A stretch of 64,000 bases of DNA from an uncultured SAR116 cluster alpha proteobacterium (GTDB lineage: Bacteria > Pseudomonadota > Alphaproteobacteria > Puniceispirillales > Marisalimonadaceae), in contig CABYED010000001.1 of NCBI GenBank assembly GCA_902517815.1, positions 298,169 to 362,168 on the forward strand, in the 5' to 3' direction. This document shows positions 1 to 64,000 of this stretch, in pieces (within the stretch, counting starts at the first letter, position 1; every line of letters begins with the position of its first letter). The position numbers and the translations under genes were made by a program. The notes under the pieces were generated by a model that searched no databases, was not told where the DNA came from, and worked only from the letters and a program-made list of their open reading frames with translations.

Positions 1-287
1 CTATGATTGGTTCTTATTCTTTTGCGTCCTCAATGTTTGATGTCTGGGTAATGTTAGCTGCTGGACTAGTAGGTTATTTTATGGATCGACATGGTTTCTC
101 AGCAGCCCCACTTGTTATGGGATTAATTCTTGGAAAATTAGTTGAAGAGAGCTTTTCTCAATCGATGATTATTCATGACAATAACTTCTTTGCATTATTA
201 GAAAGTCCAGTTGTGTTATTATTTTTTGTACTAACATTCTTAAGTTTATCGTCTCCTTTTTGGACAAGATATTTCTCAAAGAAATAA
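1..287 (+). CDS. TctA family tripartite tricarboxylate transporter, large membrane subunit (C-terminal part, cut by window edge)
   Basis: This is the last ~95 residues of the large (about 500 aa, 12-helix) membrane subunit of a TctABC-type secondary carboxylate transporter, which works with a periplasmic binding protein. Seen: two hydrophobic segments, a central stretch (FMDRHGFSAAPLVMGLILGK) typical of the end of TctA, where the last repeat carries a G-F-x-x-A-P-x-x-x-G-x-x-L-G pattern, and a short basic tail after the last helix. The first ATG at base 3 is internal; the gene continues upstream. It is followed 19 bases later by a MmgE/PrpD gene on the same strand, which suggests import and breakdown of a carboxylic acid, but the substrate cannot be read from this fragment. 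Confidence 0.85.
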   Translation, partial: MIGSYSFASSMFDVWVMLAAGLVGYFMDRHGFSAAPLVMGLILGKLVEESFSQSMIIHDNNFFALLESPVVLLFFVLTFLSLSSPFWTRYFSKK

Positions 288-306
288 TTCAATTAGATGT
301 AGTAAA

Positions 307-1686
307 ATGAATAAAATTGAAACTTCTCTTGCTGAAACATTTTCAGAATGGGTTCATAAACTTAATATAAATGATGTACCAGAAGACGTTGTTGATAAAT
401 TGCAACTCATTGTAATGGACTCTTTTGGACTAATGGTTTCCGCTAAAAACCAGCAATACATAAAAAGCCTTATCAATGCACTTCAGGAGAATGGAGATTG
501 CACATTAGTTGGACACAATAAAAAGGTAAATCCATTCAACGCATCTATAATTAATGGAACAGCTATACATGGTGAAGATTTTGATGATACTTTTGAAGGA
601 ACACCTGTGCACGTAGGTTCTGTTATGGTTCCAGCAATGTTATCTTCGGCTCAAGCAAAAAACTTAAATGGAGAAAAATTTTTAAAAGGTTTAGTTGTAG
701 GTTCAGAACTAATTTGCAGACTTGCTTTGGTTGCGCCTACAGCAGTTCATAGACAAGGTTTTCACCCGACAGCAATTTTTGGAACTTTTGGTTCATCAAT
801 AGGTGTTTCATCGTTGCTTGGGAATACCATAGATGAAATGAGTTCAGGATTAGGTATTGTAGGAAGCATGGCTTCTGGAATTATAGAGTATTTAGCTGAA
901 GGCACATCTACAAAACGTCTTCACCCAGGATGGGCTGCTGGTTGTGGATGGCAATCCGCTAATTTTGCTAAATCTGGATTTTTAGGACCAAGAACTGTAT
1001 TTGAAGGCCAACACGGTGTATTTAATAGTTTTGCTAAAAATAATATTGAACCAAATTTTTCACATATTATTTCAGATTTGGGAAATAGATGGGAATCAAA
1101 AAACTTGGCTTTAAAGCCTTACGCTTGTGGAACAATGGCTCAACCTTTTATTGATTGCGCTATAAAACTAAAAGATAAAATTGATAATGTTCAGAACATA
1201 GATAAAGTAATAGCTAGCGTTGGTGAGGGAACAGTCCACAGGTTATGGGAACCGTTAGAGGAGAAACAGAATCCATCCACTGCTTATGGCGCGAAATTTT
1301 CTGTTCCATATTGTATTTCAATAGGATTAATCAATGGGTCTGCTGGCTTAAATGAGTTTACTGATAAATGTTTGAAAAATTTAGAAGTAATAAAATTAGC
1401 AACAAAAGTAAATTATGAAATTAATCCAGATGACGAATATCCAAGAAATTATACTGGTAAAATAAAAATAATTATGAAAGATGGGACAATATATTCTTCG
1501 TCACAAGAATGTTTAAGAGGTGGCAAACGTGACCCTCTCAGTTATAATGAAGTTAGAAAAAAATTTGAAGCTAATTTAAAATTTGTAAATGTAAAGTCTA
1601 GTGAGATTGAAAAACTATATGATTTTATTAAAAATATTTTTAAATCAAAAAATCTAAATGAAATAGATGGTGTTAACTTTTATTAA
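307..1686 (+). CDS. MmgE/PrpD family protein (2-methylcitrate dehydratase-like)
   Basis: A member of the MmgE/PrpD fold, iron-independent enzymes that dehydrate or decarboxylate tricarboxylic acids (2-methylcitrate dehydratase, cis-aconitate decarboxylase). The length of 459 aa is normal for the family. Visible hallmarks are HGEDFDDTFEGTPVHVGS near residues 88-105, where family members carry a DFDDT core, and RLHPGWAAGCGWQSA near 205-219, equivalent to the conserved K/R-x-x-x-GWAA stretch of the helical domain. The gene sits directly behind a TctA transporter gene, so a role in using an imported tri- or dicarboxylate is likely. The exact substrate is unknown; many alphaproteobacterial paralogues have no assigned reaction. 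The 3' end overlaps the convergent downstream gene by 14 bases. Confidence 0.85.
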   Translation: MNKIETSLAETFSEWVHKLNINDVPEDVVDKLQLIVMDSFGLMVSAKNQQYIKSLINALQENGDCTLVGHNKKVNPFNASIINGTAIHGEDFDDTFEGTPVHVGSVMVPAMLSSAQAKNLNGEKFLKGLVVGSELICRLALVAPTAVHRQGFHPTAIFGTFGSSIGVSSLLGNTIDEMSSGLGIVGSMASGIIEYLAEGTSTKRLHPGWAAGCGWQSANFAKSGFLGPRTVFEGQHGVFNSFAKNNIEPNFSHIISDLGNRWESKNLALKPYACGTMAQPFIDCAIKLKDKIDNVQNIDKVIASVGEGTVHRLWEPLEEKQNPSTAYGAKFSVPYCISIGLINGSAGLNEFTDKCLKNLEVIKLATKVNYEINPDDEYPRNYTGKIKIIMKDGTIYSSSQECLRGGKRDPLSYNEVRKKFEANLKFVNVKSSEIEKLYDFIKNIFKSKNLNEIDGVNFY

Positions 1687-2692
1687 TTAAATCACTGCAG
1701 TTTTTTCCTAAGAGCAAACCAAAAAACTTCTTCCATTTTTCTACATAATTACTTCTATTTACAACCCAATCAATATGATCAATAGAGGGTTTGTCTGGAT
1801 TTATTCTAATTCCCCACAAACCATCAACCTCATTAGGGACTGCTGAATACCTGACATCTGTTATTATATTTTTATCAATTCCTTTTCCTAGATAACCTTG
1901 TGAGAACCAATCAAATCTTTTTATATCTCTATATTGTTGACTTTTTTTATCAAGCTCTGAAAAATCATTGAGAATATCAAGTTTTTTAATTTTTGTTCCT
2001 TGACAATATTCTGACTTAGAAAACAACCTTACTGCATCAACGTAGTAAAAACCTTCATCCTCATAAATTGTTTTCCATAAAAATAAATTTCCTAGACTTG
2101 GTTTTGCTGTAAGATGCTTACTCTCGTGCCCTCTTAAATTTGCAATTGATTGTCCAACAAATTGAGCACGATTTTCTTGGAAAGCACCAAAGATTAAGTA
2201 AATAAAAATATATAGAATGCCAACTAGCGTAATTAATTTATTTTTCATTATTATTGCAAAAATTATTGATAGAATTACAGGAATACTTAAAAAAAGATCA
2301 ACCACTGATACATAATTCCAAGAAATTCTTTCATCAGAAAATGGCCATAAAAGTTGTGTTCCATAACTTGTGCAAGCATCTAATAGTCCATGTGTAGCAT
2401 AACCAAGAAAACTAAAAAGATAAGTTTCACCCAAACTTAAATATTTCTTGAAAAGTATTCTTGAAAATAAAGTTACAATGAAAGCACCTATTGGTATAAA
2501 AATTAAGGAATGTGTGAATTGTCTATGATATTCTAATTTTAATAAAGGATCTGAATCTGATCTAATGAAAATGTCTAGGTCAGGAGCTAAACCTGCACAA
2601 CAACCAACTATTGACCCAACTAAAAATTTTTTCTTGTTTGAGATTGTTTGAGCAAAAATTGCACCAAATGCGCCTTGAGTAACTGGATCCAT
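1673..2692 (-). CDS. Membrane-bound metal-dependent hydrolase, DUF457/YdjM family
   Basis: Integral membrane protein of the DUF457 (YdjM) family, annotated as metal-dependent hydrolases; substrate unknown. The N-terminus MDPVTQGAFGAIFAQ is typical, so the start is set at this Met rather than four codons upstream as in the ORF track. Putative metal-binding motifs follow: APDLDIF, then EYHRQFTHSLIF (His-x(n)-His at about residues 60-70), and THGLLDACTSYGTQLLWPF with further conserved His and Asp. Around five hydrophobic helices fill the first ~170 residues, followed by a soluble domain of about 170 residues that is probably periplasmic. It is convergent with the PrpD gene and shares 14 bases with its 3' end. 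Confidence 0.8.
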   Translation of the reverse strand: MDPVTQGAFGAIFAQTISNKKKFLVGSIVGCCAGLAPDLDIFIRSDSDPLLKLEYHRQFTHSLIFIPIGAFIVTLFSRILFKKYLSLGETYLFSFLGYATHGLLDACTSYGTQLLWPFSDERISWNYVSVVDLFLSIPVILSIIFAIIMKNKLITLVGILYIFIYLIFGAFQENRAQFVGQSIANLRGHESKHLTAKPSLGNLFLWKTIYEDEGFYYVDAVRLFSKSEYCQGTKIKKLDILNDFSELDKKSQQYRDIKRFDWFSQGYLGKGIDKNIITDVRYSAVPNEVDGLWGIRINPDKPSIDHIDWVVNRSNYVEKWKKFFGLLLGKNCSDLINKS

Positions 2693-2796
2693 AATACAAA
2701 CCAAAATTATTAAATGAGCTATCTATACACTAAGTTTTCTTGACTGTTTATATTTTTTTCATTTAACATATTTAATGTATTACAAGAGACCTTTTA

Positions 2797-4413
2797 ATGA
2801 ACCTAATTAACTTAAATAATAAAGAATATGACGTGATAATTGTAGGTGCTGGGTTTTCAGGATTATATCAATTGATATGTCTTAGAGATCAACTTGGTAT
2901 GAATTGTCTTGTTGTAGAAACAGGAGATGACGTTGGTGGTACATGGTATTGGAATCGTTATCCAGGAGCAAGATGTGATACTGAAAGCCACGCCTACTCT
3001 TATTATTTTTCAGACGAATTATTAAAACAATGGACATGGTCAGAACGATATCCAGGTCATGCTGAGATTAGAAGATATATGAATTTTGTTGCTGAAAAAT
3101 TTGATCTTAAAAAAGATATTTTATTTAACCACAAAGTAACAAGTGCTCAATATAATGAAGATAAAATTTGTTGGGAAATCACAACCAACAATAAAATAAA
3201 TTTTAAGTCTAAATTTTTAATTACAGCTGTTGGATGTTTGTCAAATGCAAATATTCCTAAAATTAAAGGATTAGAAAATTTTGAAGGTAAATATTACCAT
3301 ACAGGAAATTGGCCAAAAAATGGCGTATCATTTGTTGGTAAAAAAGTTGGTCAAATTGGAACAGGTTCTACTGGAATACAAGCAGTACCAGTTATAGCTG
3401 AAGAGGCCAAACATTTAACAGTTTTCCAAAGAACTGCAAATTATAGTGTACCTGCAAGGAATAAACCTTTAACTGAAAATTTTAAAATCCATGTTAAAGA
3501 CAAATTTAAGTATTACAGAGAATTACTTAAAAAGACACCTAATGGACACCCTTTTGAAATATCAAATCGTCTTGTTGCTGATGTTCAAGAACAAGAAATG
3601 CAAGAGATTTACGAAAAAGCATGGGAAAAAGGAGGTTTACAATTCAGGGGATCATTTAGTGATTTGGTTACTAACGTTGAAGCTAATAAAACAGCCTCAG
3701 ATTTTATAAAAAGTAAAATTAATGAAACTGTTTTAAATAAAAAATTTGCAGCAATCTTATCAGATATTGATCACCCATATGCAGGTAAACGCCCACCAAT
3801 AGATACAAATTATTTTGAAACCTATAATAGAGACAATATTAATCTTGTTGATCTTCGAAGCAATCCCATAACACAAATAGATGAAAAAGGAATTCAAACT
3901 GAAAAAGAACATTTTGATTTAGATATTATTGTTTTTGCTACAGGTTATGATGCGATGACCGGACCGCTTCTAAATATGAATATCATTGGAAAAAATAATT
4001 TAAAACTGCTGGAAGCTTGGGAAGAAGGACCAAAAACATTTTTAGGTCTTCAAGTACCAGGCTTCCCTAATATGTTTACAATAACAGGACCAGGCAGTCC
4101 GTCAGTTCTAACAAACATGCCTATAGCAATTGAGCAACATGTTGAATGGATTAGGGATTGTATAGATTTCATGAATAAAAAAGAGTATTCCACAATTGAG
4201 ACTGATGCTAAGTCAGCAGAAGAATGGGGAAATGAAGTTAACAATGTTGCAAATAAAACTTTACTACCGACCGTAAAACATTCATGGTATTTAGGTGCAA
4301 ACATTCCTGGTAAACCACAAGTTTTTATGCCTTATGCTGGCGGACTCCCCAGATATAGAGATGTATGTGAAAATATTAAAAATAATAATTATAAAGAGTT
4401 TAGTTTAAATTAA
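2797..4413 (+). CDS. Flavin-containing monooxygenase, Baeyer-Villiger type (cyclohexanone monooxygenase-like)
   Basis: An FAD- and NADPH-dependent monooxygenase that inserts oxygen next to a ketone. Seen in order: an N-terminal FAD Rossmann motif GAGFSG (about residue 17), the flavin-proximal GGTWYWNRYPGARCDTES characteristic of Baeyer-Villiger enzymes, the fingerprint FEGKYYHTGNWP (F-x-G-x-x-x-H-x-x-x-W-P) near residue 165, then the NADPH Rossmann motif GTGSTG and a late ATGYDAMTG. The 538-aa length matches type I enzymes. The hits to the fingerprint make this class more likely than ordinary FMOs. Substrate (cyclic, aryl or aliphatic ketone) cannot be inferred. An AAGAGA ribosome-binding site precedes the ATG. 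Confidence 0.9.
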   Translation: MNLINLNNKEYDVIIVGAGFSGLYQLICLRDQLGMNCLVVETGDDVGGTWYWNRYPGARCDTESHAYSYYFSDELLKQWTWSERYPGHAEIRRYMNFVAEKFDLKKDILFNHKVTSAQYNEDKICWEITTNNKINFKSKFLITAVGCLSNANIPKIKGLENFEGKYYHTGNWPKNGVSFVGKKVGQIGTGSTGIQAVPVIAEEAKHLTVFQRTANYSVPARNKPLTENFKIHVKDKFKYYRELLKKTPNGHPFEISNRLVADVQEQEMQEIYEKAWEKGGLQFRGSFSDLVTNVEANKTASDFIKSKINETVLNKKFAAILSDIDHPYAGKRPPIDTNYFETYNRDNINLVDLRSNPITQIDEKGIQTEKEHFDLDIIVFATGYDAMTGPLLNMNIIGKNNLKLLEAWEEGPKTFLGLQVPGFPNMFTITGPGSPSVLTNMPIAIEQHVEWIRDCIDFMNKKEYSTIETDAKSAEEWGNEVNNVANKTLLPTVKHSWYLGANIPGKPQVFMPYAGGLPRYRDVCENIKNNNYKEFSLN

Positions 4414-4416
4414 AAT

Positions 4417-4893
4417 CTAATCATCTACTGAGTTCTTGATTACATTAATTTTAGTTCTAATTTTTTTCATTCTCTCTTCAAGTTCATTTTTCTTAGGCGG
4501 GTTCTTTGAATCTAACTTATCCAAAAGGTTAGAAATTTCATTAGCTAATTCGTTACTTTGTTTATTTGAATCTAAGAGCCTCAGTTGAGTCTTTCTTATT
4601 AAAGCTCCCAAAATGACATTAGATTTAATGATTTCTTTAAAGTAAGATTTAGGTATTATTTTTGTAACTAATTTTTGAGCACATACTTTAGCAGTTACGG
4701 TTCTTGGAACATTGAGTAAAATTGAGGTCTCTCCAAATATCTCCCCCATACCTAGTCTATTCAGTTTTAATCCATCCTTTGTTTCAATATTGACATATCC
4801 CTCTAAAATTAAATATGCTTCTTTTGGATCACTTCCTACTTCGTAAATTATTTCACCAGGTTCCCAAATTACTGACTTACCATTTTCTTGCAT
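4417..4893 (-). CDS. Cyclic nucleotide-binding (CRP-type) domain protein without DNA-binding domain
   Basis: Residues 5-115 form a cNMP-binding jelly roll: PGEIIYEVGSDPKEAYLILEG, then LGMGEIFGETSILLNVPRT, which is the phosphate-binding cassette with G-E and P-R-T in the usual places, so it should bind cAMP or cGMP. The remaining ~45 residues are charged and probably helical or coiled coil; no helix-turn-helix is present, so it is not a CRP-like transcription factor. The ORF track starts one codon upstream at a TTG; the ATG used here has AAAGGA at good spacing. It is the last gene of the pob/pca minus-strand run, 29 bases after a small membrane protein. Two class III nucleotide cyclases occur elsewhere in the window as possible ligand sources. 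Confidence 0.8.
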   Translation of the reverse strand: MQENGKSVIWEPGEIIYEVGSDPKEAYLILEGYVNIETKDGLKLNRLGMGEIFGETSILLNVPRTVTAKVCAQKLVTKIIPKSYFKEIIKSNVILGALIRKTQLRLLDSNKQSNELANEISNLLDKLDSKNPPKKNELEERMKKIRTKINVIKNSVDD

Positions 4894-4922
4894 CAAATAT
4901 TCCTTTAAATATTATGATTCAA

Positions 4923-5105
4923 TTATTGTACAGGAATAGCCAAAGGCTCCATCCAAAAGATATATCCATAAAAAATTAAATAACAATAGAATAATCCATA
5001 AGCCCACCATGGCTTTGGTTTAAATGATTTACTCCTTTCATCAATTTCTTCCAATTCTTCTTTATAATTTTTGTAGTAATTCATCATAAAATTAGATCTA
5101 CCCAA
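4923..5105 (-). CDS. Small membrane protein, unknown
   Basis: A 60-residue protein with a charged N-terminal half (KNYKEELEEIDERSKSF) and one hydrophobic aromatic-rich helix in the second half (WWAYGLFYCYLIFYGYIFW). I do not recognise a family. It lies between pcaG and the cNMP-binding protein on the same strand with short gaps, so it is probably cotranscribed with them. The TTG start of the ORF track has a GGAGAAG Shine-Dalgarno sequence; the double ATG six codons later is the alternative. A single-pass inner-membrane protein is inferred; it could anchor or modulate a partner. Confidence 0.55.
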   Translation of the reverse strand: MGRSNFMMNYYKNYKEELEEIDERSKSFKPKPWWAYGLFYCYLIFYGYIFWMEPLAIPVQ

Positions 5106-5130
5106 TTAACTTCTCCACATTAAATTATAT

Positions 5131-5739
5131 TTATATATCAAAAAAAACTGTTTCTTTATCACCTTGTAAAAATACATCAAATACATAGAAATTTTTTTTA
5201 ATCTTTTTTGCTACTAGGCTGTCAATATTTCCTTTATTATTTTTTATCATAGATAAAATAGGATCGTTTATCAAATCATCACCTTCAAAGTATATTCTAG
5301 TATTTAAAGTCATATTAAGACCTCTAGATGAAATTGATAAACAAATATGTGGACTTTGATTTTTTCCATCTAGATTTTCAACTTGTCCTGGCTTTACTGT
5401 AAATAACTTAAATTTTTTTGTTAATTTATCTGGAATAAATCGTGCAAACCCATTGTCTTCAAAAAATTGACCATTTTCATCACATTGCCAAGTTTCTAGC
5501 ATCACATCGTCTAATGGAATACTATTTCCATCAAAGACTGAACCTTCGACAGTTATCATTTCTATATCATTTTTAATTTTAAATGGCACCTCACCCAAAT
5601 CATTTTTATATAAATTATTTATTTTTATTTTATTTGGCATGCAACCTATATGAAGAAATGGACCAGCTGTTTGAAATGGAGTTTCATCAAGAATATTTTT
5701 AGAATTTTTCAAGTTAAAGTCCTTCTTGTCTATTTTCAA
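5131..5739 (-). CDS. pcaG: Protocatechuate 3,4-dioxygenase, alpha subunit
   Basis: Non-catalytic alpha subunit of the (alpha-beta)n protocatechuate 3,4-dioxygenase, which opens the ring of protocatechuate to 3-carboxymuconate. Seen: the family start region TPFQTAGPFLHIGC, an intradiol-dioxygenase beta fold with DDVMLETWQCDENGQF, then the late TVKPGQ and NMTLNTRIYFEGDDLINDPIL, the alpha counterpart of the beta-subunit TQMYFEGDPL. It lacks the Tyr/His iron ligands found in PcaH, as expected for PcaG. At 202 aa the length is normal. Its start overlaps the end of pcaH by 26 bases, so translation is probably coupled. Confidence 0.92.
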   Translation of the reverse strand: MKIDKKDFNLKNSKNILDETPFQTAGPFLHIGCMPNKIKINNLYKNDLGEVPFKIKNDIEMITVEGSVFDGNSIPLDDVMLETWQCDENGQFFEDNGFARFIPDKLTKKFKLFTVKPGQVENLDGKNQSPHICLSISSRGLNMTLNTRIYFEGDDLINDPILSMIKNNKGNIDSLVAKKIKKNFYVFDVFLQGDKETVFFDI

Positions 5740-6436
5740 AGTATGTTTGTTTTACTCCTCTTAACACAATATCAAATTTGTAAGCTAATATGTTTTGAAT
5801 GCTTGATCGCGAAGTATCTAATTTTCCAACTAAACTCTTTTTTGCTTTCTTATCCGTAATAGAATTTACCATTGGACATAAGTTTATCAGTGGATCACCT
5901 TCAAAATACATTTGTGTAATTAACCTCTGTCCAAAGCTTTCCCCAAATATTGAAAAATGAATATGCATTGGTCTCCACTCTATCCCACGATTAGGATAAG
6001 GGTATGGTCCAGGTTGAATAGTTAAAAACTCGTAGGAGCCATCTGAGGAAGTTAGAGAACGCCCACAACCTGAAAAATTGGGATCAATGGGTGCAGGATT
6101 TTTATCGTCCTGATGTAAATATTTACCAGCAGCATTAGCTTGCCAAATTTCTATTAACGCACCTTTGATTGGATTTGAAAATTGATCAGAAACAGTTCCA
6201 TGGACAATAATTTTATGACCAAGCGGGGACATTTTGTTTTTGGAAAAATTTAATGTAAGGTCATTATCCAACTTACCTATAATTTTTTTATTAAATATTG
6301 GTCCGAAAATCTCTAAATTGGACGGTATTGAAATTTTTTTATTCTTAGGAGCTCTGAAAATACTAGATTTATAATCAGGAAAATCTATTTCTGGTTGTTT
6401 ATTATAATTTCTTTTTACTAATGATTTAAGATTCAT
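5714..6436 (-). CDS. pcaH: Protocatechuate 3,4-dioxygenase, beta (catalytic) subunit
   Basis: Catalytic iron-binding subunit of protocatechuate 3,4-dioxygenase. The non-haem Fe(III) ligands are visible: the first Tyr in NAAGKYLHQDD, the second in PGPYPYPN, and the two His in RPMHIHFSIFG. The GALIEIWQANAAG stretch is a family signature, and LITQMYFEGDPLI lies at the expected late position. The 240-aa length is normal. It lies between pobA and pcaG on the minus strand, giving the two steps 4-hydroxybenzoate to protocatechuate to carboxymuconate. The downstream ring-cleavage products need pcaB/C/D/I/J/F, none of which is in this window. Confidence 0.95.
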   Translation of the reverse strand: MNLKSLVKRNYNKQPEIDFPDYKSSIFRAPKNKKISIPSNLEIFGPIFNKKIIGKLDNDLTLNFSKNKMSPLGHKIIVHGTVSDQFSNPIKGALIEIWQANAAGKYLHQDDKNPAPIDPNFSGCGRSLTSSDGSYEFLTIQPGPYPYPNRGIEWRPMHIHFSIFGESFGQRLITQMYFEGDPLINLCPMVNSITDKKAKKSLVGKLDTSRSSIQNILAYKFDIVLRGVKQTYFENRQEGL

Positions 6437-6474
6437 GCTTTTACCTAAGTTTTAAGAAATGTATTTTATTAGTT

Positions 6475-7644
6475 TTAGTAGGGTAAACCAACATAATTTT
6501 CTGCCAAAACTCTTTGGGATGCAACAGAATTTTCCAAATATTCTATTTCAGAATCTTGAATTCGTTGATCAAAAGAAGATTGATCAGGAAATTTATGAAA
6601 AGTTGTAGTCATCCACCAACTAAACCTAATTGATTTCCAAACTCTAGAAAGGGCATTATTTGAATACATTTTCAAATCATAATTTGTATGAAATTTATAA
6701 TAATTTTTCAGTGCGTTGTGCAAATAGTATACATCTGAAACTGCTAAGTTTAACCCTTTCGCTCCAGTAGGGGGCACGATATGTGCGGCATCTCCAACTA
6801 AAAATAATTTTTCCCAACTCATTGGTTCACAAACAAAAGATCTAAGTGGTGCTATAGATTTTTCAATGGAGCTTCCAGTTATAATTGTATCTGATGCTTC
6901 AGTTGGAAGTCTCTTTTTTAATTCATCCCAAAATTTTTTGTCTGACCAATTCTCTATTTTTTCATCTAATGAAGTCTGTATATAATATCTACTTAAATTT
7001 TCATTTCTCATTGAGGCCAAGGCAAAACCATTACCATGATTTGCATATATTAATTCATCACTTACAGGCGGTGTTTCTGATAAAATCCCCAACCATCCAA
7101 AAGGATATGTTCTCTCATAAGTTTTAATTATTGATTTTGGAATTATACTTCTACTTATTCCATGGAATCCATCACAACCTGCAACCAAATCACACATAAT
7201 CTTTTTCTCTACACCATTTTTTTTAAATGTTACACATGGTTTATCAGTGTCAATGGCTTGAGGGAGAACATCTTTTGCGTTGTTGATTATTATACCATTT
7301 TCTTTTTTAATCTTTTTATATAAATCTTTTGTTACTTCAGTTTGCCCATAAACTGTTACGTGTTTATTAGTTAATTGTTTTAAATTAATTCTAAATCCAT
7401 GATTTTTGAATGAGAGTTGTATACCATCATGGTTAAAGCCTTCATTTTTAAGCCTGTCTGAAACGCCTGCTTTCTCAAGCATTTCAATTGTACCATTTTC
7501 CAAAACACCAGCCCTAATTCTACCTATGACATGTTCTTCAGATTGTTTTTCAAGAACTATATTATCAATCCCATCAACTGACAAAAGTCTTGATAAAAGC
7601 AACCCTGATGGACCGCCTCCAACTATTACAACATTTGTTCTCAT
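6475..7644 (-). CDS. pobA: 4-hydroxybenzoate 3-monooxygenase
   Basis: FAD-dependent p-hydroxybenzoate hydroxylase, which makes protocatechuate from 4-hydroxybenzoate with NAD(P)H and O2. Seen: N-terminal FAD motif GGGPSG, the early GRIRAGVLENGT stretch typical of PobA, the DG motif CDLVAGCDGFHG near residue 160, and the second FAD motif LFLVGDAAHIVPPTGAKGLNLA near residue 285. The 389-aa length equals that of characterised PobA. It is followed by pcaH after 38 bases on the same strand, so gene order mirrors the pathway. No pobR- or pcaQ-type regulator is adjacent. Confidence 0.95.
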   Translation of the reverse strand: MRTNVVIVGGGPSGLLLSRLLSVDGIDNIVLEKQSEEHVIGRIRAGVLENGTIEMLEKAGVSDRLKNEGFNHDGIQLSFKNHGFRINLKQLTNKHVTVYGQTEVTKDLYKKIKKENGIIINNAKDVLPQAIDTDKPCVTFKKNGVEKKIMCDLVAGCDGFHGISRSIIPKSIIKTYERTYPFGWLGILSETPPVSDELIYANHGNGFALASMRNENLSRYYIQTSLDEKIENWSDKKFWDELKKRLPTEASDTIITGSSIEKSIAPLRSFVCEPMSWEKLFLVGDAAHIVPPTGAKGLNLAVSDVYYLHNALKNYYKFHTNYDLKMYSNNALSRVWKSIRFSWWMTTTFHKFPDQSSFDQRIQDSEIEYLENSVASQRVLAENYVGLPY

Positions 7645-7667
7645 TAAAATTATCCCTTAATTCATTA

Positions 7668-8054
7668 TTATTTCAGATAATTTACTAACAAAAATATACA
7701 TCCAATTATCTGCAGAAAATTTATAAAAACTGAAAACTTGTGTAATTTATTAAATTTATTTTCATTATTCATATCTTTAGCTTTATTTATCATTGGCATT
7801 AAAATTTGTCTTGAGAAAATAAATCCAATCATAATTAGTAAAAAAATTAATATTGAGGATTTATTTTCATAATAGATGGAAAGAATAAGACCTATTAAGC
7901 TTAGAACAAAACCAAACAGATAATATTTAGGAAAGAAAATTCTTAGAAATTTAGATGATTGTTTTTCGTCTAGGACTTTAAAAACTGAAGTTGCTACAAC
8001 TATGGGGAAAAACATCATGAAGCTTAATATGGCTGCAGCTATTAATATTAACAA
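7668..8054 (-). CDS. Membrane protein, DUF4149/TMEM205-like
   Basis: A 128-aa protein with four predicted transmembrane helices (about residues 2-25, 45-62, 67-87 and 108-127). The topology, the FFPIVVATSVFKVLD opening and the RQILMPMINKAKDM loop are reminiscent of DUF4149 (TMEM205-like) proteins, where one finds P-x-V-F-x-x-L and a conserved P-x-I-N. Function unknown. It lies 23 bases upstream of pobA on the same strand and could be the first gene of the pob-pca transcript, though a link to aromatic metabolism is only positional. Confidence 0.55.
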   Translation of the reverse strand: MLILIAAAILSFMMFFPIVVATSVFKVLDEKQSSKFLRIFFPKYYLFGFVLSLIGLILSIYYENKSSILIFLLIMIGFIFSRQILMPMINKAKDMNNENKFNKLHKFSVFINFLQIIGCIFLLVNYLK

Positions 8055-8150
8055 TTTTTACTCCTTACCAAATAAATAATTTTATTTTTTTATACCAATT
8101 ATTATTATAAAGTATATTGCGTTTTAATAAAGTTACCATGAATAATTAGA

Positions 8151-8696
8151 ATGAATAAAAATATAAAGCCTTATTCTGTAGATACATTAATTGCAGAAAA
8201 AGAAATAAAAAAAAGAATTATTGAATTAGGTAAAGAGGTTAACCTTTTTTACAAAAATACAGATAAATTATTGGTTGTTGGATTGTTAAGAGGATCTTTT
8301 GTGTTTATCGCAGATTTAGTTCGAGAGCTAAAAATACCAGTTGAAGTTGATTTTATGACTGCCTCTAGCTATGGAAACTCAATGCAATCTTCAAATAATA
8401 TTCGAATATTAACAGATTTGAATACAGATATAAAAAACTTAGATGTGCTATTAGTAGAAGACATTATTGATACTGGTCATACATTAAACCAAGTTATAAA
8501 GTTACTGAAAAGTAGAAAGCCAAAAAGTTTAGAAGTTTGCTGCCTATTGAATAAGTTTTCACGTAGAGAAACTGATATTGAAAGTAAATGGGTTGGTTTT
8601 GATATTCCAGACGAGTTTGTAGTTGGTTATGGGATTGATTATGCTCAAGATAACAGGCATTTACCATTCATTGGTAAAGTAGTTCAGGTAAAATAG
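8151..8696 (+). CDS. hpt: Hypoxanthine phosphoribosyltransferase
   Basis: Purine salvage enzyme that converts hypoxanthine (and usually guanine) plus PRPP to IMP or GMP. Seen: the PPi-loop region VVGLLRGSFVFIADLVR near residue 42, the flexible-loop SSYGN near 80, the PRPP-binding signature VLLVEDIIDTGHT near 100-112, and the purine-specificity segment KWVGFDIPDEFVVGYGIDY near 147-165. The 181-aa length is normal for bacterial Hpt. It stands alone on the plus strand between divergent and convergent neighbours and is followed by a structured intergenic element. Confidence 0.95.
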   Translation: MNKNIKPYSVDTLIAEKEIKKRIIELGKEVNLFYKNTDKLLVVGLLRGSFVFIADLVRELKIPVEVDFMTASSYGNSMQSSNNIRILTDLNTDIKNLDVLLVEDIIDTGHTLNQVIKLLKSRKPKSLEVCCLLNKFSRRETDIESKWVGFDIPDEFVVGYGIDYAQDNRHLPFIGKVVQVK

Positions 8697-8759
8697 GGAA
8701 TAGCCCTAATTATTTACCTTGTTTAGGATAATCGTGGAGATTTCAAAAAGCTATTCCCT
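8695..8759. other. Structured intergenic element after hpt (long inverted repeat)
   Basis: A perfect 10-bp inverted repeat, AGGGAATAGC at 8695-8704 and GCTATTCCCT at 8750-8759, brackets 45 bases. Inside it, CCTAA and TTAGG can pair again. The left arm overlaps the hpt stop codon region. There is no long T-run on the plus strand after the right arm, so it is not a textbook intrinsic terminator. It may be a 3'-UTR structure protecting the hpt mRNA, or a terminator of an unusual kind. No function is assigned. Confidence 0.4.
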
Positions 8760-8798
8760 TCATATTAGTTACTGCAAATAACATGCCATAATTCAATA

Positions 8799-9119
8799 TT
8801 ATTCTACCTGGTTAAAATCATTAAGATCTAATTTAGGTGAATACTCAACTTCACATTCACCCTCGGTAAATGAGACTGATCCTCCCATTTCCTTTATATC
8901 CTGCCAAAATTGGTTAGTCCAATCAGCTCTTGTTTTATTTACATACTCTTTATTTTTAAAAAGGTGAAATATTTCTATTGAGTTCTCGGTAACATTTGTA
9001 AAAGCTCTTATTATCATGCCATCTTGAAACATATCAGTACTTTTACTCTTAAGAGCATTAATTATAGCTTCTTTTGCTAATTTATTTTGAAATTTAATAG
9101 ATCTTGTAACCGCCCACAT
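8799..9119 (-). CDS. Hypothetical protein, 106 aa; paralogue of the protein at 58304-58624
   Basis: Unknown small soluble protein. Shared features with its equally long paralogue 49 kb away are a V-x(3)-IK-x-QN-x-LAK-x-AI start, TEN-x(2)-EIFH-x-F in the middle, FW-x(2)-IK-x-MGG, and EG-x-CEVE near the end. The spacing of hydrophobic strands and amphipathic helices resembles small ferredoxin-like dimeric alpha/beta-barrel proteins (antibiotic biosynthesis monooxygenase or NIPSNAP type), but this is a guess from pattern. It lies downstream of the zinc alcohol dehydrogenase on the same strand? No: the dehydrogenase is its upstream neighbour in genome order on the same minus strand, separated by a short AT-repeat gap, so transcription of the two could be sequential. 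Confidence 0.65.
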   Translation of the reverse strand: MWAVTRSIKFQNKLAKEAIINALKSKSTDMFQDGMIIRAFTNVTENSIEIFHLFKNKEYVNKTRADWTNQFWQDIKEMGGSVSFTEGECEVEYSPKLDLNDFNQVE

Positions 9120-9172
9120 TTTTTTCTCCTAATAAATTATAACAAAATTAAATTAAATTAAATTGAATTGAA

Positions 9173-10312
9173 TTAACTCCAAGGCTTAATGACAATTTTT
9201 ATGGCATCGTCTATTCTCTCTCTCGCATATTTTAAAGCAGTAGGAAGATCAGCTAAATTAAAGGTATGAGTATGAACTAATTTTGCATCAAATCGTTTTT
9301 CTTTCATAAATTGCATAGCTCTATGAGTTGCACTTTTGCCTTCACCTCTTATTCCAAACATGTAAATATTATTAATAACCATATGTGGAATATTTATTTC
9401 AACAGGTTTATGAGGGAATGCAGCGAGACATATTTTACCTCCTCTATTAGTCATCATAATTGCATCATTCAAGGCTTCTTTTGATCCTGCACACTCAATT
9501 ACATAGTCAGCACCTTTTTCTCCAACAATGCTTTTTACACTTTGAACAATGTCTTTTTCATTTTTTACATTTAGTGTATGATCTGCTCCCAGTCTTTTAC
9601 CAATTTCTAATCTACTATCTCTTGTACCAATTAAGATTACTGGCCCTGCACCCAAAGCTTTAGCTACAGCAACACCTAATAAACCAATAGGTCCAGGACC
9701 TATTACAACTAAACTTTCACCAGCAATTAATCCTCCTAGTTCAGTGAGACCATACATTGTTGTTCCTGCTGTAACTACTAAAGTTGCTTCTTCATCAGTC
9801 ATACTGTATGGAACTTTTATGAGTGTGTTTATATTATTTACAGCATATTGTTTGAAACCACCATCTGTGGTAAAACCATTTGCTCTATGACCTTTATTAA
9901 CGTTTCCATAGTTTAGTCCATAATTATGACATGAGGTATACATTCCCATCCTACATCTTTTGCATTGTCCACAACCAGAATGAATTTCTACTGTTACCCT
10001 GTCACCAATTTCAAATTCATCTACCGATGGACCTAATGCTACAACAGTTCCCATGTACTCATGTCCAGGTGTAAAATTTTTATTAAATGGTAAACCACCC
10101 TCTATTAAGGCTGGTGGACCATGACTGATGACATCGAGATCTGTCGCACAGATTGCCACCGCATCAATTTTAATAAGCACTTCTGCTTTACCTGGCATAA
10201 CAATAGGCTTTTCAATTAAAGACAGTTCGTCTGGATCTCCTAAAACACATGCTTTCATTGTTTCTGGTATTGGATATTTTACTGAAGTCTTTCCGTTAAA
10301 TTCAATTGACAT
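9173..10312 (-). CDS. Zinc-dependent alcohol dehydrogenase, MDR superfamily
   Basis: Medium-chain dehydrogenase/reductase that oxidises an alcohol or polyol with NAD(P). Seen: ICATDLD near residue 55 (catalytic Zn Cys), GHEYMGTVVALG (catalytic Zn His and Glu), the structural-zinc cluster SGCGQCKRCRMGMYTSC with four Cys, and the Rossmann motif GPGPIGLLGV near 195. The ORF track begins 11 codons earlier, but the internal ATG (MSIEFNGKTS) has AAGAGG at ideal spacing and a family-like N-terminus, so that start is used. The overall pattern is closest to threonine or sorbitol dehydrogenase-like enzymes; substrate not determinable. Confidence 0.87.
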   Translation of the reverse strand: MSIEFNGKTSVKYPIPETMKACVLGDPDELSLIEKPIVMPGKAEVLIKIDAVAICATDLDVISHGPPALIEGGLPFNKNFTPGHEYMGTVVALGPSVDEFEIGDRVTVEIHSGCGQCKRCRMGMYTSCHNYGLNYGNVNKGHRANGFTTDGGFKQYAVNNINTLIKVPYSMTDEEATLVVTAGTTMYGLTELGGLIAGESLVVIGPGPIGLLGVAVAKALGAGPVILIGTRDSRLEIGKRLGADHTLNVKNEKDIVQSVKSIVGEKGADYVIECAGSKEALNDAIMMTNRGGKICLAAFPHKPVEINIPHMVINNIYMFGIRGEGKSATHRAMQFMKEKRFDAKLVHTHTFNLADLPTALKYARERIDDAIKIVIKPWS

Positions 10313-10376
10313 TATTAAACCTCTTGTAGATCTTAATAAATCCATTAAATAAAAGATTTGTCAAAAAGTTTATATA

Positions 10377-11249
10377 TTAAATATTGTGTTTAATTTTATA
10401 TTCACGCCATGTTGTAAAAAGTCCTGATCCTATAACTACCAACGCACCTACAATAATCATTAGATCTATACTTTCAGAAAAAATTGTTACACCAATAATT
10501 GATCCAAATACTAATTGAAGATAAGAAAAAGGTTGTACAACCGAAGCTTCTGCCACTTGTAATGTTTTTACCATCATATAATGAGAACCTGCACTTAATA
10601 TACACATTAAAAGAAGCCATAAATAATCTTCTTTTAATATATTATCCCAAATAAAAAGACTTATTAAACTCATTGTTACCGTGCCACCAATACCCGTCCA
10701 AAAAAAACTTGTTATTGCTGTATCAGATCTGGAAACATATCTAGTTAAAATAAGATAAACAGCAAACATTATAGCTCCAACTATTGCAAAGATAGACCCT
10801 TCTGTAATTACATTTGTGTTTGGTCTTAAAATAATGATTACGCCAATGAAACCTGTAAAAATTGCCATCCACCTCCTCCAGCCAAATCTTTCACCAAGAA
10901 ACGGAACTGATAAACCTGCAACTATCAATGGGTAACATGCAATAATTGCATGTGTCTCAACTAACCCCAACAAAGTGAAGGTATAAACAACTAAGCAATT
11001 ATTTAGAGAAAGAATTACACCTCTAGAGAATTGAATATAAGGTTGCTTTGTATTTAAAATATCTGATATACGATTTTTTATAAATAAACATGTAACCATC
11101 ATTACAAATGCTATAAACCAATAACGCATTGTAACAAGTGTAAAAACATTATTCTTTTCAGCTAAATATCTAGAAACCCCATCCATGCTTGAAAACATAA
11201 ACGTAGTAATAACCATAAGGGTAATTCCAAAAAGAACATTATTTTGCAT
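10377..11249 (-). CDS. EamA/DMT family transporter
   Basis: Ten-helix drug/metabolite exporter with two EamA repeats. The 290-aa protein is hydrophobic throughout. The first repeat opens with FGITLMVITTFMFSSMDGVSRY and ends with the family-typical ETHAIIACYPLIVAGLSVPFLGE and IGVIIILRP; the second repeat ends with EASVVQPFSYLQLVFGSIIG and a final short basic tail. The E-x(n)-P-L-x(n)-L-G-E pattern at the end of each repeat is diagnostic of the family. Substrate unknown. It is downstream of a DapA-like gene on the same strand but separated by a clear terminator, so it is probably a separate transcript. Confidence 0.87.
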   Translation of the reverse strand: MQNNVLFGITLMVITTFMFSSMDGVSRYLAEKNNVFTLVTMRYWFIAFVMMVTCLFIKNRISDILNTKQPYIQFSRGVILSLNNCLVVYTFTLLGLVETHAIIACYPLIVAGLSVPFLGERFGWRRWMAIFTGFIGVIIILRPNTNVITEGSIFAIVGAIMFAVYLILTRYVSRSDTAITSFFWTGIGGTVTMSLISLFIWDNILKEDYLWLLLMCILSAGSHYMMVKTLQVAEASVVQPFSYLQLVFGSIIGVTIFSESIDLMIIVGALVVIGSGLFTTWREYKIKHNI

Positions 11250-11305
11250 AAATAACTCGATATGAAAATCAGAATTACTGTATATTGTTAATAGAAATTT
11301 ATAAC

Positions 11306-11338
11306 AACAAAAAAATAGAGACGCTTCGGTCTCTATTT
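11306..11338 (-). terminator. Intrinsic terminator downstream of the DapA-like gene
   Basis: A perfect 10-bp inverted repeat AAATAGAGAC / GTCTCTATTT (11313-11322 and 11329-11338) with a six-base GCTTCG loop. Read on the minus strand the hairpin is followed by a T-run (the A-run at 11306-11312), so it ends transcription coming from the DapA-like gene. Confidence 0.85.
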
Positions 11339-11400
11339 AAATAAGGAGGAATATATAATAATTACTTTGTAAATTATTAAACGACTTAATAAAAAAAAGT

Positions 11401-12324
11401 TTAGTTATTTATTAATTGGTTTTGTAATTCCAGTATTTCGCTTATATGTAAACTAACTTCATTCAACTGAAATTGATCGAAATTCTTAATTGGTTCTCGA
11501 CAGATGCTGGTACTAAAAATTCCTTCTTCAACTCTTAACATTTTTGAAAATTTGATAGATATATCTATGTGCTGGTGAGTAAAAGATACAATTGGTAAAA
11601 TTTGAGAAAATAATCTTCTAGAGTCTTCTATTTTATTTTCTAAATATAAATTATAGATTTTGTTGTAAATAACCTCCATAGTAGAAGGAATTAGGGCATG
11701 TACCCCTCTATTCAAAGCTTCAATCATACCCATAATTGCCCATCCGCCACTCAGATGTAACTGGTTGTTAGTAATGTTGAAAACTCTTGTATATTTTGGA
11801 CCAGAATTAAGAACTTCAATTTTCAAACTTTTAAATTTTTTAACGTTTTTATTTAATAAAATTATATCTTCATCACTCATTCCATAACCTGTCCATGACA
11901 AATCTTGTATCATAAGATTGTCAGGTCCAACTTCAGCGATTTCATAAAAGCATTGCACTAATTCATCACCAAAAATATTTTCAGGTGCTTGACATAATAT
12001 CCAATCAGCCCCTAATTCTTTTGCATTTTTGGATAACTCAATTCTTTCAATTTGATTTTTTGCAGTGCAACTTATAATGATTGGAATTCTATTATTATTA
12101 TAAGTTACACATTCATTTAATAGAATTTTTTTCTCATCAAAGGATAGACTTCCATTTTCTCCGGCAACAGCGCCTACAAGCATACCAGCACATCCAGTTG
12201 TTACAGTATGATCAATCAGTTTCCTTAAGCTAACTATATCAATTTTGTTTTTTTCATTAAAAGGCGTGTGCAAACTAGGAATAATTCCTAGCATTTTAGA
12301 AATATCTTTTTTTTCTCTAGCCAA
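11401..12324 (-). CDS. DapA/NanA family (dihydrodipicolinate synthase-like) aldolase/lyase
   Basis: A TIM-barrel class I aldolase of the DHDPS/N-acetylneuraminate lyase family. Seen: IIPSLHTPFNEKNKIDIVSLRKLIDH at the start, GCAGMLVGAVAGENGSLSFDE (the pyruvate-binding G-x(4)-E region, with AGENGSLS in place of the usual GTTGE), and the probable Schiff-base lysine in SLKIEVLNSGPK near residue 160. The usual Tyr of the second strand (Y-N-x-P) is not obvious, as the strand reads LMIQDLSW, so it is unlikely to be the true lysine-biosynthesis DapA. The length of 307 aa is normal. It overlaps the CsaA-like gene by 8 bases and is probably translated with it. Confidence 0.75.
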   Translation of the reverse strand: MAREKKDISKMLGIIPSLHTPFNEKNKIDIVSLRKLIDHTVTTGCAGMLVGAVAGENGSLSFDEKKILLNECVTYNNNRIPIIISCTAKNQIERIELSKNAKELGADWILCQAPENIFGDELVQCFYEIAEVGPDNLMIQDLSWTGYGMSDEDIILLNKNVKKFKSLKIEVLNSGPKYTRVFNITNNQLHLSGGWAIMGMIEALNRGVHALIPSTMEVIYNKIYNLYLENKIEDSRRLFSQILPIVSFTHQHIDISIKFSKMLRVEEGIFSTSICREPIKNFDQFQLNEVSLHISEILELQNQLINN

Positions 12325-12664
12325 TTAATGTACCATTTTCAAGTTTAATATCTGGCCGAAGCAAATGAACAACTTCACCTGAGATTGCGCCAAGTATAAG
12401 TACTTCAGAAGTAAAACCAGCAATTTTTTTGGAAGGCAAGTTGCAAACAGCCACAACTTGTCTATTTATTAATTCTTGTAATGAATAATTAGTAATCTGA
12501 GCTGAAGTTTGTTTTACCCCAATGGTTTTCCCAAAATCAATTTTTAAAATATATGCAGGTTTTTTTGCTTTTACATTCTGAGAGGCTTCTAAAATTGTCC
12601 CTAAAACAAGATTTAACTTTGTAAAGTCATTAATAGAAATTTGATCTTTATTTATTTTATCCAT
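12317..12664 (-). CDS. tRNA-binding domain protein (CsaA/YgjH-like)
   Basis: A 115-aa OB-fold protein related to the C-terminal domain of methionyl-tRNA synthetase and to CsaA, reported as a secretion-related chaperone in Bacillus. Seen: LNLVLGTILEASQNVKAKKPAYILKIDFG, which matches the start of the family (V-G-x-I-x-x-A-x-x-x-x-x-x-x-K-P-x-x-x-L-x-V-x-x-G), then QITNYSLQELINRQVVAVCNLPSKKIAGF and SEVLILGA. The last part ends with the usual LRPD. It precedes the DapA-like gene with an 8-base overlap; the functional link is not clear. Confidence 0.87.
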   Translation of the reverse strand: MDKINKDQISINDFTKLNLVLGTILEASQNVKAKKPAYILKIDFGKTIGVKQTSAQITNYSLQELINRQVVAVCNLPSKKIAGFTSEVLILGAISGEVVHLLRPDIKLENGTLIG

Positions 12665-12696
12665 AATTTTTATTTTACTAAACTTATCTTTTCAAT

Positions 12697-13065
12697 TTAA
12701 TTTTTTTGGTCATTATTCCCAATACATTTTAAAATTTTATTTTTTGTAAATATTTCATTATAATTGTCATTTATTGATCTTAAATTAGCATTGAATGACA
12801 ATGATTTATCTTTAATTATAAATACATAATTTAGTATTGGATTTTCTTTTGCCGAAACCTTACTAATAGCCATTAATGCAATTTCAGAATTTTCTACTAT
12901 CTTGTATTCTAACGGTTCACCGTTTTGATCTTCATATTTTACAGAATCACCATCTATAGTCATTTTAGACAAGTCGCCATGTTTTTTATCTATGCATGAG
13001 TATTCAAGAGCATAACTACTATGTGAGGCGAACATTAAAAAAAGTATATAATATAAAGTTCTCAT
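12697..13065 (-). CDS. Hypothetical secreted protein, 122 aa
   Basis: Unknown protein with an N-terminal signal peptide (MRTLYYILFLMFASHSSYALE, cleavage probably after SYA) and a mature part of about 100 residues rich in Lys, Asp and Asn. Two Cys (one after the signal in YSCIDKK, one near the C-terminus in LKCIGN) could form a disulphide. No family recognised. A periplasmic location is inferred from the signal peptide. Confidence 0.6.
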   Translation of the reverse strand: MRTLYYILFLMFASHSSYALEYSCIDKKHGDLSKMTIDGDSVKYEDQNGEPLEYKIVENSEIALMAISKVSAKENPILNYVFIIKDKSLSFNANLRSINDNYNEIFTKNKILKCIGNNDQKN

Positions 13066-13164
13066 TAGACTTCCATATTGAAACTGTATTAGTACAAAAT
13101 ATTTTAAATTATTAAAAAATGTCCTATTATATTTTTTAACTAAATTTACAAAAATTTAAAAAAA

Positions 13165-13302
13165 ATGAATAGAAAAAATTTATTATTATTTGTCTTTTGG
13201 GGATTGGCTTTTATAGTAATTACCTGGTCACTACCTTTTTTAGCTAGAGAAAATCAGATTTTCAATAATATCTTATCCTACTGTATATCAATTATAAAAT
13301 GA
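13165..13302 (+). CDS. Possible 45-aa single-pass membrane protein (not in ORF track)
   Basis: A short frame with ATG at 13165 and TGA at 13300 encodes a basic start (MNRKN), one strongly hydrophobic segment (LLLFVFWGLAFIVITWSLPFL) and a short tail. It lies on the same strand 56 bases upstream of the SCO1 gene. The charge and hydrophobic pattern look like a real membrane anchor, but a ribosome-binding site is weak and no homologue is recognised. It could be a small subunit linked to copper or oxidase assembly, or a remnant. Confidence 0.35.
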   Translation: MNRKNLLLFVFWGLAFIVITWSLPFLARENQIFNNILSYCISIIK

Positions 13303-13358
13303 CAAACTTCTATAAAAATGTAAAAACATTAATTTTAAAATTATGAAACTGATTTCTA

Positions 13359-13967
13359 ATGAATTTAGCAAAAAAAAAATTAATTTTACTTTCATCAATA
13401 ATTTTTTCTTTCGTTATTATTTTAATTATGACTTTTCTTTTTGCAGAATACCTATCACGTAAAAATGCTCCAGAAAAATTATCAGAAATAATCAGCAAAG
13501 TTAATTTAATTGATCATAATGGACAAGCTTTTAAAAGTACTACACTTAAAAATAAACCTTCTTTATTATTTTTTGGGTTCACTAATTGCCCAGAGATTTG
13601 TCCTACAACACTCGCCGATTTATCACAAATTACAAAAGAAGTTACATCGAACGATGATTCAATAAATATAATTTTTGTAACTTTAGATCCAAAAAGAGAT
13701 AATAAAGAACATCTTAAAGATTATATTCAATATTTTGATGATAATATTATTGGTGTAACAGGCAATAAAATTGAAATAAAAGAATTTGCAGATAATTGGG
13801 GAGTATTTTATGATACTGTCAAAACTACAAATAGTAATTATACTCTTAACCATACGGCAACCGTATTCATGATTGATGCCTTAGGCAATTTTAGAGGAAC
13901 AATAGCCTGGGGTGAAAATGAATCTTCTATAATTCAAAAAATTAATAATTTAAGAAAAACTAATTAA
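13359..13967 (+). CDS. SCO1/SenC family copper chaperone
   Basis: Membrane-anchored, periplasm-facing thioredoxin-fold protein that delivers copper to cytochrome oxidase or protects against oxidative stress. Seen: an N-terminal anchor (LILLSSIIFSFVIILIMTFLF), the core GFTNCPEICPTTL with the copper-binding C-x3-C, FVTLDPKRD, and the third ligand His in YTLNHTATVFMID. The 202-aa length is normal. The 3' end overlaps the convergent ModA-like gene by 8 bases. Other copper proteins in the window are a pseudoazurin (16.4 kb) and the multicopper oxidase operon (33-35.5 kb). Confidence 0.93.
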   Translation: MNLAKKKLILLSSIIFSFVIILIMTFLFAEYLSRKNAPEKLSEIISKVNLIDHNGQAFKSTTLKNKPSLLFFGFTNCPEICPTTLADLSQITKEVTSNDDSINIIFVTLDPKRDNKEHLKDYIQYFDDNIIGVTGNKIEIKEFADNWGVFYDTVKTTNSNYTLNHTATVFMIDALGNFRGTIAWGENESSIIQKINNLRKTN

Positions 13968-14739
13968 CAATATAACCTAAACCGATCAATTTATTCTTTA
14001 CCTTCTTTGAAGATAAAAATTTTAAGAAAATTTTTGCCTCTGGTTTTTTTTCTCCATATTTTAGTAAAATTGCATCTTGATTTATAGGTGAATATAAATC
14101 CTGAGGTATATCCCACACTTTCCCTTTTTTATTTTTAATAATAAAATCAGATTTCGCTATAAAGCCTATATCTAAATTACCATAATAATTCATGAGAAAA
14201 ACTTGATTGACATTTTTACTAAAAATAATTTTTTTTTCTAATCTATTGAAAACTTTGAGCGATTTTAAAACTTCTTTAGCAGCCACGCCATAGGGTACAT
14301 ATTTGGGATTTCCTATCCCAACATATTTAATTTTTTCTGATAAAATTATATTTGGAAATGTTAAATCAAAAAGATCTTTGTTTGCGCTAAACAAAAGTAA
14401 CTTTCCAGTTGCGTAAGTAAATCTTGATCCTTTAACTCCTTTAGCTGTATTTTCGAGTTTTTTTGGAAAGTCTTGATTAGCTGAAAGAAAAATATCTAAT
14501 GGTGCCCCATTCATTATCTGAGAATATAAACTTCCACTTGAACCACTTGATAGATAAATTTTAGTCTTATTTTCATTCTCAAAATTTTGCTTTATAAAAT
14601 TCATAGGCATTAAAAAATTTGAAGCCACACCTATACGAATCTCTTTAGCATACGAATGTCTGCAAAGAAAAATTACTAAAAAAATTAAAATATATAAAAC
14701 TGTAATGAATGTCTTTATTGTTTTAAGTACTAAATACAT
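13960..14739 (-). CDS. modA: ModA-like molybdate ABC transporter substrate-binding protein
   Basis: Periplasmic oxyanion-binding protein, related to molybdate-binding ModA. Seen: a hydrophobic signal segment ending near YAKE, IRIGVASNFLMPMNFIKQNF, the oxyanion-binding SSGSSGSLYSQIMNGAPLDIFLSA (G-S-S-G plus G-A-P-x-D-x-F-x-S-A, typical of ModA), and VNQVFLMNYYGNLDIGFI late in the protein. No modB or modC follows, so partners must lie elsewhere. The next genes on this strand are a small membrane protein and a MOSC-domain protein, which supports a molybdenum theme. The anion could also be tungstate. Confidence 0.85.
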   Translation of the reverse strand: MYLVLKTIKTFITVLYILIFLVIFLCRHSYAKEIRIGVASNFLMPMNFIKQNFENENKTKIYLSSGSSGSLYSQIMNGAPLDIFLSANQDFPKKLENTAKGVKGSRFTYATGKLLLFSANKDLFDLTFPNIILSEKIKYVGIGNPKYVPYGVAAKEVLKSLKVFNRLEKKIIFSKNVNQVFLMNYYGNLDIGFIAKSDFIIKNKKGKVWDIPQDLYSPINQDAILLKYGEKKPEAKIFLKFLSSKKVKNKLIGLGYIVN

Positions 14740-14743
14740 TAAC

Positions 14744-15007
14744 TTAATTAAATAGTGAAATTACATAGTAAAAGATAAATATCAGTATTGATAATGACAA
14801 AATAAAAATTATTAAGATTGTTTGAACATAATCTTGTATTAAAACAGTAACAAACTGTTTTGTTTCTTTGTATCCAAAGAATATCAAGCAAAATATAACC
14901 GAAATTGGGAATGTTACAAAAAATAGGGTTGAATAAAACCAAAACTTAAAGAACCCCATTTCTTTAAATTTATTTTTGTGCTGCGTTGAACTGATTTCAT
15001 ACCTCAT
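14744..15007 (-). CDS. Small membrane protein, unknown (87 aa)
   Basis: A short protein with two hydrophobic segments: FKFWFYSTLFFVTFPISVIFCLIFFGY and TILIIFILSLSILIFIFYYVISLF. A basic N-terminus precedes them. No family is recognised. It lies between the MOSC-domain gene and the ModA-like gene on the same strand with gaps of about 12 and 4 bases, so it is almost certainly cotranscribed. It is too small for a ModB permease, though a helper role in anion uptake is conceivable from position alone. Confidence 0.6.
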   Translation of the reverse strand: MRYEISSTQHKNKFKEMGFFKFWFYSTLFFVTFPISVIFCLIFFGYKETKQFVTVLIQDYVQTILIIFILSLSILIFIFYYVISLFN

Positions 15008-15019
15008 AAAAAATAAAAA

Positions 15020-15799
15020 TTAATTTAAAGATAACTTGTCATTAACTGAGATAACTCCAGTTTTTTTAACCTTTGCATAAACTCCCAAATCTAAGTGACC
15101 AAAATGAGAGTTAATTTCATTTGGTATGTTAATATCCCTCAGGGCATTTTCTGGATTAACATTAGTTGCTGCACATCTTTGTGTTCTTTTAAAAACTTCT
15201 AAAATACAATCACCAATTTCAATTGTCTTACCAACCCAATTAAACTCCTTCCAAGGATCAATATTATCAATCAATAAATTTGCTCTAAATCTAGAAGGAT
15301 CAATATTTTTTCCAATTTTTTTTTCAAAATCAGAAATTGTGTTTAAGTTAATAATAGAAATAGCCTTTTCTGGAAGGTCTGAAAATGAATGTTTAAGATT
15401 TTTATCATTTTCATATTTTGTTCCTTGAACTAATCTTGGCTTGTTATTGCTACCTAAATCTAAATATTTCTGAAAAAAAACTTCAACTTTGTTAATATTG
15501 ATTTCGTTAACAAGAATTTCATCTAGAACTGTTTTCTTATCAAATCTTATAATTAGTCTCTTTGATTTACTAATAAACTCTGTACTTAATTTAGCCAATT
15601 TTTCTTCTTTGACTAAAGCTAGAAAATTTGTTTTTCTTAAATACACTGGATTTTTTTCATCAAATGAAACGTGTGATCTAGCAAATGCGTATTCACGGTC
15701 TCCAGACAAAACTTGATCTTTTTTTAATAAAGTTTCGTTTAAACTTTCACCAGAAAGACCTTTTATAGGGTATCTAAAAATTTTTTTTAGTATGGCCAT
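15020..15799 (-). CDS. MOSC domain-containing protein
   Basis: MOSC (molybdenum cofactor sulfurase C-terminal) proteins handle the molybdenum cofactor and reduce N-hydroxylated compounds or transfer sulfur. Seen: an N-terminal beta-barrel domain (IFRYPIKGLSGESL, with PVKGLSG-type signature, near residue 7), and the MOSC core with SRFRANLLIDN, PWKEFNWVGKTIEIG, and FKRTQRCAATNVNP, where the Cys is the conserved Moco/sulfur residue. The length is 259 aa. It heads a three-gene minus-strand group with a small membrane protein and ModA-like protein. Its substrate is not known. Confidence 0.88.
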   Translation of the reverse strand: MAILKKIFRYPIKGLSGESLNETLLKKDQVLSGDREYAFARSHVSFDEKNPVYLRKTNFLALVKEEKLAKLSTEFISKSKRLIIRFDKKTVLDEILVNEININKVEVFFQKYLDLGSNNKPRLVQGTKYENDKNLKHSFSDLPEKAISIINLNTISDFEKKIGKNIDPSRFRANLLIDNIDPWKEFNWVGKTIEIGDCILEVFKRTQRCAATNVNPENALRDINIPNEINSHFGHLDLGVYAKVKKTGVISVNDKLSLN

Positions 15800-15904
15800 A
15801 TTTTATGTTTTTAAACTAATCTATCGAATAATTAAATCGTAGATTATATTCAATAATTAATAAAATGTAGATTTTAAATTGAACAAAAAATATTTTTCAC
15901 ATTA

Positions 15905-16327
15905 TTATGAGGCAGTTTCAAACAAAACCTCAGGGTTTGACATTGTTTTAATTTCGAGAACATTCCCATTAGGATCTTCAACAAAAAATGTCTCTTGTTC
16001 AAACTTGGAGCCTATAAACCTTCTGTAAGGTTTATCAAAATAATTTATATCACTTGCTTCAATTCTTCTTTTTACTTCTTCAAAATCATTTTCTTCCAAA
16101 TGAACTCCAAAATGAGGCACACAAACATCACCCATATCAACATCATGTCTTTCTCTAAATTGTTTAGATTTGGTTTCATGCAACGTAAGTTCATTTCCCC
16201 AAAAATTAATATCGATCCATCGACCTTCTTCCTGATTTCCAGTTTTACATCCTAATATATCGCAATAAAATTTTAGAGCGGTTTTTATATTCCCAGCAGG
16301 TATAGCTAAATGAAAACAATTAGTCAT
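15905..16327 (-). CDS. VOC (glyoxalase/dioxygenase) family protein
   Basis: A 140-aa two-repeat vicinal oxygen chelate protein. Seen: HLAIPAGNIKTALKFYCDILGC at the start with the first His ligand, NELTLHETKSKQF, PHFGVHLEENDFEEVKRRIEASDI opening the second half, and FFVEDPNGNVLEIKTM with the canonical DPNGN and Glu ligand. These are consistent with a metal site made of His and Glu. Reaction unknown (lyase, dioxygenase or resistance protein). It stands alone on the minus strand. Confidence 0.85.
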   Translation of the reverse strand: MTNCFHLAIPAGNIKTALKFYCDILGCKTGNQEEGRWIDINFWGNELTLHETKSKQFRERHDVDMGDVCVPHFGVHLEENDFEEVKRRIEASDINYFDKPYRRFIGSKFEQETFFVEDPNGNVLEIKTMSNPEVLFETAS

Positions 16328-16443
16328 AAATATATCTCCTAATATACTAGATTTGAAGTTTCACAAAATATCAGTTTCATGGTTTTAAAAATATTAATTA
16401 AATTTATATATTATATTATTTGATAAGTATAAATAAGTCAAAA

Positions 16444-16881
16444 TCAGCTTATTGATTTTAAAAGACCTTTTAGTAGTTTTTTTGACTTCCCGTAAACCTT
16501 AACTTTTTTAATTTTATCTAAATTGCTTTTATTATTACCAACAATAACTAGACCTATCATACCCATAGCTTTGTGCGGTGTGCATTGATACAAATAAATA
16601 CCTGGCTTTGTAAATTTGAATTTAGCATCTTTACTGATTTTGGATTTATATTTAGAAACACCAGCTGGCATTCCTATAAATTCAACATTATGACCTTTAT
16701 CTACAGACTTCCAAGTAACTTCATCATTAACTTTAATTGAAATAACTTTCTCAGAATAAACCATTCTCTCTTTTCCAAGTTTATTTAACATCTCAATAGT
16801 AAAATTTTCTGCATTAGCAAAATTTGAGATTAATAGGAATAAAAGTGCTGTTGAAACAGAAACTAATTTAGCTATGAACAT
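16444..16881 (-). CDS. Pseudoazurin (blue copper protein)
   Basis: Periplasmic type 1 copper electron carrier, typically donating to nitrite reductase, N2O reductase or oxidases. Seen: signal peptide (LVSVSTALLFLLISNFANAE), the first copper ligand His in SVDKGHNVEFIGMPAGV, and the C-terminal ligand loop YLYQCTPHKAMGMIG giving Cys, His and Met as in pseudoazurin. The basic C-terminal tail (KVYGKSKKLLKGLLKS) is also typical. No denitrification genes are in the window; in organisms of this kind it may serve a copper oxidase or simply copper handling. Confidence 0.92.
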   Translation of the reverse strand: MFIAKLVSVSTALLFLLISNFANAENFTIEMLNKLGKERMVYSEKVISIKVNDEVTWKSVDKGHNVEFIGMPAGVSKYKSKISKDAKFKFTKPGIYLYQCTPHKAMGMIGLVIVGNNKSNLDKIKKVKVYGKSKKLLKGLLKSIS

Positions 16882-16996
16882 ATAATTTTTCCTTTTTCGT
16901 TTTATTTTTATATATGTATTGAGATCTAAAATTTAAACCCATATTATAACAAAGATTGAATTAAATAATTTATAATATTTTACATATAATTATTGA

Positions 16997-17818
16997 GTGA
17001 AACGTGGAAGAAATCCAATTCATAGAAAAGGTGAATCTAAAAATTGTTTACTACTTATTTACGGTTTCTGCAGTGGTCCTGAAGATTGGGAAGATCAAAT
17101 AAAATTTTTTTGTGCTGACTTTACCGTCTTAGCACCTACACTAAGAGGACACGACGGAAATAACTACAAAAACAGACCAATGAGTATTGAACAATTATCC
17201 AATGATTGAGTAAAAATCCTAAATACAAAGTCATTCAATAAAGTAGTAATCGCTGGTCATAGTATGGGAACCAGATTAGCTATAGATATTGCAAGTAAAA
17301 TTAAAAATTCTGCCGGATTAATATTAGTTGATGGTAGTAGATTTTGTGATTATGAAACATACTTTAAAGTACTTAGTAATTTTGAAAACTCATTGAAACA
17401 GAATAATTATCAATCACTATTGAAGAATATGTTTTCATCTATGTTTTTTTCTGAAAGCTACAAAAAAGATAGAGATAGAATTGTAAAAAGAGCAATAAAT
17501 ATCCCAGAGAGATACTCCTTACCACTCAGAAGAAATACAATTTGGTACGACAGTCATTGTGTTGAAAATAACTTAAAATGTCTAAAATTACCTATACTTG
17601 TTATACAAAGTACTAAAATTGATTCTAAAAACGCACGATGTATGATTAATAAAGATGATGATATTTATTATGTAAATTTTATAAATAACTTTAATAAAAA
17701 TAATGACATAGTTTTGTTAGAAAATACTGGTCATTATGTAACAATCTAAAAACCTCAATGGATAAATGAAACAATTTTAAGTTGGCTAATTAAATTAAAA
17801 CTTCATTTCAGAAAGTAG
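16997..17818 (+). pseudogene. Alpha/beta hydrolase, broken by two in-frame stop codons
   Basis: A single reading frame runs from a GTG at 16997 but is cut by TGA at 17207 and TAA at 17747, so the ORF track shows two pieces (16997-17209, 17264-17749). The frame continues between and after them. The first stop stands where WVKILN would follow LSND, in front of the nucleophile elbow VIAGHSMGTR; the second stands where a Glu/Gln codon would follow GHYVTI, and after it come PQWINETILSWLIK, the usual last helix. The oxyanion-hole motif also reads YGF rather than HGF. Stops are of two types, which speaks against a reassigned codon. Sequencing error at two places is possible but less likely. Confidence 0.85.
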
Positions 17819-18127
17819 AACGGCCAGTTGAGCCCCATGCATATCTCTATCAAAAATATCTCCTTGTATTATCTTCCTAGGAAAAGAAAATTTAATTACA
17901 TTTAAATCGTCAATCTCAAATCTCTTTAGTTGTTGTTCACTTATCATAAGTAAATTCGTTATTCCTGAATTTGTTAATTTATTACAAACTTCTTTGTATA
18001 TTTTTTTATTGTTACAAAAAATATCAATAGTAATCCAAAAAGGTCCCGCATTCTTAGATCTGATTTTTCTAACTTTTTCACCAAGAGTTAACAAATTATA
18101 CCTCTGATATTTTAATTTGAAATGCAT
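17795..18127 (-). CDS. DUF4387 (AtuA-like ferredoxin-fold) protein
   Basis: A 110-aa protein recognised by its core KVRKIRSKNAGPFWITIDIFC, the hallmark of DUF4387, a small ferredoxin-fold family almost always paired with an AtuA-type (DUF1446) protein. It overlaps the upstream AtuA gene by 32 bases in the ORF track; the true start is probably an internal codon, so the overlap may be shorter. It presumably forms part of an acyl or terpenoid catabolic enzyme with AtuA, but neither has a proven reaction. Its 3' end overlaps the decayed hydrolase on the other strand. Confidence 0.85.
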   Translation of the reverse strand: MHFKLKYQRYNLLTLGEKVRKIRSKNAGPFWITIDIFCNNKKIYKEVCNKLTNSGITNLLMISEQQLKRFEIDDLNVIKFSFPRKIIQGDIFDRDMHGAQLAVLLSEMKF

Positions 18128-19451
18128 CCATTGGACTATCCAGTTCTAAAATATGGTTTATTGCAAACTCATAAACACACCCTCTATCTGAATGAACTGG
18201 AGAAAATGGAAACGCAAATGTTGGGAGTTCTTCATTTGAGGAAAGTGGAAAATGTAATAAAAATGGATTTATTAATTTTGCTATTTCGGTAGATATTTGA
18301 TTTTTTGATGTTATCAAACATAAAACACCAACTTCAACAGGACTTCTTATATTTTTTTCTAATTCTCCCAAAGTTGAGTTGAGTCCTATGTGTCTAAATT
18401 CCAGTGAATATTCAGAGGTGTCTATATCCATTCTTTCATTAATTTCTTTTTTTAAGAATTTTGATAACTTATCTGTCCATTTTTTTACATTTTCTACATA
18501 TTTTTTGTCTCTTAATAAAACTAATAAAGAAGTTTGATATCCTGCAATCTTAGCTCCTTCTAACTTAACACTATATTGTTTTGACGGATGCCATTTTGCA
18601 CCCTCTACTCGAACCTTTTTTTTGTTAATATTATAATAATTTGAGTAAGTTACATCCATATATCCTCCCGGTTCATGTAAAATATAAGGATCGGCATTTT
18701 CATAAAGCATATGGGCAGCAACTGTTTCAGAAGTACAGGACGCATTTTTAGACATTGGCTCTACAGTAAATCCAGTTTTATCAAACTCTACCATGACAAC
18801 GCCAGATGTTGGATTTGTTGTACATAGCGCACCACACTCAGCAACTTTAGCTCCATGCCAGGAAGAACCAGGATTAGCTCCTTTCATTAATGGCAAAGCT
18901 GAAATAATTGCGGTATCAGTCGTTCTGCCAGCTAGTATGATTTCAGCCCCTGTGTTTATACATTCTTGTATTTGTTCGGCACCTGCAAGCGCAACGATAT
19001 TTGTCATTTCTTCTATTAAATGATCATTAAGTATAGGGGCAGGGTTTAAAGGAAAAATCTTACTTAATTGAAATTTTTTTTTAATAAAATTTTTTTCTTG
19101 TTGGCAATATAATTTTGCAATTTTTATGTTTTGATTTAATTCTTCAGCTAATTCAATGGTAATATTTTCCATCCAATCAACCATCCCATTAGTTCCACAC
19201 GTACCACAGGAACCAATTACAAGTGGTACTTTAGCTTTTTCTCTTGCTATCATAAGACTTTTCCATTCTGCTTTTATAGCCGCACGTGAATATTTTGATG
19301 TCCCTGAACCTAAAGAATATGGACCGCTATCTGTAGAGCCTCCATCAATACTAATAATGTCTGGATTATTTTCAACACCATTGTTAAGAGCTTCTAAATC
19401 AAAACCAAGACCAAGAACTCCTGAAGGAACTAATACTTTAATAGGTATCAT
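18096..19451 (-). CDS. AtuA family (DUF1446) acyclic terpene utilisation protein
   Basis: AtuA is required in Pseudomonas for growth on acyclic terpenes, but the family is broad and its reaction is unknown. Seen: the N-terminal GVLGLGFDLEALNNG, ISIDGGSTDSGPYSLGSG, then VPLVIGSCGTCGTNGMVDWM, GAEIILAGRTTDTAII, and HEPGGYMDVTYSNY, all of which are conserved blocks of DUF1446. The length of 451 aa matches. Its partner DUF4387 follows. No atuC/atuF carboxylase genes are nearby, so the pair probably acts on another carboxylic or hydroxy-acid substrate rather than terpenes. Confidence 0.87.
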   Translation of the reverse strand: MIPIKVLVPSGVLGLGFDLEALNNGVENNPDIISIDGGSTDSGPYSLGSGTSKYSRAAIKAEWKSLMIAREKAKVPLVIGSCGTCGTNGMVDWMENITIELAEELNQNIKIAKLYCQQEKNFIKKKFQLSKIFPLNPAPILNDHLIEEMTNIVALAGAEQIQECINTGAEIILAGRTTDTAIISALPLMKGANPGSSWHGAKVAECGALCTTNPTSGVVMVEFDKTGFTVEPMSKNASCTSETVAAHMLYENADPYILHEPGGYMDVTYSNYYNINKKKVRVEGAKWHPSKQYSVKLEGAKIAGYQTSLLVLLRDKKYVENVKKWTDKLSKFLKKEINERMDIDTSEYSLEFRHIGLNSTLGELEKNIRSPVEVGVLCLITSKNQISTEIAKLINPFLLHFPLSSNEELPTFAFPFSPVHSDRGCVYEFAINHILELDSPMDAFQIKISEV

Positions 19452-19506
19452 TGTATAACTTTAGTAACAGTTAACTTTTTATAGAACTTAAATTTATATC
19501 ATTAAT

Positions 19507-20442
19507 CTAATTAATACAGTACATCCAATTTTTTTCATTAACAACTTCACCTATAAATAAAAAGGGTCTGTTTCCTGTTTTTTTAGCATAATCTATTAAA
19601 TCAGTACTCTGATCTGATTTTATGGTTAATCTATTATTCTTTGATAATCCTTTTGATCCAACTACTAATACAAATTTAGATGACAAATCGACAAGACCAC
19701 TTTTTGGCTGTTTGGGAGCCATTATCTTATTGTATTTATATCCCCATGAATTCAAACAATTAATAGAAGCATCAATATGTTTAGCTTTAACTTTAATTAA
19801 GCATTGTTGGAAAATATTTTTATCTAAACCTTCTAAACTACGAATGGGATAGTCAAAATTGATATCTTCTTTAGAGGAAAAATTTTTCCATTTATCAATC
19901 TGATTATCTGATGGAATTATTATAATAGTGTTAAAGTGTAATTTTGATTTAACTAAAATGCTTAACTTAATTTCTGAATTAAATTTTTGATTTTCTAACA
20001 TTTTAGTAGAAACATTTTGAGAATTAAGTTTTTGTTTATGTAACTTTATAATTTTCTTTATGTCATTCCTTTGAGATAAAGGAGTTACAACTTTATTTTT
20101 AAAAAGTTTAACAAATTTTTCCCCTCCCTTCTCTTTTCCATAATACTTGTAATACTGATTGTCTAAAACACTTAGTTGATATAATGAATCAAAAGATGGA
20201 GGCGCTAATTCTCTGATTTCCATTATATTATTATTGGAACCAATCGAATGCCATTTTGAAAGAGTGCCATTTGACATGCCAAGCTTTTGAGCCAACTCAA
20301 CTTGTCTATTTTCTAACTGATTCAAAGCATTTGTTATTGCATCAGCCATCTCAAATATACTATTTTTGACTTTGTTTTTGGCCAAATTAATTTTTATAAC
20401 ATGATCATCAATTGACATTATGTTTGGAATTTGTGTTTTCAT
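19507..20442 (-). CDS. HTH protein with degenerate MT-A70-like (adenine methyltransferase) domain
   Basis: A two-part protein. Residues 35-72 hold a helix-turn-helix (RQVELAQKLGMSNGTLSKWH), similar to the KorB/ParB or phage repressor type. From about 165 to the end the sequence follows the MT-A70 fold: IIIIPSDNQIDKW where DPPW is expected, DYPIRSLEGL for the YPTMS-L element, ASINCLNSWGYKYNKIMAPK for the WGF-K-Y element, SSKFVLVVGSKG for the E-L-L-L-V-G-x-R-G strand, and NRPFLFIGEV near the end. The DPPW catalytic tetrad is absent, so methylation of DNA is unlikely. I infer a DNA-binding pseudo-enzyme, perhaps a regulator. It stands alone with short gaps. Confidence 0.6.
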   Translation of the reverse strand: MKTQIPNIMSIDDHVIKINLAKNKVKNSIFEMADAITNALNQLENRQVELAQKLGMSNGTLSKWHSIGSNNNIMEIRELAPPSFDSLYQLSVLDNQYYKYYGKEKGGEKFVKLFKNKVVTPLSQRNDIKKIIKLHKQKLNSQNVSTKMLENQKFNSEIKLSILVKSKLHFNTIIIIPSDNQIDKWKNFSSKEDINFDYPIRSLEGLDKNIFQQCLIKVKAKHIDASINCLNSWGYKYNKIMAPKQPKSGLVDLSSKFVLVVGSKGLSKNNRLTIKSDQSTDLIDYAKKTGNRPFLFIGEVVNEKNWMYCIN

Positions 20443-20484
20443 TTTTAGATTTAATTTTATTGTTATAGTTAAATAAATATTTTA

Positions 20485-20853
20485 CTAAAATTTTTTTCCA
20501 CCTTCTTGAAGGCGATTTGTAAGTTTATGATCTGCTCGAGACTTATTATACTCTAATTTTTCATAAATTGTTTCACCTAAGTTAAAACTCCTAGATTCAG
20601 CTAGATCAAATATCCGAATGACAGCATCAGCCAGTTCAACTTCCATCATTGATTTGTGTTTTAAATGATTGTCCATTAAACCTTTTCTTGCACCTTCCAT
20701 AGCTTCACTTATTTCAGAATGTATTAGACACAATAATTCTCCAACATTTCTATCTTTTTTTTTTCCTTCAGCATCATGCCACCAACCACCCTTTACAGCT
20801 GCTTCATGACAATCTTTTACACAACCATTAATACCTATAATATTTTTATTCAT
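20485..20853 (-). CDS. MazG-like nucleotide pyrophosphohydrolase
   Basis: An all-alpha NTP pyrophosphatase of the MazG/dUTPase-like superfamily. Seen: LLCLIHSEISEAMEGARKG (E-x-x-E metal motif at about residues 46-51) and MEVELADAVIRIFDLAES (E-x-x-D motif near 70-73), followed by a conserved Lys/Arg helix EKLEYNKSRADHK. The 122-aa single-domain form is typical of house-cleaning or phage-like MazG proteins. It probably hydrolyses non-canonical NTPs. The N-terminal extension carries two Cys and a WWHD motif whose role is unclear. Confidence 0.82.
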   Translation of the reverse strand: MNKNIIGINGCVKDCHEAAVKGGWWHDAEGKKKDRNVGELLCLIHSEISEAMEGARKGLMDNHLKHKSMMEVELADAVIRIFDLAESRSFNLGETIYEKLEYNKSRADHKLTNRLQEGGKKF

Positions 20854-20879
20854 TAATTAATCCCTCAAGTAATTAAACA

Positions 20880-21188
20880 TTAAATATTGGACAATATTAA
20901 AAAACTTGCCATACCTATTGATATTGTAGCAAGAACATTATTCCAAATTATTGCAACAATTATTGCTATTAAAGCAGCATATAATTTGAAATTTTCGATT
21001 AAGAAAAAATTGTTATTTTCAATAATTGATAAGTCATTAACAATAATAGGAGTTAAAACTGCTAAAGGAATATATTTAAATGTATGTTTCAAAGATAACG
21101 GTAAATCACTTGAAAATATACCTGAAAGAGGAATAAATCTAATCAAAAAAGTAATGACGCCACATAAAATAATTAACGACCAAATCAT
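20880..21188 (-). CDS. azlD: AzlD family branched-chain amino acid exporter, small subunit
   Basis: Small partner of the AzlC branched-chain amino acid exporter. A 102-aa protein with four hydrophobic segments, including GVITFLIRFIPLSGIF near the start (the family has the TxxxRxxP motif) and LKHTFKYIPLAVLTPIIV. Its start overlaps the AzlC stop by 4 bases (ATGA), the usual coupling for this pair. Confidence 0.9.
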   Translation of the reverse strand: MIWSLIILCGVITFLIRFIPLSGIFSSDLPLSLKHTFKYIPLAVLTPIIVNDLSIIENNNFFLIENFKLYAALIAIIVAIIWNNVLATISIGMASFLILSNI

Positions 21189-21874
21189 GATTTTTTATCC
21201 CATCTACTAGAAGCCATTCCTGCTAAGATACCAGTAAGGCCTGACAAAATTATCCAGAAATTTATATCTAAGTTTTTAAAAATGAGTGCTGAAATTCCTG
21301 ATGAAATAACTGTGATAAGAGTTGATTTTGATTTAATCATTGGAATAATTATAGCTATAAAAGTAAGTGGTATGATAAATTGCAAATCCAAAAATTCCGG
21401 CAAATCATTACCTAACCAGACACCAAGTAATGTAGAAATTTGCCAAGATAAAAATAATGTTATGCCAGAACCTAAAAGGTGATAATGAAGTATAGATTTA
21501 TCTGAATGGTTTATGAATTTTCTAATTGATACAGCATAAGCTTCATCAGTTAGTAAATAAGCGAGTGTCACTCGCCAACTTAAAGATAACTTATTTAAAT
21601 ATTCAACCATTGAAATACTATATAATAGATGCCGTGAATTTATTGCACCTACAGTTGTGACTATCACTCCATATGGAGTAGAATTTGATAAAAGTTGAAC
21701 AAATGCTATCTGACTAGCCCCACCAAAAATAATTGAAGACATAAGAAGGGCTTGTAAGAAAGTTAAACCACTTTCAATAGCCATAACTCCATAAATAATT
21801 CCAAAGGGGAAAACACCTAATTGTAAGGGTAACTCTTGAAGAACACCTTGTTTAAATATTTGCCACTTTTTCAT
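21185..21874 (-). CDS. azlC: AzlC family branched-chain amino acid exporter, large subunit
   Basis: Inner-membrane transporter subunit that together with AzlD exports branched-chain or other amino acids. Seen: the characteristic PLQLGVFPFGIIYGVMA, QALLMSSIIFGGASQIAFVQLL, and NSRHLLYSISM, which are the core AzlC motifs, and several hydrophobic helices over 229 aa. It is first in a two-gene operon with azlD. Confidence 0.92.
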   Translation of the reverse strand: MKKWQIFKQGVLQELPLQLGVFPFGIIYGVMAIESGLTFLQALLMSSIIFGGASQIAFVQLLSNSTPYGVIVTTVGAINSRHLLYSISMVEYLNKLSLSWRVTLAYLLTDEAYAVSIRKFINHSDKSILHYHLLGSGITLFLSWQISTLLGVWLGNDLPEFLDLQFIIPLTFIAIIIPMIKSKSTLITVISSGISALIFKNLDINFWIILSGLTGILAGMASSRWDKKS

Positions 21875-21966
21875 AATATTTATTATAAACTTTTTAAGAT
21901 TAATAAAACTGATATATATAAATTATAATACTAAAAATTATAAACCCAAAATTTTGAGATTAAAAT

Positions 21967-22620
21967 TTGTTAAAATCTGAACGAACTAAATTTATAATGG
22001 ATTTTTTGGAACAGACTTATCCAAACACGCCAGTTCCACTTAATAACAAAAATGTTTTTGAACTATTGGTCGCTGTATTGCTTAGTGCACAGTGTACAGA
22101 TGAACGTGTAAATAAAGTAACACCCTCATTATTCAAAATTGCCGACAATCCTTTTGACATGGAAAAAATTCCTGTTGAAAAAATTTATGAAATTATTAGA
22201 CCCTGTGGGCTTGCACCTCAAAAATCTAAAGCAATTTCTAATCTTTCTAAAATTCTCGTTAATAAATTTGATGGAATGGTTCCCAAGGATATAAACGAAT
22301 TAGAAAAACTACCTGGTGTTGGGCACAAAACAGCAAGTGTTGTAGTTTCTCAAGGATTTGGTATACCTGCATTTCCAGTAGACACACATATTCACAGGCT
22401 TGCTCAAAGATGGGGTTTAACTAATGGTAAAAATGTTAAAACAACTGAGAATGATTTAAAACGTTTATTTCCTAAAGAAAAATGGAACAAACTTCATCTA
22501 CAAATAATATTTTATGGTCGTGAATTTTGTTCTGCTTGGGCTTGTGATGGTACTGTTTGTAAAATATGTACGACTTGTTACCCAAAAAGAAAAAAAGCTG
22601 TCAAAACTAAAAAAAGTTAA
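21967..22620 (+). CDS. nth: Endonuclease III
   Basis: DNA glycosylase/AP lyase for oxidised pyrimidines. Seen: helix-hairpin-helix with catalytic Lys in LEKLPGVGHKTASVV (about residues 111-125) and catalytic Asp in FPVDTHIHRLAQRWG (near 138). The 217-aa length is normal. It starts at a TTG that fits the family N-terminus. The C-terminal iron-sulfur loop reads CSAWACDGTVCKICTTC: three of the four canonical positions (C-x6-C-x2-C-x5-C) are Cys, the second position is Gly, and extra Cys lie two before it and three after the third, so cluster ligation may be altered. Confidence 0.92.
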   Translation: MLKSERTKFIMDFLEQTYPNTPVPLNNKNVFELLVAVLLSAQCTDERVNKVTPSLFKIADNPFDMEKIPVEKIYEIIRPCGLAPQKSKAISNLSKILVNKFDGMVPKDINELEKLPGVGHKTASVVVSQGFGIPAFPVDTHIHRLAQRWGLTNGKNVKTTENDLKRLFPKEKWNKLHLQIIFYGREFCSAWACDGTVCKICTTCYPKRKKAVKTKKS

Positions 22621-22623
22621 AAA

Positions 22624-24147
22624 CTATATAAGTTGAAGTTGAGTGTTTCTTTTTTTTGATGATTTTGTTCTTTTCCTGCTTCCTAATTTTTCAAATACTA
22701 TGTTTGATTTTTTTCTATAACCTTCTTTTTGAAAAATAGATGATATTTTTGCTTTTGCATTTCTTATTGCAGTACTGTGATCAACAATTGGTTTAGGATA
22801 ATGTTTTCCAATCAAACAATTAACATTTTCTTGTGTCTTTAGATCCATTTTCCAAGGCTCATGTATCCAAATTTCTGGTATGTTTCTGAGCTCATGAACC
22901 CATTTTTTTATAAATTTACCATTTATATCATGATCTATTGATTGTTTGATTGGATTATAAATTCTTAATGTGTTGATACCAGTTACTCCAGATTGCATTT
23001 GTAATTGACTATAATGAATACCTGGTTCGTAGTCTGTAAAAGTCTGAGCTAAATGATGTCCTGTTTTTCTCCAATCAAGCCAAAGATCATAACTTGCAAA
23101 ACTAACTAACATTGCCCTCATTCTAAATGTGATCCATCCGTTATAATTTAGACTTCTCATGCATGCATCTATAAATGGATAGCCTGTCAATCCTTCTTTC
23201 CAAGCTTTATAATATTCTAAATTCATATTATCCTTTCTCAATTTATCATAAAAAGGATGCATACATGAAGTTTCTATGGAGGGTTGAGATTCTAATTTTT
23301 GAATGAAATGGCATCTCCATGATAGCCTAGATTTTATTGCGTTAAGGTTTCTATTACTAATTGTACTTTTATTTTGTTGAGAATTGATTTTATTTAAATT
23401 CAATAGTTTAATTATTTCTTTTGATGAGATAGTTCCCCAAGTCAAATGAGGAGAAATACGAGAGCATGTTTTTTCAGATATACCTGGTTTGGAAATATTA
23501 AATAAATAATTTTGACCTCTATCGTTGATAAAACTTTGTATTATTTTAAGAGCTTCACTTCTCCCCCCTTTTTGAACTTTGCCAATAAAGTCATTTTTAA
23601 AAATAGAATTGTCTTTTTTAGGGATAGATCCTTCTAAAATTTCGTTAATAGGCATCAAAGAAACAGGTTCAGGAATTAAATTTTCTTTCATTCTCAAATT
23701 TCTTATTTTTGACCAATCATCACGATTTTTTAAATTTCTTACAATACCATTAGTAGGGTACTCTATAAGCGGAATATTTTTTTGATTAGACCATTTTTTT
23801 ACATTTAAATCTCTGTCATAAGTCCATTGATTTCCTGTTTCTTCGTGAGCGTATATTGAAATAATATTGAATTGTGTTGATAACTCATTAAAAATATTAG
23901 TTACAGACCCTATCCGTACTATCAGCGATTGTCCAAGTATTTTTAATTCTTTTCTTAACTCAATTAAACTGTCATAAATAAAACACCAATGTCTTTTGTT
24001 CGAAAAAGGCTTTTTCCAATATTCATTTTCTACGACATATATTGGTAAAATTGGTTTTAAAGTTTTTGAAGCTTCAAATAAAGGTTTGTGATCTATAGTT
24101 CTTAAGTCTCTTTTAAACCATACTATTTGTATTTCAGATTTTTGCAT
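22624..24147 (-). CDS. Cryptochrome/DNA photolyase family protein
   Basis: Flavoprotein for blue-light DNA repair or light sensing. Seen: N-terminal photolyase domain (QIVWFKRDLRTIDHKPLFEA), an antenna-type alpha/beta domain to about residue 130, and the FAD-binding helical domain with SRISPHLTWGTISSKEI, RLSWRCHFIQKL, GYPFIDACMRSLNYNGWITFRMR, and QTFTDYEPGIHYSQLQMQSG. The last block (E-P-G-I-H-Y-S-Q-x-Q-M-Q-S-G) is typical of a FeS-less group of cryptochrome/photolyase-like proteins in marine bacteria. The C-terminus is Lys-rich. It is preceded on this strand by TIGR03643 and DUF2256 genes; the start overlaps the former by 14 bases. Confidence 0.9.
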   Translation of the reverse strand: MQKSEIQIVWFKRDLRTIDHKPLFEASKTLKPILPIYVVENEYWKKPFSNKRHWCFIYDSLIELRKELKILGQSLIVRIGSVTNIFNELSTQFNIISIYAHEETGNQWTYDRDLNVKKWSNQKNIPLIEYPTNGIVRNLKNRDDWSKIRNLRMKENLIPEPVSLMPINEILEGSIPKKDNSIFKNDFIGKVQKGGRSEALKIIQSFINDRGQNYLFNISKPGISEKTCSRISPHLTWGTISSKEIIKLLNLNKINSQQNKSTISNRNLNAIKSRLSWRCHFIQKLESQPSIETSCMHPFYDKLRKDNMNLEYYKAWKEGLTGYPFIDACMRSLNYNGWITFRMRAMLVSFASYDLWLDWRKTGHHLAQTFTDYEPGIHYSQLQMQSGVTGINTLRIYNPIKQSIDHDINGKFIKKWVHELRNIPEIWIHEPWKMDLKTQENVNCLIGKHYPKPIVDHSTAIRNAKAKISSIFQKEGYRKKSNIVFEKLGSRKRTKSSKKRNTQLQLI

Positions 24148-24340
24148 GTTTAGTTTTACGGCCGTAAACTCTCTCTCTCCACATTTGGAAACTACTTTTT
24201 TTTAAGTTTGATCTCATTATTTTTATAACTTCTTTTTCACTAAGGTTTGTTTGAAATTTTATAGAGTCAAAACTTGTTTTGTCACACCAAGCCATTTCGA
24301 TAATATTGTTGATATCATAATCTTTGTTATTTATTTTCAT
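24134..24340 (-). CDS. TIGR03643/DUF2805 family protein
   Basis: A 68-aa protein of the TIGR03643 (DUF2805) family, recognised by the start NNIIEMAWCDKTSFDSIKFQ and the end SFQMWRERVYGRKTKHAK. Function unknown; the basic C-terminus suggests a nucleic acid role. It commonly neighbours photolyase genes. Here it overlaps the photolyase gene by 14 bases downstream and the DUF2256 gene by 4 bases upstream. Confidence 0.9.
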   Translation of the reverse strand: MKINNKDYDINNIIEMAWCDKTSFDSIKFQTNLSEKEVIKIMRSNLKKSSFQMWRERVYGRKTKHAKI

Positions 24341-24480
24341 TTTGTTTTGATCCTATTTCTTCTACATTTTTCGCTACAATACTTAACTTCATCCCAAACC
24401 TTTTGCCATTTTTTTCTCCACGTAAACGGTCTTTCGCAAATGATACAAATTTTTGAAGGTAAATTCTCTTTTTTTATCAT
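24337..24480 (-). CDS. DUF2256 zinc-ribbon protein (47 aa; missing from ORF track)
   Basis: Read on the minus strand from ATG at 24480 to TGA at 24337-24339. The product has KICIICERPFTWRKKWQKVW followed by VKYCSEKCRRNR, giving two C-x2-C/C-x3-C zinc-knuckle pairs and the conserved F-x-W-R-K-K-W block of DUF2256. Its stop overlaps the next start as ATGA. The order DUF2256, TIGR03643, photolyase on one strand is a known association in marine bacteria, so it is likely one transcript. Confidence 0.88.
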   Translation of the reverse strand: MIKKENLPSKICIICERPFTWRKKWQKVWDEVKYCSEKCRRNRIKTK

Positions 24481-24489
24481 GTTAGGTAA

Positions 24490-24921
24490 TTATTTATTTT
24501 GGTCGATTTCTGATGTTTTTACTAAAATTGCCGTATGCAAACCTGAGGCAGCAATCTTGCCAGAAGGAGAAAACAACCTTCCTTCTATTGAAACTATTTG
24601 CTTCCCTAATTTAATTATTTTAGCAGTGCCAAGTACCTTGCCTTCAGATAATGGTCTATGAAATGTAGTATGAATATCAGTTGAACTTGGTAAATATTTA
24701 TCTTTTGTAAAAATATTTACACTTATTGCAGTTATCTCGTCTATAGCACTCGTAATCATACCCCCTTGAACAGTGTTAAAAGGATTTAAGCATTGTTTTG
24801 AAAATTCAAGTTCAAAGTTATATATGTCATTATCTAAATTTAAAAATTTTGTTTTTAGTAAGTTGTGTGTTCCACCTGAATTAGCACGCCTTAATGATTT
24901 TTCTAAACTTTTATCTTCCAC
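24490..24921 (-). CDS. PaaI-type (hotdog) acyl-CoA thioesterase
   Basis: A single hotdog-fold protein of about 143 aa. Seen: CLNPFNTVQGGMITSAIDEITAISV, where the family has G-x-x-G-G/H-G-G-x-x-A-x-x-D, then SSTDIHTTFHRPLSEGKVLGTAKIIKLGKQIVSIEG. The catalytic Asp/Glu-bearing helix is present. The ORF track starts 21 codons upstream with a hydrophobic leader, but the internal GTG (VEDKSLEK) has AAAGGA at seven-base spacing, so it is preferred. Substrate unknown; it probably hydrolyses CoA esters. It is divergent from the DUF1330 gene. Confidence 0.82.
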   Translation of the reverse strand: MEDKSLEKSLRRANSGGTHNLLKTKFLNLDNDIYNFELEFSKQCLNPFNTVQGGMITSAIDEITAISVNIFTKDKYLPSSTDIHTTFHRPLSEGKVLGTAKIIKLGKQIVSIEGRLFSPSGKIAASGLHTAILVKTSEIDQNK

Positions 24922-25007
24922 GTCAATTTCCTTTAGTATAAGTTTTATATAAGTATTGAAAATTATAATAAAAGTAGATGTCATAAATATAATGTGGAGG
25001 AATTTTT

Positions 25008-25298
25008 ATGCCCAAAGGTTATTTTTTAAGCGCCCACCGTTCACCAGCAAATCCCACGAAGAGACAAGCATATCTTGATCTTGCTGGTCCTGCCATTTTG
25101 AAAGGTAATGGTAAAATATTAGCTAGCACTAATGAAGTAGAAGCTCATGAAAATGGAGTTTCGGAACAAACTGTTCTAGTTGAATTTGAAAGCTTAGAAA
25201 AAGCAAAAGATTTTTATTATGGTTCTGACTATCAACTAGCTTTGAAAGCTTTGGATGGTGGTGCAGATAGAGATATTAGAATTTTTGAAGGCAAATAA
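25008..25298 (+). CDS. DUF1330 family protein
   Basis: A 96-aa dimeric alpha/beta-barrel protein (ferredoxin-like fold). Seen: PKGYFLSAHRSPANPTKRQAY, then TVLVEFESLEKAKDFYYGSDYQLAL, which matches the DUF1330 core (F-x-S-x-E-x-A-x-x-F/W-Y-x-S-x-x-Y), and RDIRIFEGK at the end. A strong GTGGAGG ribosome-binding site precedes the ATG. The family has no proven enzymatic role. Confidence 0.85.
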   Translation: MPKGYFLSAHRSPANPTKRQAYLDLAGPAILKGNGKILASTNEVEAHENGVSEQTVLVEFESLEKAKDFYYGSDYQLALKALDGGADRDIRIFEGK

Positions 25299-25319
25299 TT
25301 TAAGTAAAGTTTAAAGTAA

Positions 25320-26216
25320 CTACTTTTGATTTGTTATTCTATCATAAGTCTTAAATAAAGATTGGTTCCCATTTTTTCCTTCATTGTGAGCCTTTGATCC
25401 CAAATAAAGCGTTTGAACAAGAGACAGGCCTGGTAAAGGAACACCACTTTCAAAAGCTGCCTCACTAGCTAACCTTAAATCTTTTAATTGCAAATCTATT
25501 CTAAATCCAGCTTGATCATTTTTATCTATCACATGATTTCCTAAATTCTCTAACATCCAGGAATTAGCCGATCCTCCCATTAAAGTTTCTCTTAAAAGAT
25601 TTAAATTACCACCTTTTGATTTACAAAGAGCAAAAGCTTCACACATAGCTTGTATATGAGAACCAACCATTATTTGGTTACACATTTTGAAAATTTGACC
25701 CATGCCAGATTTTCCAGCATAAATTACATTTTTCCCAAAACAATGAAGAATATTTATAGATTTTTTAAAGATGTCTTTTTTCCCACCTACCATTATTGAT
25801 AAATTTGCATTTTGAGCACCTTTAACGCCACCACTTACTGGAGCATCAAGAAAATCAACCTGTATTTTTTGTAAAGTTTTACCAATTACAATTGCTGATT
25901 TTGATGAAATTGTGCTCATATCAATCACAACTGTCCCAGGTTTAAGGTATGAGTTTATTCCAGTACGATCGTTAAAAACATTTTCAACATCATTTGTATC
26001 TGGCAAAATTGAAATTATAAAATTACTATTTGCAATACCCCTTAAATTATTAACAGTTTTTATTTTTTCTTTTTCTAACTTTTTTGTAATTTTAGGATTA
26101 ATGTCGTATACCTTAACTTCATATGCTTGCTTTATTAAGTTTTTTAACATTGGCAAACCCATATTACCTGCACCAACAAAGCCAATTGATTGAGAAGTTT
26201 TATTATTAATCTTCAT
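25320..26216 (-). CDS. 3-hydroxyisobutyrate dehydrogenase-like NAD(P) oxidoreductase
   Basis: A beta-hydroxyacid dehydrogenase (298 aa). Seen: the Rossmann start IGFVGAGNMGLPMLKNL, GTVVIDMSTISSKSA, the substrate motif DAPVSGGVKGAQNANLSIMVGG near residue 122, and the catalytic Lys in FKMCNQIMVGS near 172. Length and motifs agree with 3-hydroxyisobutyrate or tartronate semialdehyde reductases; which of them is not decided by sequence. It is convergent with the DUF1330 gene, ending 21 bases from its stop. Confidence 0.88.
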   Translation of the reverse strand: MKINNKTSQSIGFVGAGNMGLPMLKNLIKQAYEVKVYDINPKITKKLEKEKIKTVNNLRGIANSNFIISILPDTNDVENVFNDRTGINSYLKPGTVVIDMSTISSKSAIVIGKTLQKIQVDFLDAPVSGGVKGAQNANLSIMVGGKKDIFKKSINILHCFGKNVIYAGKSGMGQIFKMCNQIMVGSHIQAMCEAFALCKSKGGNLNLLRETLMGGSANSWMLENLGNHVIDKNDQAGFRIDLQLKDLRLASEAAFESGVPLPGLSLVQTLYLGSKAHNEGKNGNQSLFKTYDRITNQK

Positions 26217-26441
26217 TTATTTTTCTTTCAGAATTTCAAATGGAAATATTTGAATATAAATTATTAAATATTTTTCACTTATAATGAATATAAAAATTTA
26301 TTTCCAATTTAATTTATTAAATTTTAATCAATTATTTCAACTAAAGTAAATTAAAAAACATAACTTTTTAATTACTACTCCATAAAAATTATTAGCTAAT
26401 AAGTTGAAATTATAATCTTAAATAATATCATATACATTTAA

Positions 26442-26750
26442 GTGGAATATTGTATGCAAAAGAACAACCTGTCCTTAGCAAATTTGTGGTATATATTAAG
26501 AAATAAAGAAAGACAATTAGGACTAGACAAATTGTCTTTTACTGAGCGTGATATATTTTTATATATTTTATTTATTCAAGAAAAAAATAAATTAATTAGT
26601 CTCGAAAATATTGTTAAAAATTGTAGACATCCAAGAGCAACATTGTTCCGGTGTTTGAAAAAACTACGTTTAGAGAAAATAATTCAAGTTAAAAAAGATA
26701 CAGCCGACACAAGAAAATCATTCATTTCTATTTCATCTAAATATTTATAA
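26442..26750 (+). CDS. MarR-like winged-helix protein
   Basis: A 102-aa protein with a winged-helix DNA-binding pattern: LSFTERDIFLYILF (helix), SLENIVKNCRHPRATLFRCLKKLRLEKIIQVKKD (recognition helix followed by a wing), and an Arg/Lys-rich wing TADTRKSFISI. It resembles MarR-type regulators but lacks the long dimerisation helices, so it may be a short variant. The true start may be the ATG four codons inside. It is alone, with 225 bases upstream of it. Confidence 0.65.
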   Translation: MEYCMQKNNLSLANLWYILRNKERQLGLDKLSFTERDIFLYILFIQEKNKLISLENIVKNCRHPRATLFRCLKKLRLEKIIQVKKDTADTRKSFISISSKYL

Positions 26751-26781
26751 TAATTCTGTTGATGATCGATTAAGTAACTTA

Positions 26782-27240
26782 TCAAATCTTTAGTTCAAGT
26801 CTAGGTTTCCAAAATGGACGGAATAATTCAATTTTTGGACAACGGTTCATAACAACTTTTAAACCTGCATTTTCAGCAAGACGAGCAGCTTCATAATTGA
26901 TAACTCCAATTTGTCCCCACAAAACTTTGGCACCAATCTCAATTGCTTCTTCAGCTATGCTAAATAAGTCTTCTGATCTTCTAAATACTTCTACCATATC
27001 CACTGCCCGATTAATCTCTTTTAAATTTGGGAATACTTCTAAGCCTCTTATTTCTTTTAATCCAGGTTTTGGGTTCACTGGTATCATATCATAGCCAGTT
27101 TCATGTAATACTCTTAGAACCCCATAGCTAAACTTTGTTTTATCAGGACTAGCTCCAACCATTGCGATAGTCTTTACAGAGCTTAAAATATCTTGAAGGT
27201 AATTGTCTTTATATGGTTCATCATGGTTCATGTTAGTCAT
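26782..27240 (-). CDS. CoA-binding domain protein
   Basis: A 152-aa protein with a Rossmann-like CoA-binding fold, as in YccU. Seen: TIAMVGASPDKTKFSYGVLRVLHETGYDMIPVNPKPG, LEVFPNLKEINRAVDMVEVFRRSED, and KVLWGQIGVINYEAARLAENAGLKVVMNRCPKIE, which are the three blocks of the family with the late conserved Cys in NRCPKIE. The start is moved eight codons inside because an AGGGAA ribosome-binding site precedes that ATG; it overlaps the ferredoxin end by 8 bases. It is third in the methanethiol oxidase-ferredoxin operon. CoA or acyl-CoA binding is known for the family; role here is unclear. Confidence 0.87.
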   Translation of the reverse strand: MTNMNHDEPYKDNYLQDILSSVKTIAMVGASPDKTKFSYGVLRVLHETGYDMIPVNPKPGLKEIRGLEVFPNLKEINRAVDMVEVFRRSEDLFSIAEEAIEIGAKVLWGQIGVINYEAARLAENAGLKVVMNRCPKIELFRPFWKPRLELKI

Positions 27241-27607
27241 ATTTAATTTCCCTGATAGTTGCAATATCAGCTTTTAACTCGTGTGGAGCTAGCGGATCAA
27301 TAAATGGATTACGATATAATTTATCATGACTTTCTACACCTATGTCAAATATACAATCTGATTTGGCTCTTGCCACACATAATATTACATAACCATTGTT
27401 AATTTGCCTATTGTTAAGAGCTACTTGAGATTTTTGATCAACTTTACCCTTAATTAATTTGGCAGCACACGTAATACACCCCCCGTATTGACAACCATAA
27501 GGTAAATCAAGACCAAGCGAACGTAATTCTGATAATAACGGTTTATTACCTTTAACCTCATATATAGCGTTATTACGATTTGCTATTGTAATTTTTTTCA
27601 TAACCAA
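27233..27607 (-). CDS. Plant-type [2Fe-2S] ferredoxin
   Basis: A 124-aa protein with the plant-type cluster motif DLPYGCQYGGCITCAAKL (C-x4-C-x2-C) and the fourth Cys in YVILCVARAKSDC. The order and spacing match 2Fe-2S ferredoxins and reductase ferredoxin domains. The C-terminal 30 residues extend past the ferredoxin core. It overlaps the methanethiol oxidase-like gene by 10 bases and the CoA-binding gene by 8, so the three are tightly coupled. Confidence 0.9.
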   Translation of the reverse strand: MVMKKITIANRNNAIYEVKGNKPLLSELRSLGLDLPYGCQYGGCITCAAKLIKGKVDQKSQVALNNRQINNGYVILCVARAKSDCIFDIGVESHDKLYRNPFIDPLAPHELKADIATIREIKYD

Positions 27608-28965
27608 ATATCACTTGTGCAATCACCCCCAGGGTAACGACTTTCGTGACAACGACTAGGGCCATTAGGTTCATTGCCAAAGTTTACAACAAAGTCTTTA
27701 TTAATTTTCATGCCCCCATTTTCCACATCACAGTCGATCATGAGCATTACACCGCCTTTAGTTCTAATTTCTGGATAAAATTGATTATCCCAAGTTGAAA
27801 AAAGTGATGTAGTTACATACATCCGTTTACCATCTAAAGATAATTGGTACATCTGTGGACCTCCAGTAACTTTGACACCATTTACTATTGGAGCTCTTCC
27901 TAACAGACCACCCATCCAAACTTGACCCGTTAAAATTGGATTGTGTGGGTCAGTAATATTATATTGTCGCATGTCACCATGAAGCCAATTATTTATATAG
28001 AGATATTTATCATCCATAGAAACTAAAAGTGCTGACATAACTCCTGGAATAGGAATAGGCCAATCTGGATGAGGTTCATTATCTATATCAATTATCTTTT
28101 GCCATTCCCAGCTACCATTTTTGGTTTTCCAAAAATGAATTACGTTTGCACTTAAAGCTGCACCACAAAACCCGTGGCTACTATTTGGATTGTGTAAAAA
28201 CTTTACTTCTAAAGGAATTAGTCCATCTTCACCTAAATACATCGTTTGAATTGGCCTTTTCTTCTCAAAATCCCAAATATGCAAACGTCTTCCATATTTA
28301 AGATGACCAACTTCTTCAAGATCAAAGCCTGGCATAAAAGTGTTAGGTGCAGCCCATTCTGAGCTAACCATTACATTATGACGTGGTTGATACCAAAAAT
28401 CATAACTAAAAGGAATATCGCCCATTGAGTTTTCCCAACGCCCTAAAATTTCAAAGTCTTTGTTAAGATGTAAGTAACCTCCTGGAGCTTCACCTTTAGC
28501 GTCTCCAAGGAAAGAAATAATTATCTCTGATCCTAAGCAATGAACAGTGTGAGGTCCTGATAAATTAGTTTTAGTTTTAATTTCGGTCCCTTGGATAATT
28601 TTATGTATTTTAGGTTCTTTTGGATTTGTCGCAGTATCAACAACATAAATATTATTTGATCTAACCCCTGGAACAAGGAGATATCTTCTACTCATACTTT
28701 TATCGTCATGACAAGATGAACATGCATTCCAACCCATATGATGTAGTTCATCTCCTATTCCTGGCATTTCTAGTCTATGTATTACTTTTGAGTAACTTTC
28801 ACTTTTTGGGTCAACATCAACTGTTGCTAAGTAATCAGGTTTTTGAATACCAGTGCCAGTATAAATAGCTATGGTATAAAGTAATTTTTCACTGGGTGCT
28901 TTAATTGCTTCAGAAGGACTTGCATACCCTGGACCACAACATAATCCTTCCATAAAAATCTCCAA
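27598..28965 (-). CDS. Selenium-binding protein 56 family / methanethiol oxidase-like
   Basis: SBP56-family protein (455 aa). Characterised bacterial members are copper-dependent methanethiol oxidases (MtoX) that convert methanethiol to formaldehyde, hydrogen sulfide and H2O2; methanethiol is a product of DMSP demethylation, common in seawater. Seen: EGLCCGPGYASPSEA, HHMGWNACSSCHDD, PHTVHCL, NSSHGFCGAAL, PHPDWPIPIPGVMS, and NNWLHGDMRQYNI, i.e. the conserved Cys and His positions. No signal peptide is evident, whereas characterised MtoX is periplasmic. It heads an operon with a ferredoxin and a CoA-binding protein. Confidence 0.88.
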   Translation of the reverse strand: MEIFMEGLCCGPGYASPSEAIKAPSEKLLYTIAIYTGTGIQKPDYLATVDVDPKSESYSKVIHRLEMPGIGDELHHMGWNACSSCHDDKSMSRRYLLVPGVRSNNIYVVDTATNPKEPKIHKIIQGTEIKTKTNLSGPHTVHCLGSEIIISFLGDAKGEAPGGYLHLNKDFEILGRWENSMGDIPFSYDFWYQPRHNVMVSSEWAAPNTFMPGFDLEEVGHLKYGRRLHIWDFEKKRPIQTMYLGEDGLIPLEVKFLHNPNSSHGFCGAALSANVIHFWKTKNGSWEWQKIIDIDNEPHPDWPIPIPGVMSALLVSMDDKYLYINNWLHGDMRQYNITDPHNPILTGQVWMGGLLGRAPIVNGVKVTGGPQMYQLSLDGKRMYVTTSLFSTWDNQFYPEIRTKGGVMLMIDCDVENGGMKINKDFVVNFGNEPNGPSRCHESRYPGGDCTSDIWL

Positions 28966-29024
28966 ATAATATTAAAGGATATAAGAAAACTACAACAAAT
29001 TCACCCTAAGGTAAAAGGTAATTT

Positions 29025-29930
29025 TTAAGCGAGATTATCAATATAAAATTTAATCCCCCTTTCTATTGAATATTTAGGTTCCCACTGAATGTCATTCTTA
29101 ATTTTTTTCAAACTAAAAAGTTTCCTTTCACTCACAGAGTTATGATTTGAAAAGTTCACTTGCAAATTGCCCATGTGTTTACTGACTTCATTAACTATCT
29201 TATCATATGAGGGGAAATCTGGTCCAGAAACATTATAATCATAAAAATGTTCTTTTTCATGAAATAAACATTTTTCTAAACATGAAACTACGTCATCAAC
29301 ATAAACATACGGCCAACAAAACACACTTTTGAATGGTAATGAAATTTTTTTATTTTTAATTCCAGAATTTATAATATCATTGATGAAGCAGCTGGTTGAT
29401 CTTCTATGACCATAAATAGTTGACAATCTTAAAGATATTATGTCCATCTCATAGTTTTCATAATACTTCTTTAATAATAAATCACATGAAGCCTTTGTTG
29501 CCCCATAAAGATTTTCTGGAGCAAATCTGTAATCTTCTGTTGTATCACTTTCTGCAAGCTCTCCATATGCTGAAATAGAAGAGCAGAAGATAAATCTATT
29601 AATTTTTTTATAAATTCTAGCAGCTTCAATTAAATACATAGTAAAAAAAATGTTATTTTCGATGATTATATTTGGATTTTCGTTTGCCAACATTGGACCA
29701 GAAATTCCACCAGTATGAATAATTTTTGTGATATCGTACCTTTCTAATAAGTTTGTAACATCCTCAACACTATTTACAGGAATTGAAATATGCTTATATT
29801 TTTCATTGCATTCGGCATTAATAACAGGGTCGAGACCAACAATTAGATTACTCTTGTTTAAAAGTTTTGTGACTAAAGGAGCACCAACTAAACCAGATGA
29901 CCCTGTAATAAGGATATTTTCAAAATTCAT
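29025..29930 (-). CDS. NAD-dependent epimerase/dehydratase
   Basis: An extended short-chain dehydrogenase (301 aa). Seen: ILITGSSGLVGAPLV (G-x-x-G-x-x-G), a catalytic Ser in FIFCSSISAYGE, and the Y-x-x-x-K pair in YGATKASCDLLLKKYYE near residue 147, followed by LRLSTIYGHR. These are features of nucleotide-sugar epimerases or of nonspecific epimerase-like reductases. Substrate unknown. It is preceded by no obvious operon partners and is divergent from the GST gene. Confidence 0.85.
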   Translation of the reverse strand: MNFENILITGSSGLVGAPLVTKLLNKSNLIVGLDPVINAECNEKYKHISIPVNSVEDVTNLLERYDITKIIHTGGISGPMLANENPNIIIENNIFFTMYLIEAARIYKKINRFIFCSSISAYGELAESDTTEDYRFAPENLYGATKASCDLLLKKYYENYEMDIISLRLSTIYGHRRSTSCFINDIINSGIKNKKISLPFKSVFCWPYVYVDDVVSCLEKCLFHEKEHFYDYNVSGPDFPSYDKIVNEVSKHMGNLQVNFSNHNSVSERKLFSLKKIKNDIQWEPKYSIERGIKFYIDNLA

Positions 29931-30035
29931 ATTTTCTCTCTACATTTTTAAATAATTTCTTATAATTTTATTATTGAAAACGTAACAAGCTTATTTATAA
30001 AATTAAATAACTAATCTTTTTAGAAGGAGGTTTAA

Positions 30036-30641
30036 ATGAAATTGTATTTTGCCCCTAACTCACGCGCAGTTAGGATAGCTTGGCTTCTTGAAGAATTAGG
30101 TATGGACTATGAAATAGAAAAATATTCAGTAGGCGATAAAGCACTTAGAACTCCAGAATATTATAAATTACATCCTATGGGAAGAGTTCCTGTACTGGAA
30201 GATGAGAGTATCAAAATTTATGAGTCTGGTGCAATTGTGGAATACCTACTATCTAAATATGATAAAGGAAAATTTTGTCCTGACAAAACAGACTCAACCT
30301 TTCCTTATTATCTACAATGGCTTCATTATGCTGAAGGCTCAATTATGCCACAAGTTAATACAATTGTTGTAGAGACTATCTTACTACCTCCTGAACGAAA
30401 GAACGAAGTTAACGTTGCAAGAGCTTTTAAACTTTTAAATGTAGCACTATTAAACGTAAATAATAACTTAGAAAATAAAGACTTTTTAACCGGTACATTT
30501 TCTGGAGCTGACATAATGACAGGACACGCATGTATAGGAGCTAAAAGAGTAGGTGCAGACATTTCAGATTTGACTAATGTAGAAAGTTATATTGATCGTT
30601 TATTGTCTAGGCCTGCATTACAAAAAGCTATAAAAATTTAA
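30036..30641 (+). CDS. Glutathione S-transferase
   Basis: A 201-aa GST with N-terminal thioredoxin domain (LYFAPNSRAVRIAWLLEELG, catalytic Ser in the NS position) and the cis-Pro and glutathione-binding motif GRVPVLEDESIKIYESGAIVEYL. The C-terminal helical domain contains FSGADIMTGHACIGA, typical of bacterial beta- or theta-like members. It has an excellent AAGGAGG ribosome-binding site. Substrate unknown; detoxification or isomerisation is likely. Confidence 0.92.
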   Translation: MKLYFAPNSRAVRIAWLLEELGMDYEIEKYSVGDKALRTPEYYKLHPMGRVPVLEDESIKIYESGAIVEYLLSKYDKGKFCPDKTDSTFPYYLQWLHYAEGSIMPQVNTIVVETILLPPERKNEVNVARAFKLLNVALLNVNNNLENKDFLTGTFSGADIMTGHACIGAKRVGADISDLTNVESYIDRLLSRPALQKAIKI

Positions 30642-30646
30642 TTTTT

Positions 30647-32314
30647 TTAATTTAAATTATTTATGAGATCATAATCGATATAATCCCTTGTGATAGGACT
30701 ATTTTTATCAATTTTATACTTAATAATTAACTCACTAATTTTAGATCTATAGGCTAAATCTTCACAATAGTTTCCCTCTTCAATAAGGAAAATAGCTGAG
30801 CTTAAATAATATAAAGATGTCGCTATTTGCCTTGATGAAGAAGTAAAATCTTCTCTTACTTCATTTTCCACAAAATTAAAAACATCATCTATGACAGATA
30901 ATAAATGTTTTTCGTGTTTTTTTTCAGAATTAATTTTGACAGAATCTATTAGAAAATTTTTAAATATTTGTAAATTAGTGTCTTTTTTAAGAGCCCTAAT
31001 TGTATCTAAAGATATAATATTACTGGTGCCTTCCCAAATAGAACCAAGATGGGAATCTCTCAAAATTTTTGGATCAAGCCAATCTTCTATATAGCCTAAA
31101 CCGCCTCTAATCTCCATTGCATCTCCAGCAACTTTTCTAACATCTCTACAAGCTCTAAATTTAATAAGGGGTGTTATTATCCTAAAAATTTTCTGAGAAA
31201 CAATATCTCCTTTATCTGCTTTATTTAAGAGATCTGCTGCTTTAAATACGATAGATCTAGAAGCTTCTGTAATTATTAGAATCTTTAAAAGTTGTTTTTT
31301 CATTAAAGGAAGATCAATTAATTTTTTATTAAATGCATGACGATTATTTGAAATAAACAAGCTTTCTTGAAGACACCTTTGCATCATACCAGATGCTCGA
31401 ACTCCATTAGATAACCTCGACATATTTATCATGTCGGTCATTTGTTTAAAACCCTCATCAGGATTACCTACAAGATAAGCAAATGCTCTATTTAATTTAA
31501 TCTCACCACTAGCAAAAGATCTTCCTCCTAATTTATCTTTTAATCTTATAATTTCGTAATTATTTAAATCTCCATTTTCAAGTTTTTTTGGCAAAAGAAA
31601 TAATGCAAGCCCTTTTGTTCCACTAATGTTTTTATTATGTCTAGCAAGAACCATAGCAAGATCTGCATCTGGATTAGAGCAAAACCACTTATCTCCTGTT
31701 AAAAACCAATTTCCATCCTCATATTCAGCATATGTATCAATAGACCCTACATCTGATCCTGCATGTTGTTCTGTCATAAACATGGCACCTTGAAATAGAT
31801 GGTCTAGATCTTGTGAAGTTAATTGATCAAAGAATTTTTCAATTAATTTTTTGTCTCCAAATTTTGTAAGAGTTCGTGTTAAAGAATCTGTCATACTTAA
31901 TGGACAACAAAGACCAAATTCACTTTGAACAAATAAAAATGTAAGTGCATATTTTACTATGGGCGGAAGTGGTTGTTGCATTCCAAAAACACCATGCCTG
32001 TGCGACATTGCTGCTAAACCAAATTTTTCAAAAGCAAACTTTTCAATTTTTATAAAGTCAGGGTGTTTTTCAATATCATTTGATAATTCACCAACTCTTG
32101 ATCTTTTTTTCAATTTTGGAGGATTCTTATCAGCTGACAAGGCTAATTCTTCTAATTCAGAGCCTACAACCTCTCCTAACTCAATAAACTTGTTCTCAAC
32201 TTGATCAAATAATTCCTTTCCACAGTAATATTCTAATAATTTTGAAAACGACTTATCCCTTAAATAAGCGTTTATTCCTTTACTATCTGGAATATTGTTT
32301 GAAGAAAGAACCAC
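30647..32314 (-). CDS. Acyl-CoA dehydrogenase, AidB-like
   Basis: A 555-aa FAD-dependent acyl-CoA dehydrogenase of the AidB type. Seen: CPLSMTDSLTRTLTKFG, MTEQHAGSDVGSIDT (the AidB-like FAD/substrate motif), WFLTGDKWFCSNPDADLAMVLARH, LKDKLGGRSFASGEI and late GGLGYIEDWLDPKILRDSHLGSIWEGTSNI. The late RDSHLGSIWEGTSNI block is where AidB binds flavin. AidB is linked to alkylation response in E. coli; other members act on acyl-CoAs. It is convergent with the GST gene. Confidence 0.9.
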   Translation of the reverse strand: MVLSSNNIPDSKGINAYLRDKSFSKLLEYYCGKELFDQVENKFIELGEVVGSELEELALSADKNPPKLKKRSRVGELSNDIEKHPDFIKIEKFAFEKFGLAAMSHRHGVFGMQQPLPPIVKYALTFLFVQSEFGLCCPLSMTDSLTRTLTKFGDKKLIEKFFDQLTSQDLDHLFQGAMFMTEQHAGSDVGSIDTYAEYEDGNWFLTGDKWFCSNPDADLAMVLARHNKNISGTKGLALFLLPKKLENGDLNNYEIIRLKDKLGGRSFASGEIKLNRAFAYLVGNPDEGFKQMTDMINMSRLSNGVRASGMMQRCLQESLFISNNRHAFNKKLIDLPLMKKQLLKILIITEASRSIVFKAADLLNKADKGDIVSQKIFRIITPLIKFRACRDVRKVAGDAMEIRGGLGYIEDWLDPKILRDSHLGSIWEGTSNIISLDTIRALKKDTNLQIFKNFLIDSVKINSEKKHEKHLLSVIDDVFNFVENEVREDFTSSSRQIATSLYYLSSAIFLIEEGNYCEDLAYRSKISELIIKYKIDKNSPITRDYIDYDLINNLN

Positions 32315-32419
32315 TCTTAAACCTAATTATAATAGCTATGATAAAATTCTAAGTTTGAATTATATAACAATCCAAAGCTTGTATACATATAACTAACAAG
32401 ACTTAAATTACAGAATATT

Positions 32420-32677
32420 TCAATTTTTAGTTAGTTGATATACTTCGTGTGATAAGCCAAGTTCTTTTTCCATTTGTCTAAATTCATCTGATGACATAAA
32501 TTGCCCAACCATATCAGGATTAAAAACTTCTGTACTAATCATTGCTGTTTCATCATCTACCTTACCAACAATTGTATTTCTCATCATTTGGGACTGAACT
32601 TCTGCATCTGCATCAAATTTTTTTTTCCATTCATCGTAAGTTGTATTTTTAATCTTTACAATTATAAGAGTATTCAT
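32420..32677 (-). CDS. Small dimeric alpha/beta-barrel-like protein, unknown (85 aa)
   Basis: Unknown small soluble protein with a beta-alpha-beta pattern typical of antibiotic-biosynthesis-monooxygenase-like ferredoxin folds: NTLIIVKIKNTTYDEWKKKFD, then TAMISTEVFNPDMVGQFMSSDEFRQME. No catalytic residues stand out. It lies 24 bases downstream of another small protein on the same strand and both may be cotranscribed. Confidence 0.6.
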   Translation of the reverse strand: MNTLIIVKIKNTTYDEWKKKFDADAEVQSQMMRNTIVGKVDDETAMISTEVFNPDMVGQFMSSDEFRQMEKELGLSHEVYQLTKN

Positions 32678-32701
32678 GTATCAATCACTTTATTTCATAA
32701 T

Positions 32702-32983
32702 CTAATCAGTTACGTCCATTACATTTGACATCTCTTTTATGTCATTATGAAACATGCCTGCCATATCACCTAAGGTGTCTAGAATAGCTTGAGGAGAGTT
32801 CGCTTTCCACCAACAATACATAACCATATCATTCTTTTCATTATTCCAATTCATTTGAAAATTTGCATTTTCATTTTTCATATTTTTACGCACATCATCT
32901 GGCGTCATGTCTTTCATTGCTTCAAAATACTGATCTCTTATTTCTTCAGACTTGAATTTATGTTCTACCATATAATCTTTCAT
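32702..32983 (-). CDS. Small ferredoxin-fold-like protein, unknown (93 aa)
   Basis: Unknown. The sequence FEAMKDMTPDDVRKNM followed by MVMYCWWKANSPQAILDTL resembles DUF4242-like small dimeric proteins, where an aromatic strand is followed by A-x-S-P-x-A-I. It is Met-rich (about 13 of 93 residues), which can be a sign of copper or other soft-metal handling, and it lies divergently from the copper-type operon at 33.2 kb. That link is only positional. The ribosome-binding site is a plausible GGAGAT. Confidence 0.55.
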   Translation of the reverse strand: MKDYMVEHKFKSEEIRDQYFEAMKDMTPDDVRKNMKNENANFQMNWNNEKNDMVMYCWWKANSPQAILDTLGDMAGMFHNDIKEMSNVMDVTD

Positions 32984-33157
32984 TTATTATCTCCTAAAAT
33001 TTATATATTATTATGATTAATTTTTTATAACATCAAATTCTTATTTTAATAAAATTAATTAACTATTCTATTTTAATAGTATTTAAAATATTTAATTAAG
33101 TAACTAATTAATAGTTAAATGTTACATTATAATTAAAATTTTTTAATTTTTTTCTTT

Positions 33158-33178
33158 ACCTTCCTCTTAGGGAAAGGT
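33158..33178 (+). promoter_or_regulatory. CueR/HmrR-type copper operator
   Basis: ACCTTCC-7 bases-GAAAGGT, almost identical to the CueR operator of E. coli copA (ACCTTCC-7-GGAAGGT); one base differs in the right arm. A TTTACC sits just upstream like a -35 box, and a TTTAAG or TAAGCA after the site is a possible -10, with a long (about 19-base) spacer as MerR-family promoters have. It precedes the DUF4396-cytochrome c-multicopper oxidase operon by about 24 bases. Confidence 0.78.
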
Positions 33179-33201
33179 TTAAGCACTTAATTGGAGATAA
33201 A

Positions 33202-33645
33202 ATGTTTATTCAAGATGTAATACATATAAACTGGTTCTGCCAACATACTTGGTTACAGTCATCTAAAAATACTTTGTGGTGTTTACTTGGATGTTGTATT
33301 GGAGATTTTGGTACAATTGCATATTTTCAATTCATGCAGATTGACTGGCCCGTTATATTAATCATGTCACTGGCCATTGTTAATGGAATATTGACATCTA
33401 TTGCACTTGAAACTTTTATTCTGTCAAAGCAAATGTCTATGAAATTAGCCTTTAAAACAGCGATTGGGATGTCTTTAGTTTCTATGGTTTCTATGGAATT
33501 AGCTATGAATTTAACTGATGTTGCACTTACTGGTGGTGCTATTTTAACATGGTGGGTTATTCCTTTTATGCTTATCGCAGGATTTGTAACACCCCTACCA
33601 TACAATTATTGGCGATTAAAAGCTTTAGGCAAAGCATGTCATTAA
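33202..33645 (+). CDS. DUF4396 membrane protein
   Basis: A 147-aa membrane protein of the DUF4396 family. Seen: TWLQSSKNTLWCLLGCCIGDFG near the N-terminus (the family has W-x-x-A-S-x-N-T-x-x-C-L-x-G-C-x-I-G), and the very conserved end ILTWWVIPFMLIAGFVTPLPYNYWRLK. Four helices are likely. The Cys pair and Met-rich helix 3 region (MSMKLAFKTAIGMSLVSMVSMELAM) suggest copper or other soft-metal contact. It is the first gene after a CueR-like operator and is followed by cytochrome c and multicopper oxidase, so a role in copper tolerance is inferred. It overlaps the cytochrome gene by 10 bases. Confidence 0.85.
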   Translation: MFIQDVIHINWFCQHTWLQSSKNTLWCLLGCCIGDFGTIAYFQFMQIDWPVILIMSLAIVNGILTSIALETFILSKQMSMKLAFKTAIGMSLVSMVSMELAMNLTDVALTGGAILTWWVIPFMLIAGFVTPLPYNYWRLKALGKACH

Positions 33646-34136
33646 ATTTTAAAATTTTTGTTAAAAATAAATATTTATTCCTAATAATTGTTCCTTCAAT
33701 AATTTTAATTTTAGGAATGGTTATCTACTTGGCTGAAGAAAAAGTTGCTGAAGCAGCTATAACTTTAAATCCTGATAATAAAGAAACTATATTATTAGGT
33801 AAATCTGTATATGTTCAAAATTGTGCATCATGCCATGGTGTAAAATTAGAAGGTCAAAAAGATTGGATGTCCAGACTTCCAGATGGATTAATGCCTGCTC
33901 CTCCTCATGACGAGACAGGTCACACCTGGCATCATAGTGATAAATATTTATTCATGATTACTAAATACGGTATTGAGTATATTATAGGTCAAAAATATCC
34001 TAACAATATGCCAGCTTATAAAGATATTCTCTCAGATAAAGAAATTATATCAGTATTATCTTACATAAAAAGTACTTGGCCAAAAAAAGTTAAAAAAATC
34101 CACGATCAAATCAATGATCGCGAGAAATTAAAGTAA
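33636..34136 (+). CDS. Membrane-anchored c-type cytochrome (monohaem)
   Basis: A 166-aa protein with one N-terminal anchor helix (YLFLIIVPSIILILGMVIYLA) and a class I haem-binding motif CASCHG near residue 60. The distal Met ligand is probably in YPNNMPAYKDILSDKE near the C-terminus, the usual place. The ORF track extends the frame 29 codons upstream into the DUF4396 gene; the ATG at 33636 is chosen because it follows the upstream stop region closely and begins a normal N-terminus. It could pass electrons to or from the multicopper oxidase. Confidence 0.87.
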   Translation: MSLNFKIFVKNKYLFLIIVPSIILILGMVIYLAEEKVAEAAITLNPDNKETILLGKSVYVQNCASCHGVKLEGQKDWMSRLPDGLMPAPPHDETGHTWHHSDKYLFMITKYGIEYIIGQKYPNNMPAYKDILSDKEIISVLSYIKSTWPKKVKKIHDQINDREKLK

Positions 34137-34165
34137 TATCTAATTAAATTATTAATGGGAAAAAT

Positions 34166-35551
34166 ATGCTATCTCGACGTCAATTTTTAAATTTTTCAGC
34201 AGCTACAATTGCTCTAACATCTTTACCTAATCAAATTCAATCTAACCAATTAATCCGTAATTATAAGCTAACAGCCGAAATTACCCCACATTCATTCGAT
34301 AAGAAAGGTGTCTTGGATAGTTTATGGTTGTATAACAAACAAACACCTGGGCCAGTCATTGAGGCAAAAGAAAATGATATCATAAGAGTTGAGTTTGTTA
34401 ACAATTTAGATGAAGCCACTACGATCCACTGGCATGGTATAAAAAATATTAATAAGATGGACGGTGTTCCATATTTAACTCAGAACCCAGTTCAGCCTGG
34501 AGAAACTTATATATATAAATTTCCAGTTAATAATGCAGGGACATTTTGGTACCACTCACACTTTGAAACTTGGAAACAAATTTCAAAAGGTTTATATGGA
34601 CCTCTGATAGTCAAAAATCATTTAGATAAACAATTTGATAATGATATCATTATATTAGCAGATGATTGGAGATTGAATAAAAATTATCAATTAGATAAAA
34701 ATTCATTAGGCTCACTTCATGATTGGTCACATGCAGGGAGAATTGGAAATTGGCTTACTATTAATGGAAAAAAATTTCCTGAATACTCTGTAAATAAAAA
34801 TGGCTATGCAAGATTAAGATTTATTAATGCCTCTAATGCAAGGATACTTTCATTTGGCTCCAGTTTAAATGGGATGAAGATCATCTCAATAGATGGGATG
34901 TCGGTTGAACCATTCATTCAAGACAAATTTAATTTGGGGCCAGGACAAAGAATTGATTTGTTAATAAAAACTGTTGACATGTCAACAATTGATTTCTTTG
35001 AAGTCAGTGGTAAAAAACCTTTAAGTGCTTTCAAGCTAAATGTTAATCAAAGAAGTAAAAAAAATATTCTAAAGAAAAACATAAAACTACAACCTTTTAA
35101 AAAAACACCACAGTATAAAAATTCAAAAATATTAAAAATTCATATGCAAGGCGGTGCAATGGGAAATCTTGCTAGAGCCTATTTTGAAGGTGTAGAAAAA
35201 AATTTTCGTTTATTAGCAATGGAAGATAAAAAATTCTGGGCATTTAATAAAGAGGTAGGTAAGTATGAACATTCACTAGCAAGTGTGAAAAAAGGCGAGA
35301 TAATAATTTTAGATGTTTGGAATGACTCAAGATGGCCACATAGTATGCATCTGCATGGTAATCATTTCTATGTTGAATCAAAAGAATTTTCCGACGATGA
35401 TAAACTAATTCTCAGAGATACATATCTAATGCAACCAGGTGAAAAATCAAAATTTATATATTTAGCAGATAATCCTGGTAAATGGCTTTTTCATTGTCAT
35501 ATGTTAGAACATGCAGCTTCTGGTATGATAGGTTATATAGAAGTTATATAA
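34166..35551 (+). CDS. Multicopper oxidase (CueO/CopA-like), Tat-exported
   Basis: A three-cupredoxin-domain laccase-type oxidase (461 aa) that oxidises Cu(I) or organics with O2. Seen: Tat-type signal SRRQFLNFSAATIALTSL, the trinuclear-site motifs TTIHWHGI, FWYHSHFE, SMHLHGNHF and the type 1 site HCHMLEHAASGM, so all copper ligands are present. Met-rich loops seen in CueO are short here. It closes the operon with DUF4396 and cytochrome c, and the CueR-like operator points to copper detoxification. Confidence 0.93.
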   Translation: MLSRRQFLNFSAATIALTSLPNQIQSNQLIRNYKLTAEITPHSFDKKGVLDSLWLYNKQTPGPVIEAKENDIIRVEFVNNLDEATTIHWHGIKNINKMDGVPYLTQNPVQPGETYIYKFPVNNAGTFWYHSHFETWKQISKGLYGPLIVKNHLDKQFDNDIIILADDWRLNKNYQLDKNSLGSLHDWSHAGRIGNWLTINGKKFPEYSVNKNGYARLRFINASNARILSFGSSLNGMKIISIDGMSVEPFIQDKFNLGPGQRIDLLIKTVDMSTIDFFEVSGKKPLSAFKLNVNQRSKKNILKKNIKLQPFKKTPQYKNSKILKIHMQGGAMGNLARAYFEGVEKNFRLLAMEDKKFWAFNKEVGKYEHSLASVKKGEIIILDVWNDSRWPHSMHLHGNHFYVESKEFSDDDKLILRDTYLMQPGEKSKFIYLADNPGKWLFHCHMLEHAASGMIGYIEVI

Positions 35552-35820
35552 TTGTTTACTGATACAAGTTTTCATATGGATACCAGTCCTGTGTTAAAAC
35601 AATAGAAAGGAACTTTTTTTGCAAAAAGTTAATTTTTTTTATTATTTAATTTCCCTTATTAACTGCCAACAATCCAACTGGACAGAAATCATTTTGCAGA
35701 TCGATAATTATTAATGAACAATGTTTTTAAAAATTAATAAGTTTCTAATGAGCCTATTTCAAATTGATCTATAACTTAATTAAAAAATTTTTAAATTTAA
35801 ATAATTTGCATATAGATAAA

Positions 35821-36618
35821 TTAACCTCTTGGCTTAACTGATAAAGAACATCCTCCATCAACCACCAAGAGATGCCCTGTAATATATCTTGCCCAATTTG
35901 AGCATAAGTAAACAACTGCTTTTCCAATATCCCAGCCATCCCCTTCAATTTGAACAAGTGAAGCATCTTGTCTTTGAGAGCGATGTGATTTGGTCATGCC
36001 TGGGTAATAAACCATTGGAGTATAAACAGGTCCAGGAAGAATACAATTTACTCTTATTCCATCTACTCCATGATCTACTGCCATAGCTTGACTTAAAGAC
36101 AAAACTGCACCCTTGGATGCTGAATATGTAGTAAGACCTTTTGGTCTGGTTGCAGAAATAGAAGATATATTTACAATTGAGCCGCCATCACCTGACCTAA
36201 TCATTTCTGGAATAGCATACTTTGACATAAGAAACATTGGTTTAAGATTAACATCCATGACGTGATCCCAATTTTCCTCTTTTTCATCAACCACAGACAA
36301 TTTGCTAGCAATACCAATATTATTGTCTAATATATCTAACCTACCCCAGTTGCTGATTGCAAAATCAACAACTTTTTTGCATTCTTCTGATTTTGTTAAA
36401 TCACCACTTATGTACTTTGCTTCTCCACCTCTATCTTTAATCATTTGAAAAGTATTTTTAGCAAGTAGCTCTTCTTTATCAGCAACAAGTACTTTTGCAC
36501 CAGCATCTGCTAATAATATTGAGGCCGCCCTTCCATTTCCAATTTCATGCCCAACTGCTCCACCTCCAGCAACAATAGCAACCTTATCTTTTATACCAAA
36601 ATCAAGATTATCATTCAT
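35821..36618 (-). CDS. Short-chain dehydrogenase/reductase
   Basis: A classical SDR of 265 aa. Seen: VAIVAGGGAVGHEIGNGRA at the cofactor site (a variant of T-G-x-x-x-G-x-G with extra residues), NNIGIA, the catalytic Ser in NISSISATRPKG, and Y-x-x-x-K in YSASKGAVL. The tail VYLCSNWARYITGHLLVVDGGCSL is typical. Substrate unknown. It lies between the multicopper oxidase gene and the DUF1800 operon but on the opposite strand. Confidence 0.9.
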   Translation of the reverse strand: MNDNLDFGIKDKVAIVAGGGAVGHEIGNGRAASILLADAGAKVLVADKEELLAKNTFQMIKDRGGEAKYISGDLTKSEECKKVVDFAISNWGRLDILDNNIGIASKLSVVDEKEENWDHVMDVNLKPMFLMSKYAIPEMIRSGDGGSIVNISSISATRPKGLTTYSASKGAVLSLSQAMAVDHGVDGIRVNCILPGPVYTPMVYYPGMTKSHRSQRQDASLVQIEGDGWDIGKAVVYLCSNWARYITGHLLVVDGGCSLSVKPRG

Positions 36619-36737
36619 TATAACTTCTCCAACAATAAATTAGTCAAACAAAAACAATTTCAACTAAACATAAAAAAGTTTAAAAAAGAAAACTATAATC
36701 ATTTTGAAAAATAAAATTAAATTTGTATAATTTAAAG

Positions 36738-38915
36738 ATGAATGCTTTTTACATTTTATTCACATTTTCTTTTCTTTTGATATATGATAATGCTTTATTA
36801 AGAAAAGCTTATGCAAAAACCACTTTCAAAGGTGGAATAATAGTGCAAAGTAAATCATTACCAACTAAAATACCAATCAAAAGAAAAGACCTTATTTATG
36901 ATTTAAAAAAATTTGATGATAGTCATCTTAATCAAGTCATAACTACAAATGAAGCAATCAGATTAGAAAGAAGAGTTGGTATTGGTGTTCCAATTGATAG
37001 AATTAAATTACATATTGGCAAAACAAGAAGAGAAGCTATAAATGATATCATATCCGATTTAGATAAATATCAAGAAAACATTATCTGGCCAAAGTGGACT
37101 TCAGTTTCAATTCCAACAAGCTTTATGGATAGAGGCATTAAAAATCATCGTATAAACTGTGATGAACAATCATTTCTGTTGTCTCTCAAAACAACGTGGA
37201 TGGAAAAACTTGTATCCAGTAAAACCCCACAATACGAAAGACTAGCTATTTTTTGGCTTAACCATTTTTCTGTAAATTTTAATATGTATAAACAAACACA
37301 TTCTTTTTTCACTCATTTAAAGATAATTAGAGAAAATACTAACAAAAATTTTTTAAAATTTCTTGAAATCATTTTAAAAGATCCCGCGATGATAGTGTAT
37401 TTGAACAATGAAAAAAGTTATGCTCGAAATCCTAATGAAAATTTATCAAGAGAATTTTTTGAATTATTTAGTTTAGGTGAAGGGTATTATTCTGAAGCTG
37501 ATATAAAAAATTTTGCAAGACACTTATCAGGAAATTCAATCAATTTTGTTACTGAAAAATTTAAAATATATCCAAACAAACAGTCATCACATGAATATTC
37601 TGCTTTTGGAAAAAAATACAAAAACGATGAAGAGTTTTTTGAAATTTTAAAAAATCATCCAGCTTTTGGTGAATACATTGCATTAAAATTTTATAAAGAA
37701 TATGTGGATTTAAGAAAACCATCCTCTGAGGATCTTGCATACCTTGTTTCTTATTTTAGAGAACATAATTTCAATATACCAGAAATGCTTCGAGGTGTTT
37801 TAAATCTTAAAAGTTTTTGGGAAAATAAACTCTCACTCGTTAAATCACCACTTGAATTATTTTATGGAACAGCAAGAACTTTTAATCACTCTGGCAACCC
37901 AAATTCTAAAGAACCAAACCATTATAATTTATTAAGTGCAATGATAGAAACGGGACAAGATATTTTTAATCCCCCAAATATTGCCGGTTGGCCAACTGGA
38001 AAGGAATGGTTGTCTGGACAAAAACTGGAAAAAAGAATTACAAGTATTTCAGAAACTTTTTCCAATATTTTTAATAATTCGAATAAAATGCAAAATAAAA
38101 GTTTAATAGCGAAGACCCCTGAACAAACCTACAATATTAAATTAAAACAATTTTTTGATCAAAGTCTAGACAACCAACTTAGTGTTGAAACTATTTTATT
38201 AGACTGGATACCAAAAGATTTTTCTACTAGAAGATATGCTGACATAACGGCTTTTTTTTATAACGTTAGATTTTTAGGAAAGAAATGGGAAGGTATTGAA
38301 ATCAGATTTGGAACTGATAAAAATAATGGGAAATCCTATCAAGAATTAAATAGATTTAGTTTTTATGAGGGATATAGCTCACCTAACATAATATCTAACT
38401 GGAATAAAAGTTATTTCTCTGATTGGAGGGCGACAAGAGGTATATCTAGTTCTTTTCCTTTAGGGACTAAAACAACAAGATTTTATCAACAAAATAAAAC
38501 AACTAGACTACTTCTGCTTCATCTTCTTCTTGCTATGGAACATACTCTAAAAAAAGATCAATATTATATGCGTTTATTCACCAACCCTGATGCTAAGTCT
38601 TTTTTAACCCAAAGAATAGTTGAAGTAAAAAAAATTTTAAAAATTAATGACAATTCTAATCCTACTAGAATTTTTTCTTACCCTTCATATATGACAAATT
38701 ATGAGGATATGGGATTTCAGTGTGGTACAAGAAGATATGGTATCAATATAAATAACATAACAGAAAGTAACTACTTCCGCAATAATTATGATTTAAAAAA
38801 TATAGATGAAATGAAAATAAATTTATCAAACTTATTATTACCTGATCTAAACCTTAATATTGATAATTTTAACTATTTGAAACTGTTAACTCACGAAGGA
38901 TATCAATTAAAATGA
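36738..38915 (+). CDS. DUF1800 family protein, exported
   Basis: A 725-aa secreted protein of DUF1800. The start at the second Met of the ORF track gives a signal peptide (MNAFYILFTFSFLLIYDNALL). Hallmarks: RLERRVGIGVPIDRI, then W-x-NHF motif RLAIFWLNHFSVNF, NLSREFFELFSLGEGYYSEADIKNFARHLSG and FNPPNIAGWPTGKEWLSG. These match the family, which is of unknown function and nearly always pairs with DUF1501. The gene overlaps the next by 4 bases (ATGA). The inserted Lys- and Asn-rich regions make it longer than typical (about 450-600 aa). Confidence 0.88.
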   Translation: MNAFYILFTFSFLLIYDNALLRKAYAKTTFKGGIIVQSKSLPTKIPIKRKDLIYDLKKFDDSHLNQVITTNEAIRLERRVGIGVPIDRIKLHIGKTRREAINDIISDLDKYQENIIWPKWTSVSIPTSFMDRGIKNHRINCDEQSFLLSLKTTWMEKLVSSKTPQYERLAIFWLNHFSVNFNMYKQTHSFFTHLKIIRENTNKNFLKFLEIILKDPAMIVYLNNEKSYARNPNENLSREFFELFSLGEGYYSEADIKNFARHLSGNSINFVTEKFKIYPNKQSSHEYSAFGKKYKNDEEFFEILKNHPAFGEYIALKFYKEYVDLRKPSSEDLAYLVSYFREHNFNIPEMLRGVLNLKSFWENKLSLVKSPLELFYGTARTFNHSGNPNSKEPNHYNLLSAMIETGQDIFNPPNIAGWPTGKEWLSGQKLEKRITSISETFSNIFNNSNKMQNKSLIAKTPEQTYNIKLKQFFDQSLDNQLSVETILLDWIPKDFSTRRYADITAFFYNVRFLGKKWEGIEIRFGTDKNNGKSYQELNRFSFYEGYSSPNIISNWNKSYFSDWRATRGISSSFPLGTKTTRFYQQNKTTRLLLLHLLLAMEHTLKKDQYYMRLFTNPDAKSFLTQRIVEVKKILKINDNSNPTRIFSYPSYMTNYEDMGFQCGTRRYGININNITESNYFRNNYDLKNIDEMKINLSNLLLPDLNLNIDNFNYLKLLTHEGYQLK

Positions 38916-40069
38916 TAAATAGTAGAAGAGAATTTTTATCTTTAGCTGCACATACTTTTTTGTTTTCCTCATTTCCTACTTTAGCTAAATCAAAAATAAA
39001 TCAAAAAATTTTAATTTTAGTTGAACTTCAAGGTGCAAATGATGGGCTTAACACAGTAATTCCATTAAATCAGGATTATTATTACCGTTTAAGACCAACA
39101 ATTGGAATAGAAAAAAATAGAATACTTAATATTTCAAACAATAATGGTTTACACTACAGATTAAAAAATATTGCTAAATATTATGAAAATGGAAATGTTA
39201 AGATTATTCAAAATTTAGGTTATCCACATGCGGTATTATCTCATTTTAGATCAATTGATATTTGGGAAACAGGAGGAGATGGGAAAAAACAATTTAGAAA
39301 TGGTTGGCTTGTAGATTTTTTGAATACGTATAGTAAAAAATTGGATGTTGATGCAAAAGGAATGTTTTTAGACAATTCCAACTCTATTTTTAGAGGTGGT
39401 CTAGAGGGTTTTCTAGGTCCGAATTCTATTGGTTTAGCACCTGAAGAAATTGAAGTAAGAGACACAATTGTACCTGTTGATGATAGAAAAAACTTTGGTT
39501 TATTAAATGAAATTTTAAATAAAAGAACACAAAACTCAAATTTGTTAAAAAAATTAATTTCTAAATTTAGTAAGGTAAAAAATAGATATTCATTTGGTGG
39601 TGGACAATTAGGTTCACAATTATCTAATGTTTGCAACCTAATAGCTTCAGGTATATATATTCCAGTCTACAAAGTAGCATTAGGAAGCTTTGATACGCAC
39701 AATAATCAACAAAATACTCATAGTAGATTATTAAGAGATTTAGATAAATCTCTTGGGTCTACCGTTAATGCGCTAAAAGAGATTGGTGTTTGGAATGACA
39801 TTCTAATAATGACATATTCTGAATTTGGTAGAAGAGCAAATGAAAATGGATCCAGGGGCACTGATCATGGTATGGCAGCACCTCATTTTGTATTAGGCGG
39901 TAACGTTAGTGGCGGTATAATTGGAGAATATAATGATTTGAGTAAATTGTGGAATAATAATATCAATTATAAAATAGATTACAGATCACTATATGAATTT
40001 GTCTTAAGAAATCACTTTGACATAACTAATAATCCTTTTTCTAAATTTAAAAATTCAAATATTATATGA
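38912..40069 (+). CDS. DUF1501 family protein, Tat-exported
   Basis: A 385-aa protein of the DUF1501 family, alkaline-phosphatase-like fold, partner of DUF1800. Seen: Tat signal SRREFLSLAAHTFLF, VELQGANDGLNTVIPL, SHFRSIDIWETGG, LGSFDTHNNQQNTHSRLL and the C-terminal MTYSEFGRRANENGSRGTDHG metal motif. The pair is common in marine bacteria; proposed roles include external phosphatase or sulfatase-like activity, but none is proven. It is cotranslated with the upstream gene and followed by the first tRNA-repeat. Confidence 0.9.
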   Translation: MINSRREFLSLAAHTFLFSSFPTLAKSKINQKILILVELQGANDGLNTVIPLNQDYYYRLRPTIGIEKNRILNISNNNGLHYRLKNIAKYYENGNVKIIQNLGYPHAVLSHFRSIDIWETGGDGKKQFRNGWLVDFLNTYSKKLDVDAKGMFLDNSNSIFRGGLEGFLGPNSIGLAPEEIEVRDTIVPVDDRKNFGLLNEILNKRTQNSNLLKKLISKFSKVKNRYSFGGGQLGSQLSNVCNLIASGIYIPVYKVALGSFDTHNNQQNTHSRLLRDLDKSLGSTVNALKEIGVWNDILIMTYSEFGRRANENGSRGTDHGMAAPHFVLGGNVSGGIIGEYNDLSKLWNNNINYKIDYRSLYEFVLRNHFDITNNPFSKFKNSNII

Positions 40070-40126
40070 GTACGTGATATTTTATTTTTTAATTAGTCTA
40101 AATTTATAAAAAAATTAAATTTTATA

Positions 40127-40159
40127 CAAAAAACCCCAAAAATGTAAGTCTTTGAGGGT
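40127..40159 (-). terminator. tRNA-associated terminator hairpin, copy 1
   Basis: Stem ACCCCAAA / TTTGAGGGT with one bulged A, then a run of T on the minus strand (A-run at 40127-40133). This is the same hairpin as in the other two repeat copies and belongs to the tRNA fragment. Confidence 0.75.
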
Positions 40160-40241
40160 GATCTATGTTATTGTTTTTATTAGTATAGTTGTTTGCGGGG
40201 GCAGGATTTGAACCTACGACCTTCAGGTTATGAGCCTAACG
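40127..40241 (-). repeat. tRNA-fMet 3'-end repeat, copy 1
   Basis: The minus strand carries a ~52-base 3' part of an initiator-type tRNA-Met (anticodon loop CTCATAA, T-loop GGTTCAAATCC, and an acceptor end), followed by the terminator at 40127-40159. There is no 5' half. Compared with copy 3 it has a few substitutions, for example the CCA end reads ACA-like. The fragment abuts the cyclase gene, whose stop is at 40256, so the cyclase end lies within 15 bases of the repeat. Type of element inferred: attachment-site duplicate. Confidence 0.8.
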
Positions 40242-40255
40242 ATCTTGCTATCAAG

Positions 40256-41446
40256 TTATTGTACATTCACCAAAACAGTATCCATCAATCCTTTACCTCT
40301 AATTTCTATAGATTTTTCTTCAAACTTTTCTTCTTTTTGATTCAATAACTCATATGTAACTTTGGTCATATGAATACAGTCAGGTGATCCGTAACTCTCT
40401 AGTCTAGCAGCTGTATTAATTGTGTCACCCCATACATCAAATGCAAATTTTGACTTTCCAATTACTCCAGACACTGCTGGTCCAGAATTTAAACCAATCC
40501 TTAATTTTATTGGATGTCCATTGTGATCATTAAATGTTGCAGATATTTTAACCATTTCTTTAGCAAGATTAAATAAAATCAAAGCATGATCTTTTGTAGC
40601 AACTGGCATACCGGCAACAACCATATATGAATCTCCAATGGTTTTAATTTTCTCAACACCATAAGACTCGGTCAAATCATCAAATTTTGAAAACATATCA
40701 TTCAAAAAACCAACGATTTTTTCTGATGAAGTTTTTTCAGACATAACAGTAAAACTAACAATATCAGCAAATAAGACTGAAATTTCTGGATTATCCATAG
40801 ATATTAACTTATTATCTTTTTTTAATTGATCAGCAATAGATTTTGGTATTATGTTATGTAATAATTTTTCAGATCTATTTCGTTCTTGTTCAAGAAAGAT
40901 AGAGTACATTCCCATTGGTAAACCTAAGACTAATAAACTTCCTAATATATTACTAATACCTAATATTGATTCAGTTAACTTTTCAATTTGATAAACTGGC
41001 TGTACATCATAAAAAAATAAAAACATGGAACAGTAAACTAAAATAAAGATAACAGCCAAAAATGTTTTTAGCCGAAGATCTAATGGCACAGCAATAATTA
41101 ATATTGCTAGATTAATATACCAAAGATGAAAAAAAGAATTCCATCCTAGTAAATATGTATAAGCTGTTGCTGATCCAACACCTGCTATACATGACAATAT
41201 GACACCAAATTTTGCAAATCCGATTGTGTGCAAAATAAAACCAACACCAATAAATGAGGCAAAGAAAAGCTCAGAAAAAATTATAGGCTGCCAATTTTCT
41301 GTTGTTAAAATTAATAGTAAATCACGACCAAGCAAACCAAAACCACCAGCAATAAATCCTAATTGCATTGCTAAAAAGGCGGGTTTCCATTTATCTGGAT
41401 ATCTTGATGAAGGGAGAGTTAATAATTCAATTAAAAATTTTGTCAT
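40256..41446 (-). CDS. Class III adenylate/guanylate cyclase with membrane N-terminus
   Basis: A 396-aa membrane cyclase. Residues 1-195 hold about six hydrophobic helices (MASE-like), and 210-396 the catalytic domain. Seen: LFADIVSFTVMSEKT (metal Asp), VEKIKTIGDSYMVVAG (substrate Lys and second metal Asp region), and FDVWGDTINTAARLES (adenine-specific Asp and the Asn/Arg transition-state residues). It should therefore be catalytically competent and make cAMP. It ends next to the tRNA repeat copy 1. A PPOX gene follows divergently, another lies 2 kb away. Confidence 0.88.
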   Translation of the reverse strand: MTKFLIELLTLPSSRYPDKWKPAFLAMQLGFIAGGFGLLGRDLLLILTTENWQPIIFSELFFASFIGVGFILHTIGFAKFGVILSCIAGVGSATAYTYLLGWNSFFHLWYINLAILIIAVPLDLRLKTFLAVIFILVYCSMFLFFYDVQPVYQIEKLTESILGISNILGSLLVLGLPMGMYSIFLEQERNRSEKLLHNIIPKSIADQLKKDNKLISMDNPEISVLFADIVSFTVMSEKTSSEKIVGFLNDMFSKFDDLTESYGVEKIKTIGDSYMVVAGMPVATKDHALILFNLAKEMVKISATFNDHNGHPIKLRIGLNSGPAVSGVIGKSKFAFDVWGDTINTAARLESYGSPDCIHMTKVTYELLNQKEEKFEEKSIEIRGKGLMDTVLVNVQ

Positions 41447-41810
41447 CTAATAAAAGTCTAAATATATGTTCATTATAATTAATATTTTTTTGAATGTAGA
41501 CAAAAAATTTAACTTTTACTTATTTTTATTGAATAAATTTTTTGCAATTAATTTTAGAAATAATTTTTCACAAATATAATTTTGTTAAAAAAAGAGAAAT
41601 TAACCTGATTAGCATCAGTCACTTTGTCTCCTAATTATTTTAAAATTTAATTTAAAATCTTTATTTTTTGTGCTTTCAAAACTTAATATTAACATTTATA
41701 ATTATATTATATTTTATTATTCTTAAATCAAATCTTTCTAAAAAAAGTAAAGTAATTAAATCATTAGAGAAAATATTGGAAAAATTAAAAAACTGAGAAG
41801 AGAATTTAAT
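41447..41810. other. 364-base intergenic gap
   Basis: AT-rich, with no convincing gene (a minus-strand ORF at 41676-41918 is a shadow overlapping the PPOX gene). A GAAGAGA ribosome-binding site lies just before the PPOX start. Possible divergent promoters for the cyclase and PPOX genes; no clear motif. Confidence 0.5.
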
Positions 41811-42422
41811 ATGAATGATTTCAAGGAAAGAGAATTTTTCCATGACGGTATGAGACACTTTCAAGACCTTTTTGATGGCCGAAGAACAGCTGAAGCGATA
41901 GAAAAAAATAGAAAACACTATGAATTTTGGGATGATGAAAAAGAACTTATAAAAAATTCAAGTTTTTTCTTTATAGCAAGCTCTTGGAATGGCTATATAG
42001 ATTGTAATATAAAATCAGGCGATTCAGGATTTGTAAAAATAATTGATGATGGAACTATAGAATATCCAGAATATGATGGAAATTCTATGTATCGAACCGC
42101 AGGCAATATTTCTAAAAATCCTAACGTTGGACTACTTTTTATAAATTTTGATAGTAAAAGTCGTAGGATAAGGATTAATGGTAGCGCAACTATTCATCAT
42201 GACTATGACACCATAAAAGCTCACTATGGTGCAAAGTTTGTCGTGAGAATTAAATGTGAAATTTATCCAAACTGTCCTCGTTATATCCCAAATTTAGATA
42301 CCAAAACATCTTCCATTTATGTGCCAAGAGAAGGACAAGGGATTCCACCAGCACCTGAATGGAAAGAAAGAGATTATATTAAAAATATTTTACCTGAAGG
42401 CGATCCTCATAAAAAAGATTAA
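41811..42422 (+). CDS. PPOX-class flavin-dependent oxidase-like protein
   Basis: A 203-aa FMN-binding split-barrel protein. Seen: SSFFFIASSWNGYIDCNIK, FVKIIDDGTIEYPEYDGNSMYRTAGNI and VGLLFINFDSKSRRIRINGSATI. The D-N-R-G-like GNSMYRTAGNI and the R-I-R-I-N-G-x-A motif are typical of pyridoxamine-phosphate-oxidase-like proteins of unknown substrate. The upstream 364-base gap holds only AT-rich sequence. It sits close to a nucleotide cyclase gene, as do other PPOX proteins in this region. Confidence 0.85.
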   Translation: MNDFKEREFFHDGMRHFQDLFDGRRTAEAIEKNRKHYEFWDDEKELIKNSSFFFIASSWNGYIDCNIKSGDSGFVKIIDDGTIEYPEYDGNSMYRTAGNISKNPNVGLLFINFDSKSRRIRINGSATIHHDYDTIKAHYGAKFVVRIKCEIYPNCPRYIPNLDTKTSSIYVPREGQGIPPAPEWKERDYIKNILPEGDPHKKD

Positions 42423-42472
42423 TAAACCTAACTAACATTAATCACTCTGTGATGGTTATCAGGCTTAAAACG

Positions 42473-42584
42473 CCAAAAATCCCAAAAACTTAAGTGTTTG
42501 AGGATACGTCTTAGTTGTTGATTTATTAATATAGTTGGTTGGGGTAGGATTTGAAACTACAACCTTCAGATTATGAGCCTGACT
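42473..42584 (-). repeat. tRNA-fMet 3'-end repeat, copy 2
   Basis: The most diverged copy: acceptor reads GGTTGGGG with three bases lost, T-loop GTTTCAAATCC, anticodon loop CTCATAA. The hairpin at 42479-42505 keeps its pairing by compensating change (C-G replaced by T-A). It is probably older than the other copies. Confidence 0.7.
42479..42505 (-). terminator. tRNA-associated hairpin, copy 2
   Basis: ATCCCAAA / TTTGAGGAT. The second base pair is T-A where copies 1 and 3 have C-G, so both sides changed together, which argues that the hairpin is (or was) under selection. Confidence 0.6.
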
Positions 42585-42657
42585 ATTTTCCTCAGCACTC
42601 TGCCAATTATTAATAATGGTTGGTACGATTCCATATTTGCTATTAATGAGTTACAAG

Positions 42658-43218
42658 CTAAGGTGAGAGCCACTCACCTTGCCAATTAGTCGACTTTTTA
42701 TAATGAGCACGAATATGTTTTAGTCCTAGAAGCAGTAGCTGAATTGATTGTATATCACATAATAATACGGCAAAACGTTTTTGATTTGGTACATGACTAT
42801 AGTCAAAGGGACCTTCAATAACACTACCAGGGTTAGGAATAGTTCCATAAGCAACCCTAGAGTTAGTTGGAACATTTCTCCAGTTTTTAATAGTAACATC
42901 TCCGACCTTGACTTGAACAATGACCTCCATCTGAATTTGTAATTGAACTTTTGATAACCAAATGTGAATTCCAGCGCGAGGGTTTTCTTTAAGGGCAAAC
43001 ATTTTTGAAGATGCGGTGTCAGTGTGGAATTCTATCTGGTTATTTTTCTGATCACACCGTCTCATCACTAAAGTGCGAGCATTTGGGAAACCATCTGCAC
43101 TTGATGTCACAAATGTAGGATGTCTTGCTGGCGATTTTTTGTCAGCCTTTCCCCGATAAATTTGTGCCCAGCCAAAGTTTAAAAAATCATCTAATTTTTG
43201 AAAATCTTTCATTTGCAT
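42658..43218 (-). CDS. PPOX-class protein, pyridoxamine 5'-phosphate oxidase-like
   Basis: A 186-aa FMN split-barrel protein. Seen: ARHPTFVTSSADGFPNARTLVMRR (the start of a PNPOx-like barrel), IEFHTDTASSKMFALKENPRAGIHIW, and VKVGDVTIKNWRNVP. This subgroup is called pyridoxamine 5'-phosphate oxidase-like; the C-terminal region (KHIRAHYKKSTNWQGEWLSP) is close to the usual R-A-x-F-x-x-W-x-G-x-W-L-x-P. Reaction unknown. It is a second PPOX gene in the same 2 kb. Confidence 0.85.
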   Translation of the reverse strand: MQMKDFQKLDDFLNFGWAQIYRGKADKKSPARHPTFVTSSADGFPNARTLVMRRCDQKNNQIEFHTDTASSKMFALKENPRAGIHIWLSKVQLQIQMEVIVQVKVGDVTIKNWRNVPTNSRVAYGTIPNPGSVIEGPFDYSHVPNQKRFAVLLCDIQSIQLLLLGLKHIRAHYKKSTNWQGEWLSP

Positions 43219-43357
43219 AATACTTAAAATTGAATATTTGGATTGTAAACTATAATTATTTAATAAATGAATTATATATAAAAAAATGCTAAATATCCTA
43301 CTAGGTTATAGTATTAATAAGAAGACTAAATATGTAGTTAAAAAACTCTAATCTCCA

Positions 43358-43540
43358 ATGCCTAGAATAAGAACAAAAAACTGTTTTAAATGCTCTGCAC
43401 AAAAAGATATTTTATATCGTTGTAGATACGATGAAATCAAATATTGGGTGTTTTTGTGTGGAAACTGTCTTACGGAGATAAAGATTGAATTTAACAATAC
43501 CTATCAATATGGTGGTACTTGGAAGAGGAAGAAGAAATAG
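43358..43540 (+). CDS. Small zinc-ribbon-like protein (60 aa)
   Basis: A short basic protein with two C-x2-C pairs (CFKC near residue 9 and CGNC near 35) and a KR-rich C-terminus (GTWKRKKK). It could bind zinc and nucleic acid. No homologue can be named. It is convergent with the Cys-rich exported protein, ending three bases from its stop. Confidence 0.65.
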   Translation: MPRIRTKNCFKCSAQKDILYRCRYDEIKYWVFLCGNCLTEIKIEFNNTYQYGGTWKRKKK

Positions 43541-43543
43541 CTA

Positions 43544-44272
43544 TCATCTTGCTAACTTTATAAACACATCCCCCATGCCAGATTTTAATTCATCAATGGG
43601 TGTTCTATTTCTATATGGACAAAATCTTCCTGTTATCTTATCAGCAGATATCTTTCTTAAATCAGAAGGTTCACAATATTTTGCTTCATGTAACATACCA
43701 ATTATTAATTTACCATCTTGTATTTCCACTTGTTTATCGTCTAATTTACTTTCTCTACAAAAATAATTCTTGTTAACTTTTTTAGGAAAATCACTCTTTG
43801 TACATGGGTTATCTATGACCAATGCGAACAAGTCCTTGTTACCTTCTTTAAATTCTCTAGTGATCTTTTTAACTTTAGCATATTTCATCAGGTCACATAC
43901 ACATGGCCAACAGCATTTATAGTAGAAACCACATACTTCTTTTTTAGTTATATCCTCTTTTATATTTATAAATTGTGGTTTTGAATTTTCTGCAATCAAC
44001 GATCCAGAGACAGCACAATAATGTTTATTATATTCTTTAAACTCTGAAAAATTCTTATATTTATCTGAAATATGTCTATAAAATTTTGGTCCAGCTGCAT
44101 TTCTGTTTCCATCTGGAAAAATTGACCGCCAGTCTTTAGATAGACTTTGGTAATATTTACCTTTGTTGTCATTCGCAGTAGAAACAACTACATTAGTAAC
44201 AATAAATAATAAAAATAAGATAAAGTAATGAATGAGCCTTAAAACCAATTTATATACCTTTTCTAAACACAT
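43544..44272 (-). CDS. Cys-rich exported protein, unknown (242 aa)
   Basis: An N-terminal signal or anchor (LVLRLIHYFILFLLFIVTNVVVS) is followed by a ~200-residue periplasmic domain with about eleven Cys, including a cluster CGFYYKCCWPCVCDLMKYA containing a CWPC thioredoxin-type C-x-x-C. The other Cys are spread out, suggesting disulphides. The family is not recognised. Its start overlaps the FG-GAP/ASPIC gene end by 23 bases on the same strand, so the two are translationally coupled. Confidence 0.7.
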   Translation of the reverse strand: MCLEKVYKLVLRLIHYFILFLLFIVTNVVVSTANDNKGKYYQSLSKDWRSIFPDGNRNAAGPKFYRHISDKYKNFSEFKEYNKHYCAVSGSLIAENSKPQFINIKEDITKKEVCGFYYKCCWPCVCDLMKYAKVKKITREFKEGNKDLFALVIDNPCTKSDFPKKVNKNYFCRESKLDDKQVEIQDGKLIIGMLHEAKYCEPSDLRKISADKITGRFCPYRNRTPIDELKSGMGDVFIKLAR

Positions 44273-45668
44273 AAGTTTTATTAAGTTGATTTATATTAAA
44301 ATTATCTAACGATCCGTCAGTCCATTTAATTGTTACACTATTAACTTTTTCTCCACTTCTTAGTCCGTAATGAGCAACGGGTTCCATCTGACATAAATAA
44401 CCAGATCCAGCATCAATAGTTTTTGCATGATTTCTCATATTAGTATTTAGTATTACAGTAGCTCCTCTTGCTGGTGCATTAAAGGGTGTTTTTGGTAGAA
44501 TTCTTAAAAATCTGGAAGATTTTTTAATATTTGCTTTGTATAAGGAGAGTGGTTGTAATCCTGATTCACCATGTGAAACTAGTAATTCAAGAATGCCATC
44601 ATTATCTATATCAGCTACAGCTGCACCTGTACCTAGTCCTAAAGGTTCTAATCCATTACTTAATTGAATTTGTTTTAATTTTCCATGACTTAAGATTTTA
44701 AAAAGTTTATTTGGCTCTCCAATGTTATTTACAAAAATTTCGTCAAAACCATCATTATCAAAGTCGGCAGAAATTATGGTTCTTACTCTTGATGGTGTGT
44801 TGAATTCAGAATTGGCAATGTCATCAAACTTGTTGCTGTTATTTAAAAAAATTCTGTGTTCGCCATTCCAATTACCACTAACAATATCTAATTTACCTCT
44901 ATATAAAAAATCAGTTAGTGTCGTACCGCGACCATTTTCAAAAGTGTCCTCAACACCCATATTTTCTGCAACATCTTTAAATGTGCCATTTTCATTTATA
45001 TAAAGAAAGTTTGGTCCTCTCTCATTTGCTGCAAAAATATCCATATAATTACTTAATATATGACCTGCAATAACTGCTCTTCCACCAGTAATTCTGTGGA
45101 TATTTAGTAACGGTGCTTGATCTACGATAATCCCTTTTTTTAGTTCATAAAAACGAGTTGGACCACCATAATTAGCAACATAGATTCCATATTTACCATC
45201 ACCATTTCGATCTACACAGACAACTGATCTTCCTGCTGTTAAATTTAACGATCTTAAATTTTTATCAAGTTGAAATAAATCTTTTATATTTTTATCATTA
45301 TCAAGTAATCTGTCAGAAAACTGTTTTTGGCCACTATACGTATCTGTATTAAGAAAATATAATTCTTCGAAACCATCATTATCAATGTCGCATGCAGCAA
45401 CCCCAATAGTGGATCTAGTCTGGTCAGCAAACAAATCGTTTGTATTTATGTTTTCTAAATAACCATTCTTGTGGGATAAAATCAAATTAGGAAATTTAAA
45501 TCCAGTAACTATAAACTCAAATTTTCCATCTTTATTAAAATCGGTTACAGAAACCCCATAACTTAATCTTTGTTGGTTGTTTTTGATGGAGACAGATATA
45601 TCTTGAAAAAATTCACCAAAAGAAGGATTGAACATTAAAATAAAGATTATTGTGATTATTGTTTTCAT
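44250..45668 (-). CDS. FG-GAP/VCBS repeat protein with ASPIC/UnbV C-terminal domain
   Basis: A secreted beta-propeller protein (472 aa). Signal peptide MKTIITIIFILMFNPSFGE. Repeats carry D-x-D-x-D-G calcium loops: VTDFNKDGKFEFI, CDIDNDGFEELYF, VDRNGDGKYGIYV, SADFDNDGFDEIFV, VADIDNDGILELLV. The C-terminal block with NAPARGATVILNT and MEPVAHYGLRSGEKVNSVTIKWTDG is the ASPIC/UnbV domain. Function unknown; often surface or adhesion related in marine bacteria. It is coupled to the Cys-rich exported protein. Confidence 0.9.
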   Translation of the reverse strand: MKTIITIIFILMFNPSFGEFFQDISVSIKNNQQRLSYGVSVTDFNKDGKFEFIVTGFKFPNLILSHKNGYLENINTNDLFADQTRSTIGVAACDIDNDGFEELYFLNTDTYSGQKQFSDRLLDNDKNIKDLFQLDKNLRSLNLTAGRSVVCVDRNGDGKYGIYVANYGGPTRFYELKKGIIVDQAPLLNIHRITGGRAVIAGHILSNYMDIFAANERGPNFLYINENGTFKDVAENMGVEDTFENGRGTTLTDFLYRGKLDIVSGNWNGEHRIFLNNSNKFDDIANSEFNTPSRVRTIISADFDNDGFDEIFVNNIGEPNKLFKILSHGKLKQIQLSNGLEPLGLGTGAAVADIDNDGILELLVSHGESGLQPLSLYKANIKKSSRFLRILPKTPFNAPARGATVILNTNMRNHAKTIDAGSGYLCQMEPVAHYGLRSGEKVNSVTIKWTDGSLDNFNINQLNKTYVFRKGI

Positions 45669-46188
45669 TTGCTGTATATATTATTCCTATAAAAATTTTC
45701 AATGGATTAAATTTATAAACTTTAATTTTCACTACTATGAGTTGTAATGTATGAGGTCAAGATTATATCCATCTCACAAATATTATTTACCCATCATCTC
45801 TTCAAGTAATCTTATTCAGTTATTTATAAAAATAAAAAACTCTGGGATTGTTAGGAGATATTGGACTGTAAGTATCGCTATAAATTATTATCCACAAAAA
45901 TCTATAGCAAAACATTTTTTTCTGTAATTAATTAGTTTAAGTGTAGTAACTGAAGGACTACTTATTTTGTGAAAATTTTATCTTTAAATTCAATTCTACA
46001 TTAAAAAAATGATAGCGTTTAATATGAAATTAAAAATCAAGGTTGCTTATTTATTAAGCAAATATTATTGTCCTCGATTGGTCTGATTGACTCTAAAATT
46101 ATTTTTAATAATGCTTACATTTTGTTTAAAATATCGTTGGGGAACGTATTTTACAAAATATATTTAGAAATATCTTGGAGGAGAAATA
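45669..46188. other. 520-base intergenic region upstream of the sugar ABC operon
   Basis: No gene visible. It contains an inverted repeat TTGCTTA-5-TAAGCAA at 46043-46061, a possible operator, and a good GGAGGAG ribosome-binding site at about 46176-46182 for the next gene. The promoter of the ABC operon must lie here. Confidence 0.55.
46043..46061. promoter_or_regulatory. Inverted repeat, candidate operator of the sugar ABC operon
   Basis: Perfect 7-bp palindrome TTGCTTA/TAAGCAA with 5-base spacer, 128 bases before the substrate-binding protein gene. Size fits a LacI-, GntR- or ROK-type site, but no regulator gene is adjacent. Confidence 0.4.
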
Positions 46189-47532
46189 ATGAATAAATTT
46201 TTAAATCACACTATTTACAGTCTATTTTTTTTATTATTTTCGAATATAGCGATAGCTGAAAAGATAAGATTTTGGACTACTGAAGAGCAACCTGCTCGTC
46301 TAGCTAAACAGCAGGCAATGGTAGAAGATTTTAAAAAAAGAACAGGCCATACTGTTGAAGTCATACCAGTTTCTGAAAAAGATCTTGGTAAAAGGGCGAC
46401 AGCAGCATTCGCTGCAGGTGATTTGCCAGATGTTATTTATCATACATTACAATATGTATTACCATGGTCTGAGGCTGGTATTCTTGATGTAGAAACTAAT
46501 GATGACATTGTAAATTCCCTTATGAAAAGAACTTTTGCACCAGGAGCAATTGCAATGGCTCAATTTGATGGTAAAACAGCAGCTGTACCAGTTGATGGCT
46601 GGACGCAAATGGTAGTATATCGTAAAGATATTTTTGATGCAGCTGGGCTACCCGCTCCAAATAGCTATGCAAACATTGAAAAAGCAATTGATAAATTACA
46701 TAACCCACCAAACATGTACGGTTTTGTTGCGGCAACCAAGGTTGATGAAAATTTTATGAGTCAAGTTTTGGAACATGTTTTTTTAGCTAATGGGGTATCG
46801 CCCGTTAATAAGAATGGTTTCAGCCCACTAGACGAAAAAGCAACTTCTGAAGTTTTAAATTTTTATAAAAAAATAGCTAAAGCTTCTCCAGCTGGCGAGT
46901 TATACTGGAAACAGTCTAGAGCAATTTATTTTGCTGGTAAAGCTGCTATGATTATATGGTCACCTTTTATTTTAGATGAATTAGCTGGTTTAAGAAACTC
47001 CGCACCACCAACAATCAATGATGACCCAACTTCAAAGGCTTTAGCACAAAAGACTGGAATTGTAACAACGTTTGGAGGTCCATCTAATCCTGCAGGCGCA
47101 GCTTGGGCAGATATACGTTATTTTGGAGTAACCTCAGATGCAAATACTGACGTCGCTGCAGAGTTTGTTAAATATTCAATGAAAGATGGATATACTGCTA
47201 CACTTTCAATTGCACCAGAGGGCAAATTCCCAGTACGTAGGGGTGAACCTTTTGATACAGCAAAATATGCAAATGCATGGTCAAAATTACCAGTTGGAGT
47301 TGATAGAAAGGCTCCTCTATCAGAATTATATTCAGATCTTACAATTAATAAAATTGTTTCTGGACTTCAAACTGCTGATAGATGGGGTGTAAAAGAAGGT
47401 CAACTATCTTTAGCATCAAAAATTATAAATTCTCAAATTATTAATCGAGTAGTTCGTGAATTCATTGATGATCAAATTGATGTTAACAGTGCCGTGAGTA
47501 AGTTAAATAAAGAACTTTCAAAAATAAATTAA
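46189..47532 (+). CDS. Sugar ABC transporter substrate-binding protein (family 1)
   Basis: A 447-aa extracellular solute-binding protein for sugars. Signal peptide LNHTIYSLFFLLFSNIAIAE. Seen: TEEQPARLAKQQAMVEDFKKRTGHTVEVIPVSE, the family core with AAGDLPDVIYHTLQYVLPW, VPVDGWTQMVVYRKDIFDAAG and FGGPSNPAGAAW. It is the first gene of a five-gene transport cluster. The ligand cannot be read; composition suggests oligosaccharide or alpha-glucoside-type sugar. Confidence 0.92.
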   Translation: MNKFLNHTIYSLFFLLFSNIAIAEKIRFWTTEEQPARLAKQQAMVEDFKKRTGHTVEVIPVSEKDLGKRATAAFAAGDLPDVIYHTLQYVLPWSEAGILDVETNDDIVNSLMKRTFAPGAIAMAQFDGKTAAVPVDGWTQMVVYRKDIFDAAGLPAPNSYANIEKAIDKLHNPPNMYGFVAATKVDENFMSQVLEHVFLANGVSPVNKNGFSPLDEKATSEVLNFYKKIAKASPAGELYWKQSRAIYFAGKAAMIIWSPFILDELAGLRNSAPPTINDDPTSKALAQKTGIVTTFGGPSNPAGAAWADIRYFGVTSDANTDVAAEFVKYSMKDGYTATLSIAPEGKFPVRRGEPFDTAKYANAWSKLPVGVDRKAPLSELYSDLTINKIVSGLQTADRWGVKEGQLSLASKIINSQIINRVVREFIDDQIDVNSAVSKLNKELSKIN

Positions 47533-47539
47533 ATTATTC

Positions 47540-47577
47540 GTTAGACGGTCTTTATAAGATCGTCTAACTTTTTATTA
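47540..47577 (+). terminator. Hairpin with T-run after the substrate-binding protein gene
   Basis: GTTAGACGGTCT / AGATCGTCTAAC (12 pairs with one G-T) with a five-base loop, followed by TTTTTTATT. In binding-protein operons such sites reduce expression of the permeases relative to the binding protein. Confidence 0.9.
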
Positions 47578-47596
47578 TAATTTTAAGTATTTTTGA

Positions 47597-48880
47597 ATGA
47601 CAATTATCAAAAAAAAAAATAAGAACACTTTATTAGAAAAAGAAAAAAAACTTGGCCTAATACTCCTACTACCAACTATTTTAATAGTATTATCTGTAGT
47701 TATATTTCCACTCTTAGCTAATTTTTGGATTTCCTTTAAACCAGTATCCTTGGGAGATTTGCGTCCACCAAAACTTATAGTAAAAGAACGAATTAAAGGA
47801 AATTTATCTGAGAAAAGTCAAATTGCAGAAATTCAATATAGATTCAGAAATTCATCGATTAAATATGATCTTGAAAATGTGATAATTAAAGACATAATAC
47901 CAAATGGTTTCACCGTTAAGGATTTACAACCAGCCCAATTTTGTAAGTTAAAATTAAAAGAGTTGATTTGTAATTTAGATAATGTTTCCTCAAGATCTTC
48001 TGGAAAGATAATTCTTAAAGTGCATAAGAATGATCAATGGCAAAAAGAATTAGATAATCTCAAAAAAACCAAACCGTTAGTGACTTTTTCAAGTAAAAAT
48101 ATACTAACCTCTTTTGAATTTAACACTGAAAATTTTAAAAAAGTTTTTTCTGCTTCCGAATTTTTTGAAGTATTAAAAGTTTCTTTTTACTATACTATAT
48201 TTGGCACCGCTGGAGCATTGTTGGTTGGACTTCTAGCAGCACAAATTTTACAAAAATCTTTTAGGGGGAGGTCTATTGTTCGTGGTTTACTTCTTTTCCC
48301 TTATGTCTCACCAGTAATAGCAGTAGCTTTTGCGTGGGTGATATTATTTGATCCTTTTTCAGGTATTGTAAATTCAATGTTAGTTCAAATGAATGTCATT
48401 GATAAACCAATTAATTTTTTTGGACAAAAATATACTGACATAATCATTTTTGGTTATGTCTTTAAATTTCCTTTAGCTTTATCAATGGTTATAGCTTTTG
48501 AAATTTGGAGATATTTTCCTCTTTCTTTTTTATTTATTCTTGCACGTATACAATCATTTCCTGAGGAAGTATATGATGCAGCCAAAATAGATGGGGCGTC
48601 ACCATTACAACAATTCTATTATATTTCACTTCCATTTTTGATTGGTATTATGTCTATTTTATTCTTACTAAGATTCATATGGACCTTTAATAAATTTGAT
48701 GACATTTTCTTACTCACTGGCGGTAATGCAGGAACAAGAACCTTTACTGTAAATGTTTATGAACAAGCATTTGCAATTTCTAATCTTGGAGCAGGAGCAG
48801 CTGTGGCAGTAGTAATTTTTATATTTCTACTTACATTTTCTTTACTTTTTATGAGATATTCAAAAAAGGAAACATTTTAA
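47597..48880 (+). CDS. Sugar ABC permease (MalF-type) with DUF11-like periplasmic insertion
   Basis: A 427-aa inner-membrane subunit. TM1 lies at about 17-40 (LGLILLLPTILIVLSVVIFPLLANF); TM2-TM6 follow after residue 195 and contain EVYDAAKIDGASPLQQFYYISLPFL, the EAA loop. Between them, residues 50-160 form an extra domain: IAEIQYRFRNSSIKYDLENVIIKDIIPNGF and LICNLDNVSSRSSGKIILKVH resemble DUF11-type beta-sandwich repeats (N-x-G-x-x-x-A-x-N-V-x-x-x-D-x-x-P-x-G; C-x-x-x-x-x-x-x-G). Permeases of this kind are usually about 290-320 aa. The loop would contact the binding protein. Confidence 0.88.
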   Translation: MTIIKKKNKNTLLEKEKKLGLILLLPTILIVLSVVIFPLLANFWISFKPVSLGDLRPPKLIVKERIKGNLSEKSQIAEIQYRFRNSSIKYDLENVIIKDIIPNGFTVKDLQPAQFCKLKLKELICNLDNVSSRSSGKIILKVHKNDQWQKELDNLKKTKPLVTFSSKNILTSFEFNTENFKKVFSASEFFEVLKVSFYYTIFGTAGALLVGLLAAQILQKSFRGRSIVRGLLLFPYVSPVIAVAFAWVILFDPFSGIVNSMLVQMNVIDKPINFFGQKYTDIIIFGYVFKFPLALSMVIAFEIWRYFPLSFLFILARIQSFPEEVYDAAKIDGASPLQQFYYISLPFLIGIMSILFLLRFIWTFNKFDDIFLLTGGNAGTRTFTVNVYEQAFAISNLGAGAAVAVVIFIFLLTFSLLFMRYSKKETF

Positions 48881-48881
48881 A

Positions 48882-50105
48882 ATGTTTTGGAAGTATGGCT
48901 TATTTTTTTCTATTTTGTCTGGAGGTATATGGGGTATTTTTTGGCAAATCTTTTTTACCGTAATTGGCATTTTAACCCTTGGAATTCCTTTAAGTTTAGA
49001 AATAAGTCAAATTATGATTATTGGGCCATTAGTAGGAATTCTGTACATCATAAGTCAAAAATTTTTATCCATAAAATTCCATATTAGCGCAATAATTATA
49101 ATTACTTTTCTTATTTTTATTTCTCACTTAGGAAACCCATACCAAGTAGAAGACGAAAATCGACTAATAATATTTATGCTAATTTTATTAACTTCATTTT
49201 TTATATGGGTAAGTTTGAACCATTCTTTATATAATTTAAGTCCTGGGAAATTGTCAAAATATGATATTGAAAGTTTTTTTATAAAATTTTTGTGGGGATT
49301 GGGTTTAATTATATTAATTTTGATTACCTTAATTCCCTTTTATATAATGATTATGACTAGTTTAAAAAATCAACAAAGTTTGATTTTAAACCCTCTAGAT
49401 TTATCTATTAATTTAAATACCGATTTTAAAACTCTTTTTAATTCTTACATTGAATTGTTTACTAATTTCAATTTTCATTTGTTCTTGATTAATTCTTTCA
49501 TTGTATCTTGCACAACAGTTATTATAACTTTATTTTTTTCAATTCCTGGAGCTTATGCACTAGCTAGATTAAGGATACCCAACAAAAAAATTTTTTCAGG
49601 TGCTGTAATTTTAATTTATTTAATTCCTTCTATAGTATTAATTATCCCACTGTATGTAATTTTTTCTTATATAGGCTTAAGAAATTCTTTATTTGGTCTA
49701 ATACTTGTCTACCCAGCAACTACAATTCCTGTTGCACTTTATATGCTAAGAGGTTACTTCAGCGCATTGTCAAGCGAAATTGATGATGCTGCGTTAATGG
49801 ATGGTCTTTCTCGTATACAGATAATTTTAAAAATAGCTATACCTCTATCTAAACCAGCTATTGTTAGTGTTGCGTTATATGTTTTCATGATTGCTTGGAA
49901 TGAATTCTTAATTGCATTCATGTTTTTGGATGATCCCAGTATATTTACATTGTCTAGAGGTATCATGTCTTTAAACTCTTCAGAAATTCCACAACAGCAC
50001 CTAATGGCGGGTGCAGTAATAGCAACAATTCCTGTTATGATAATTTTTCTTTATTTAGAAAAATTTTTGATATCTGGTCTTTCAGCAGGTGGAGTTAAAG
50101 GATAA
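48882..50105 (+). CDS. Sugar ABC permease (MalG-type) with extended N-terminus
   Basis: A 407-aa protein, about 120 residues longer than usual MalG-type permeases. The extra N-terminal part has about four hydrophobic helices (from WKYGLFFSILSGGIWGIFW to IIFMLILLTSFFIWV). The standard domain starts near residue 145 (WGLGLIILILITLIPFYIM) and includes PGAYALARLRIPNKK and EIDDAALMDGLSRIQIILKIAIPLSKPA (the EAA loop). It is separated from the MalF-type gene by one base and works with it. Confidence 0.9.
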   Translation: MFWKYGLFFSILSGGIWGIFWQIFFTVIGILTLGIPLSLEISQIMIIGPLVGILYIISQKFLSIKFHISAIIIITFLIFISHLGNPYQVEDENRLIIFMLILLTSFFIWVSLNHSLYNLSPGKLSKYDIESFFIKFLWGLGLIILILITLIPFYIMIMTSLKNQQSLILNPLDLSINLNTDFKTLFNSYIELFTNFNFHLFLINSFIVSCTTVIITLFFSIPGAYALARLRIPNKKIFSGAVILIYLIPSIVLIIPLYVIFSYIGLRNSLFGLILVYPATTIPVALYMLRGYFSALSSEIDDAALMDGLSRIQIILKIAIPLSKPAIVSVALYVFMIAWNEFLIAFMFLDDPSIFTLSRGIMSLNSSEIPQQHLMAGAVIATIPVMIIFLYLEKFLISGLSAGGVKG

Positions 50106-50108
50106 AGA

Positions 50109-50354
50109 TTGGAGAAAGATTTCAAAATGCATTTGAATTATATGATCTCATATGGTTTAGAGCATGAAGGTGAATACTCACTAGCCAAAAGAATTAAGGA
50201 TGATACTATTAAACTTATAGAGGTTGGTGGTATGTATGAATATTTTAACCCACATACAGGAAAAGGCCTAGGTGGACACGACTTCTCATGGACTGCCGCA
50301 ATTTTATCAGCACTTGGTAGAGATAGTTCTAATTTAAAATTTACAAACAATTAG
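50109..50354 (+). pseudogene. Glycoside hydrolase (MGH1/GH63-like) C-terminal remnant
   Basis: An 81-aa fragment matches the C-terminal end of mannosylglycerate-hydrolase/glucosidase-like (alpha,alpha-toroid) glycosidases: YMISYGLEHEGEYSLAKRI followed by VGGMYEYFNPHTGKGLGGHDFSWTAAI. The catalytic and substrate-binding parts that should precede it are missing; the previous gene stops only three bases upstream. It lies in an ABC sugar operon, where such an enzyme would be in context. It may be translated as a small protein, but has no complete fold. Confidence 0.75.
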
Positions 50355-50364
50355 TGAGCACATA

Positions 50365-51420
50365 ATGGCTTCTATTATTTTACAAAATATCTCAAAATGG
50401 TTTTCTAGTAATCAAGTAATTAAAAATATTGACCTAAATATTAAAGATGGAGAGTTTATTGTGTTTGTAGGTCCCTCAGGATGTGGAAAATCAACACTCT
50501 TAAGAATTATCTCTGGTCTTGAGGATTTAAATGATGGAACTGTTTTAATTGATGATTTGGATGTAACAGATAAAATTCCATACGAACGAGGCTTATCAAT
50601 GGTTTTTCAATCTTATGCACTATATCCCCATATGAATGTTTTTGATAACATAGGTTTTTCATTGAAAACCTCAGGCGTAAACAGTGATATTTTAAAGAAA
50701 AAAGTTGGAGAAGTTGCAAAAATTCTTCAATTAGAAGATCTGTTACACAGACTACCTAAACAACTATCAGGAGGACAAAAACAAAGAGTTGCAATTGGAA
50801 GATCAATTATTAGGAAACCCAAAGCTTTCTTGTTTGACGAACCACTTTCTAATCTAGATGCAGCACTAAGAGTTGAAATGCGTTTGGAAATTTCAAAATT
50901 GCATAAAGAACTTGGAGTTACCACAATTTATGTTACTCACGACCAAGTCGAGGCAATGACACTCGCAGATAAGATAGTGGTTCTTAACGAAGGAAAAATT
51001 ATTCAAATTGGTTCTCCACACAAGCTTTACAATTATCCGAAAAATTTATTTGTTGCAGAATTTATTGGCACACCAAAAATGAATATTTTAAACTGCATTA
51101 AAAAAGAAGAATATATTTATTTAGACCAAAATAAGAAAACTAATATTAAAACAAAAAAAGAAAAAATATTCAAACTGGGAATAAGACCGGATAATATAGA
51201 AATCTGCAAATCTGAAAAAAACATATTGAGTGGGCAAATAAAATTTTGTGAATACTTAGGTTCTGAACAGTACGTTTATGTTGATTGTGGAATTAATAAT
51301 AAGCTAATTATAGTAAAAATAGACCCAAATATTAAAGTAATTCTAAATGAGAAGATAGGCTTGAAATTTATTTCTAAATATGTGCACTTTTTTTCTAAGG
51401 ATGGTCTAAGATTAATTTAA
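50365..51420 (+). CDS. Sugar ABC transporter ATP-binding protein (MalK/UgpC type)
   Basis: A 351-aa ATPase. Seen: Walker A GPSGCGKST (about residue 37), Q-loop VFQSYALYPHMNV, signature LSGGQKQR, Walker B KAFLFDEPLSNLDA, H-loop TIYVTHDQ. The C-terminal part (about 235-350) is a TOBE/MalK-like regulatory domain with IRPDNIEICKS. It completes the ABC transporter with the preceding binding protein and two permeases. Confidence 0.94.
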   Translation: MASIILQNISKWFSSNQVIKNIDLNIKDGEFIVFVGPSGCGKSTLLRIISGLEDLNDGTVLIDDLDVTDKIPYERGLSMVFQSYALYPHMNVFDNIGFSLKTSGVNSDILKKKVGEVAKILQLEDLLHRLPKQLSGGQKQRVAIGRSIIRKPKAFLFDEPLSNLDAALRVEMRLEISKLHKELGVTTIYVTHDQVEAMTLADKIVVLNEGKIIQIGSPHKLYNYPKNLFVAEFIGTPKMNILNCIKKEEYIYLDQNKKTNIKTKKEKIFKLGIRPDNIEICKSEKNILSGQIKFCEYLGSEQYVYVDCGINNKLIIVKIDPNIKVILNEKIGLKFISKYVHFFSKDGLRLI

Positions 51421-51588
51421 AATATTTATTTTTAAATCACGATTGTCAAACTTTCACAGTTTCATAAATTTATGAGTTTATTATAAATAAAAAAATCTAT
51501 TACTTAGAAATTTACTCGCAAAGTAACTTGTTTCGATTAAACTTTAATGTACTTAATTAAATTTAATTTTAGTAGTGTGTAAGAAAAA

Positions 51589-52440
51589 ATGAAAACAAAA
51601 AATACTAAGAAGATAATGACTGTTTCTGGAGAATATAGTGTAAGAAATTTTACTGTTGCAGACATTCAGTCATACAAAGGTAAACGTCAACTTACGAAAA
51701 CAATTCCCTTTTCAGAAGAAGAAGCAGAAGCTGCTGAGACTGCGGGCATTGAGACACTTAATATAAGGCATAATCCAGAAAGACCTGAGATTTCAAAAGC
51801 TCTAAGAGCTGCTGCTCCAAATACATTTATGAGCTTTGCACTTCCCATGCAGTCTGCTAAATCTGAATATGATGCTCTAAGATTATCTTTTGATGCGATG
51901 GAACTTGGAGCCGATTCTGTAATATGCGGAACATGGGGTGTAAAATTTATTGAAGCTGTCGCTCATGCAGGTATACCGACTGAAGGTCACATAGGACTTG
52001 TACCTAGACGAAGTACTTGGACAGGAGGGTTTAAGGCAGTAGGAAAAACAGTAGAACAAGCTAAAAAACTCTATGATGATATTAAAATTCTTGAAAATAT
52101 AGGTGTATGGGCTGTTGAAGTCGAGGTTATACCAGAAAATATCATGGCCATTCTATCTCCACAAACTTCATTAATTACATCATCTCTAGGAAGTGGTGTT
52201 GGAGACATACAATTTTTATTTGCAGAAGACATTTTAGGTAACACTAAAGGACCATATCCACGTCATTCAAAGCAGTATGCTGATCTTTATGATTTAAAAC
52301 AAAAGTTACAACAAACGAGAATAAATGCTTTTAAAAATTATGTTAAAGATGTAAGGGATAATAAATTTCCATATAAGAACGTTACTGTAAGCGCTAATGA
52401 TGACGTTGTAAATGCACTTAAAAAATATATAAAAAAATGA
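51589..52440 (+). CDS. Ketopantoate hydroxymethyltransferase (PanB)-like protein
   Basis: A 283-aa TIM-barrel of the phosphoenolpyruvate mutase/PanB superfamily. Seen: KKIMTVSGEYSVRNFTVADI, GIPTEGHIGLVPRRSTWTGGFKAVGKTVEQA (very close to PanB GHIGLTPQ-x(4)-GGFK-x-QG-K), and a late RHSKQYADLYD (PanB has K-R-Y-A-D). The metal- and ketopantoate-contact residues near the N-terminus (D-S-L/D-x-x-G, here IRHNPERPE) are not clear, so it may not be a true pantothenate enzyme. It is close to a cupin gene on the same strand. Confidence 0.75.
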   Translation: MKTKNTKKIMTVSGEYSVRNFTVADIQSYKGKRQLTKTIPFSEEEAEAAETAGIETLNIRHNPERPEISKALRAAAPNTFMSFALPMQSAKSEYDALRLSFDAMELGADSVICGTWGVKFIEAVAHAGIPTEGHIGLVPRRSTWTGGFKAVGKTVEQAKKLYDDIKILENIGVWAVEVEVIPENIMAILSPQTSLITSSLGSGVGDIQFLFAEDILGNTKGPYPRHSKQYADLYDLKQKLQQTRINAFKNYVKDVRDNKFPYKNVTVSANDDVVNALKKYIKK

Positions 52441-52564
52441 AAAATCGTATTTGAACTATTTATAATAATGTACCAAAATAAATATCATTATTGGAAAGTT
52501 CAATAAACATTAATACTGTCATCTAATAAAAATTAATTTTTTAATTATAAAAGGAAGAATACTT

Positions 52565-53047
52565 ATGAACATGATATCTAAGAGTTTTGATCCAAAACTA
52601 GTAGAATGGCGAAATGTTAAAGATCCAGAAAATAAGGAGTTTAAAGTTGACTTTGATTATAGTCTTCTAGGATATGACATTAAATCAGGGCGCCTTGATA
52701 TGCTATTAAGGTATGCTAATTTAAGTCACTGTAGACGACATAGACATGTAGCTTCAACATTAACAATGGTTTTAGAAGGTGAACAACACTTAACTGAATG
52801 GCAATCAGACGGATCCAAAAAATCTATCGTTAGAAAAAAAGGAGATTATGCTATAGCAGGTGCTGATGCACTTCCACACGATGAGCGTGGAGGCGAAGAT
52901 GGGGGAACAGTCCTATTGTCAATGAATGCGCCTAATGGAATATTATTTGAATATTTTGATGAAAATATGGAAAATGGATGGACATTATCGATAGAAGAAT
53001 ATGTAGACAATTGGAAAAAGGGAGTAATATACGGGCAAAGAAAATAA
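52565..53047 (+). CDS. Cupin-domain protein
   Basis: A 160-aa single-cupin protein. Seen: SHCRRHRHVASTLTMVLEGEQHLTEW (H-x-H-x(n)-G-x-Q/H cupin motif 1 with GEQHLTEW) and GDYAIAGADALPHDERGGEDGG (motif 2, PHDERGG giving the third His). This suggests a metal-bound cupin of unknown reaction, such as a dioxygenase or a sugar isomerase. It follows the PanB-like gene by 124 bases. Confidence 0.82.
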   Translation: MNMISKSFDPKLVEWRNVKDPENKEFKVDFDYSLLGYDIKSGRLDMLLRYANLSHCRRHRHVASTLTMVLEGEQHLTEWQSDGSKKSIVRKKGDYAIAGADALPHDERGGEDGGTVLLSMNAPNGILFEYFDENMENGWTLSIEEYVDNWKKGVIYGQRK

Positions 53048-53060
53048 GAAGAATTTTTAA

Positions 53061-53626
53061 ATGATAAAGATCTTATTATTAATTACAATTGTTGTATTTT
53101 CTAGTAATTCTTTTGCTCAAAACAATATCGTTAACATTGACAAAATTTGTTTAAGTAAGACTTGTACAAAACCAATAAAAGAATTTCAAATTTCAAATTT
53201 TTTTTTAAAACAAGAAACTGTGAAACTAAAGACTATAGAAAATGTCTGCTTTGGTTTGGAAATAAGAAAAATAAAGTAAAAATTAGTTGGGTCAAATATT
53301 ACAGAATAATTAATGGTCCAATTCCATCCAAGTAAACTTGTATAAAAGGAAAACCAGTTTGGTTTCAAGATATTCCTTTTCCAAATAAACATCAAAATAC
53401 AAATATTTTAAAATTTTTTCGAGAATTTAATTATCAAAAAAAAGAAAAAATGTACTTTAATGATCCAATTATTAAAACATTTAACTATTTTTCTCAATCC
53501 GACAAGTCCTTGGGAGTATTAGTTCAAAGTAAGAACTTTAAAGGTATTAGAAAAAAACAAATCTATGTATTTGACACAGAAGGGGATAATTTTGTAGTTG
53601 TTGAACCATTTTGTAAAAATAATTAA
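53061..53626 (+). pseudogene. Secreted protein gene broken by a frameshift and a stop
   Basis: Starts with a signal peptide (MIKILLLITIVVFSSNSFAQ) and a Cys-containing mature start, then ends at a stop at 53277. A downstream frame shifted by +2 (from about 53240) continues with KVKISWVKYYRIINGPIPS, a second stop TAA at 53333, then CIKGKPVWFQDIPFPNKHQN, and a long tail to a stop at 53624-53626 (FVVVEPFCKNN). The parts match in character and give a ~190-aa original protein of unknown family. Two lesions make it a pseudogene rather than a sequencing error. Confidence 0.7.
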
Positions 53627-53801
53627 AATGACAATTTTAACGAGCGTAATTTAAGTTTATAATTTGCAAACGCTATGTATAAAATTATGCAATCAAATTA
53701 CAAAATATACTTTTGTATGAGCAGTGTAATCAATTTGTGATGTTAAAATTTCAATCAATTAAAATTAAATAATAAAACAATCAATTTATAGCTACTTGAA
53801 G

Positions 53802-55307
53802 TTAAGACTTTGATTTTAAATCCTTCAAAACTTCAGAAACAACCTTAATTGCAATTTTATTATCTTCAATCTCTGACTTATCAATAGATAAAGACAAACC
53901 TGGAATATTTCTTTCAATCAAATTATCATTTTTCTGCGAAAATTTTACAACTTCATATGTTTGAACCGGATAAGAAATACCCTTCACATTAATAGCCTCT
54001 TTTTTTTCACAGATAATTTTATTTCGAATTAATAAATATGTGTCTTCTGATAATAAAATTTTGTTAATACCAGCTTTTGCCTCAAGCCTAGATGCTAAGT
54101 TTACACCGTTGCCAATAATCGTGTAATCTAGTCTATCTTCAGAACCAAAATTACCAACTGTGCATACTCCAGTATGAATTCCCATCCGTGCATTTAAAGG
54201 TTTCGCTAATCCTTTTTTTCTCCACGAAATTCTAAGCTTGTTGAGTTCTTCTAACATATCCATTGCCATCGAAACACACGCTATTGCGTCTTCTTTGTCT
54301 CCCCTTGAATTAGGGTCTCCAAAAAAAACTAAAATCGCATCACCAATAAATTTGTCTATTGTCCCACCCCATTTAATAGCGACATTAGACATTTTAGTTA
54401 GATATTGGGTTAAGAGTTCGGTTAATACCTCAGGTTCTAATCTTTCAGTTAATTCTGTAAAACCTTGCAAATCCGAAAAAAAGACTGTCAAAGGCTTTCG
54501 CTTTGTTTGGACCTTTACATCTAGTTTGCCTGAAAATATTGACTCATAAACTTGAGGTGAAAAGTATTTTGACAACTTTTCTGAAAGTGTTTTTAATTCA
54601 GAAGTTCTTTCCTCAACCTTTTTTTCGAGATTTATGTTTAAGCTCTCTAGTTCTTGATGAGCTTTATTTAATTCTTTTAATCTTTTTTGCTCAAGTTGAT
54701 AAAGCCTTGCATTTTCTAGAGCACTAGCAGTTTGATTTGCTAATATTCCAATCAATATTTCATCCGATTTATCGAAAATGTTCAATTTTTCACTTTCTAC
54801 AGAAAACACACCAACGAGCTCATTATCTATGAGCATTGGTATCGCAACTTGACTTTCTGCATTTTTGAGACCAGGCAACTCAACTTTATCCTGTAATTTA
54901 TTTTTATTAGTTATTTTTACTTGTTCACGAATAGCTTGCATGTAACTTCTCTGCATTCCTAAATTTGCCATTCTCATAAGTTTTTTCTTTTCAGCAACTA
55001 TACCAATGACACCAACTCCAAATTCAACTTTTGCACCAATCCCTCTTTTTTCATATCCATAAGTTTCTAAAACGTTGAGATGTTTTTTATTTTCAGAAAC
55101 TAGTAAAATCATAGAATGTTTAAATCCAAAAAATTCATTCATTAATGATAGCATTGAAGAAGCAATTAAGTTTAAATCGAGAGATTTATTTATTTGATTA
55201 GAAATTTGTTTGATTATTTCAATTTCTTTTGATTTTCTATCAAGAAGAATTTTAATATTTTCTAATTCATTTTTAGATTGTGAAATTTTATCCATGCAAA
55301 CTGACAT
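53802..55307 (-). CDS. GAF-domain class III nucleotide cyclase
   Basis: A 501-aa soluble protein. Residues 30-200 are a GAF domain (sensor of small ligands), 205-240 a coiled coil (LNKAHQELESLNINLEKKVEERT), 265-460 a class III cyclase: VFFSDLQGFTELTERL (metal Asp), TIDKFIGDAILVFFGDPN (substrate Lys, Asp) and DYTIIGNGVNLASRLEAKAG (purine Asp, Asn and Arg). Catalytically intact by motif. It probably makes cAMP in response to an unknown signal. Two PPOX-type genes are upstream of it on the same strand. Confidence 0.88.
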   Translation of the reverse strand: MSVCMDKISQSKNELENIKILLDRKSKEIEIIKQISNQINKSLDLNLIASSMLSLMNEFFGFKHSMILLVSENKKHLNVLETYGYEKRGIGAKVEFGVGVIGIVAEKKKLMRMANLGMQRSYMQAIREQVKITNKNKLQDKVELPGLKNAESQVAIPMLIDNELVGVFSVESEKLNIFDKSDEILIGILANQTASALENARLYQLEQKRLKELNKAHQELESLNINLEKKVEERTSELKTLSEKLSKYFSPQVYESIFSGKLDVKVQTKRKPLTVFFSDLQGFTELTERLEPEVLTELLTQYLTKMSNVAIKWGGTIDKFIGDAILVFFGDPNSRGDKEDAIACVSMAMDMLEELNKLRISWRKKGLAKPLNARMGIHTGVCTVGNFGSEDRLDYTIIGNGVNLASRLEAKAGINKILLSEDTYLLIRNKIICEKKEAINVKGISYPVQTYEVVKFSQKNDNLIERNIPGLSLSIDKSEIEDNKIAIKVVSEVLKDLKSKS

Positions 55308-55338
55308 ACTTCATAATTTAAAAAAAATTTAATTAAAA

Positions 55339-55722
55339 CTACTCACTTATGGATATAACTTTATACACATCAGCTGCACGTAATTTAAATATTCCTGTCA
55401 TACCCGTCATAGATGCTATTGCCTGTAATTTCATATCCATCTCGTCAAATAAATCACCTTTGGTTTCTTCATGATCAAATTTCAATTCTAAATTATATTG
55501 TTTCAGTGTGTTTGGATCTGAAATTGTTGCATAAGCATATGGATTTTCAGAAATATTTTTCTTTGTTTTATTAAAAAATTGAAACGAAAGAGCCACGTGT
55601 TTTTCATCCACATACCATATTTGAGATATTACAGTAGTATTTGGTTCACCATCAGACGAACAACTTGTAATCCAACTTGGAAACATTCCTTGTAATGCTG
55701 GCATATGTTTATCTTTAATCAT
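55339..55722 (-). CDS. PPOX-class protein (127 aa)
   Basis: A small FMN-binding split-barrel protein: MFPSWITSCSSDGEPNTTVISQIWYVDEKHVALSFQFFNKT is a typical PPOX opening (S-W-I-x-T-x-x-x-x-G-x-P-N). It overlaps the next gene start by 4 bases (55719-55722) and lies between it and the cyclase on the same strand, so the three probably form one transcript. Cofactor binding inferred, substrate unknown. Confidence 0.82.
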   Translation of the reverse strand: MIKDKHMPALQGMFPSWITSCSSDGEPNTTVISQIWYVDEKHVALSFQFFNKTKKNISENPYAYATISDPNTLKQYNLELKFDHEETKGDLFDEMDMKLQAIASMTGMTGIFKLRAADVYKVISISE

Positions 55723-56189
55723 GACTTTTCACTATTAGTTATTTCTTTACCAGCTTCAGGTCCTGGTGTTTGAATATAAACTTTGTCAACTTTAAAAGTT
55801 ATGCCAATGTCTGGTACTTTCCCATATTTTTCTAAAGCTGCTTCTTTTGACAACCCAACGCTAGTAATAATGTCAATCACTTTGTTTGTGTAATTTTTGG
55901 AAATTTTTAGATCTGAACTATCTAATTTTTTTGAGGAGACATATTGACCCTTAAGATTATAGGCTTCGTGGCTTATCATACCGACAAAAAAACTAATCCT
56001 CCCAGATTCATTTAAATATTCCAAAACTTTTTTGCACTCAGATTTTATTACAAAACAAGTTAGCGTAGATTTTATGTTATCAATTTTCACACCTAAAGTA
56101 TCTACATGAACTGTCTTATTGCTTTTAGAAGAAACTCCAAAATGACCCAATCCCTGTTCTAATGCATTTATTGTTACGTTCGGTATCAA
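55719..56189 (-). CDS. PPOX-like split-barrel protein, unknown (156 aa)
   Basis: A 156-aa protein: TLTCFVIKSECKKVLEYLNESGRISFFVGMISHEAYNLKGQYVSSKKL looks like the middle of a PPOX-type beta barrel (strand-helix-strand with G-R-I-S-F-F-V and a later L-K-G-Q/R-A), and the late PDIGITFKVDKVYIQTPGPEAG ends in a way typical of flavin-binding PNPOx relatives. It is first of a three-gene group with the next PPOX and the GAF-cyclase. The call is weaker than for the neighbouring PPOX proteins. Confidence 0.65.
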   Translation of the reverse strand: MIPNVTINALEQGLGHFGVSSKSNKTVHVDTLGVKIDNIKSTLTCFVIKSECKKVLEYLNESGRISFFVGMISHEAYNLKGQYVSSKKLDSSDLKISKNYTNKVIDIITSVGLSKEAALEKYGKVPDIGITFKVDKVYIQTPGPEAGKEITNSEKS

Positions 56190-56276
56190 AATTTATCCAA
56201 AAGTTTTATTTATTAACAAACTAGTTTAAATTTAATTTAAAATATTTAAAAAGTAAATTAATTGGGCACTTAAATT

Positions 56277-57290
56277 ATGAAAAATAGTAAAAAAATTTGT
56301 GTAGTAGGTGCAAGTGGCTTAGTTGGATCTAGCATAGTCAGGCATGCCCTAGAAGAGGGTTATTTTGTTAATGGTACTCTTCGAGATAAGTCAGACATAA
56401 CAAAGGTCAAGTATCTAAATAAACTCCCCAATTCTAATAACTTAAAATTATTTAATGCCAAAATGGAAAATAAAAAAGATTTTGTCAATCCAATGCAAAA
56501 TGCAGATGCTGTTTTTGTAGCATGTTTAATTCCAACATATAAAGGTGTTGATGGAACGCCAGCAAAAGATATGGATGATAAGAGAGGTTATGAAGAGATA
56601 ATTAATCCGACAGTTAATGGGTGTTTGAACATAATCAAAGTAGCTAAAGAAAAAGGTATAAAAAATATTATCATATGTTCTTCTACATCTAGTACGAACC
56701 CCGTTCCACCTATAGAATTTAAAAATGAAACAGAACATTGGTCCGATGAAAAAGAACAATGTAAAGCCAAAAAATATACATCTGCTACTAAAACAGTTAT
56801 GGAGAAAATGGCTATTAGATATTGTGAAGAAAATGATATTAGACTTTCAATTATTTTACCAACAGGGTTATATGGTGATCCCGTTTTACCTATTCATCTA
56901 AACCATAACCCATTTATTTGGCTAAAAAGAGTAATTGAAGGTGGTAGTCCTAGACATGAGAAAATACCTAATGATTCTGCTTCAATGATACATTTAAGGG
57001 ATCTTGCAAAAATATTTTTAGCAGTATACGAGAACCCTAGTGCTTCTGGTAGATATTTTGGAGTATATAAAAGTCTTCATTGGGAAGATATTTATAATGA
57101 GTGTAAAAAGTTGATGCCAAACATGAAGATGCCTCAACGTTTTTCAGAAGCACCTGTAAAACCAACCACGTTTGATTTTACTAGAAGAGATACACTTAAC
57201 GTAAAAATAAGAAATTTTTCTACAACTTTAAAAGAAACAATTGATTGGCTAAAAACAAATCCATTTTCAGAAGAAATAGGTAATGAATAG
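56277..57290 (+). CDS. NAD-dependent epimerase/dihydroflavonol reductase-like
   Basis: An extended SDR (337 aa). Seen: VVGASGLVGSSIVRHALE (cofactor motif), IICSSTSSTNP, the catalytic region KKYTSATKTVMEKMAI in the place of Y-x-x-x-K (Y-T-S-A-T-K), and LPTGLYGDPVLPIHLNHNP. Reads like dihydroflavonol-4-reductase/aldehyde-reductase-type SDRs. Y-x-x-x-x-K spacing appears to be one residue longer than usual, worth checking. Substrate unknown. Confidence 0.82.
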   Translation: MKNSKKICVVGASGLVGSSIVRHALEEGYFVNGTLRDKSDITKVKYLNKLPNSNNLKLFNAKMENKKDFVNPMQNADAVFVACLIPTYKGVDGTPAKDMDDKRGYEEIINPTVNGCLNIIKVAKEKGIKNIIICSSTSSTNPVPPIEFKNETEHWSDEKEQCKAKKYTSATKTVMEKMAIRYCEENDIRLSIILPTGLYGDPVLPIHLNHNPFIWLKRVIEGGSPRHEKIPNDSASMIHLRDLAKIFLAVYENPSASGRYFGVYKSLHWEDIYNECKKLMPNMKMPQRFSEAPVKPTTFDFTRRDTLNVKIRNFSTTLKETIDWLKTNPFSEEIGNE

Positions 57291-57400
57291 ACTAGAGCTG
57301 ATTTTATTTTGATTATTCATACTGTTTTTACCAACAATATTATATTGGGTTGATGTTTAATTTTTCTCAATTTTTTTTCTAATTTCATTTTCAAAATCAA

Positions 57401-57446
57401 GAAAAAGATTAGTTATTAAACTTATCCGTTTTAACTAATCTTTTTC
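57401..57446. terminator. Bidirectional terminator between convergent genes
   Basis: Perfect 15-bp inverted repeat GAAAAAGATTAGTTA (57401-57415) and TAACTAATCTTTTTC (57432-57446) with a 16-base loop; T-rich on either strand. It serves both the SDR on plus and the gene ending at 57491 on minus. Confidence 0.85.
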
Positions 57447-57490
57447 ATCATAAGGATCTATATCTTGATCGTCAATTGATACTTTATTTG

Positions 57491-58105
57491 TCAGATACTT
57501 AATAACACTCTCGATGAAATCAAAGTACCAGCATTACTTGCTTTAAGAACAATCTTTTGAAACTCTTCTGACATACCAACTCTATCAATTTGTTCTCCCA
57601 TGGCTGACATATCTCGGAAATAATAACAAGCAACTAATCTATCCATGTTAGTTGCTAACAAAGGTACAACAGCCATAAAAGAAGCGTCTTCATCTTTTAA
57701 AATAGCATCTATTTCAGGGAAAATTTGAACAGCTTCAGACATATTATCTCTAGATAACTGGTATTCCCGCATCATAATAACATTATGCTCTGGTGAAATA
57801 TTACCATAAATTGTTCTAAAAACTTCAGGTCCAATTAAGTGACCTCCAGGGTCAGCTTCTCTTTCTTTCATCAAAGCAATTCTAGCTGGATCTTGTGACA
57901 TTTCGTTAAATGACTTGCAGCCCTTTTCCATGTTTTCATATGAAGCAGTTAAATGAATTGATCCCGCTAAATCACCTGCAACTATTCTTGCAACTCTTGC
58001 TTTCGCTCCATGCTTAGTCAGTATATCTTGCATAGATTTAGCACGATTCAATACTAAATTGCTTTTACCTAATATTGGTGTCAGTATACGTCTAGAAATT
58101 ATCAT
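57491..58105 (-). CDS. Hypothetical protein, dimeric alpha/beta-barrel-like (204 aa)
   Basis: Unknown protein with two beta-alpha-beta repeats like a duplicated ferredoxin fold (NIPSNAP/DUF-type): ARVARIVAGDLAGSIHLTASYENMEKGCKSFNEM and, in the second half, FMAVVPLLATNMDRLVACYYFRDMSAMGEQID. The residue pattern G-S-x-x-x-x-x-x-Y-x-x-x-E is common in such proteins. Close to the 106-aa paralogue at 58304 on the other strand. Confidence 0.65.
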   Translation of the reverse strand: MIISRRILTPILGKSNLVLNRAKSMQDILTKHGAKARVARIVAGDLAGSIHLTASYENMEKGCKSFNEMSQDPARIALMKEREADPGGHLIGPEVFRTIYGNISPEHNVIMMREYQLSRDNMSEAVQIFPEIDAILKDEDASFMAVVPLLATNMDRLVACYYFRDMSAMGEQIDRVGMSEEFQKIVLKASNAGTLISSRVLLSI

Positions 58106-58303
58106 TTTATCTCCTTTTCTACAAAATTACTAAAACCTTAATTACTTTTATTTAAAATTTATAGAAGAATTTTTATAACTACTTCTGATCGATGAATTTT
58201 TTTGTTTATGACAAATAGTTAAACATAAATTCTTGAATCATTTACAAATTTATAAATCTTAATTAATCTTGAATATAGTTTCTTAAAAGTTTAAGAGGTT
58301 TGA

Positions 58304-58624
58304 ATGTTTGCAGTCAATGTAACAATAAAAGTGCAAAATGAATTAGCAAAAAAGGCAATTATACTTGCATTAAAAGACTGGAGCCATGATCTTTTTCAAA
58401 ATAACGGTTTAATGTTTAGGTGTTTTGTGGATAGAACAGAAAACCAGGTTGAAATCTTTCATGTTTTTCGAACAAAAGAAGAAATGGAAGAGGTTCGAAA
58501 AAATAAGTCTAATGAATTTTGGAATCAAATAAAAGATATGGGCGGTCAAGTAACAAGATACGAGGGGAATTGTGAAGTTGAGGTTTCAAAAGGATTACAA
58601 GACTTAGATTTAAAATTTAAATAA
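58304..58624 (+). CDS. Hypothetical protein, 106 aa; paralogue of the protein at 8799-9119
   Basis: A small soluble protein with the same layout as the 8.8-kb copy: VTIKVQNELAKKAIILALKD, TENQVEIFHVFRTKEEM, FWNQIKDMGGQV, EGNCEVEVS. I see no catalytic motif. It probably has a dimeric alpha/beta-barrel fold. It is upstream of the third tRNA repeat. Divergent from the 204-aa gene. Confidence 0.65.
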   Translation: MFAVNVTIKVQNELAKKAIILALKDWSHDLFQNNGLMFRCFVDRTENQVEIFHVFRTKEEMEEVRKNKSNEFWNQIKDMGGQVTRYEGNCEVEVSKGLQDLDLKFK

Positions 58625-58811
58625 TTTTTTATTTAAAATTTTTGACTTATAAAACAGAATAAAATATTAAAATTTTGGATTTTTAATTTTCATACAAAAT
58701 GAACAATATCTATACCTTTCAAGAAATAATTTGAACTTCTCATATTAATTAAAAACAGAAAACCTGACGACCGGTTGGCATAACGGTTGGTATAAAGAAT
58801 AAAAATAAAAA

Positions 58812-58844
58812 CAAAAAACCCCAAAAACCGAAGTCTTTGAGGGT
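58812..58844 (-). terminator. tRNA-associated terminator hairpin, copy 3
   Basis: ACCCCAAA / TTTGAGGGT with a bulged A, and a T-run on the minus strand (A-run at 58812-58818). The presumed native terminator of the genome's tRNA-fMet gene carried along by integration. Confidence 0.75.
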
Positions 58845-58926
58845 GATCTAAGTCATTGATTTTATAAATATAGTTGGTTGCGGGGGTAGGATTTGAACCT
58901 ACGACCTTCAGGTTATGAGCCTGACG
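58812..58926 (-). repeat. tRNA-fMet 3'-end repeat, copy 3 (best preserved)
   Basis: On the minus strand: CGTCAGGCTCATAACCTGAAG, then the T-arm and an acceptor end CCCCCGCAACCA with encoded CCA, 52 bases in all, followed by ~30 bases of spacer and the terminator at 58818-58844. The anticodon CAT and CCCCCGCAACCA end match initiator tRNA-Met. The 5' half of the tRNA is missing, so it is not functional. Copies 1 and 2 are decayed versions. Confidence 0.85.
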
Positions 58927-59063
58927 TTTTTTAGGGATTTCAATGGTTTTTTGTTATGTTTAGCTATAAGTTTAGCTATAAAATCTACTTCGCTGAAGAT
59001 CTATAGCTAAACATTTTTACCTGACGAACTTTAGTTAGGATTATGTTGCCTGACGACCTTACT

Positions 59064-59100
59064 AATATTAAACTTTATTGTATAAGTTAAGTTTAATATT
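59064..59100. promoter_or_regulatory. Inverted repeat upstream of the mandelate racemase-type gene
   Basis: Perfect 12-bp arms AATATTAAACTT / AAGTTTAATATT with a 13-base spacer, ending 21 bases before the start codon. It may be an operator or may form an mRNA leader hairpin. No regulator gene is adjacent. Confidence 0.45.
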
Positions 59101-59121
59101 AATGGTTAAAAGGAAATTAAT

Positions 59122-60216
59122 TTGAAAAAACCTTTAGTTAAGAGTTTGTCTGTTATTACTGTAAATGTACCTTTAGAAAGACCTATCGTGGCCTCATTAG
59201 GAACATTTGAATATTGGCCGTATATGTTAATTGAAATATCTTTAAGCGACGGAACAATTGGTAAAGGTTATATTGGTCCATACTTAGTAAATTATACACA
59301 AACTATTACATTAGCCATGAAAGAGCTTTTTAAAAATTTCCAAAATAGAGAAATTGCGCCTTATCAGTTTTATAACGAAGGTTTGAACCATTTAAGTTTA
59401 TTAGGAAGATCAGGAATTGCTCTTTACGCTTTAGCTGGACTAGATATAGCATTCTGGGATGCTAGTTCTAAAATATGTAATGAGCCGTTATGTGTTCACT
59501 TAGGTGGTTCAGTAGATAAAGTTAAGGCATATAATTCTAGTGGATTATGGCTAGATCATCCTCAAACATTATATGATGAAGCATTGTCTCTAATATCTGA
59601 AGGAAATTTTGATGCTGTAAAAGTTAGATTAGGTAGAAAAAAATTAGATGAAGACTTAATAGCAATTGAAAATGTTAAAAAAGGTATTGGGGTGAATTCA
59701 GAACTTCTTTGTGATTTCAATCAATGCTTATCACTACCACAAGCAATACATAGGTTAAATGATTTAGATGAACAGGGATTATATTGGTTTGAGGAACCAA
59801 TAAAATATTACGAATTTGAAGGTTACAAAGAATTAAGAAAAAGAATGAAAACACCAATCATTCTAGGTGAAAACTTTCATGGATTTGATGATGCTTTTGC
59901 TGCTTTGAAAAATCAAATTTCAGATTTTATAATGCCAGATTTATTGAGGATTGGTGGTGTAAGTGCTTGGCTAAAAACTGCATCCATTGCTGAAGCATTT
60001 CAAATATCTGTTTCATCTCATTTATACCACGAAGTTTCATCACATCTAATGCGCGTAACACCAACTGCAGGTTATTTAGAATGGACTAGATGGTCCAACA
60101 TTATTTTAGAAGAGCCATATGAATTAAGTGATGGACATGTTGTAATTCCTAATAAAATAGGTACTGGAATTGATTTTAATAAAGAGACTATTAAAAAATA
60201 TGAGTATAAATATTAA
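59122..60216 (+). CDS. Mandelate racemase/muconate lactonizing enzyme family protein
   Basis: Enolase-superfamily enzyme (364 aa), starting at TTG with an AAAAGGA ribosome-binding site. Seen: capping domain with PIVASLGTFEYWPYMLIEI; barrel with DAVKVRLGRKKL where the K-x-K base motif reads K-V-R; metal ligands ELLCDFNQCL (Asp), YWFEEPIKYY (Glu), ILGENFHG (Glu); general-acid pair MPDLLRIGGVSAW (Asp) and SSHLYHEVSSHLM (His). The Asp-His dyad and HLYHE place it in the mandelate racemase subgroup (acid sugar dehydratase or racemase), and the K-V-R change alters the base on one face. Substrate unknown. Confidence 0.9.
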   Translation: MKKPLVKSLSVITVNVPLERPIVASLGTFEYWPYMLIEISLSDGTIGKGYIGPYLVNYTQTITLAMKELFKNFQNREIAPYQFYNEGLNHLSLLGRSGIALYALAGLDIAFWDASSKICNEPLCVHLGGSVDKVKAYNSSGLWLDHPQTLYDEALSLISEGNFDAVKVRLGRKKLDEDLIAIENVKKGIGVNSELLCDFNQCLSLPQAIHRLNDLDEQGLYWFEEPIKYYEFEGYKELRKRMKTPIILGENFHGFDDAFAALKNQISDFIMPDLLRIGGVSAWLKTASIAEAFQISVSSHLYHEVSSHLMRVTPTAGYLEWTRWSNIILEEPYELSDGHVVIPNKIGTGIDFNKETIKKYEYKY

Positions 60217-60453
60217 AATTATTAAAACTCAAAATTTTAACTAATCTAAACAAATTTTTTTGCTTAAAAAAAAATGAATTACCAAGCTAGGGGGAATAAT
60301 ACTTCACTGAATAGGAGGAATATATTGTATTGATCTTTTTTTGTTAAGCTAAGTATCTAAGTGATATCGAATAAAAAATACTAAATATGATTAAAATATC
60401 GACAACTATATAATAATTTTATTATTTTTTATAAAGAGTTAATAATTCATATT
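60217..60453. other. Intergenic gap between convergent genes, no feature seen
   Basis: AT-rich; a GGAGGAAT sequence near 60318 lacks a following ORF. No hairpin terminator with clear T-run is visible. Confidence 0.5.
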
Positions 60454-62103
60454 TTAATTATTTTTTTGCATTTCGTTAATTATATTTGTAACACCTATAC
60501 CAACGGCTTCGTAGGCATCATATATTTCATCTGCTCCTGAATTTTCTAATATTTTTGTATCTTCATTTGATCTTGTTGGCACTATGATTTTTCCTATAAA
60601 GCCATATCTTCTAGCTTGTAAAGTAGACCAATTTTGTGCGTGAAATTCTGGTAATGCGAGTACAATAACTTTTAATTTTCCAAATCTTAATTTAGACCAA
60701 AATCCTGGATCTTCAGCATCTGCAAATGCCACCCTGTTTCCTTCTGATAATTTATTTAAAGCTATTTCTGTATCAGCATCAACGCCTACAACTTTTATAC
60801 CTTTCTCAGTTAATTTATTAAAAATTGAACTCCCAATTCTACCCATACCTACAATCATGATCTCAGCTTCTCCAAAAGTATGTGGTTGCTCATCAGGATG
60901 ATGTTTTTCTCTTTCAAATTTTATTAAAAAATTTTCAAAATATACAAAAATTTCATGAACATATTTATTCAATACGGAACCAATAATAAAGCTAATACAC
61001 ACTGACAATACTAGAATAGCTAAAATCTTTTGGTCTATTATATTTAAGTCATACCAATATGTAGCAACTATAAGACTAAATTCTGAATAGGTTATTAATG
61101 AGATTGAAATTAAGAAAGAAGAATATGATCTCAAATTAAAGAAGATTAGTAGAAAAAACAAAGTTAAAAACTTAATTACTAGCAATAAAATTAAGAAGAA
61201 TGAATTTAAAATGATTTCCTGATTAAGATTTAATTTCATTCCAAGAGACACAAAAAATGCTACTAGTAAAATCTCTCTTAAACTCCATATTTTTTCTCCT
61301 AATTTATCAGCAAATTTAATGTTAGATAGCATCATTCCCATTATTAGAGCACCTAATTCTCCCGACAAACCAAGTTTTTCAAACAAATATCCTCCTAAAA
61401 AGAGACCAATTATTACAGAAGTAAGCAATTGTAATTCTTCATTTGATTGTAATTTTTCTAAAACGATTTTTACTATGGGAATGCATAAAGGAGTAAATAA
61501 AAGAAGAAGTGTATAAAATGATAAATTTGTTTCATTTGTATAAAGTAATAAAAAAAGAGCTAAAATATCTTGAAAAATTAAAATTAAGATTGAGTTTCTT
61601 CCATGAAAAGAGTTAATTTCTTTTCGATCCTCAAGAGATTTTGAGGCTATTACTGTGCTAGAAAAAGTTAAAATAATACAAAGCAAAATTTTTGCTTCAA
61701 AATCTATATTTATATTTAATAGAATAAAATAAATTAGTGTTACTAATAAAGAATGGAGAAAAAAAACATTTAAAAAACTTAAACTTAGAAATGAAGAAGG
61801 CTTTACTTTTAAGCCTATAGAAAAAAGTAATAATTCAACACCAATTTTTGAGGGGATTGACAAAATTTCAGTATTATCAGAAAAATTTATGTATGAGAAA
61901 AAATACCCAGAGGTTATAAAACCAATTAAAATTGGCAATGATAAAACCTTGAAAATATAACCAAAAAATAAAGCTCCACTCAACCAAATTAAGATCACAT
62001 CCATACTATAATATATAGAGTTAAATGATAAAAAAGTGTAAAAATAATAACTCGCGTGACTTTTTTTATATTTTGATGTTTTGTTTGATGAAAACTTCAT
62101 CAA
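60454..62103 (-). CDS. KefB-like monovalent cation:proton antiporter with TrkA-N domain
   Basis: A CPA2-type antiporter (549 aa) with about 12 transmembrane helices followed by a TrkA-N (RCK) NAD-binding domain: MIVGMGRIGSSIFNKLTEKGIKVVGVDADTEI near residue 420. Motifs of CPA2 proteins are seen: FGYIFKVLSLPILIGFITSGYFF, LLFSIGLKVKPSS, SSTVIASKSLEDRKEI, LGLSGELGALIMGMMLSN. It probably exports K+ or Na+ in exchange for H+. The first 33 residues before MDVILIWLSG are atypical and lack a ribosome-binding site, so translation may start at that Met (62004). Confidence 0.9.
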   Translation of the reverse strand: MMKFSSNKTSKYKKSHASYYFYTFLSFNSIYYSMDVILIWLSGALFFGYIFKVLSLPILIGFITSGYFFSYINFSDNTEILSIPSKIGVELLLFSIGLKVKPSSFLSLSFLNVFFLHSLLVTLIYFILLNINIDFEAKILLCIILTFSSTVIASKSLEDRKEINSFHGRNSILILIFQDILALFLLLYTNETNLSFYTLLLLFTPLCIPIVKIVLEKLQSNEELQLLTSVIIGLFLGGYLFEKLGLSGELGALIMGMMLSNIKFADKLGEKIWSLREILLVAFFVSLGMKLNLNQEIILNSFFLILLLVIKFLTLFFLLIFFNLRSYSSFLISISLITYSEFSLIVATYWYDLNIIDQKILAILVLSVCISFIIGSVLNKYVHEIFVYFENFLIKFEREKHHPDEQPHTFGEAEIMIVGMGRIGSSIFNKLTEKGIKVVGVDADTEIALNKLSEGNRVAFADAEDPGFWSKLRFGKLKVIVLALPEFHAQNWSTLQARRYGFIGKIIVPTRSNEDTKILENSGADEIYDAYEAVGIGVTNIINEMQKNN

Positions 62104-62358
62104 TTCACAATGAAATTTATGGTATATTTATTTCTAAATTAGATTTCATTAAACTTTATGATTGTAAGGACAGAATTAGCTTAAAGCTTTATGATTAAAA
62201 TCTGTACCTTATTTAGTTGCCTGATAAATTATTAATTTTTTTAAGTTTTTTAAAGTTGTTGAATTTACTAAAAAGAGATAAAAGTGGCAAGTTATGTTAA
62301 AAGTAATAACGTGTTCCATGCATAAGTAAGAGACAAATATGTTGGATCAATATCTAAA

Positions 62359-63093
62359 TTATTTAAAATCAAATGGTGGTAACTCTTTTATACTTTTTTT
62401 TAGAGCCTCTCCCCAACTATTTGATATTTTTTCAAAATAAGGATCATTTTTTTCAAACCTTATTTGATTATTCAATTCAAAATCATCTTTTTTTAAGGTA
62501 CAGACATCTATTGGCATGCCTACTGAAACATTAGCCTTCATAGTACTATCAAATGAAACTAAAAGTAGTTTTATTGCATCACCGAAGTTTGAGTCTTTTT
62601 CTAGTGCTCTAACAATAATTGGTTTGCCATATTTTGTTTCTCCAATTTGAAAAAAAGATTGATCTTCAGATGCTTCTATAAAGTTACCCTCAGGATATAT
62701 TAAAAATAACCTATGTTCTTGACCTACAATTTGACCACCTAAAATTAATGTAGAGGAATATGGATTTTCACCTACTTGGCCATCAGAAGAGTATTCATTA
62801 GATATATTTCTTAAAATTTTTCCTACAATTCTTGCAACTTGAAACATTGATTTAGTTTTAAGAATATTATCGTTATCATTATTGGGATTATCAATAGCTT
62901 CATTTATGAGATTGATAGTAGCCTGGGATGTGGCTAAATTTCCAGAAGTTAATAAAACTACACTTCTTTCGTTTTTATTCGACCAAAAAAACATTTTTTT
63001 ATTTGTATTAACATTATCTATTCCAGCGTTAGTTAAAGTATCTGACATGAATACTAGACCTTGATTTAATTTTAATCCTACACAATAAGTCAT
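62359..63093 (-). CDS. Anbu (proteasome-like peptidase)
   Basis: A 244-aa member of the Anbu family, ancestral-type beta-subunit of proteasomes. Seen: the N-terminal TYCVGLKLNQGLVFMSDTLTNAG (Thr2 nucleophile after Met removal and the S-D-T motif), NTNKKMFFW (Lys33-equivalent), VVLLTSGNLATSQAT and YSSTLILGGQIVG. Anbu occurs with transglutaminase-like, alpha-E and circularly permuted ATP-grasp proteins. Here transglutaminase is next upstream. Role unknown (proposed peptide modification or proteolysis). Confidence 0.92.
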   Translation of the reverse strand: MTYCVGLKLNQGLVFMSDTLTNAGIDNVNTNKKMFFWSNKNERSVVLLTSGNLATSQATINLINEAIDNPNNDNDNILKTKSMFQVARIVGKILRNISNEYSSDGQVGENPYSSTLILGGQIVGQEHRLFLIYPEGNFIEASEDQSFFQIGETKYGKPIIVRALEKDSNFGDAIKLLLVSFDSTMKANVSVGMPIDVCTLKKDDFELNNQIRFEKNDPYFEKISNSWGEALKKSIKELPPFDFK

Positions 63094-63105
63094 TAATCAC
63101 CTTGA

Positions 63106-63915
63106 TTATTGATTTAAAATATCAATTGATAATTCTAAATTTTGATTTTCCAAAAAATATCCATTTATAACACCTTTTACAGGTACTACATCATTATAAT
63201 CGAAACCTTTTGCTATTTCTACATATCTGTCATCTGGAGAAATACCATTAGATATATCAAAACCTATCCAACCAAGATTTTCTATAAATACTTCAGCCCA
63301 AGCATGCATAGAAAGATTATGAGCATCTTGTATGGGTTTAAATAATCCACTAACATATCTACAAGGCAGATTATTCATTCGGACTATAGATAAAAATATA
63401 TGAGTGTGATCCTGACAAACACCAAACCCTTTTTTAAATGCATCTTCAGCTGTCGTTTTATAATCTGTTTTTCCTTTTTTATATTTAATTTTAGATCTTA
63501 TTTTAAATGAGAGTTCATGAAGACTTCCTATCAAATCCTCGAAATTCAAAATGTTTTCTTTGTAAAACTTTGATAGATATTCACCAGGTTTCGTAAGGTA
63601 AGTTTTATCAATGTAACACCAAAGTGGAAGATCTTTTTTTGAGATTTCTTTTAATCCAAAATTAGACTTTGTTTCAACCTTACCAAAAATATTATATTCA
63701 ATTTTTTTAGAGTTATTTTGTATACTAACCAAATCTATTAGATTACCAAATTGATCTATAGAATTAAGCTCCTTACTTCCACCCTCAATATCAATTTTCC
63801 AAACTAAAATTTTTTGACTTTCATTACTTTGAGGAGTTAAAAGTAGCTTATTAAACCCAAAATTAATCGTTCCATCAATTTCATATTTAATTTTTTGTGT
63901 TATTTTTAAAATCAT
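63106..63915 (-). CDS. Transglutaminase-like domain protein of the Anbu operon
   Basis: A 269-aa protein. The N-terminal part (NFGFNKLLLTPQSNESQKIL) is the bacterial transglutaminase-like N-domain; the core has KGFGVCQDHTHIFLSIVRMNNLPCRYVSGL with catalytic Cys, then HAWAEVFIENLGWIGFDISNG with His and Asp. The triad is complete, so peptidase or transamidase activity is possible. It lies 13 bases upstream of anbu on the same strand. Confidence 0.92.
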   Translation of the reverse strand: MILKITQKIKYEIDGTINFGFNKLLLTPQSNESQKILVWKIDIEGGSKELNSIDQFGNLIDLVSIQNNSKKIEYNIFGKVETKSNFGLKEISKKDLPLWCYIDKTYLTKPGEYLSKFYKENILNFEDLIGSLHELSFKIRSKIKYKKGKTDYKTTAEDAFKKGFGVCQDHTHIFLSIVRMNNLPCRYVSGLFKPIQDAHNLSMHAWAEVFIENLGWIGFDISNGISPDDRYVEIAKGFDYNDVVPVKGVINGYFLENQNLELSIDILNQ

Positions 63916-63919
63916 ACTA

Positions 63920-64000
63920 TTACTGGAAATTAAATTCTTCCTCTATATTTGCAGCTAATGTCATATTTAATTTAAATAGACTATCTAAAAATGAATAATT
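63920..64000 (-). CDS. C-terminus of a gene cut by window end (probable alpha-E protein of the Anbu operon)
   Basis: The last 26 codons of a minus-strand gene, ending in MTLAANIEEEFNFQ and TAA at 63920-63922, four bases upstream of the transglutaminase start. Position in Anbu operons predicts an alpha-E (DUF403) protein, but the fragment is too short to prove it. Confidence 0.45.
   Translation of the reverse strand, partial: NYSFLDSLFKLNMTLAANIEEEFNFQ

Follow-up and report, generated by a model that had tools for sequence, protein, structure and literature searches.

The copper regulator CueR and its regulon are known, and what is new here is a variant of that system, together with a predicted function for the orphan family DUF4396. 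The Cue system of Escherichia coli (CueR, copA, and cueO) shares with the SAR116 locus its regulator family, its operator, its type of promoter (19 bp between the boxes), and a multicopper oxidase (MCO) among the targets; it differs in that neither CopA nor any other P-type ATPase was found in SAR116, where DUF4396 and a cytochrome c head the operon and where copC-copD also bears a site. In rhizobia, HmrR, the alphaproteobacterial orthologue of CueR, uses the same operator, and a 19-bp spacing of the −35 and −10 boxes is the geometry of CueR and HmrR promoters (PMC1526738). The rhizobial target, however, is the P-type ATPase ActP, with hmrR usually second in the operon, whereas the SAR116 host encodes cueR elsewhere in its genome and in relatives the gene lies divergent from DUF4396. 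Cytochromes under CueR-type sites have likewise been predicted in Vibrio (PMC1526738), in a paper that does not mention DUF4396; the SAR116 cytochrome differs in being encoded by the second gene of an operon. The copper importers CcoA and CalT have in common with DUF4396 an MxxxM motif in a transmembrane helix, which within their family predicts copper transport (PMC6362234), but they are importers of the MFS type for which no relation to DUF4396 in sequence or fold was found, and the likeness is an analogy of motif only. The open-access literature that we searched contained one mention of DUF4396, without a role, and nothing relevant on this family, on SAR116 copper genes, or on CueR without CopA.

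The features of the locus are listed below by their positions in the window, that is, the whole stretch of 64,000 nucleotides that was analysed.

33155 to 33160, + strand: −35 box TTTACC, which shares bases with the left half-site of the operator, with a 19-bp spacer to the −10 box; TT-AC kept in 59 distinct upstream segments
33158 to 33178, + strand: CueR-type operator ACCTTCC-TCTTAGG-GAAAGGT, supported by reading of the sequence, by shuffle counts, and by its presence in relatives
33180 to 33185, + strand: −10 box TAAGCA, of which TA is kept in relatives
33193 to 33196, + strand: ribosome-binding site GGAG, read from the sequence
33202 to 33645, + strand: DUF4396 membrane protein, 147 aa, four helices (PF14342, 121.8 bits; structural model; conservation)
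33636 to 34136, + strand: membrane-anchored mono-haem cytochrome c, 166 aa, with CASCH as its CxxCH motif (PF00034, PF13442)
34166 to 35551, + strand: MCO, 461 aa, with a twin-arginine-type N-terminus (PF07732, PF00394, PF07731; ligand motifs)
32702 to 32983, − strand: divergent Met-rich open reading frame of 93 aa with 12 Met (weak SCO4226-like match)
36723 to 40069, + strand: two adjacent open reading frames of 730 and 385 aa, resembling a DUF1800/DUF1501 pair

Operator, promoter, and operon

The sequence ACCTTCCTCTTAGGGAAAGGT is located at positions 33158 to 33178, where an earlier note, made from the sequence alone, had described it as a near-perfect and rightly placed CueR operator (ACCTTCC-7-GAAAGGT); this claim held with respect to coordinates, shuffled sequences, and the 19-bp promoter. 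The palindrome lies between the boxes of a MerR-type promoter (TTTACC-N19-TAAGCA) in front of the DUF4396-cytochrome c-MCO operon, and directly 3' of the promoter are the ribosome-binding site and then the start of DUF4396. It is the single site in the window with at most 1 mismatch to the E. coli operator ACCTTCC-N7-GGAAGGT (0.01 expected from dinucleotide shuffles), and the combination of operator and promoter boxes (TTKACC..GGTTTA) is also unique in the window (0.01 expected). With an ACCTTCC-N7-GGAAGGT-like palindrome inside a 19-bp promoter spacer as the sequence criterion for membership of the CueR regulon, the operon qualifies. Control of the operon by CueR is very likely on the sequence evidence; copper-dependent binding and activation are inferred, the activation from the known behaviour of MerR-family regulators.

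The claim of an operon of DUF4396, cytochrome c, and MCO genes in which the oxidase has all of its copper ligands was also borne out. DUF4396 matched PF14342 well above the gathering threshold (E 4e-35; 121.8 versus 27 bits), and the cytochrome c gene starts at 33636 and thus overlaps the DUF4396 stop. The MCO has three cupredoxin domains with a full set of four copper-ligand motifs (HWH, HSH, HxxHxH, and HCHxxxHxxxGM), the criterion used for a copper-resistance multicopper oxidase (CueO/CopA oxidase). It failed the NCBIfam cut-offs for CueO (136 versus 525 bits) and for copper_res_A (180 versus 479 bits), and "CopA-oxidase/CueO-like" is to be read with that reservation. Its N-terminus matched a Tat profile at a score under the Pfam cut-off, and its nearest solved structure was the laccase 4f7k.

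One part of the earlier note failed, namely, the prediction of a copper function for the divergent Met-rich 93-aa protein. Its start is 175 bp away from the operator, a 19-bp promoter is absent on its strand (TAAACC-19-AAGAAA), and its position is occupied by cueR in sister lineages; it was rejected as a co-target, and its regulation by CueR through this site is unlikely. Of the 9 nearest named loci, 7 have this open reading frame; its best Pfam match, SCO4226-like, missed the gathering threshold (25.0 versus 28.5 bits).

Regulator, P-type ATPases, and conservation of the locus

The copper reading would have been refuted by a genome without a CueR or HmrR homologue or by a palindrome not conserved upstream of orthologous operons; neither was the case. 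As had been claimed, no such gene is encoded in the window, and none of the three MerR-domain proteins of the host genome is. CueR was found elsewhere, on contig 29: the protein matched TIGR02044 best, scored above the cut-off of this equivalog model (150.7 versus 147.4 bits), aligned over its full length to E. coli CueR structures, and has the metal loop CHGDDRPNC, which meets the C-x7-C criterion for the Cu(I) loop of CueR. The other two MerR-domain proteins have no CueR-like metal-binding end. Among the 58 family genomes, many of which are incomplete, 30 had a CueR match above the cut-off, and C-x7-C was kept in all CueR homologues (36/36) found around a wider set of DUF4396 loci.

P-type ATPases (PF00122) were not detected above the cut-off in the host genome or in any family genome (0/58), while all controls (14/14) were positive, and therefore no CopA was found either; a Cue system with CopA, defined by a Cu(I) P-type ATPase in genome and regulon, is not seen here. 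The completeness of the host genome is 89%, and the search covered P-type ATPases but not copper pumps of the RND type. Within these limits, the SAR116 lineage appears to lack CopA. In a sample of 192 alphaproteobacterial genomes, for which 90% completeness was asked and which included the host genome, a Cu-ATPase was absent from 13 of 14 genomes with window-type DUF4396 and from 50 of 178 others (Fisher P = 2e-6), and a worst-case count restricted to genomes of at least 2 Mb gave a P value of 0.003. DUF4396 was present in 4 of 6 genomes with CueR but without a Cu-ATPase versus 5 of 64 with both (P = 0.002). None of these three P values was corrected for relatedness. In the small genomes G347 and G507 (1.2 Mb), Cu-ATPase and CueR matches were both absent.

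The named proteins nearest to the window DUF4396 came from SAR116 genomes (90 to 98% identity), as fits a window from a SAR116-cluster alphaproteobacterium. Upstream of family DUF4396 genes the operator was present at 28 of 30 loci, and the two loci without it (L006 and L007) carry more divergent copies (64 to 65% identity). In the 59 distinct upstream segments, conservation was seen in TT-AC of the −35 box, in each half-site, and in TA of the −10 box, as well as in a C directly 5' of the −35 box and in part of the palindrome centre, the remaining columns being information-poor; half-sites paired at 5.1 of 7 positions, compared to 1.2 to 3.2 when slid. In the sister genus, cueR and DUF4396 point away from each other on either side of the palindrome. 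The wider set comprised 80 DUF4396 loci, mostly proteobacterial, of which 76 had enough flank, and cueR was the divergent neighbour in 33 of these 76. Promoter and palindrome together were found at all window-like loci (9/9), at 30 of 32 testable cueR-divergent loci, and at 8 of 34 other loci (0.016 expected per region). Since 26 of the 34 loci without adjacent cueR lack such a promoter, control by CueR is not universal in the DUF4396 family. A comparison of neighbourhoods, as the earlier note had proposed, showed by clustering that cytochrome c (28 loci), MCO (19), CopD (17), and CopC (14) recur most often after cueR, with cytochrome c the commonest downstream neighbour. The association is thus broad, often includes cueR itself, and occurs in a lineage without detectable CopA.

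Window-type DUF4396 was also seen without cueR nearby at L149, L150, L151, L162, and L187 (Pelagibacteraceae and other small-genome relatives). In another alphaproteobacterium, a 468-aa open frame (L164:1492-2895, − strand) fuses cytochrome c and DUF4396 domains, the latter of another DUF4396 subfamily. Annotated plasmid contexts were limited to three distant Streptomyces DUF4396 genes, and the two inspected had no metal genes nearby.

Possible roles of DUF4396

Operator and promoter, regulator gene, conservation, the company of copper genes, and the absence of P-type ATPases from the genomes examined are shown by sequence; the role of DUF4396 is inferred. A part in copper defence is very likely, on sequence evidence and without experiment, because a CueR operator precedes a DUF4396-led operon in a bacterium apparently without a copper-pumping ATPase, and the prediction of a copper function from the site is to that extent supported. 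Further support for this reading comes from the recurrence of the cueR/DUF4396 divergon, from the cytochrome c, CopC, CopD, and MCO neighbours, and from the lack of P-type ATPases. Control by CueR and a copper role of DUF4396, taken jointly, are likely.

An AlphaFold model from 58 sequences (pLDDT 86.9) has helices at residues 14 to 44, 51 to 75, 80 to 110, and 120 to 141, and both termini may lie inside, as inferred from positive charges near residues 76 to 85 and at the C-terminus. Invariant residues include C27, C31, D35, M90, M95, M98, E99, M102, D106, C146, and H147; they contribute a CxxxC motif (C27, C31), MxxxM, and a row of Met (M90, M95, M98, and M102), and the window type has the signature WCxxGCxIGDxGT. 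Enrichment of Met and Cys among the invariant residues was not significant and is not independent evidence. Searches for solved-fold relatives by Foldseek, by sequence profile, and by Pfam cross-matches gave nothing significant and no relative of known function. Copper might travel from C13, H15, C146, and H147 by way of CxxxC to the Met row, a path that is inferred only.

In the mechanism that we propose, CueR, encoded elsewhere in the genome, would occupy the palindrome between boxes 19 bp apart, and Cu(I)-bound CueR would re-align these boxes so that RNA polymerase transcribes DUF4396, cytochrome c, and MCO. The three products probably act in concert: DUF4396 would take excess Cu(I) into the membrane and hand it on towards the periplasm, where the MCO would oxidise Cu(I) to Cu(II) and cytochrome c would carry electrons. 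DUF4396 would then do the usual job of CopA, a place assigned to it because the lineage has no detectable P-type ATPase. That it translocates Cu(I), rather than binding or delivering it, is inferred, and we put this at somewhat less than even odds; an exporter lacking an energy source would need another driving force. A bolder reading, which is no more than possible, is that window-type DUF4396 represents a so far unrecognised class of Cu(I) exporters that in abundant marine bacteria has taken the place of CopA as principal target of CueR. In that case a protein of four helices with CxxxC and MxxxM would export cytosolic Cu(I) without ATP, pulled by the conversion of Cu(I) to Cu(II) through the co-expressed oxidase and cytochrome.

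Two other roles for DUF4396 remain possible. It may be a membrane partner of cytochrome c, the two jointly moving electrons that come from Cu(I) oxidation in the periplasm or go to the MCO, so that the operon would serve Cu(I) oxidation in the periplasm alone. The start-stop overlap with the cytochrome gene, the frequency of cytochrome c as downstream neighbour, the single open frame in the other subfamily, and the cytochromes predicted in Vibrio CueR regulons (PMC1526738) speak for such a partnership. However, several cueR-adjacent DUF4396 loci have no neighbouring cytochrome c detected, invariant intramembrane Cys and Met fit Cu(I) better than electron transfer, and CueR senses cytosolic copper while no other regulon member found would act in the cytosol. 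Alternatively, DUF4396 may be a membrane store or chaperone that supplies Cu(I) to the MCO, to CopC/CopD, or to respiratory oxidases without net export, in agreement with its Cys, Met, and His conservation, its small size, and the frequency of CopC and CopD nearby; cytosolic Cu(I) would then be left without an exit in a cell lacking P-type ATPases, unless pump types not covered provide one.

That the palindrome arose by chance or is the site of another MerR-family regulator is very unlikely. MerR-family operators are alike, and the genome encodes two further MerR-domain proteins. These proteins lack the metal-binding end of CueR, however, and the site is conserved in relatives, in which adjacent regulators have C-x7-C. 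Operator copies elsewhere mark CopC, CopD, and CusF genes. Both origins were rejected on the shuffle expectation of 0.01, the best match of the host protein to TIGR02044, and C-x7-C. The preferred reading, a copper role under CueR, gives a Pfam family of unknown function a testable role, and the copper response of SAR116 and comparable marine lineages, in which no P-type ATPase was detected, bears on how cytosolic Cu(I) is cleared. If DUF4396 does clear it, the protein would add a new type to the membrane proteins that handle copper.

Other copies of the operator

Genome-wide claims for the host rest on pattern and profile searches. The genome scan for the palindrome, also proposed in the earlier note, gave one near-exact operator, and the upstream regions of copC-copD and cueR added two degenerate sites. 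The copC-copD site, ACTCTCC-TCTTAGA-AGAAGGT, lies within TTTACT-N19-TATAGA. The host cueR (L004, − strand) has ACTCTAC-TTTTAGT-GGAAGGT approximately 12 bp before its ATG, without promoter boxes, which may reflect autorepression or be a relic of the cueR/DUF4396 divergon. Across the family, the operator pattern matched in 24 of 58 genomes, with few matches in a reversed control. Sites in L242 and L258 precede CopC-CopD operons and a site at L074:10039 precedes a CopC-CusF gene, as confirmed with Pfam; for the L239 site, no clear target was found on reading the surroundings.

In L074, from a SAR116 relative, a further CueR-type operator (L074:9579-9599, with TTTACC-N19-TAGTCT) precedes a gene for a membrane adenylate/guanylate cyclase (PF00211; L074:8358-9545, − strand); next to it is the CopC-CusF gene, which is preceded by a separate operator. 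A comparable site was found at L079:9577-9597, and similar ones were found in G036, G037, and G039; the L074 cyclase may be copper responsive.
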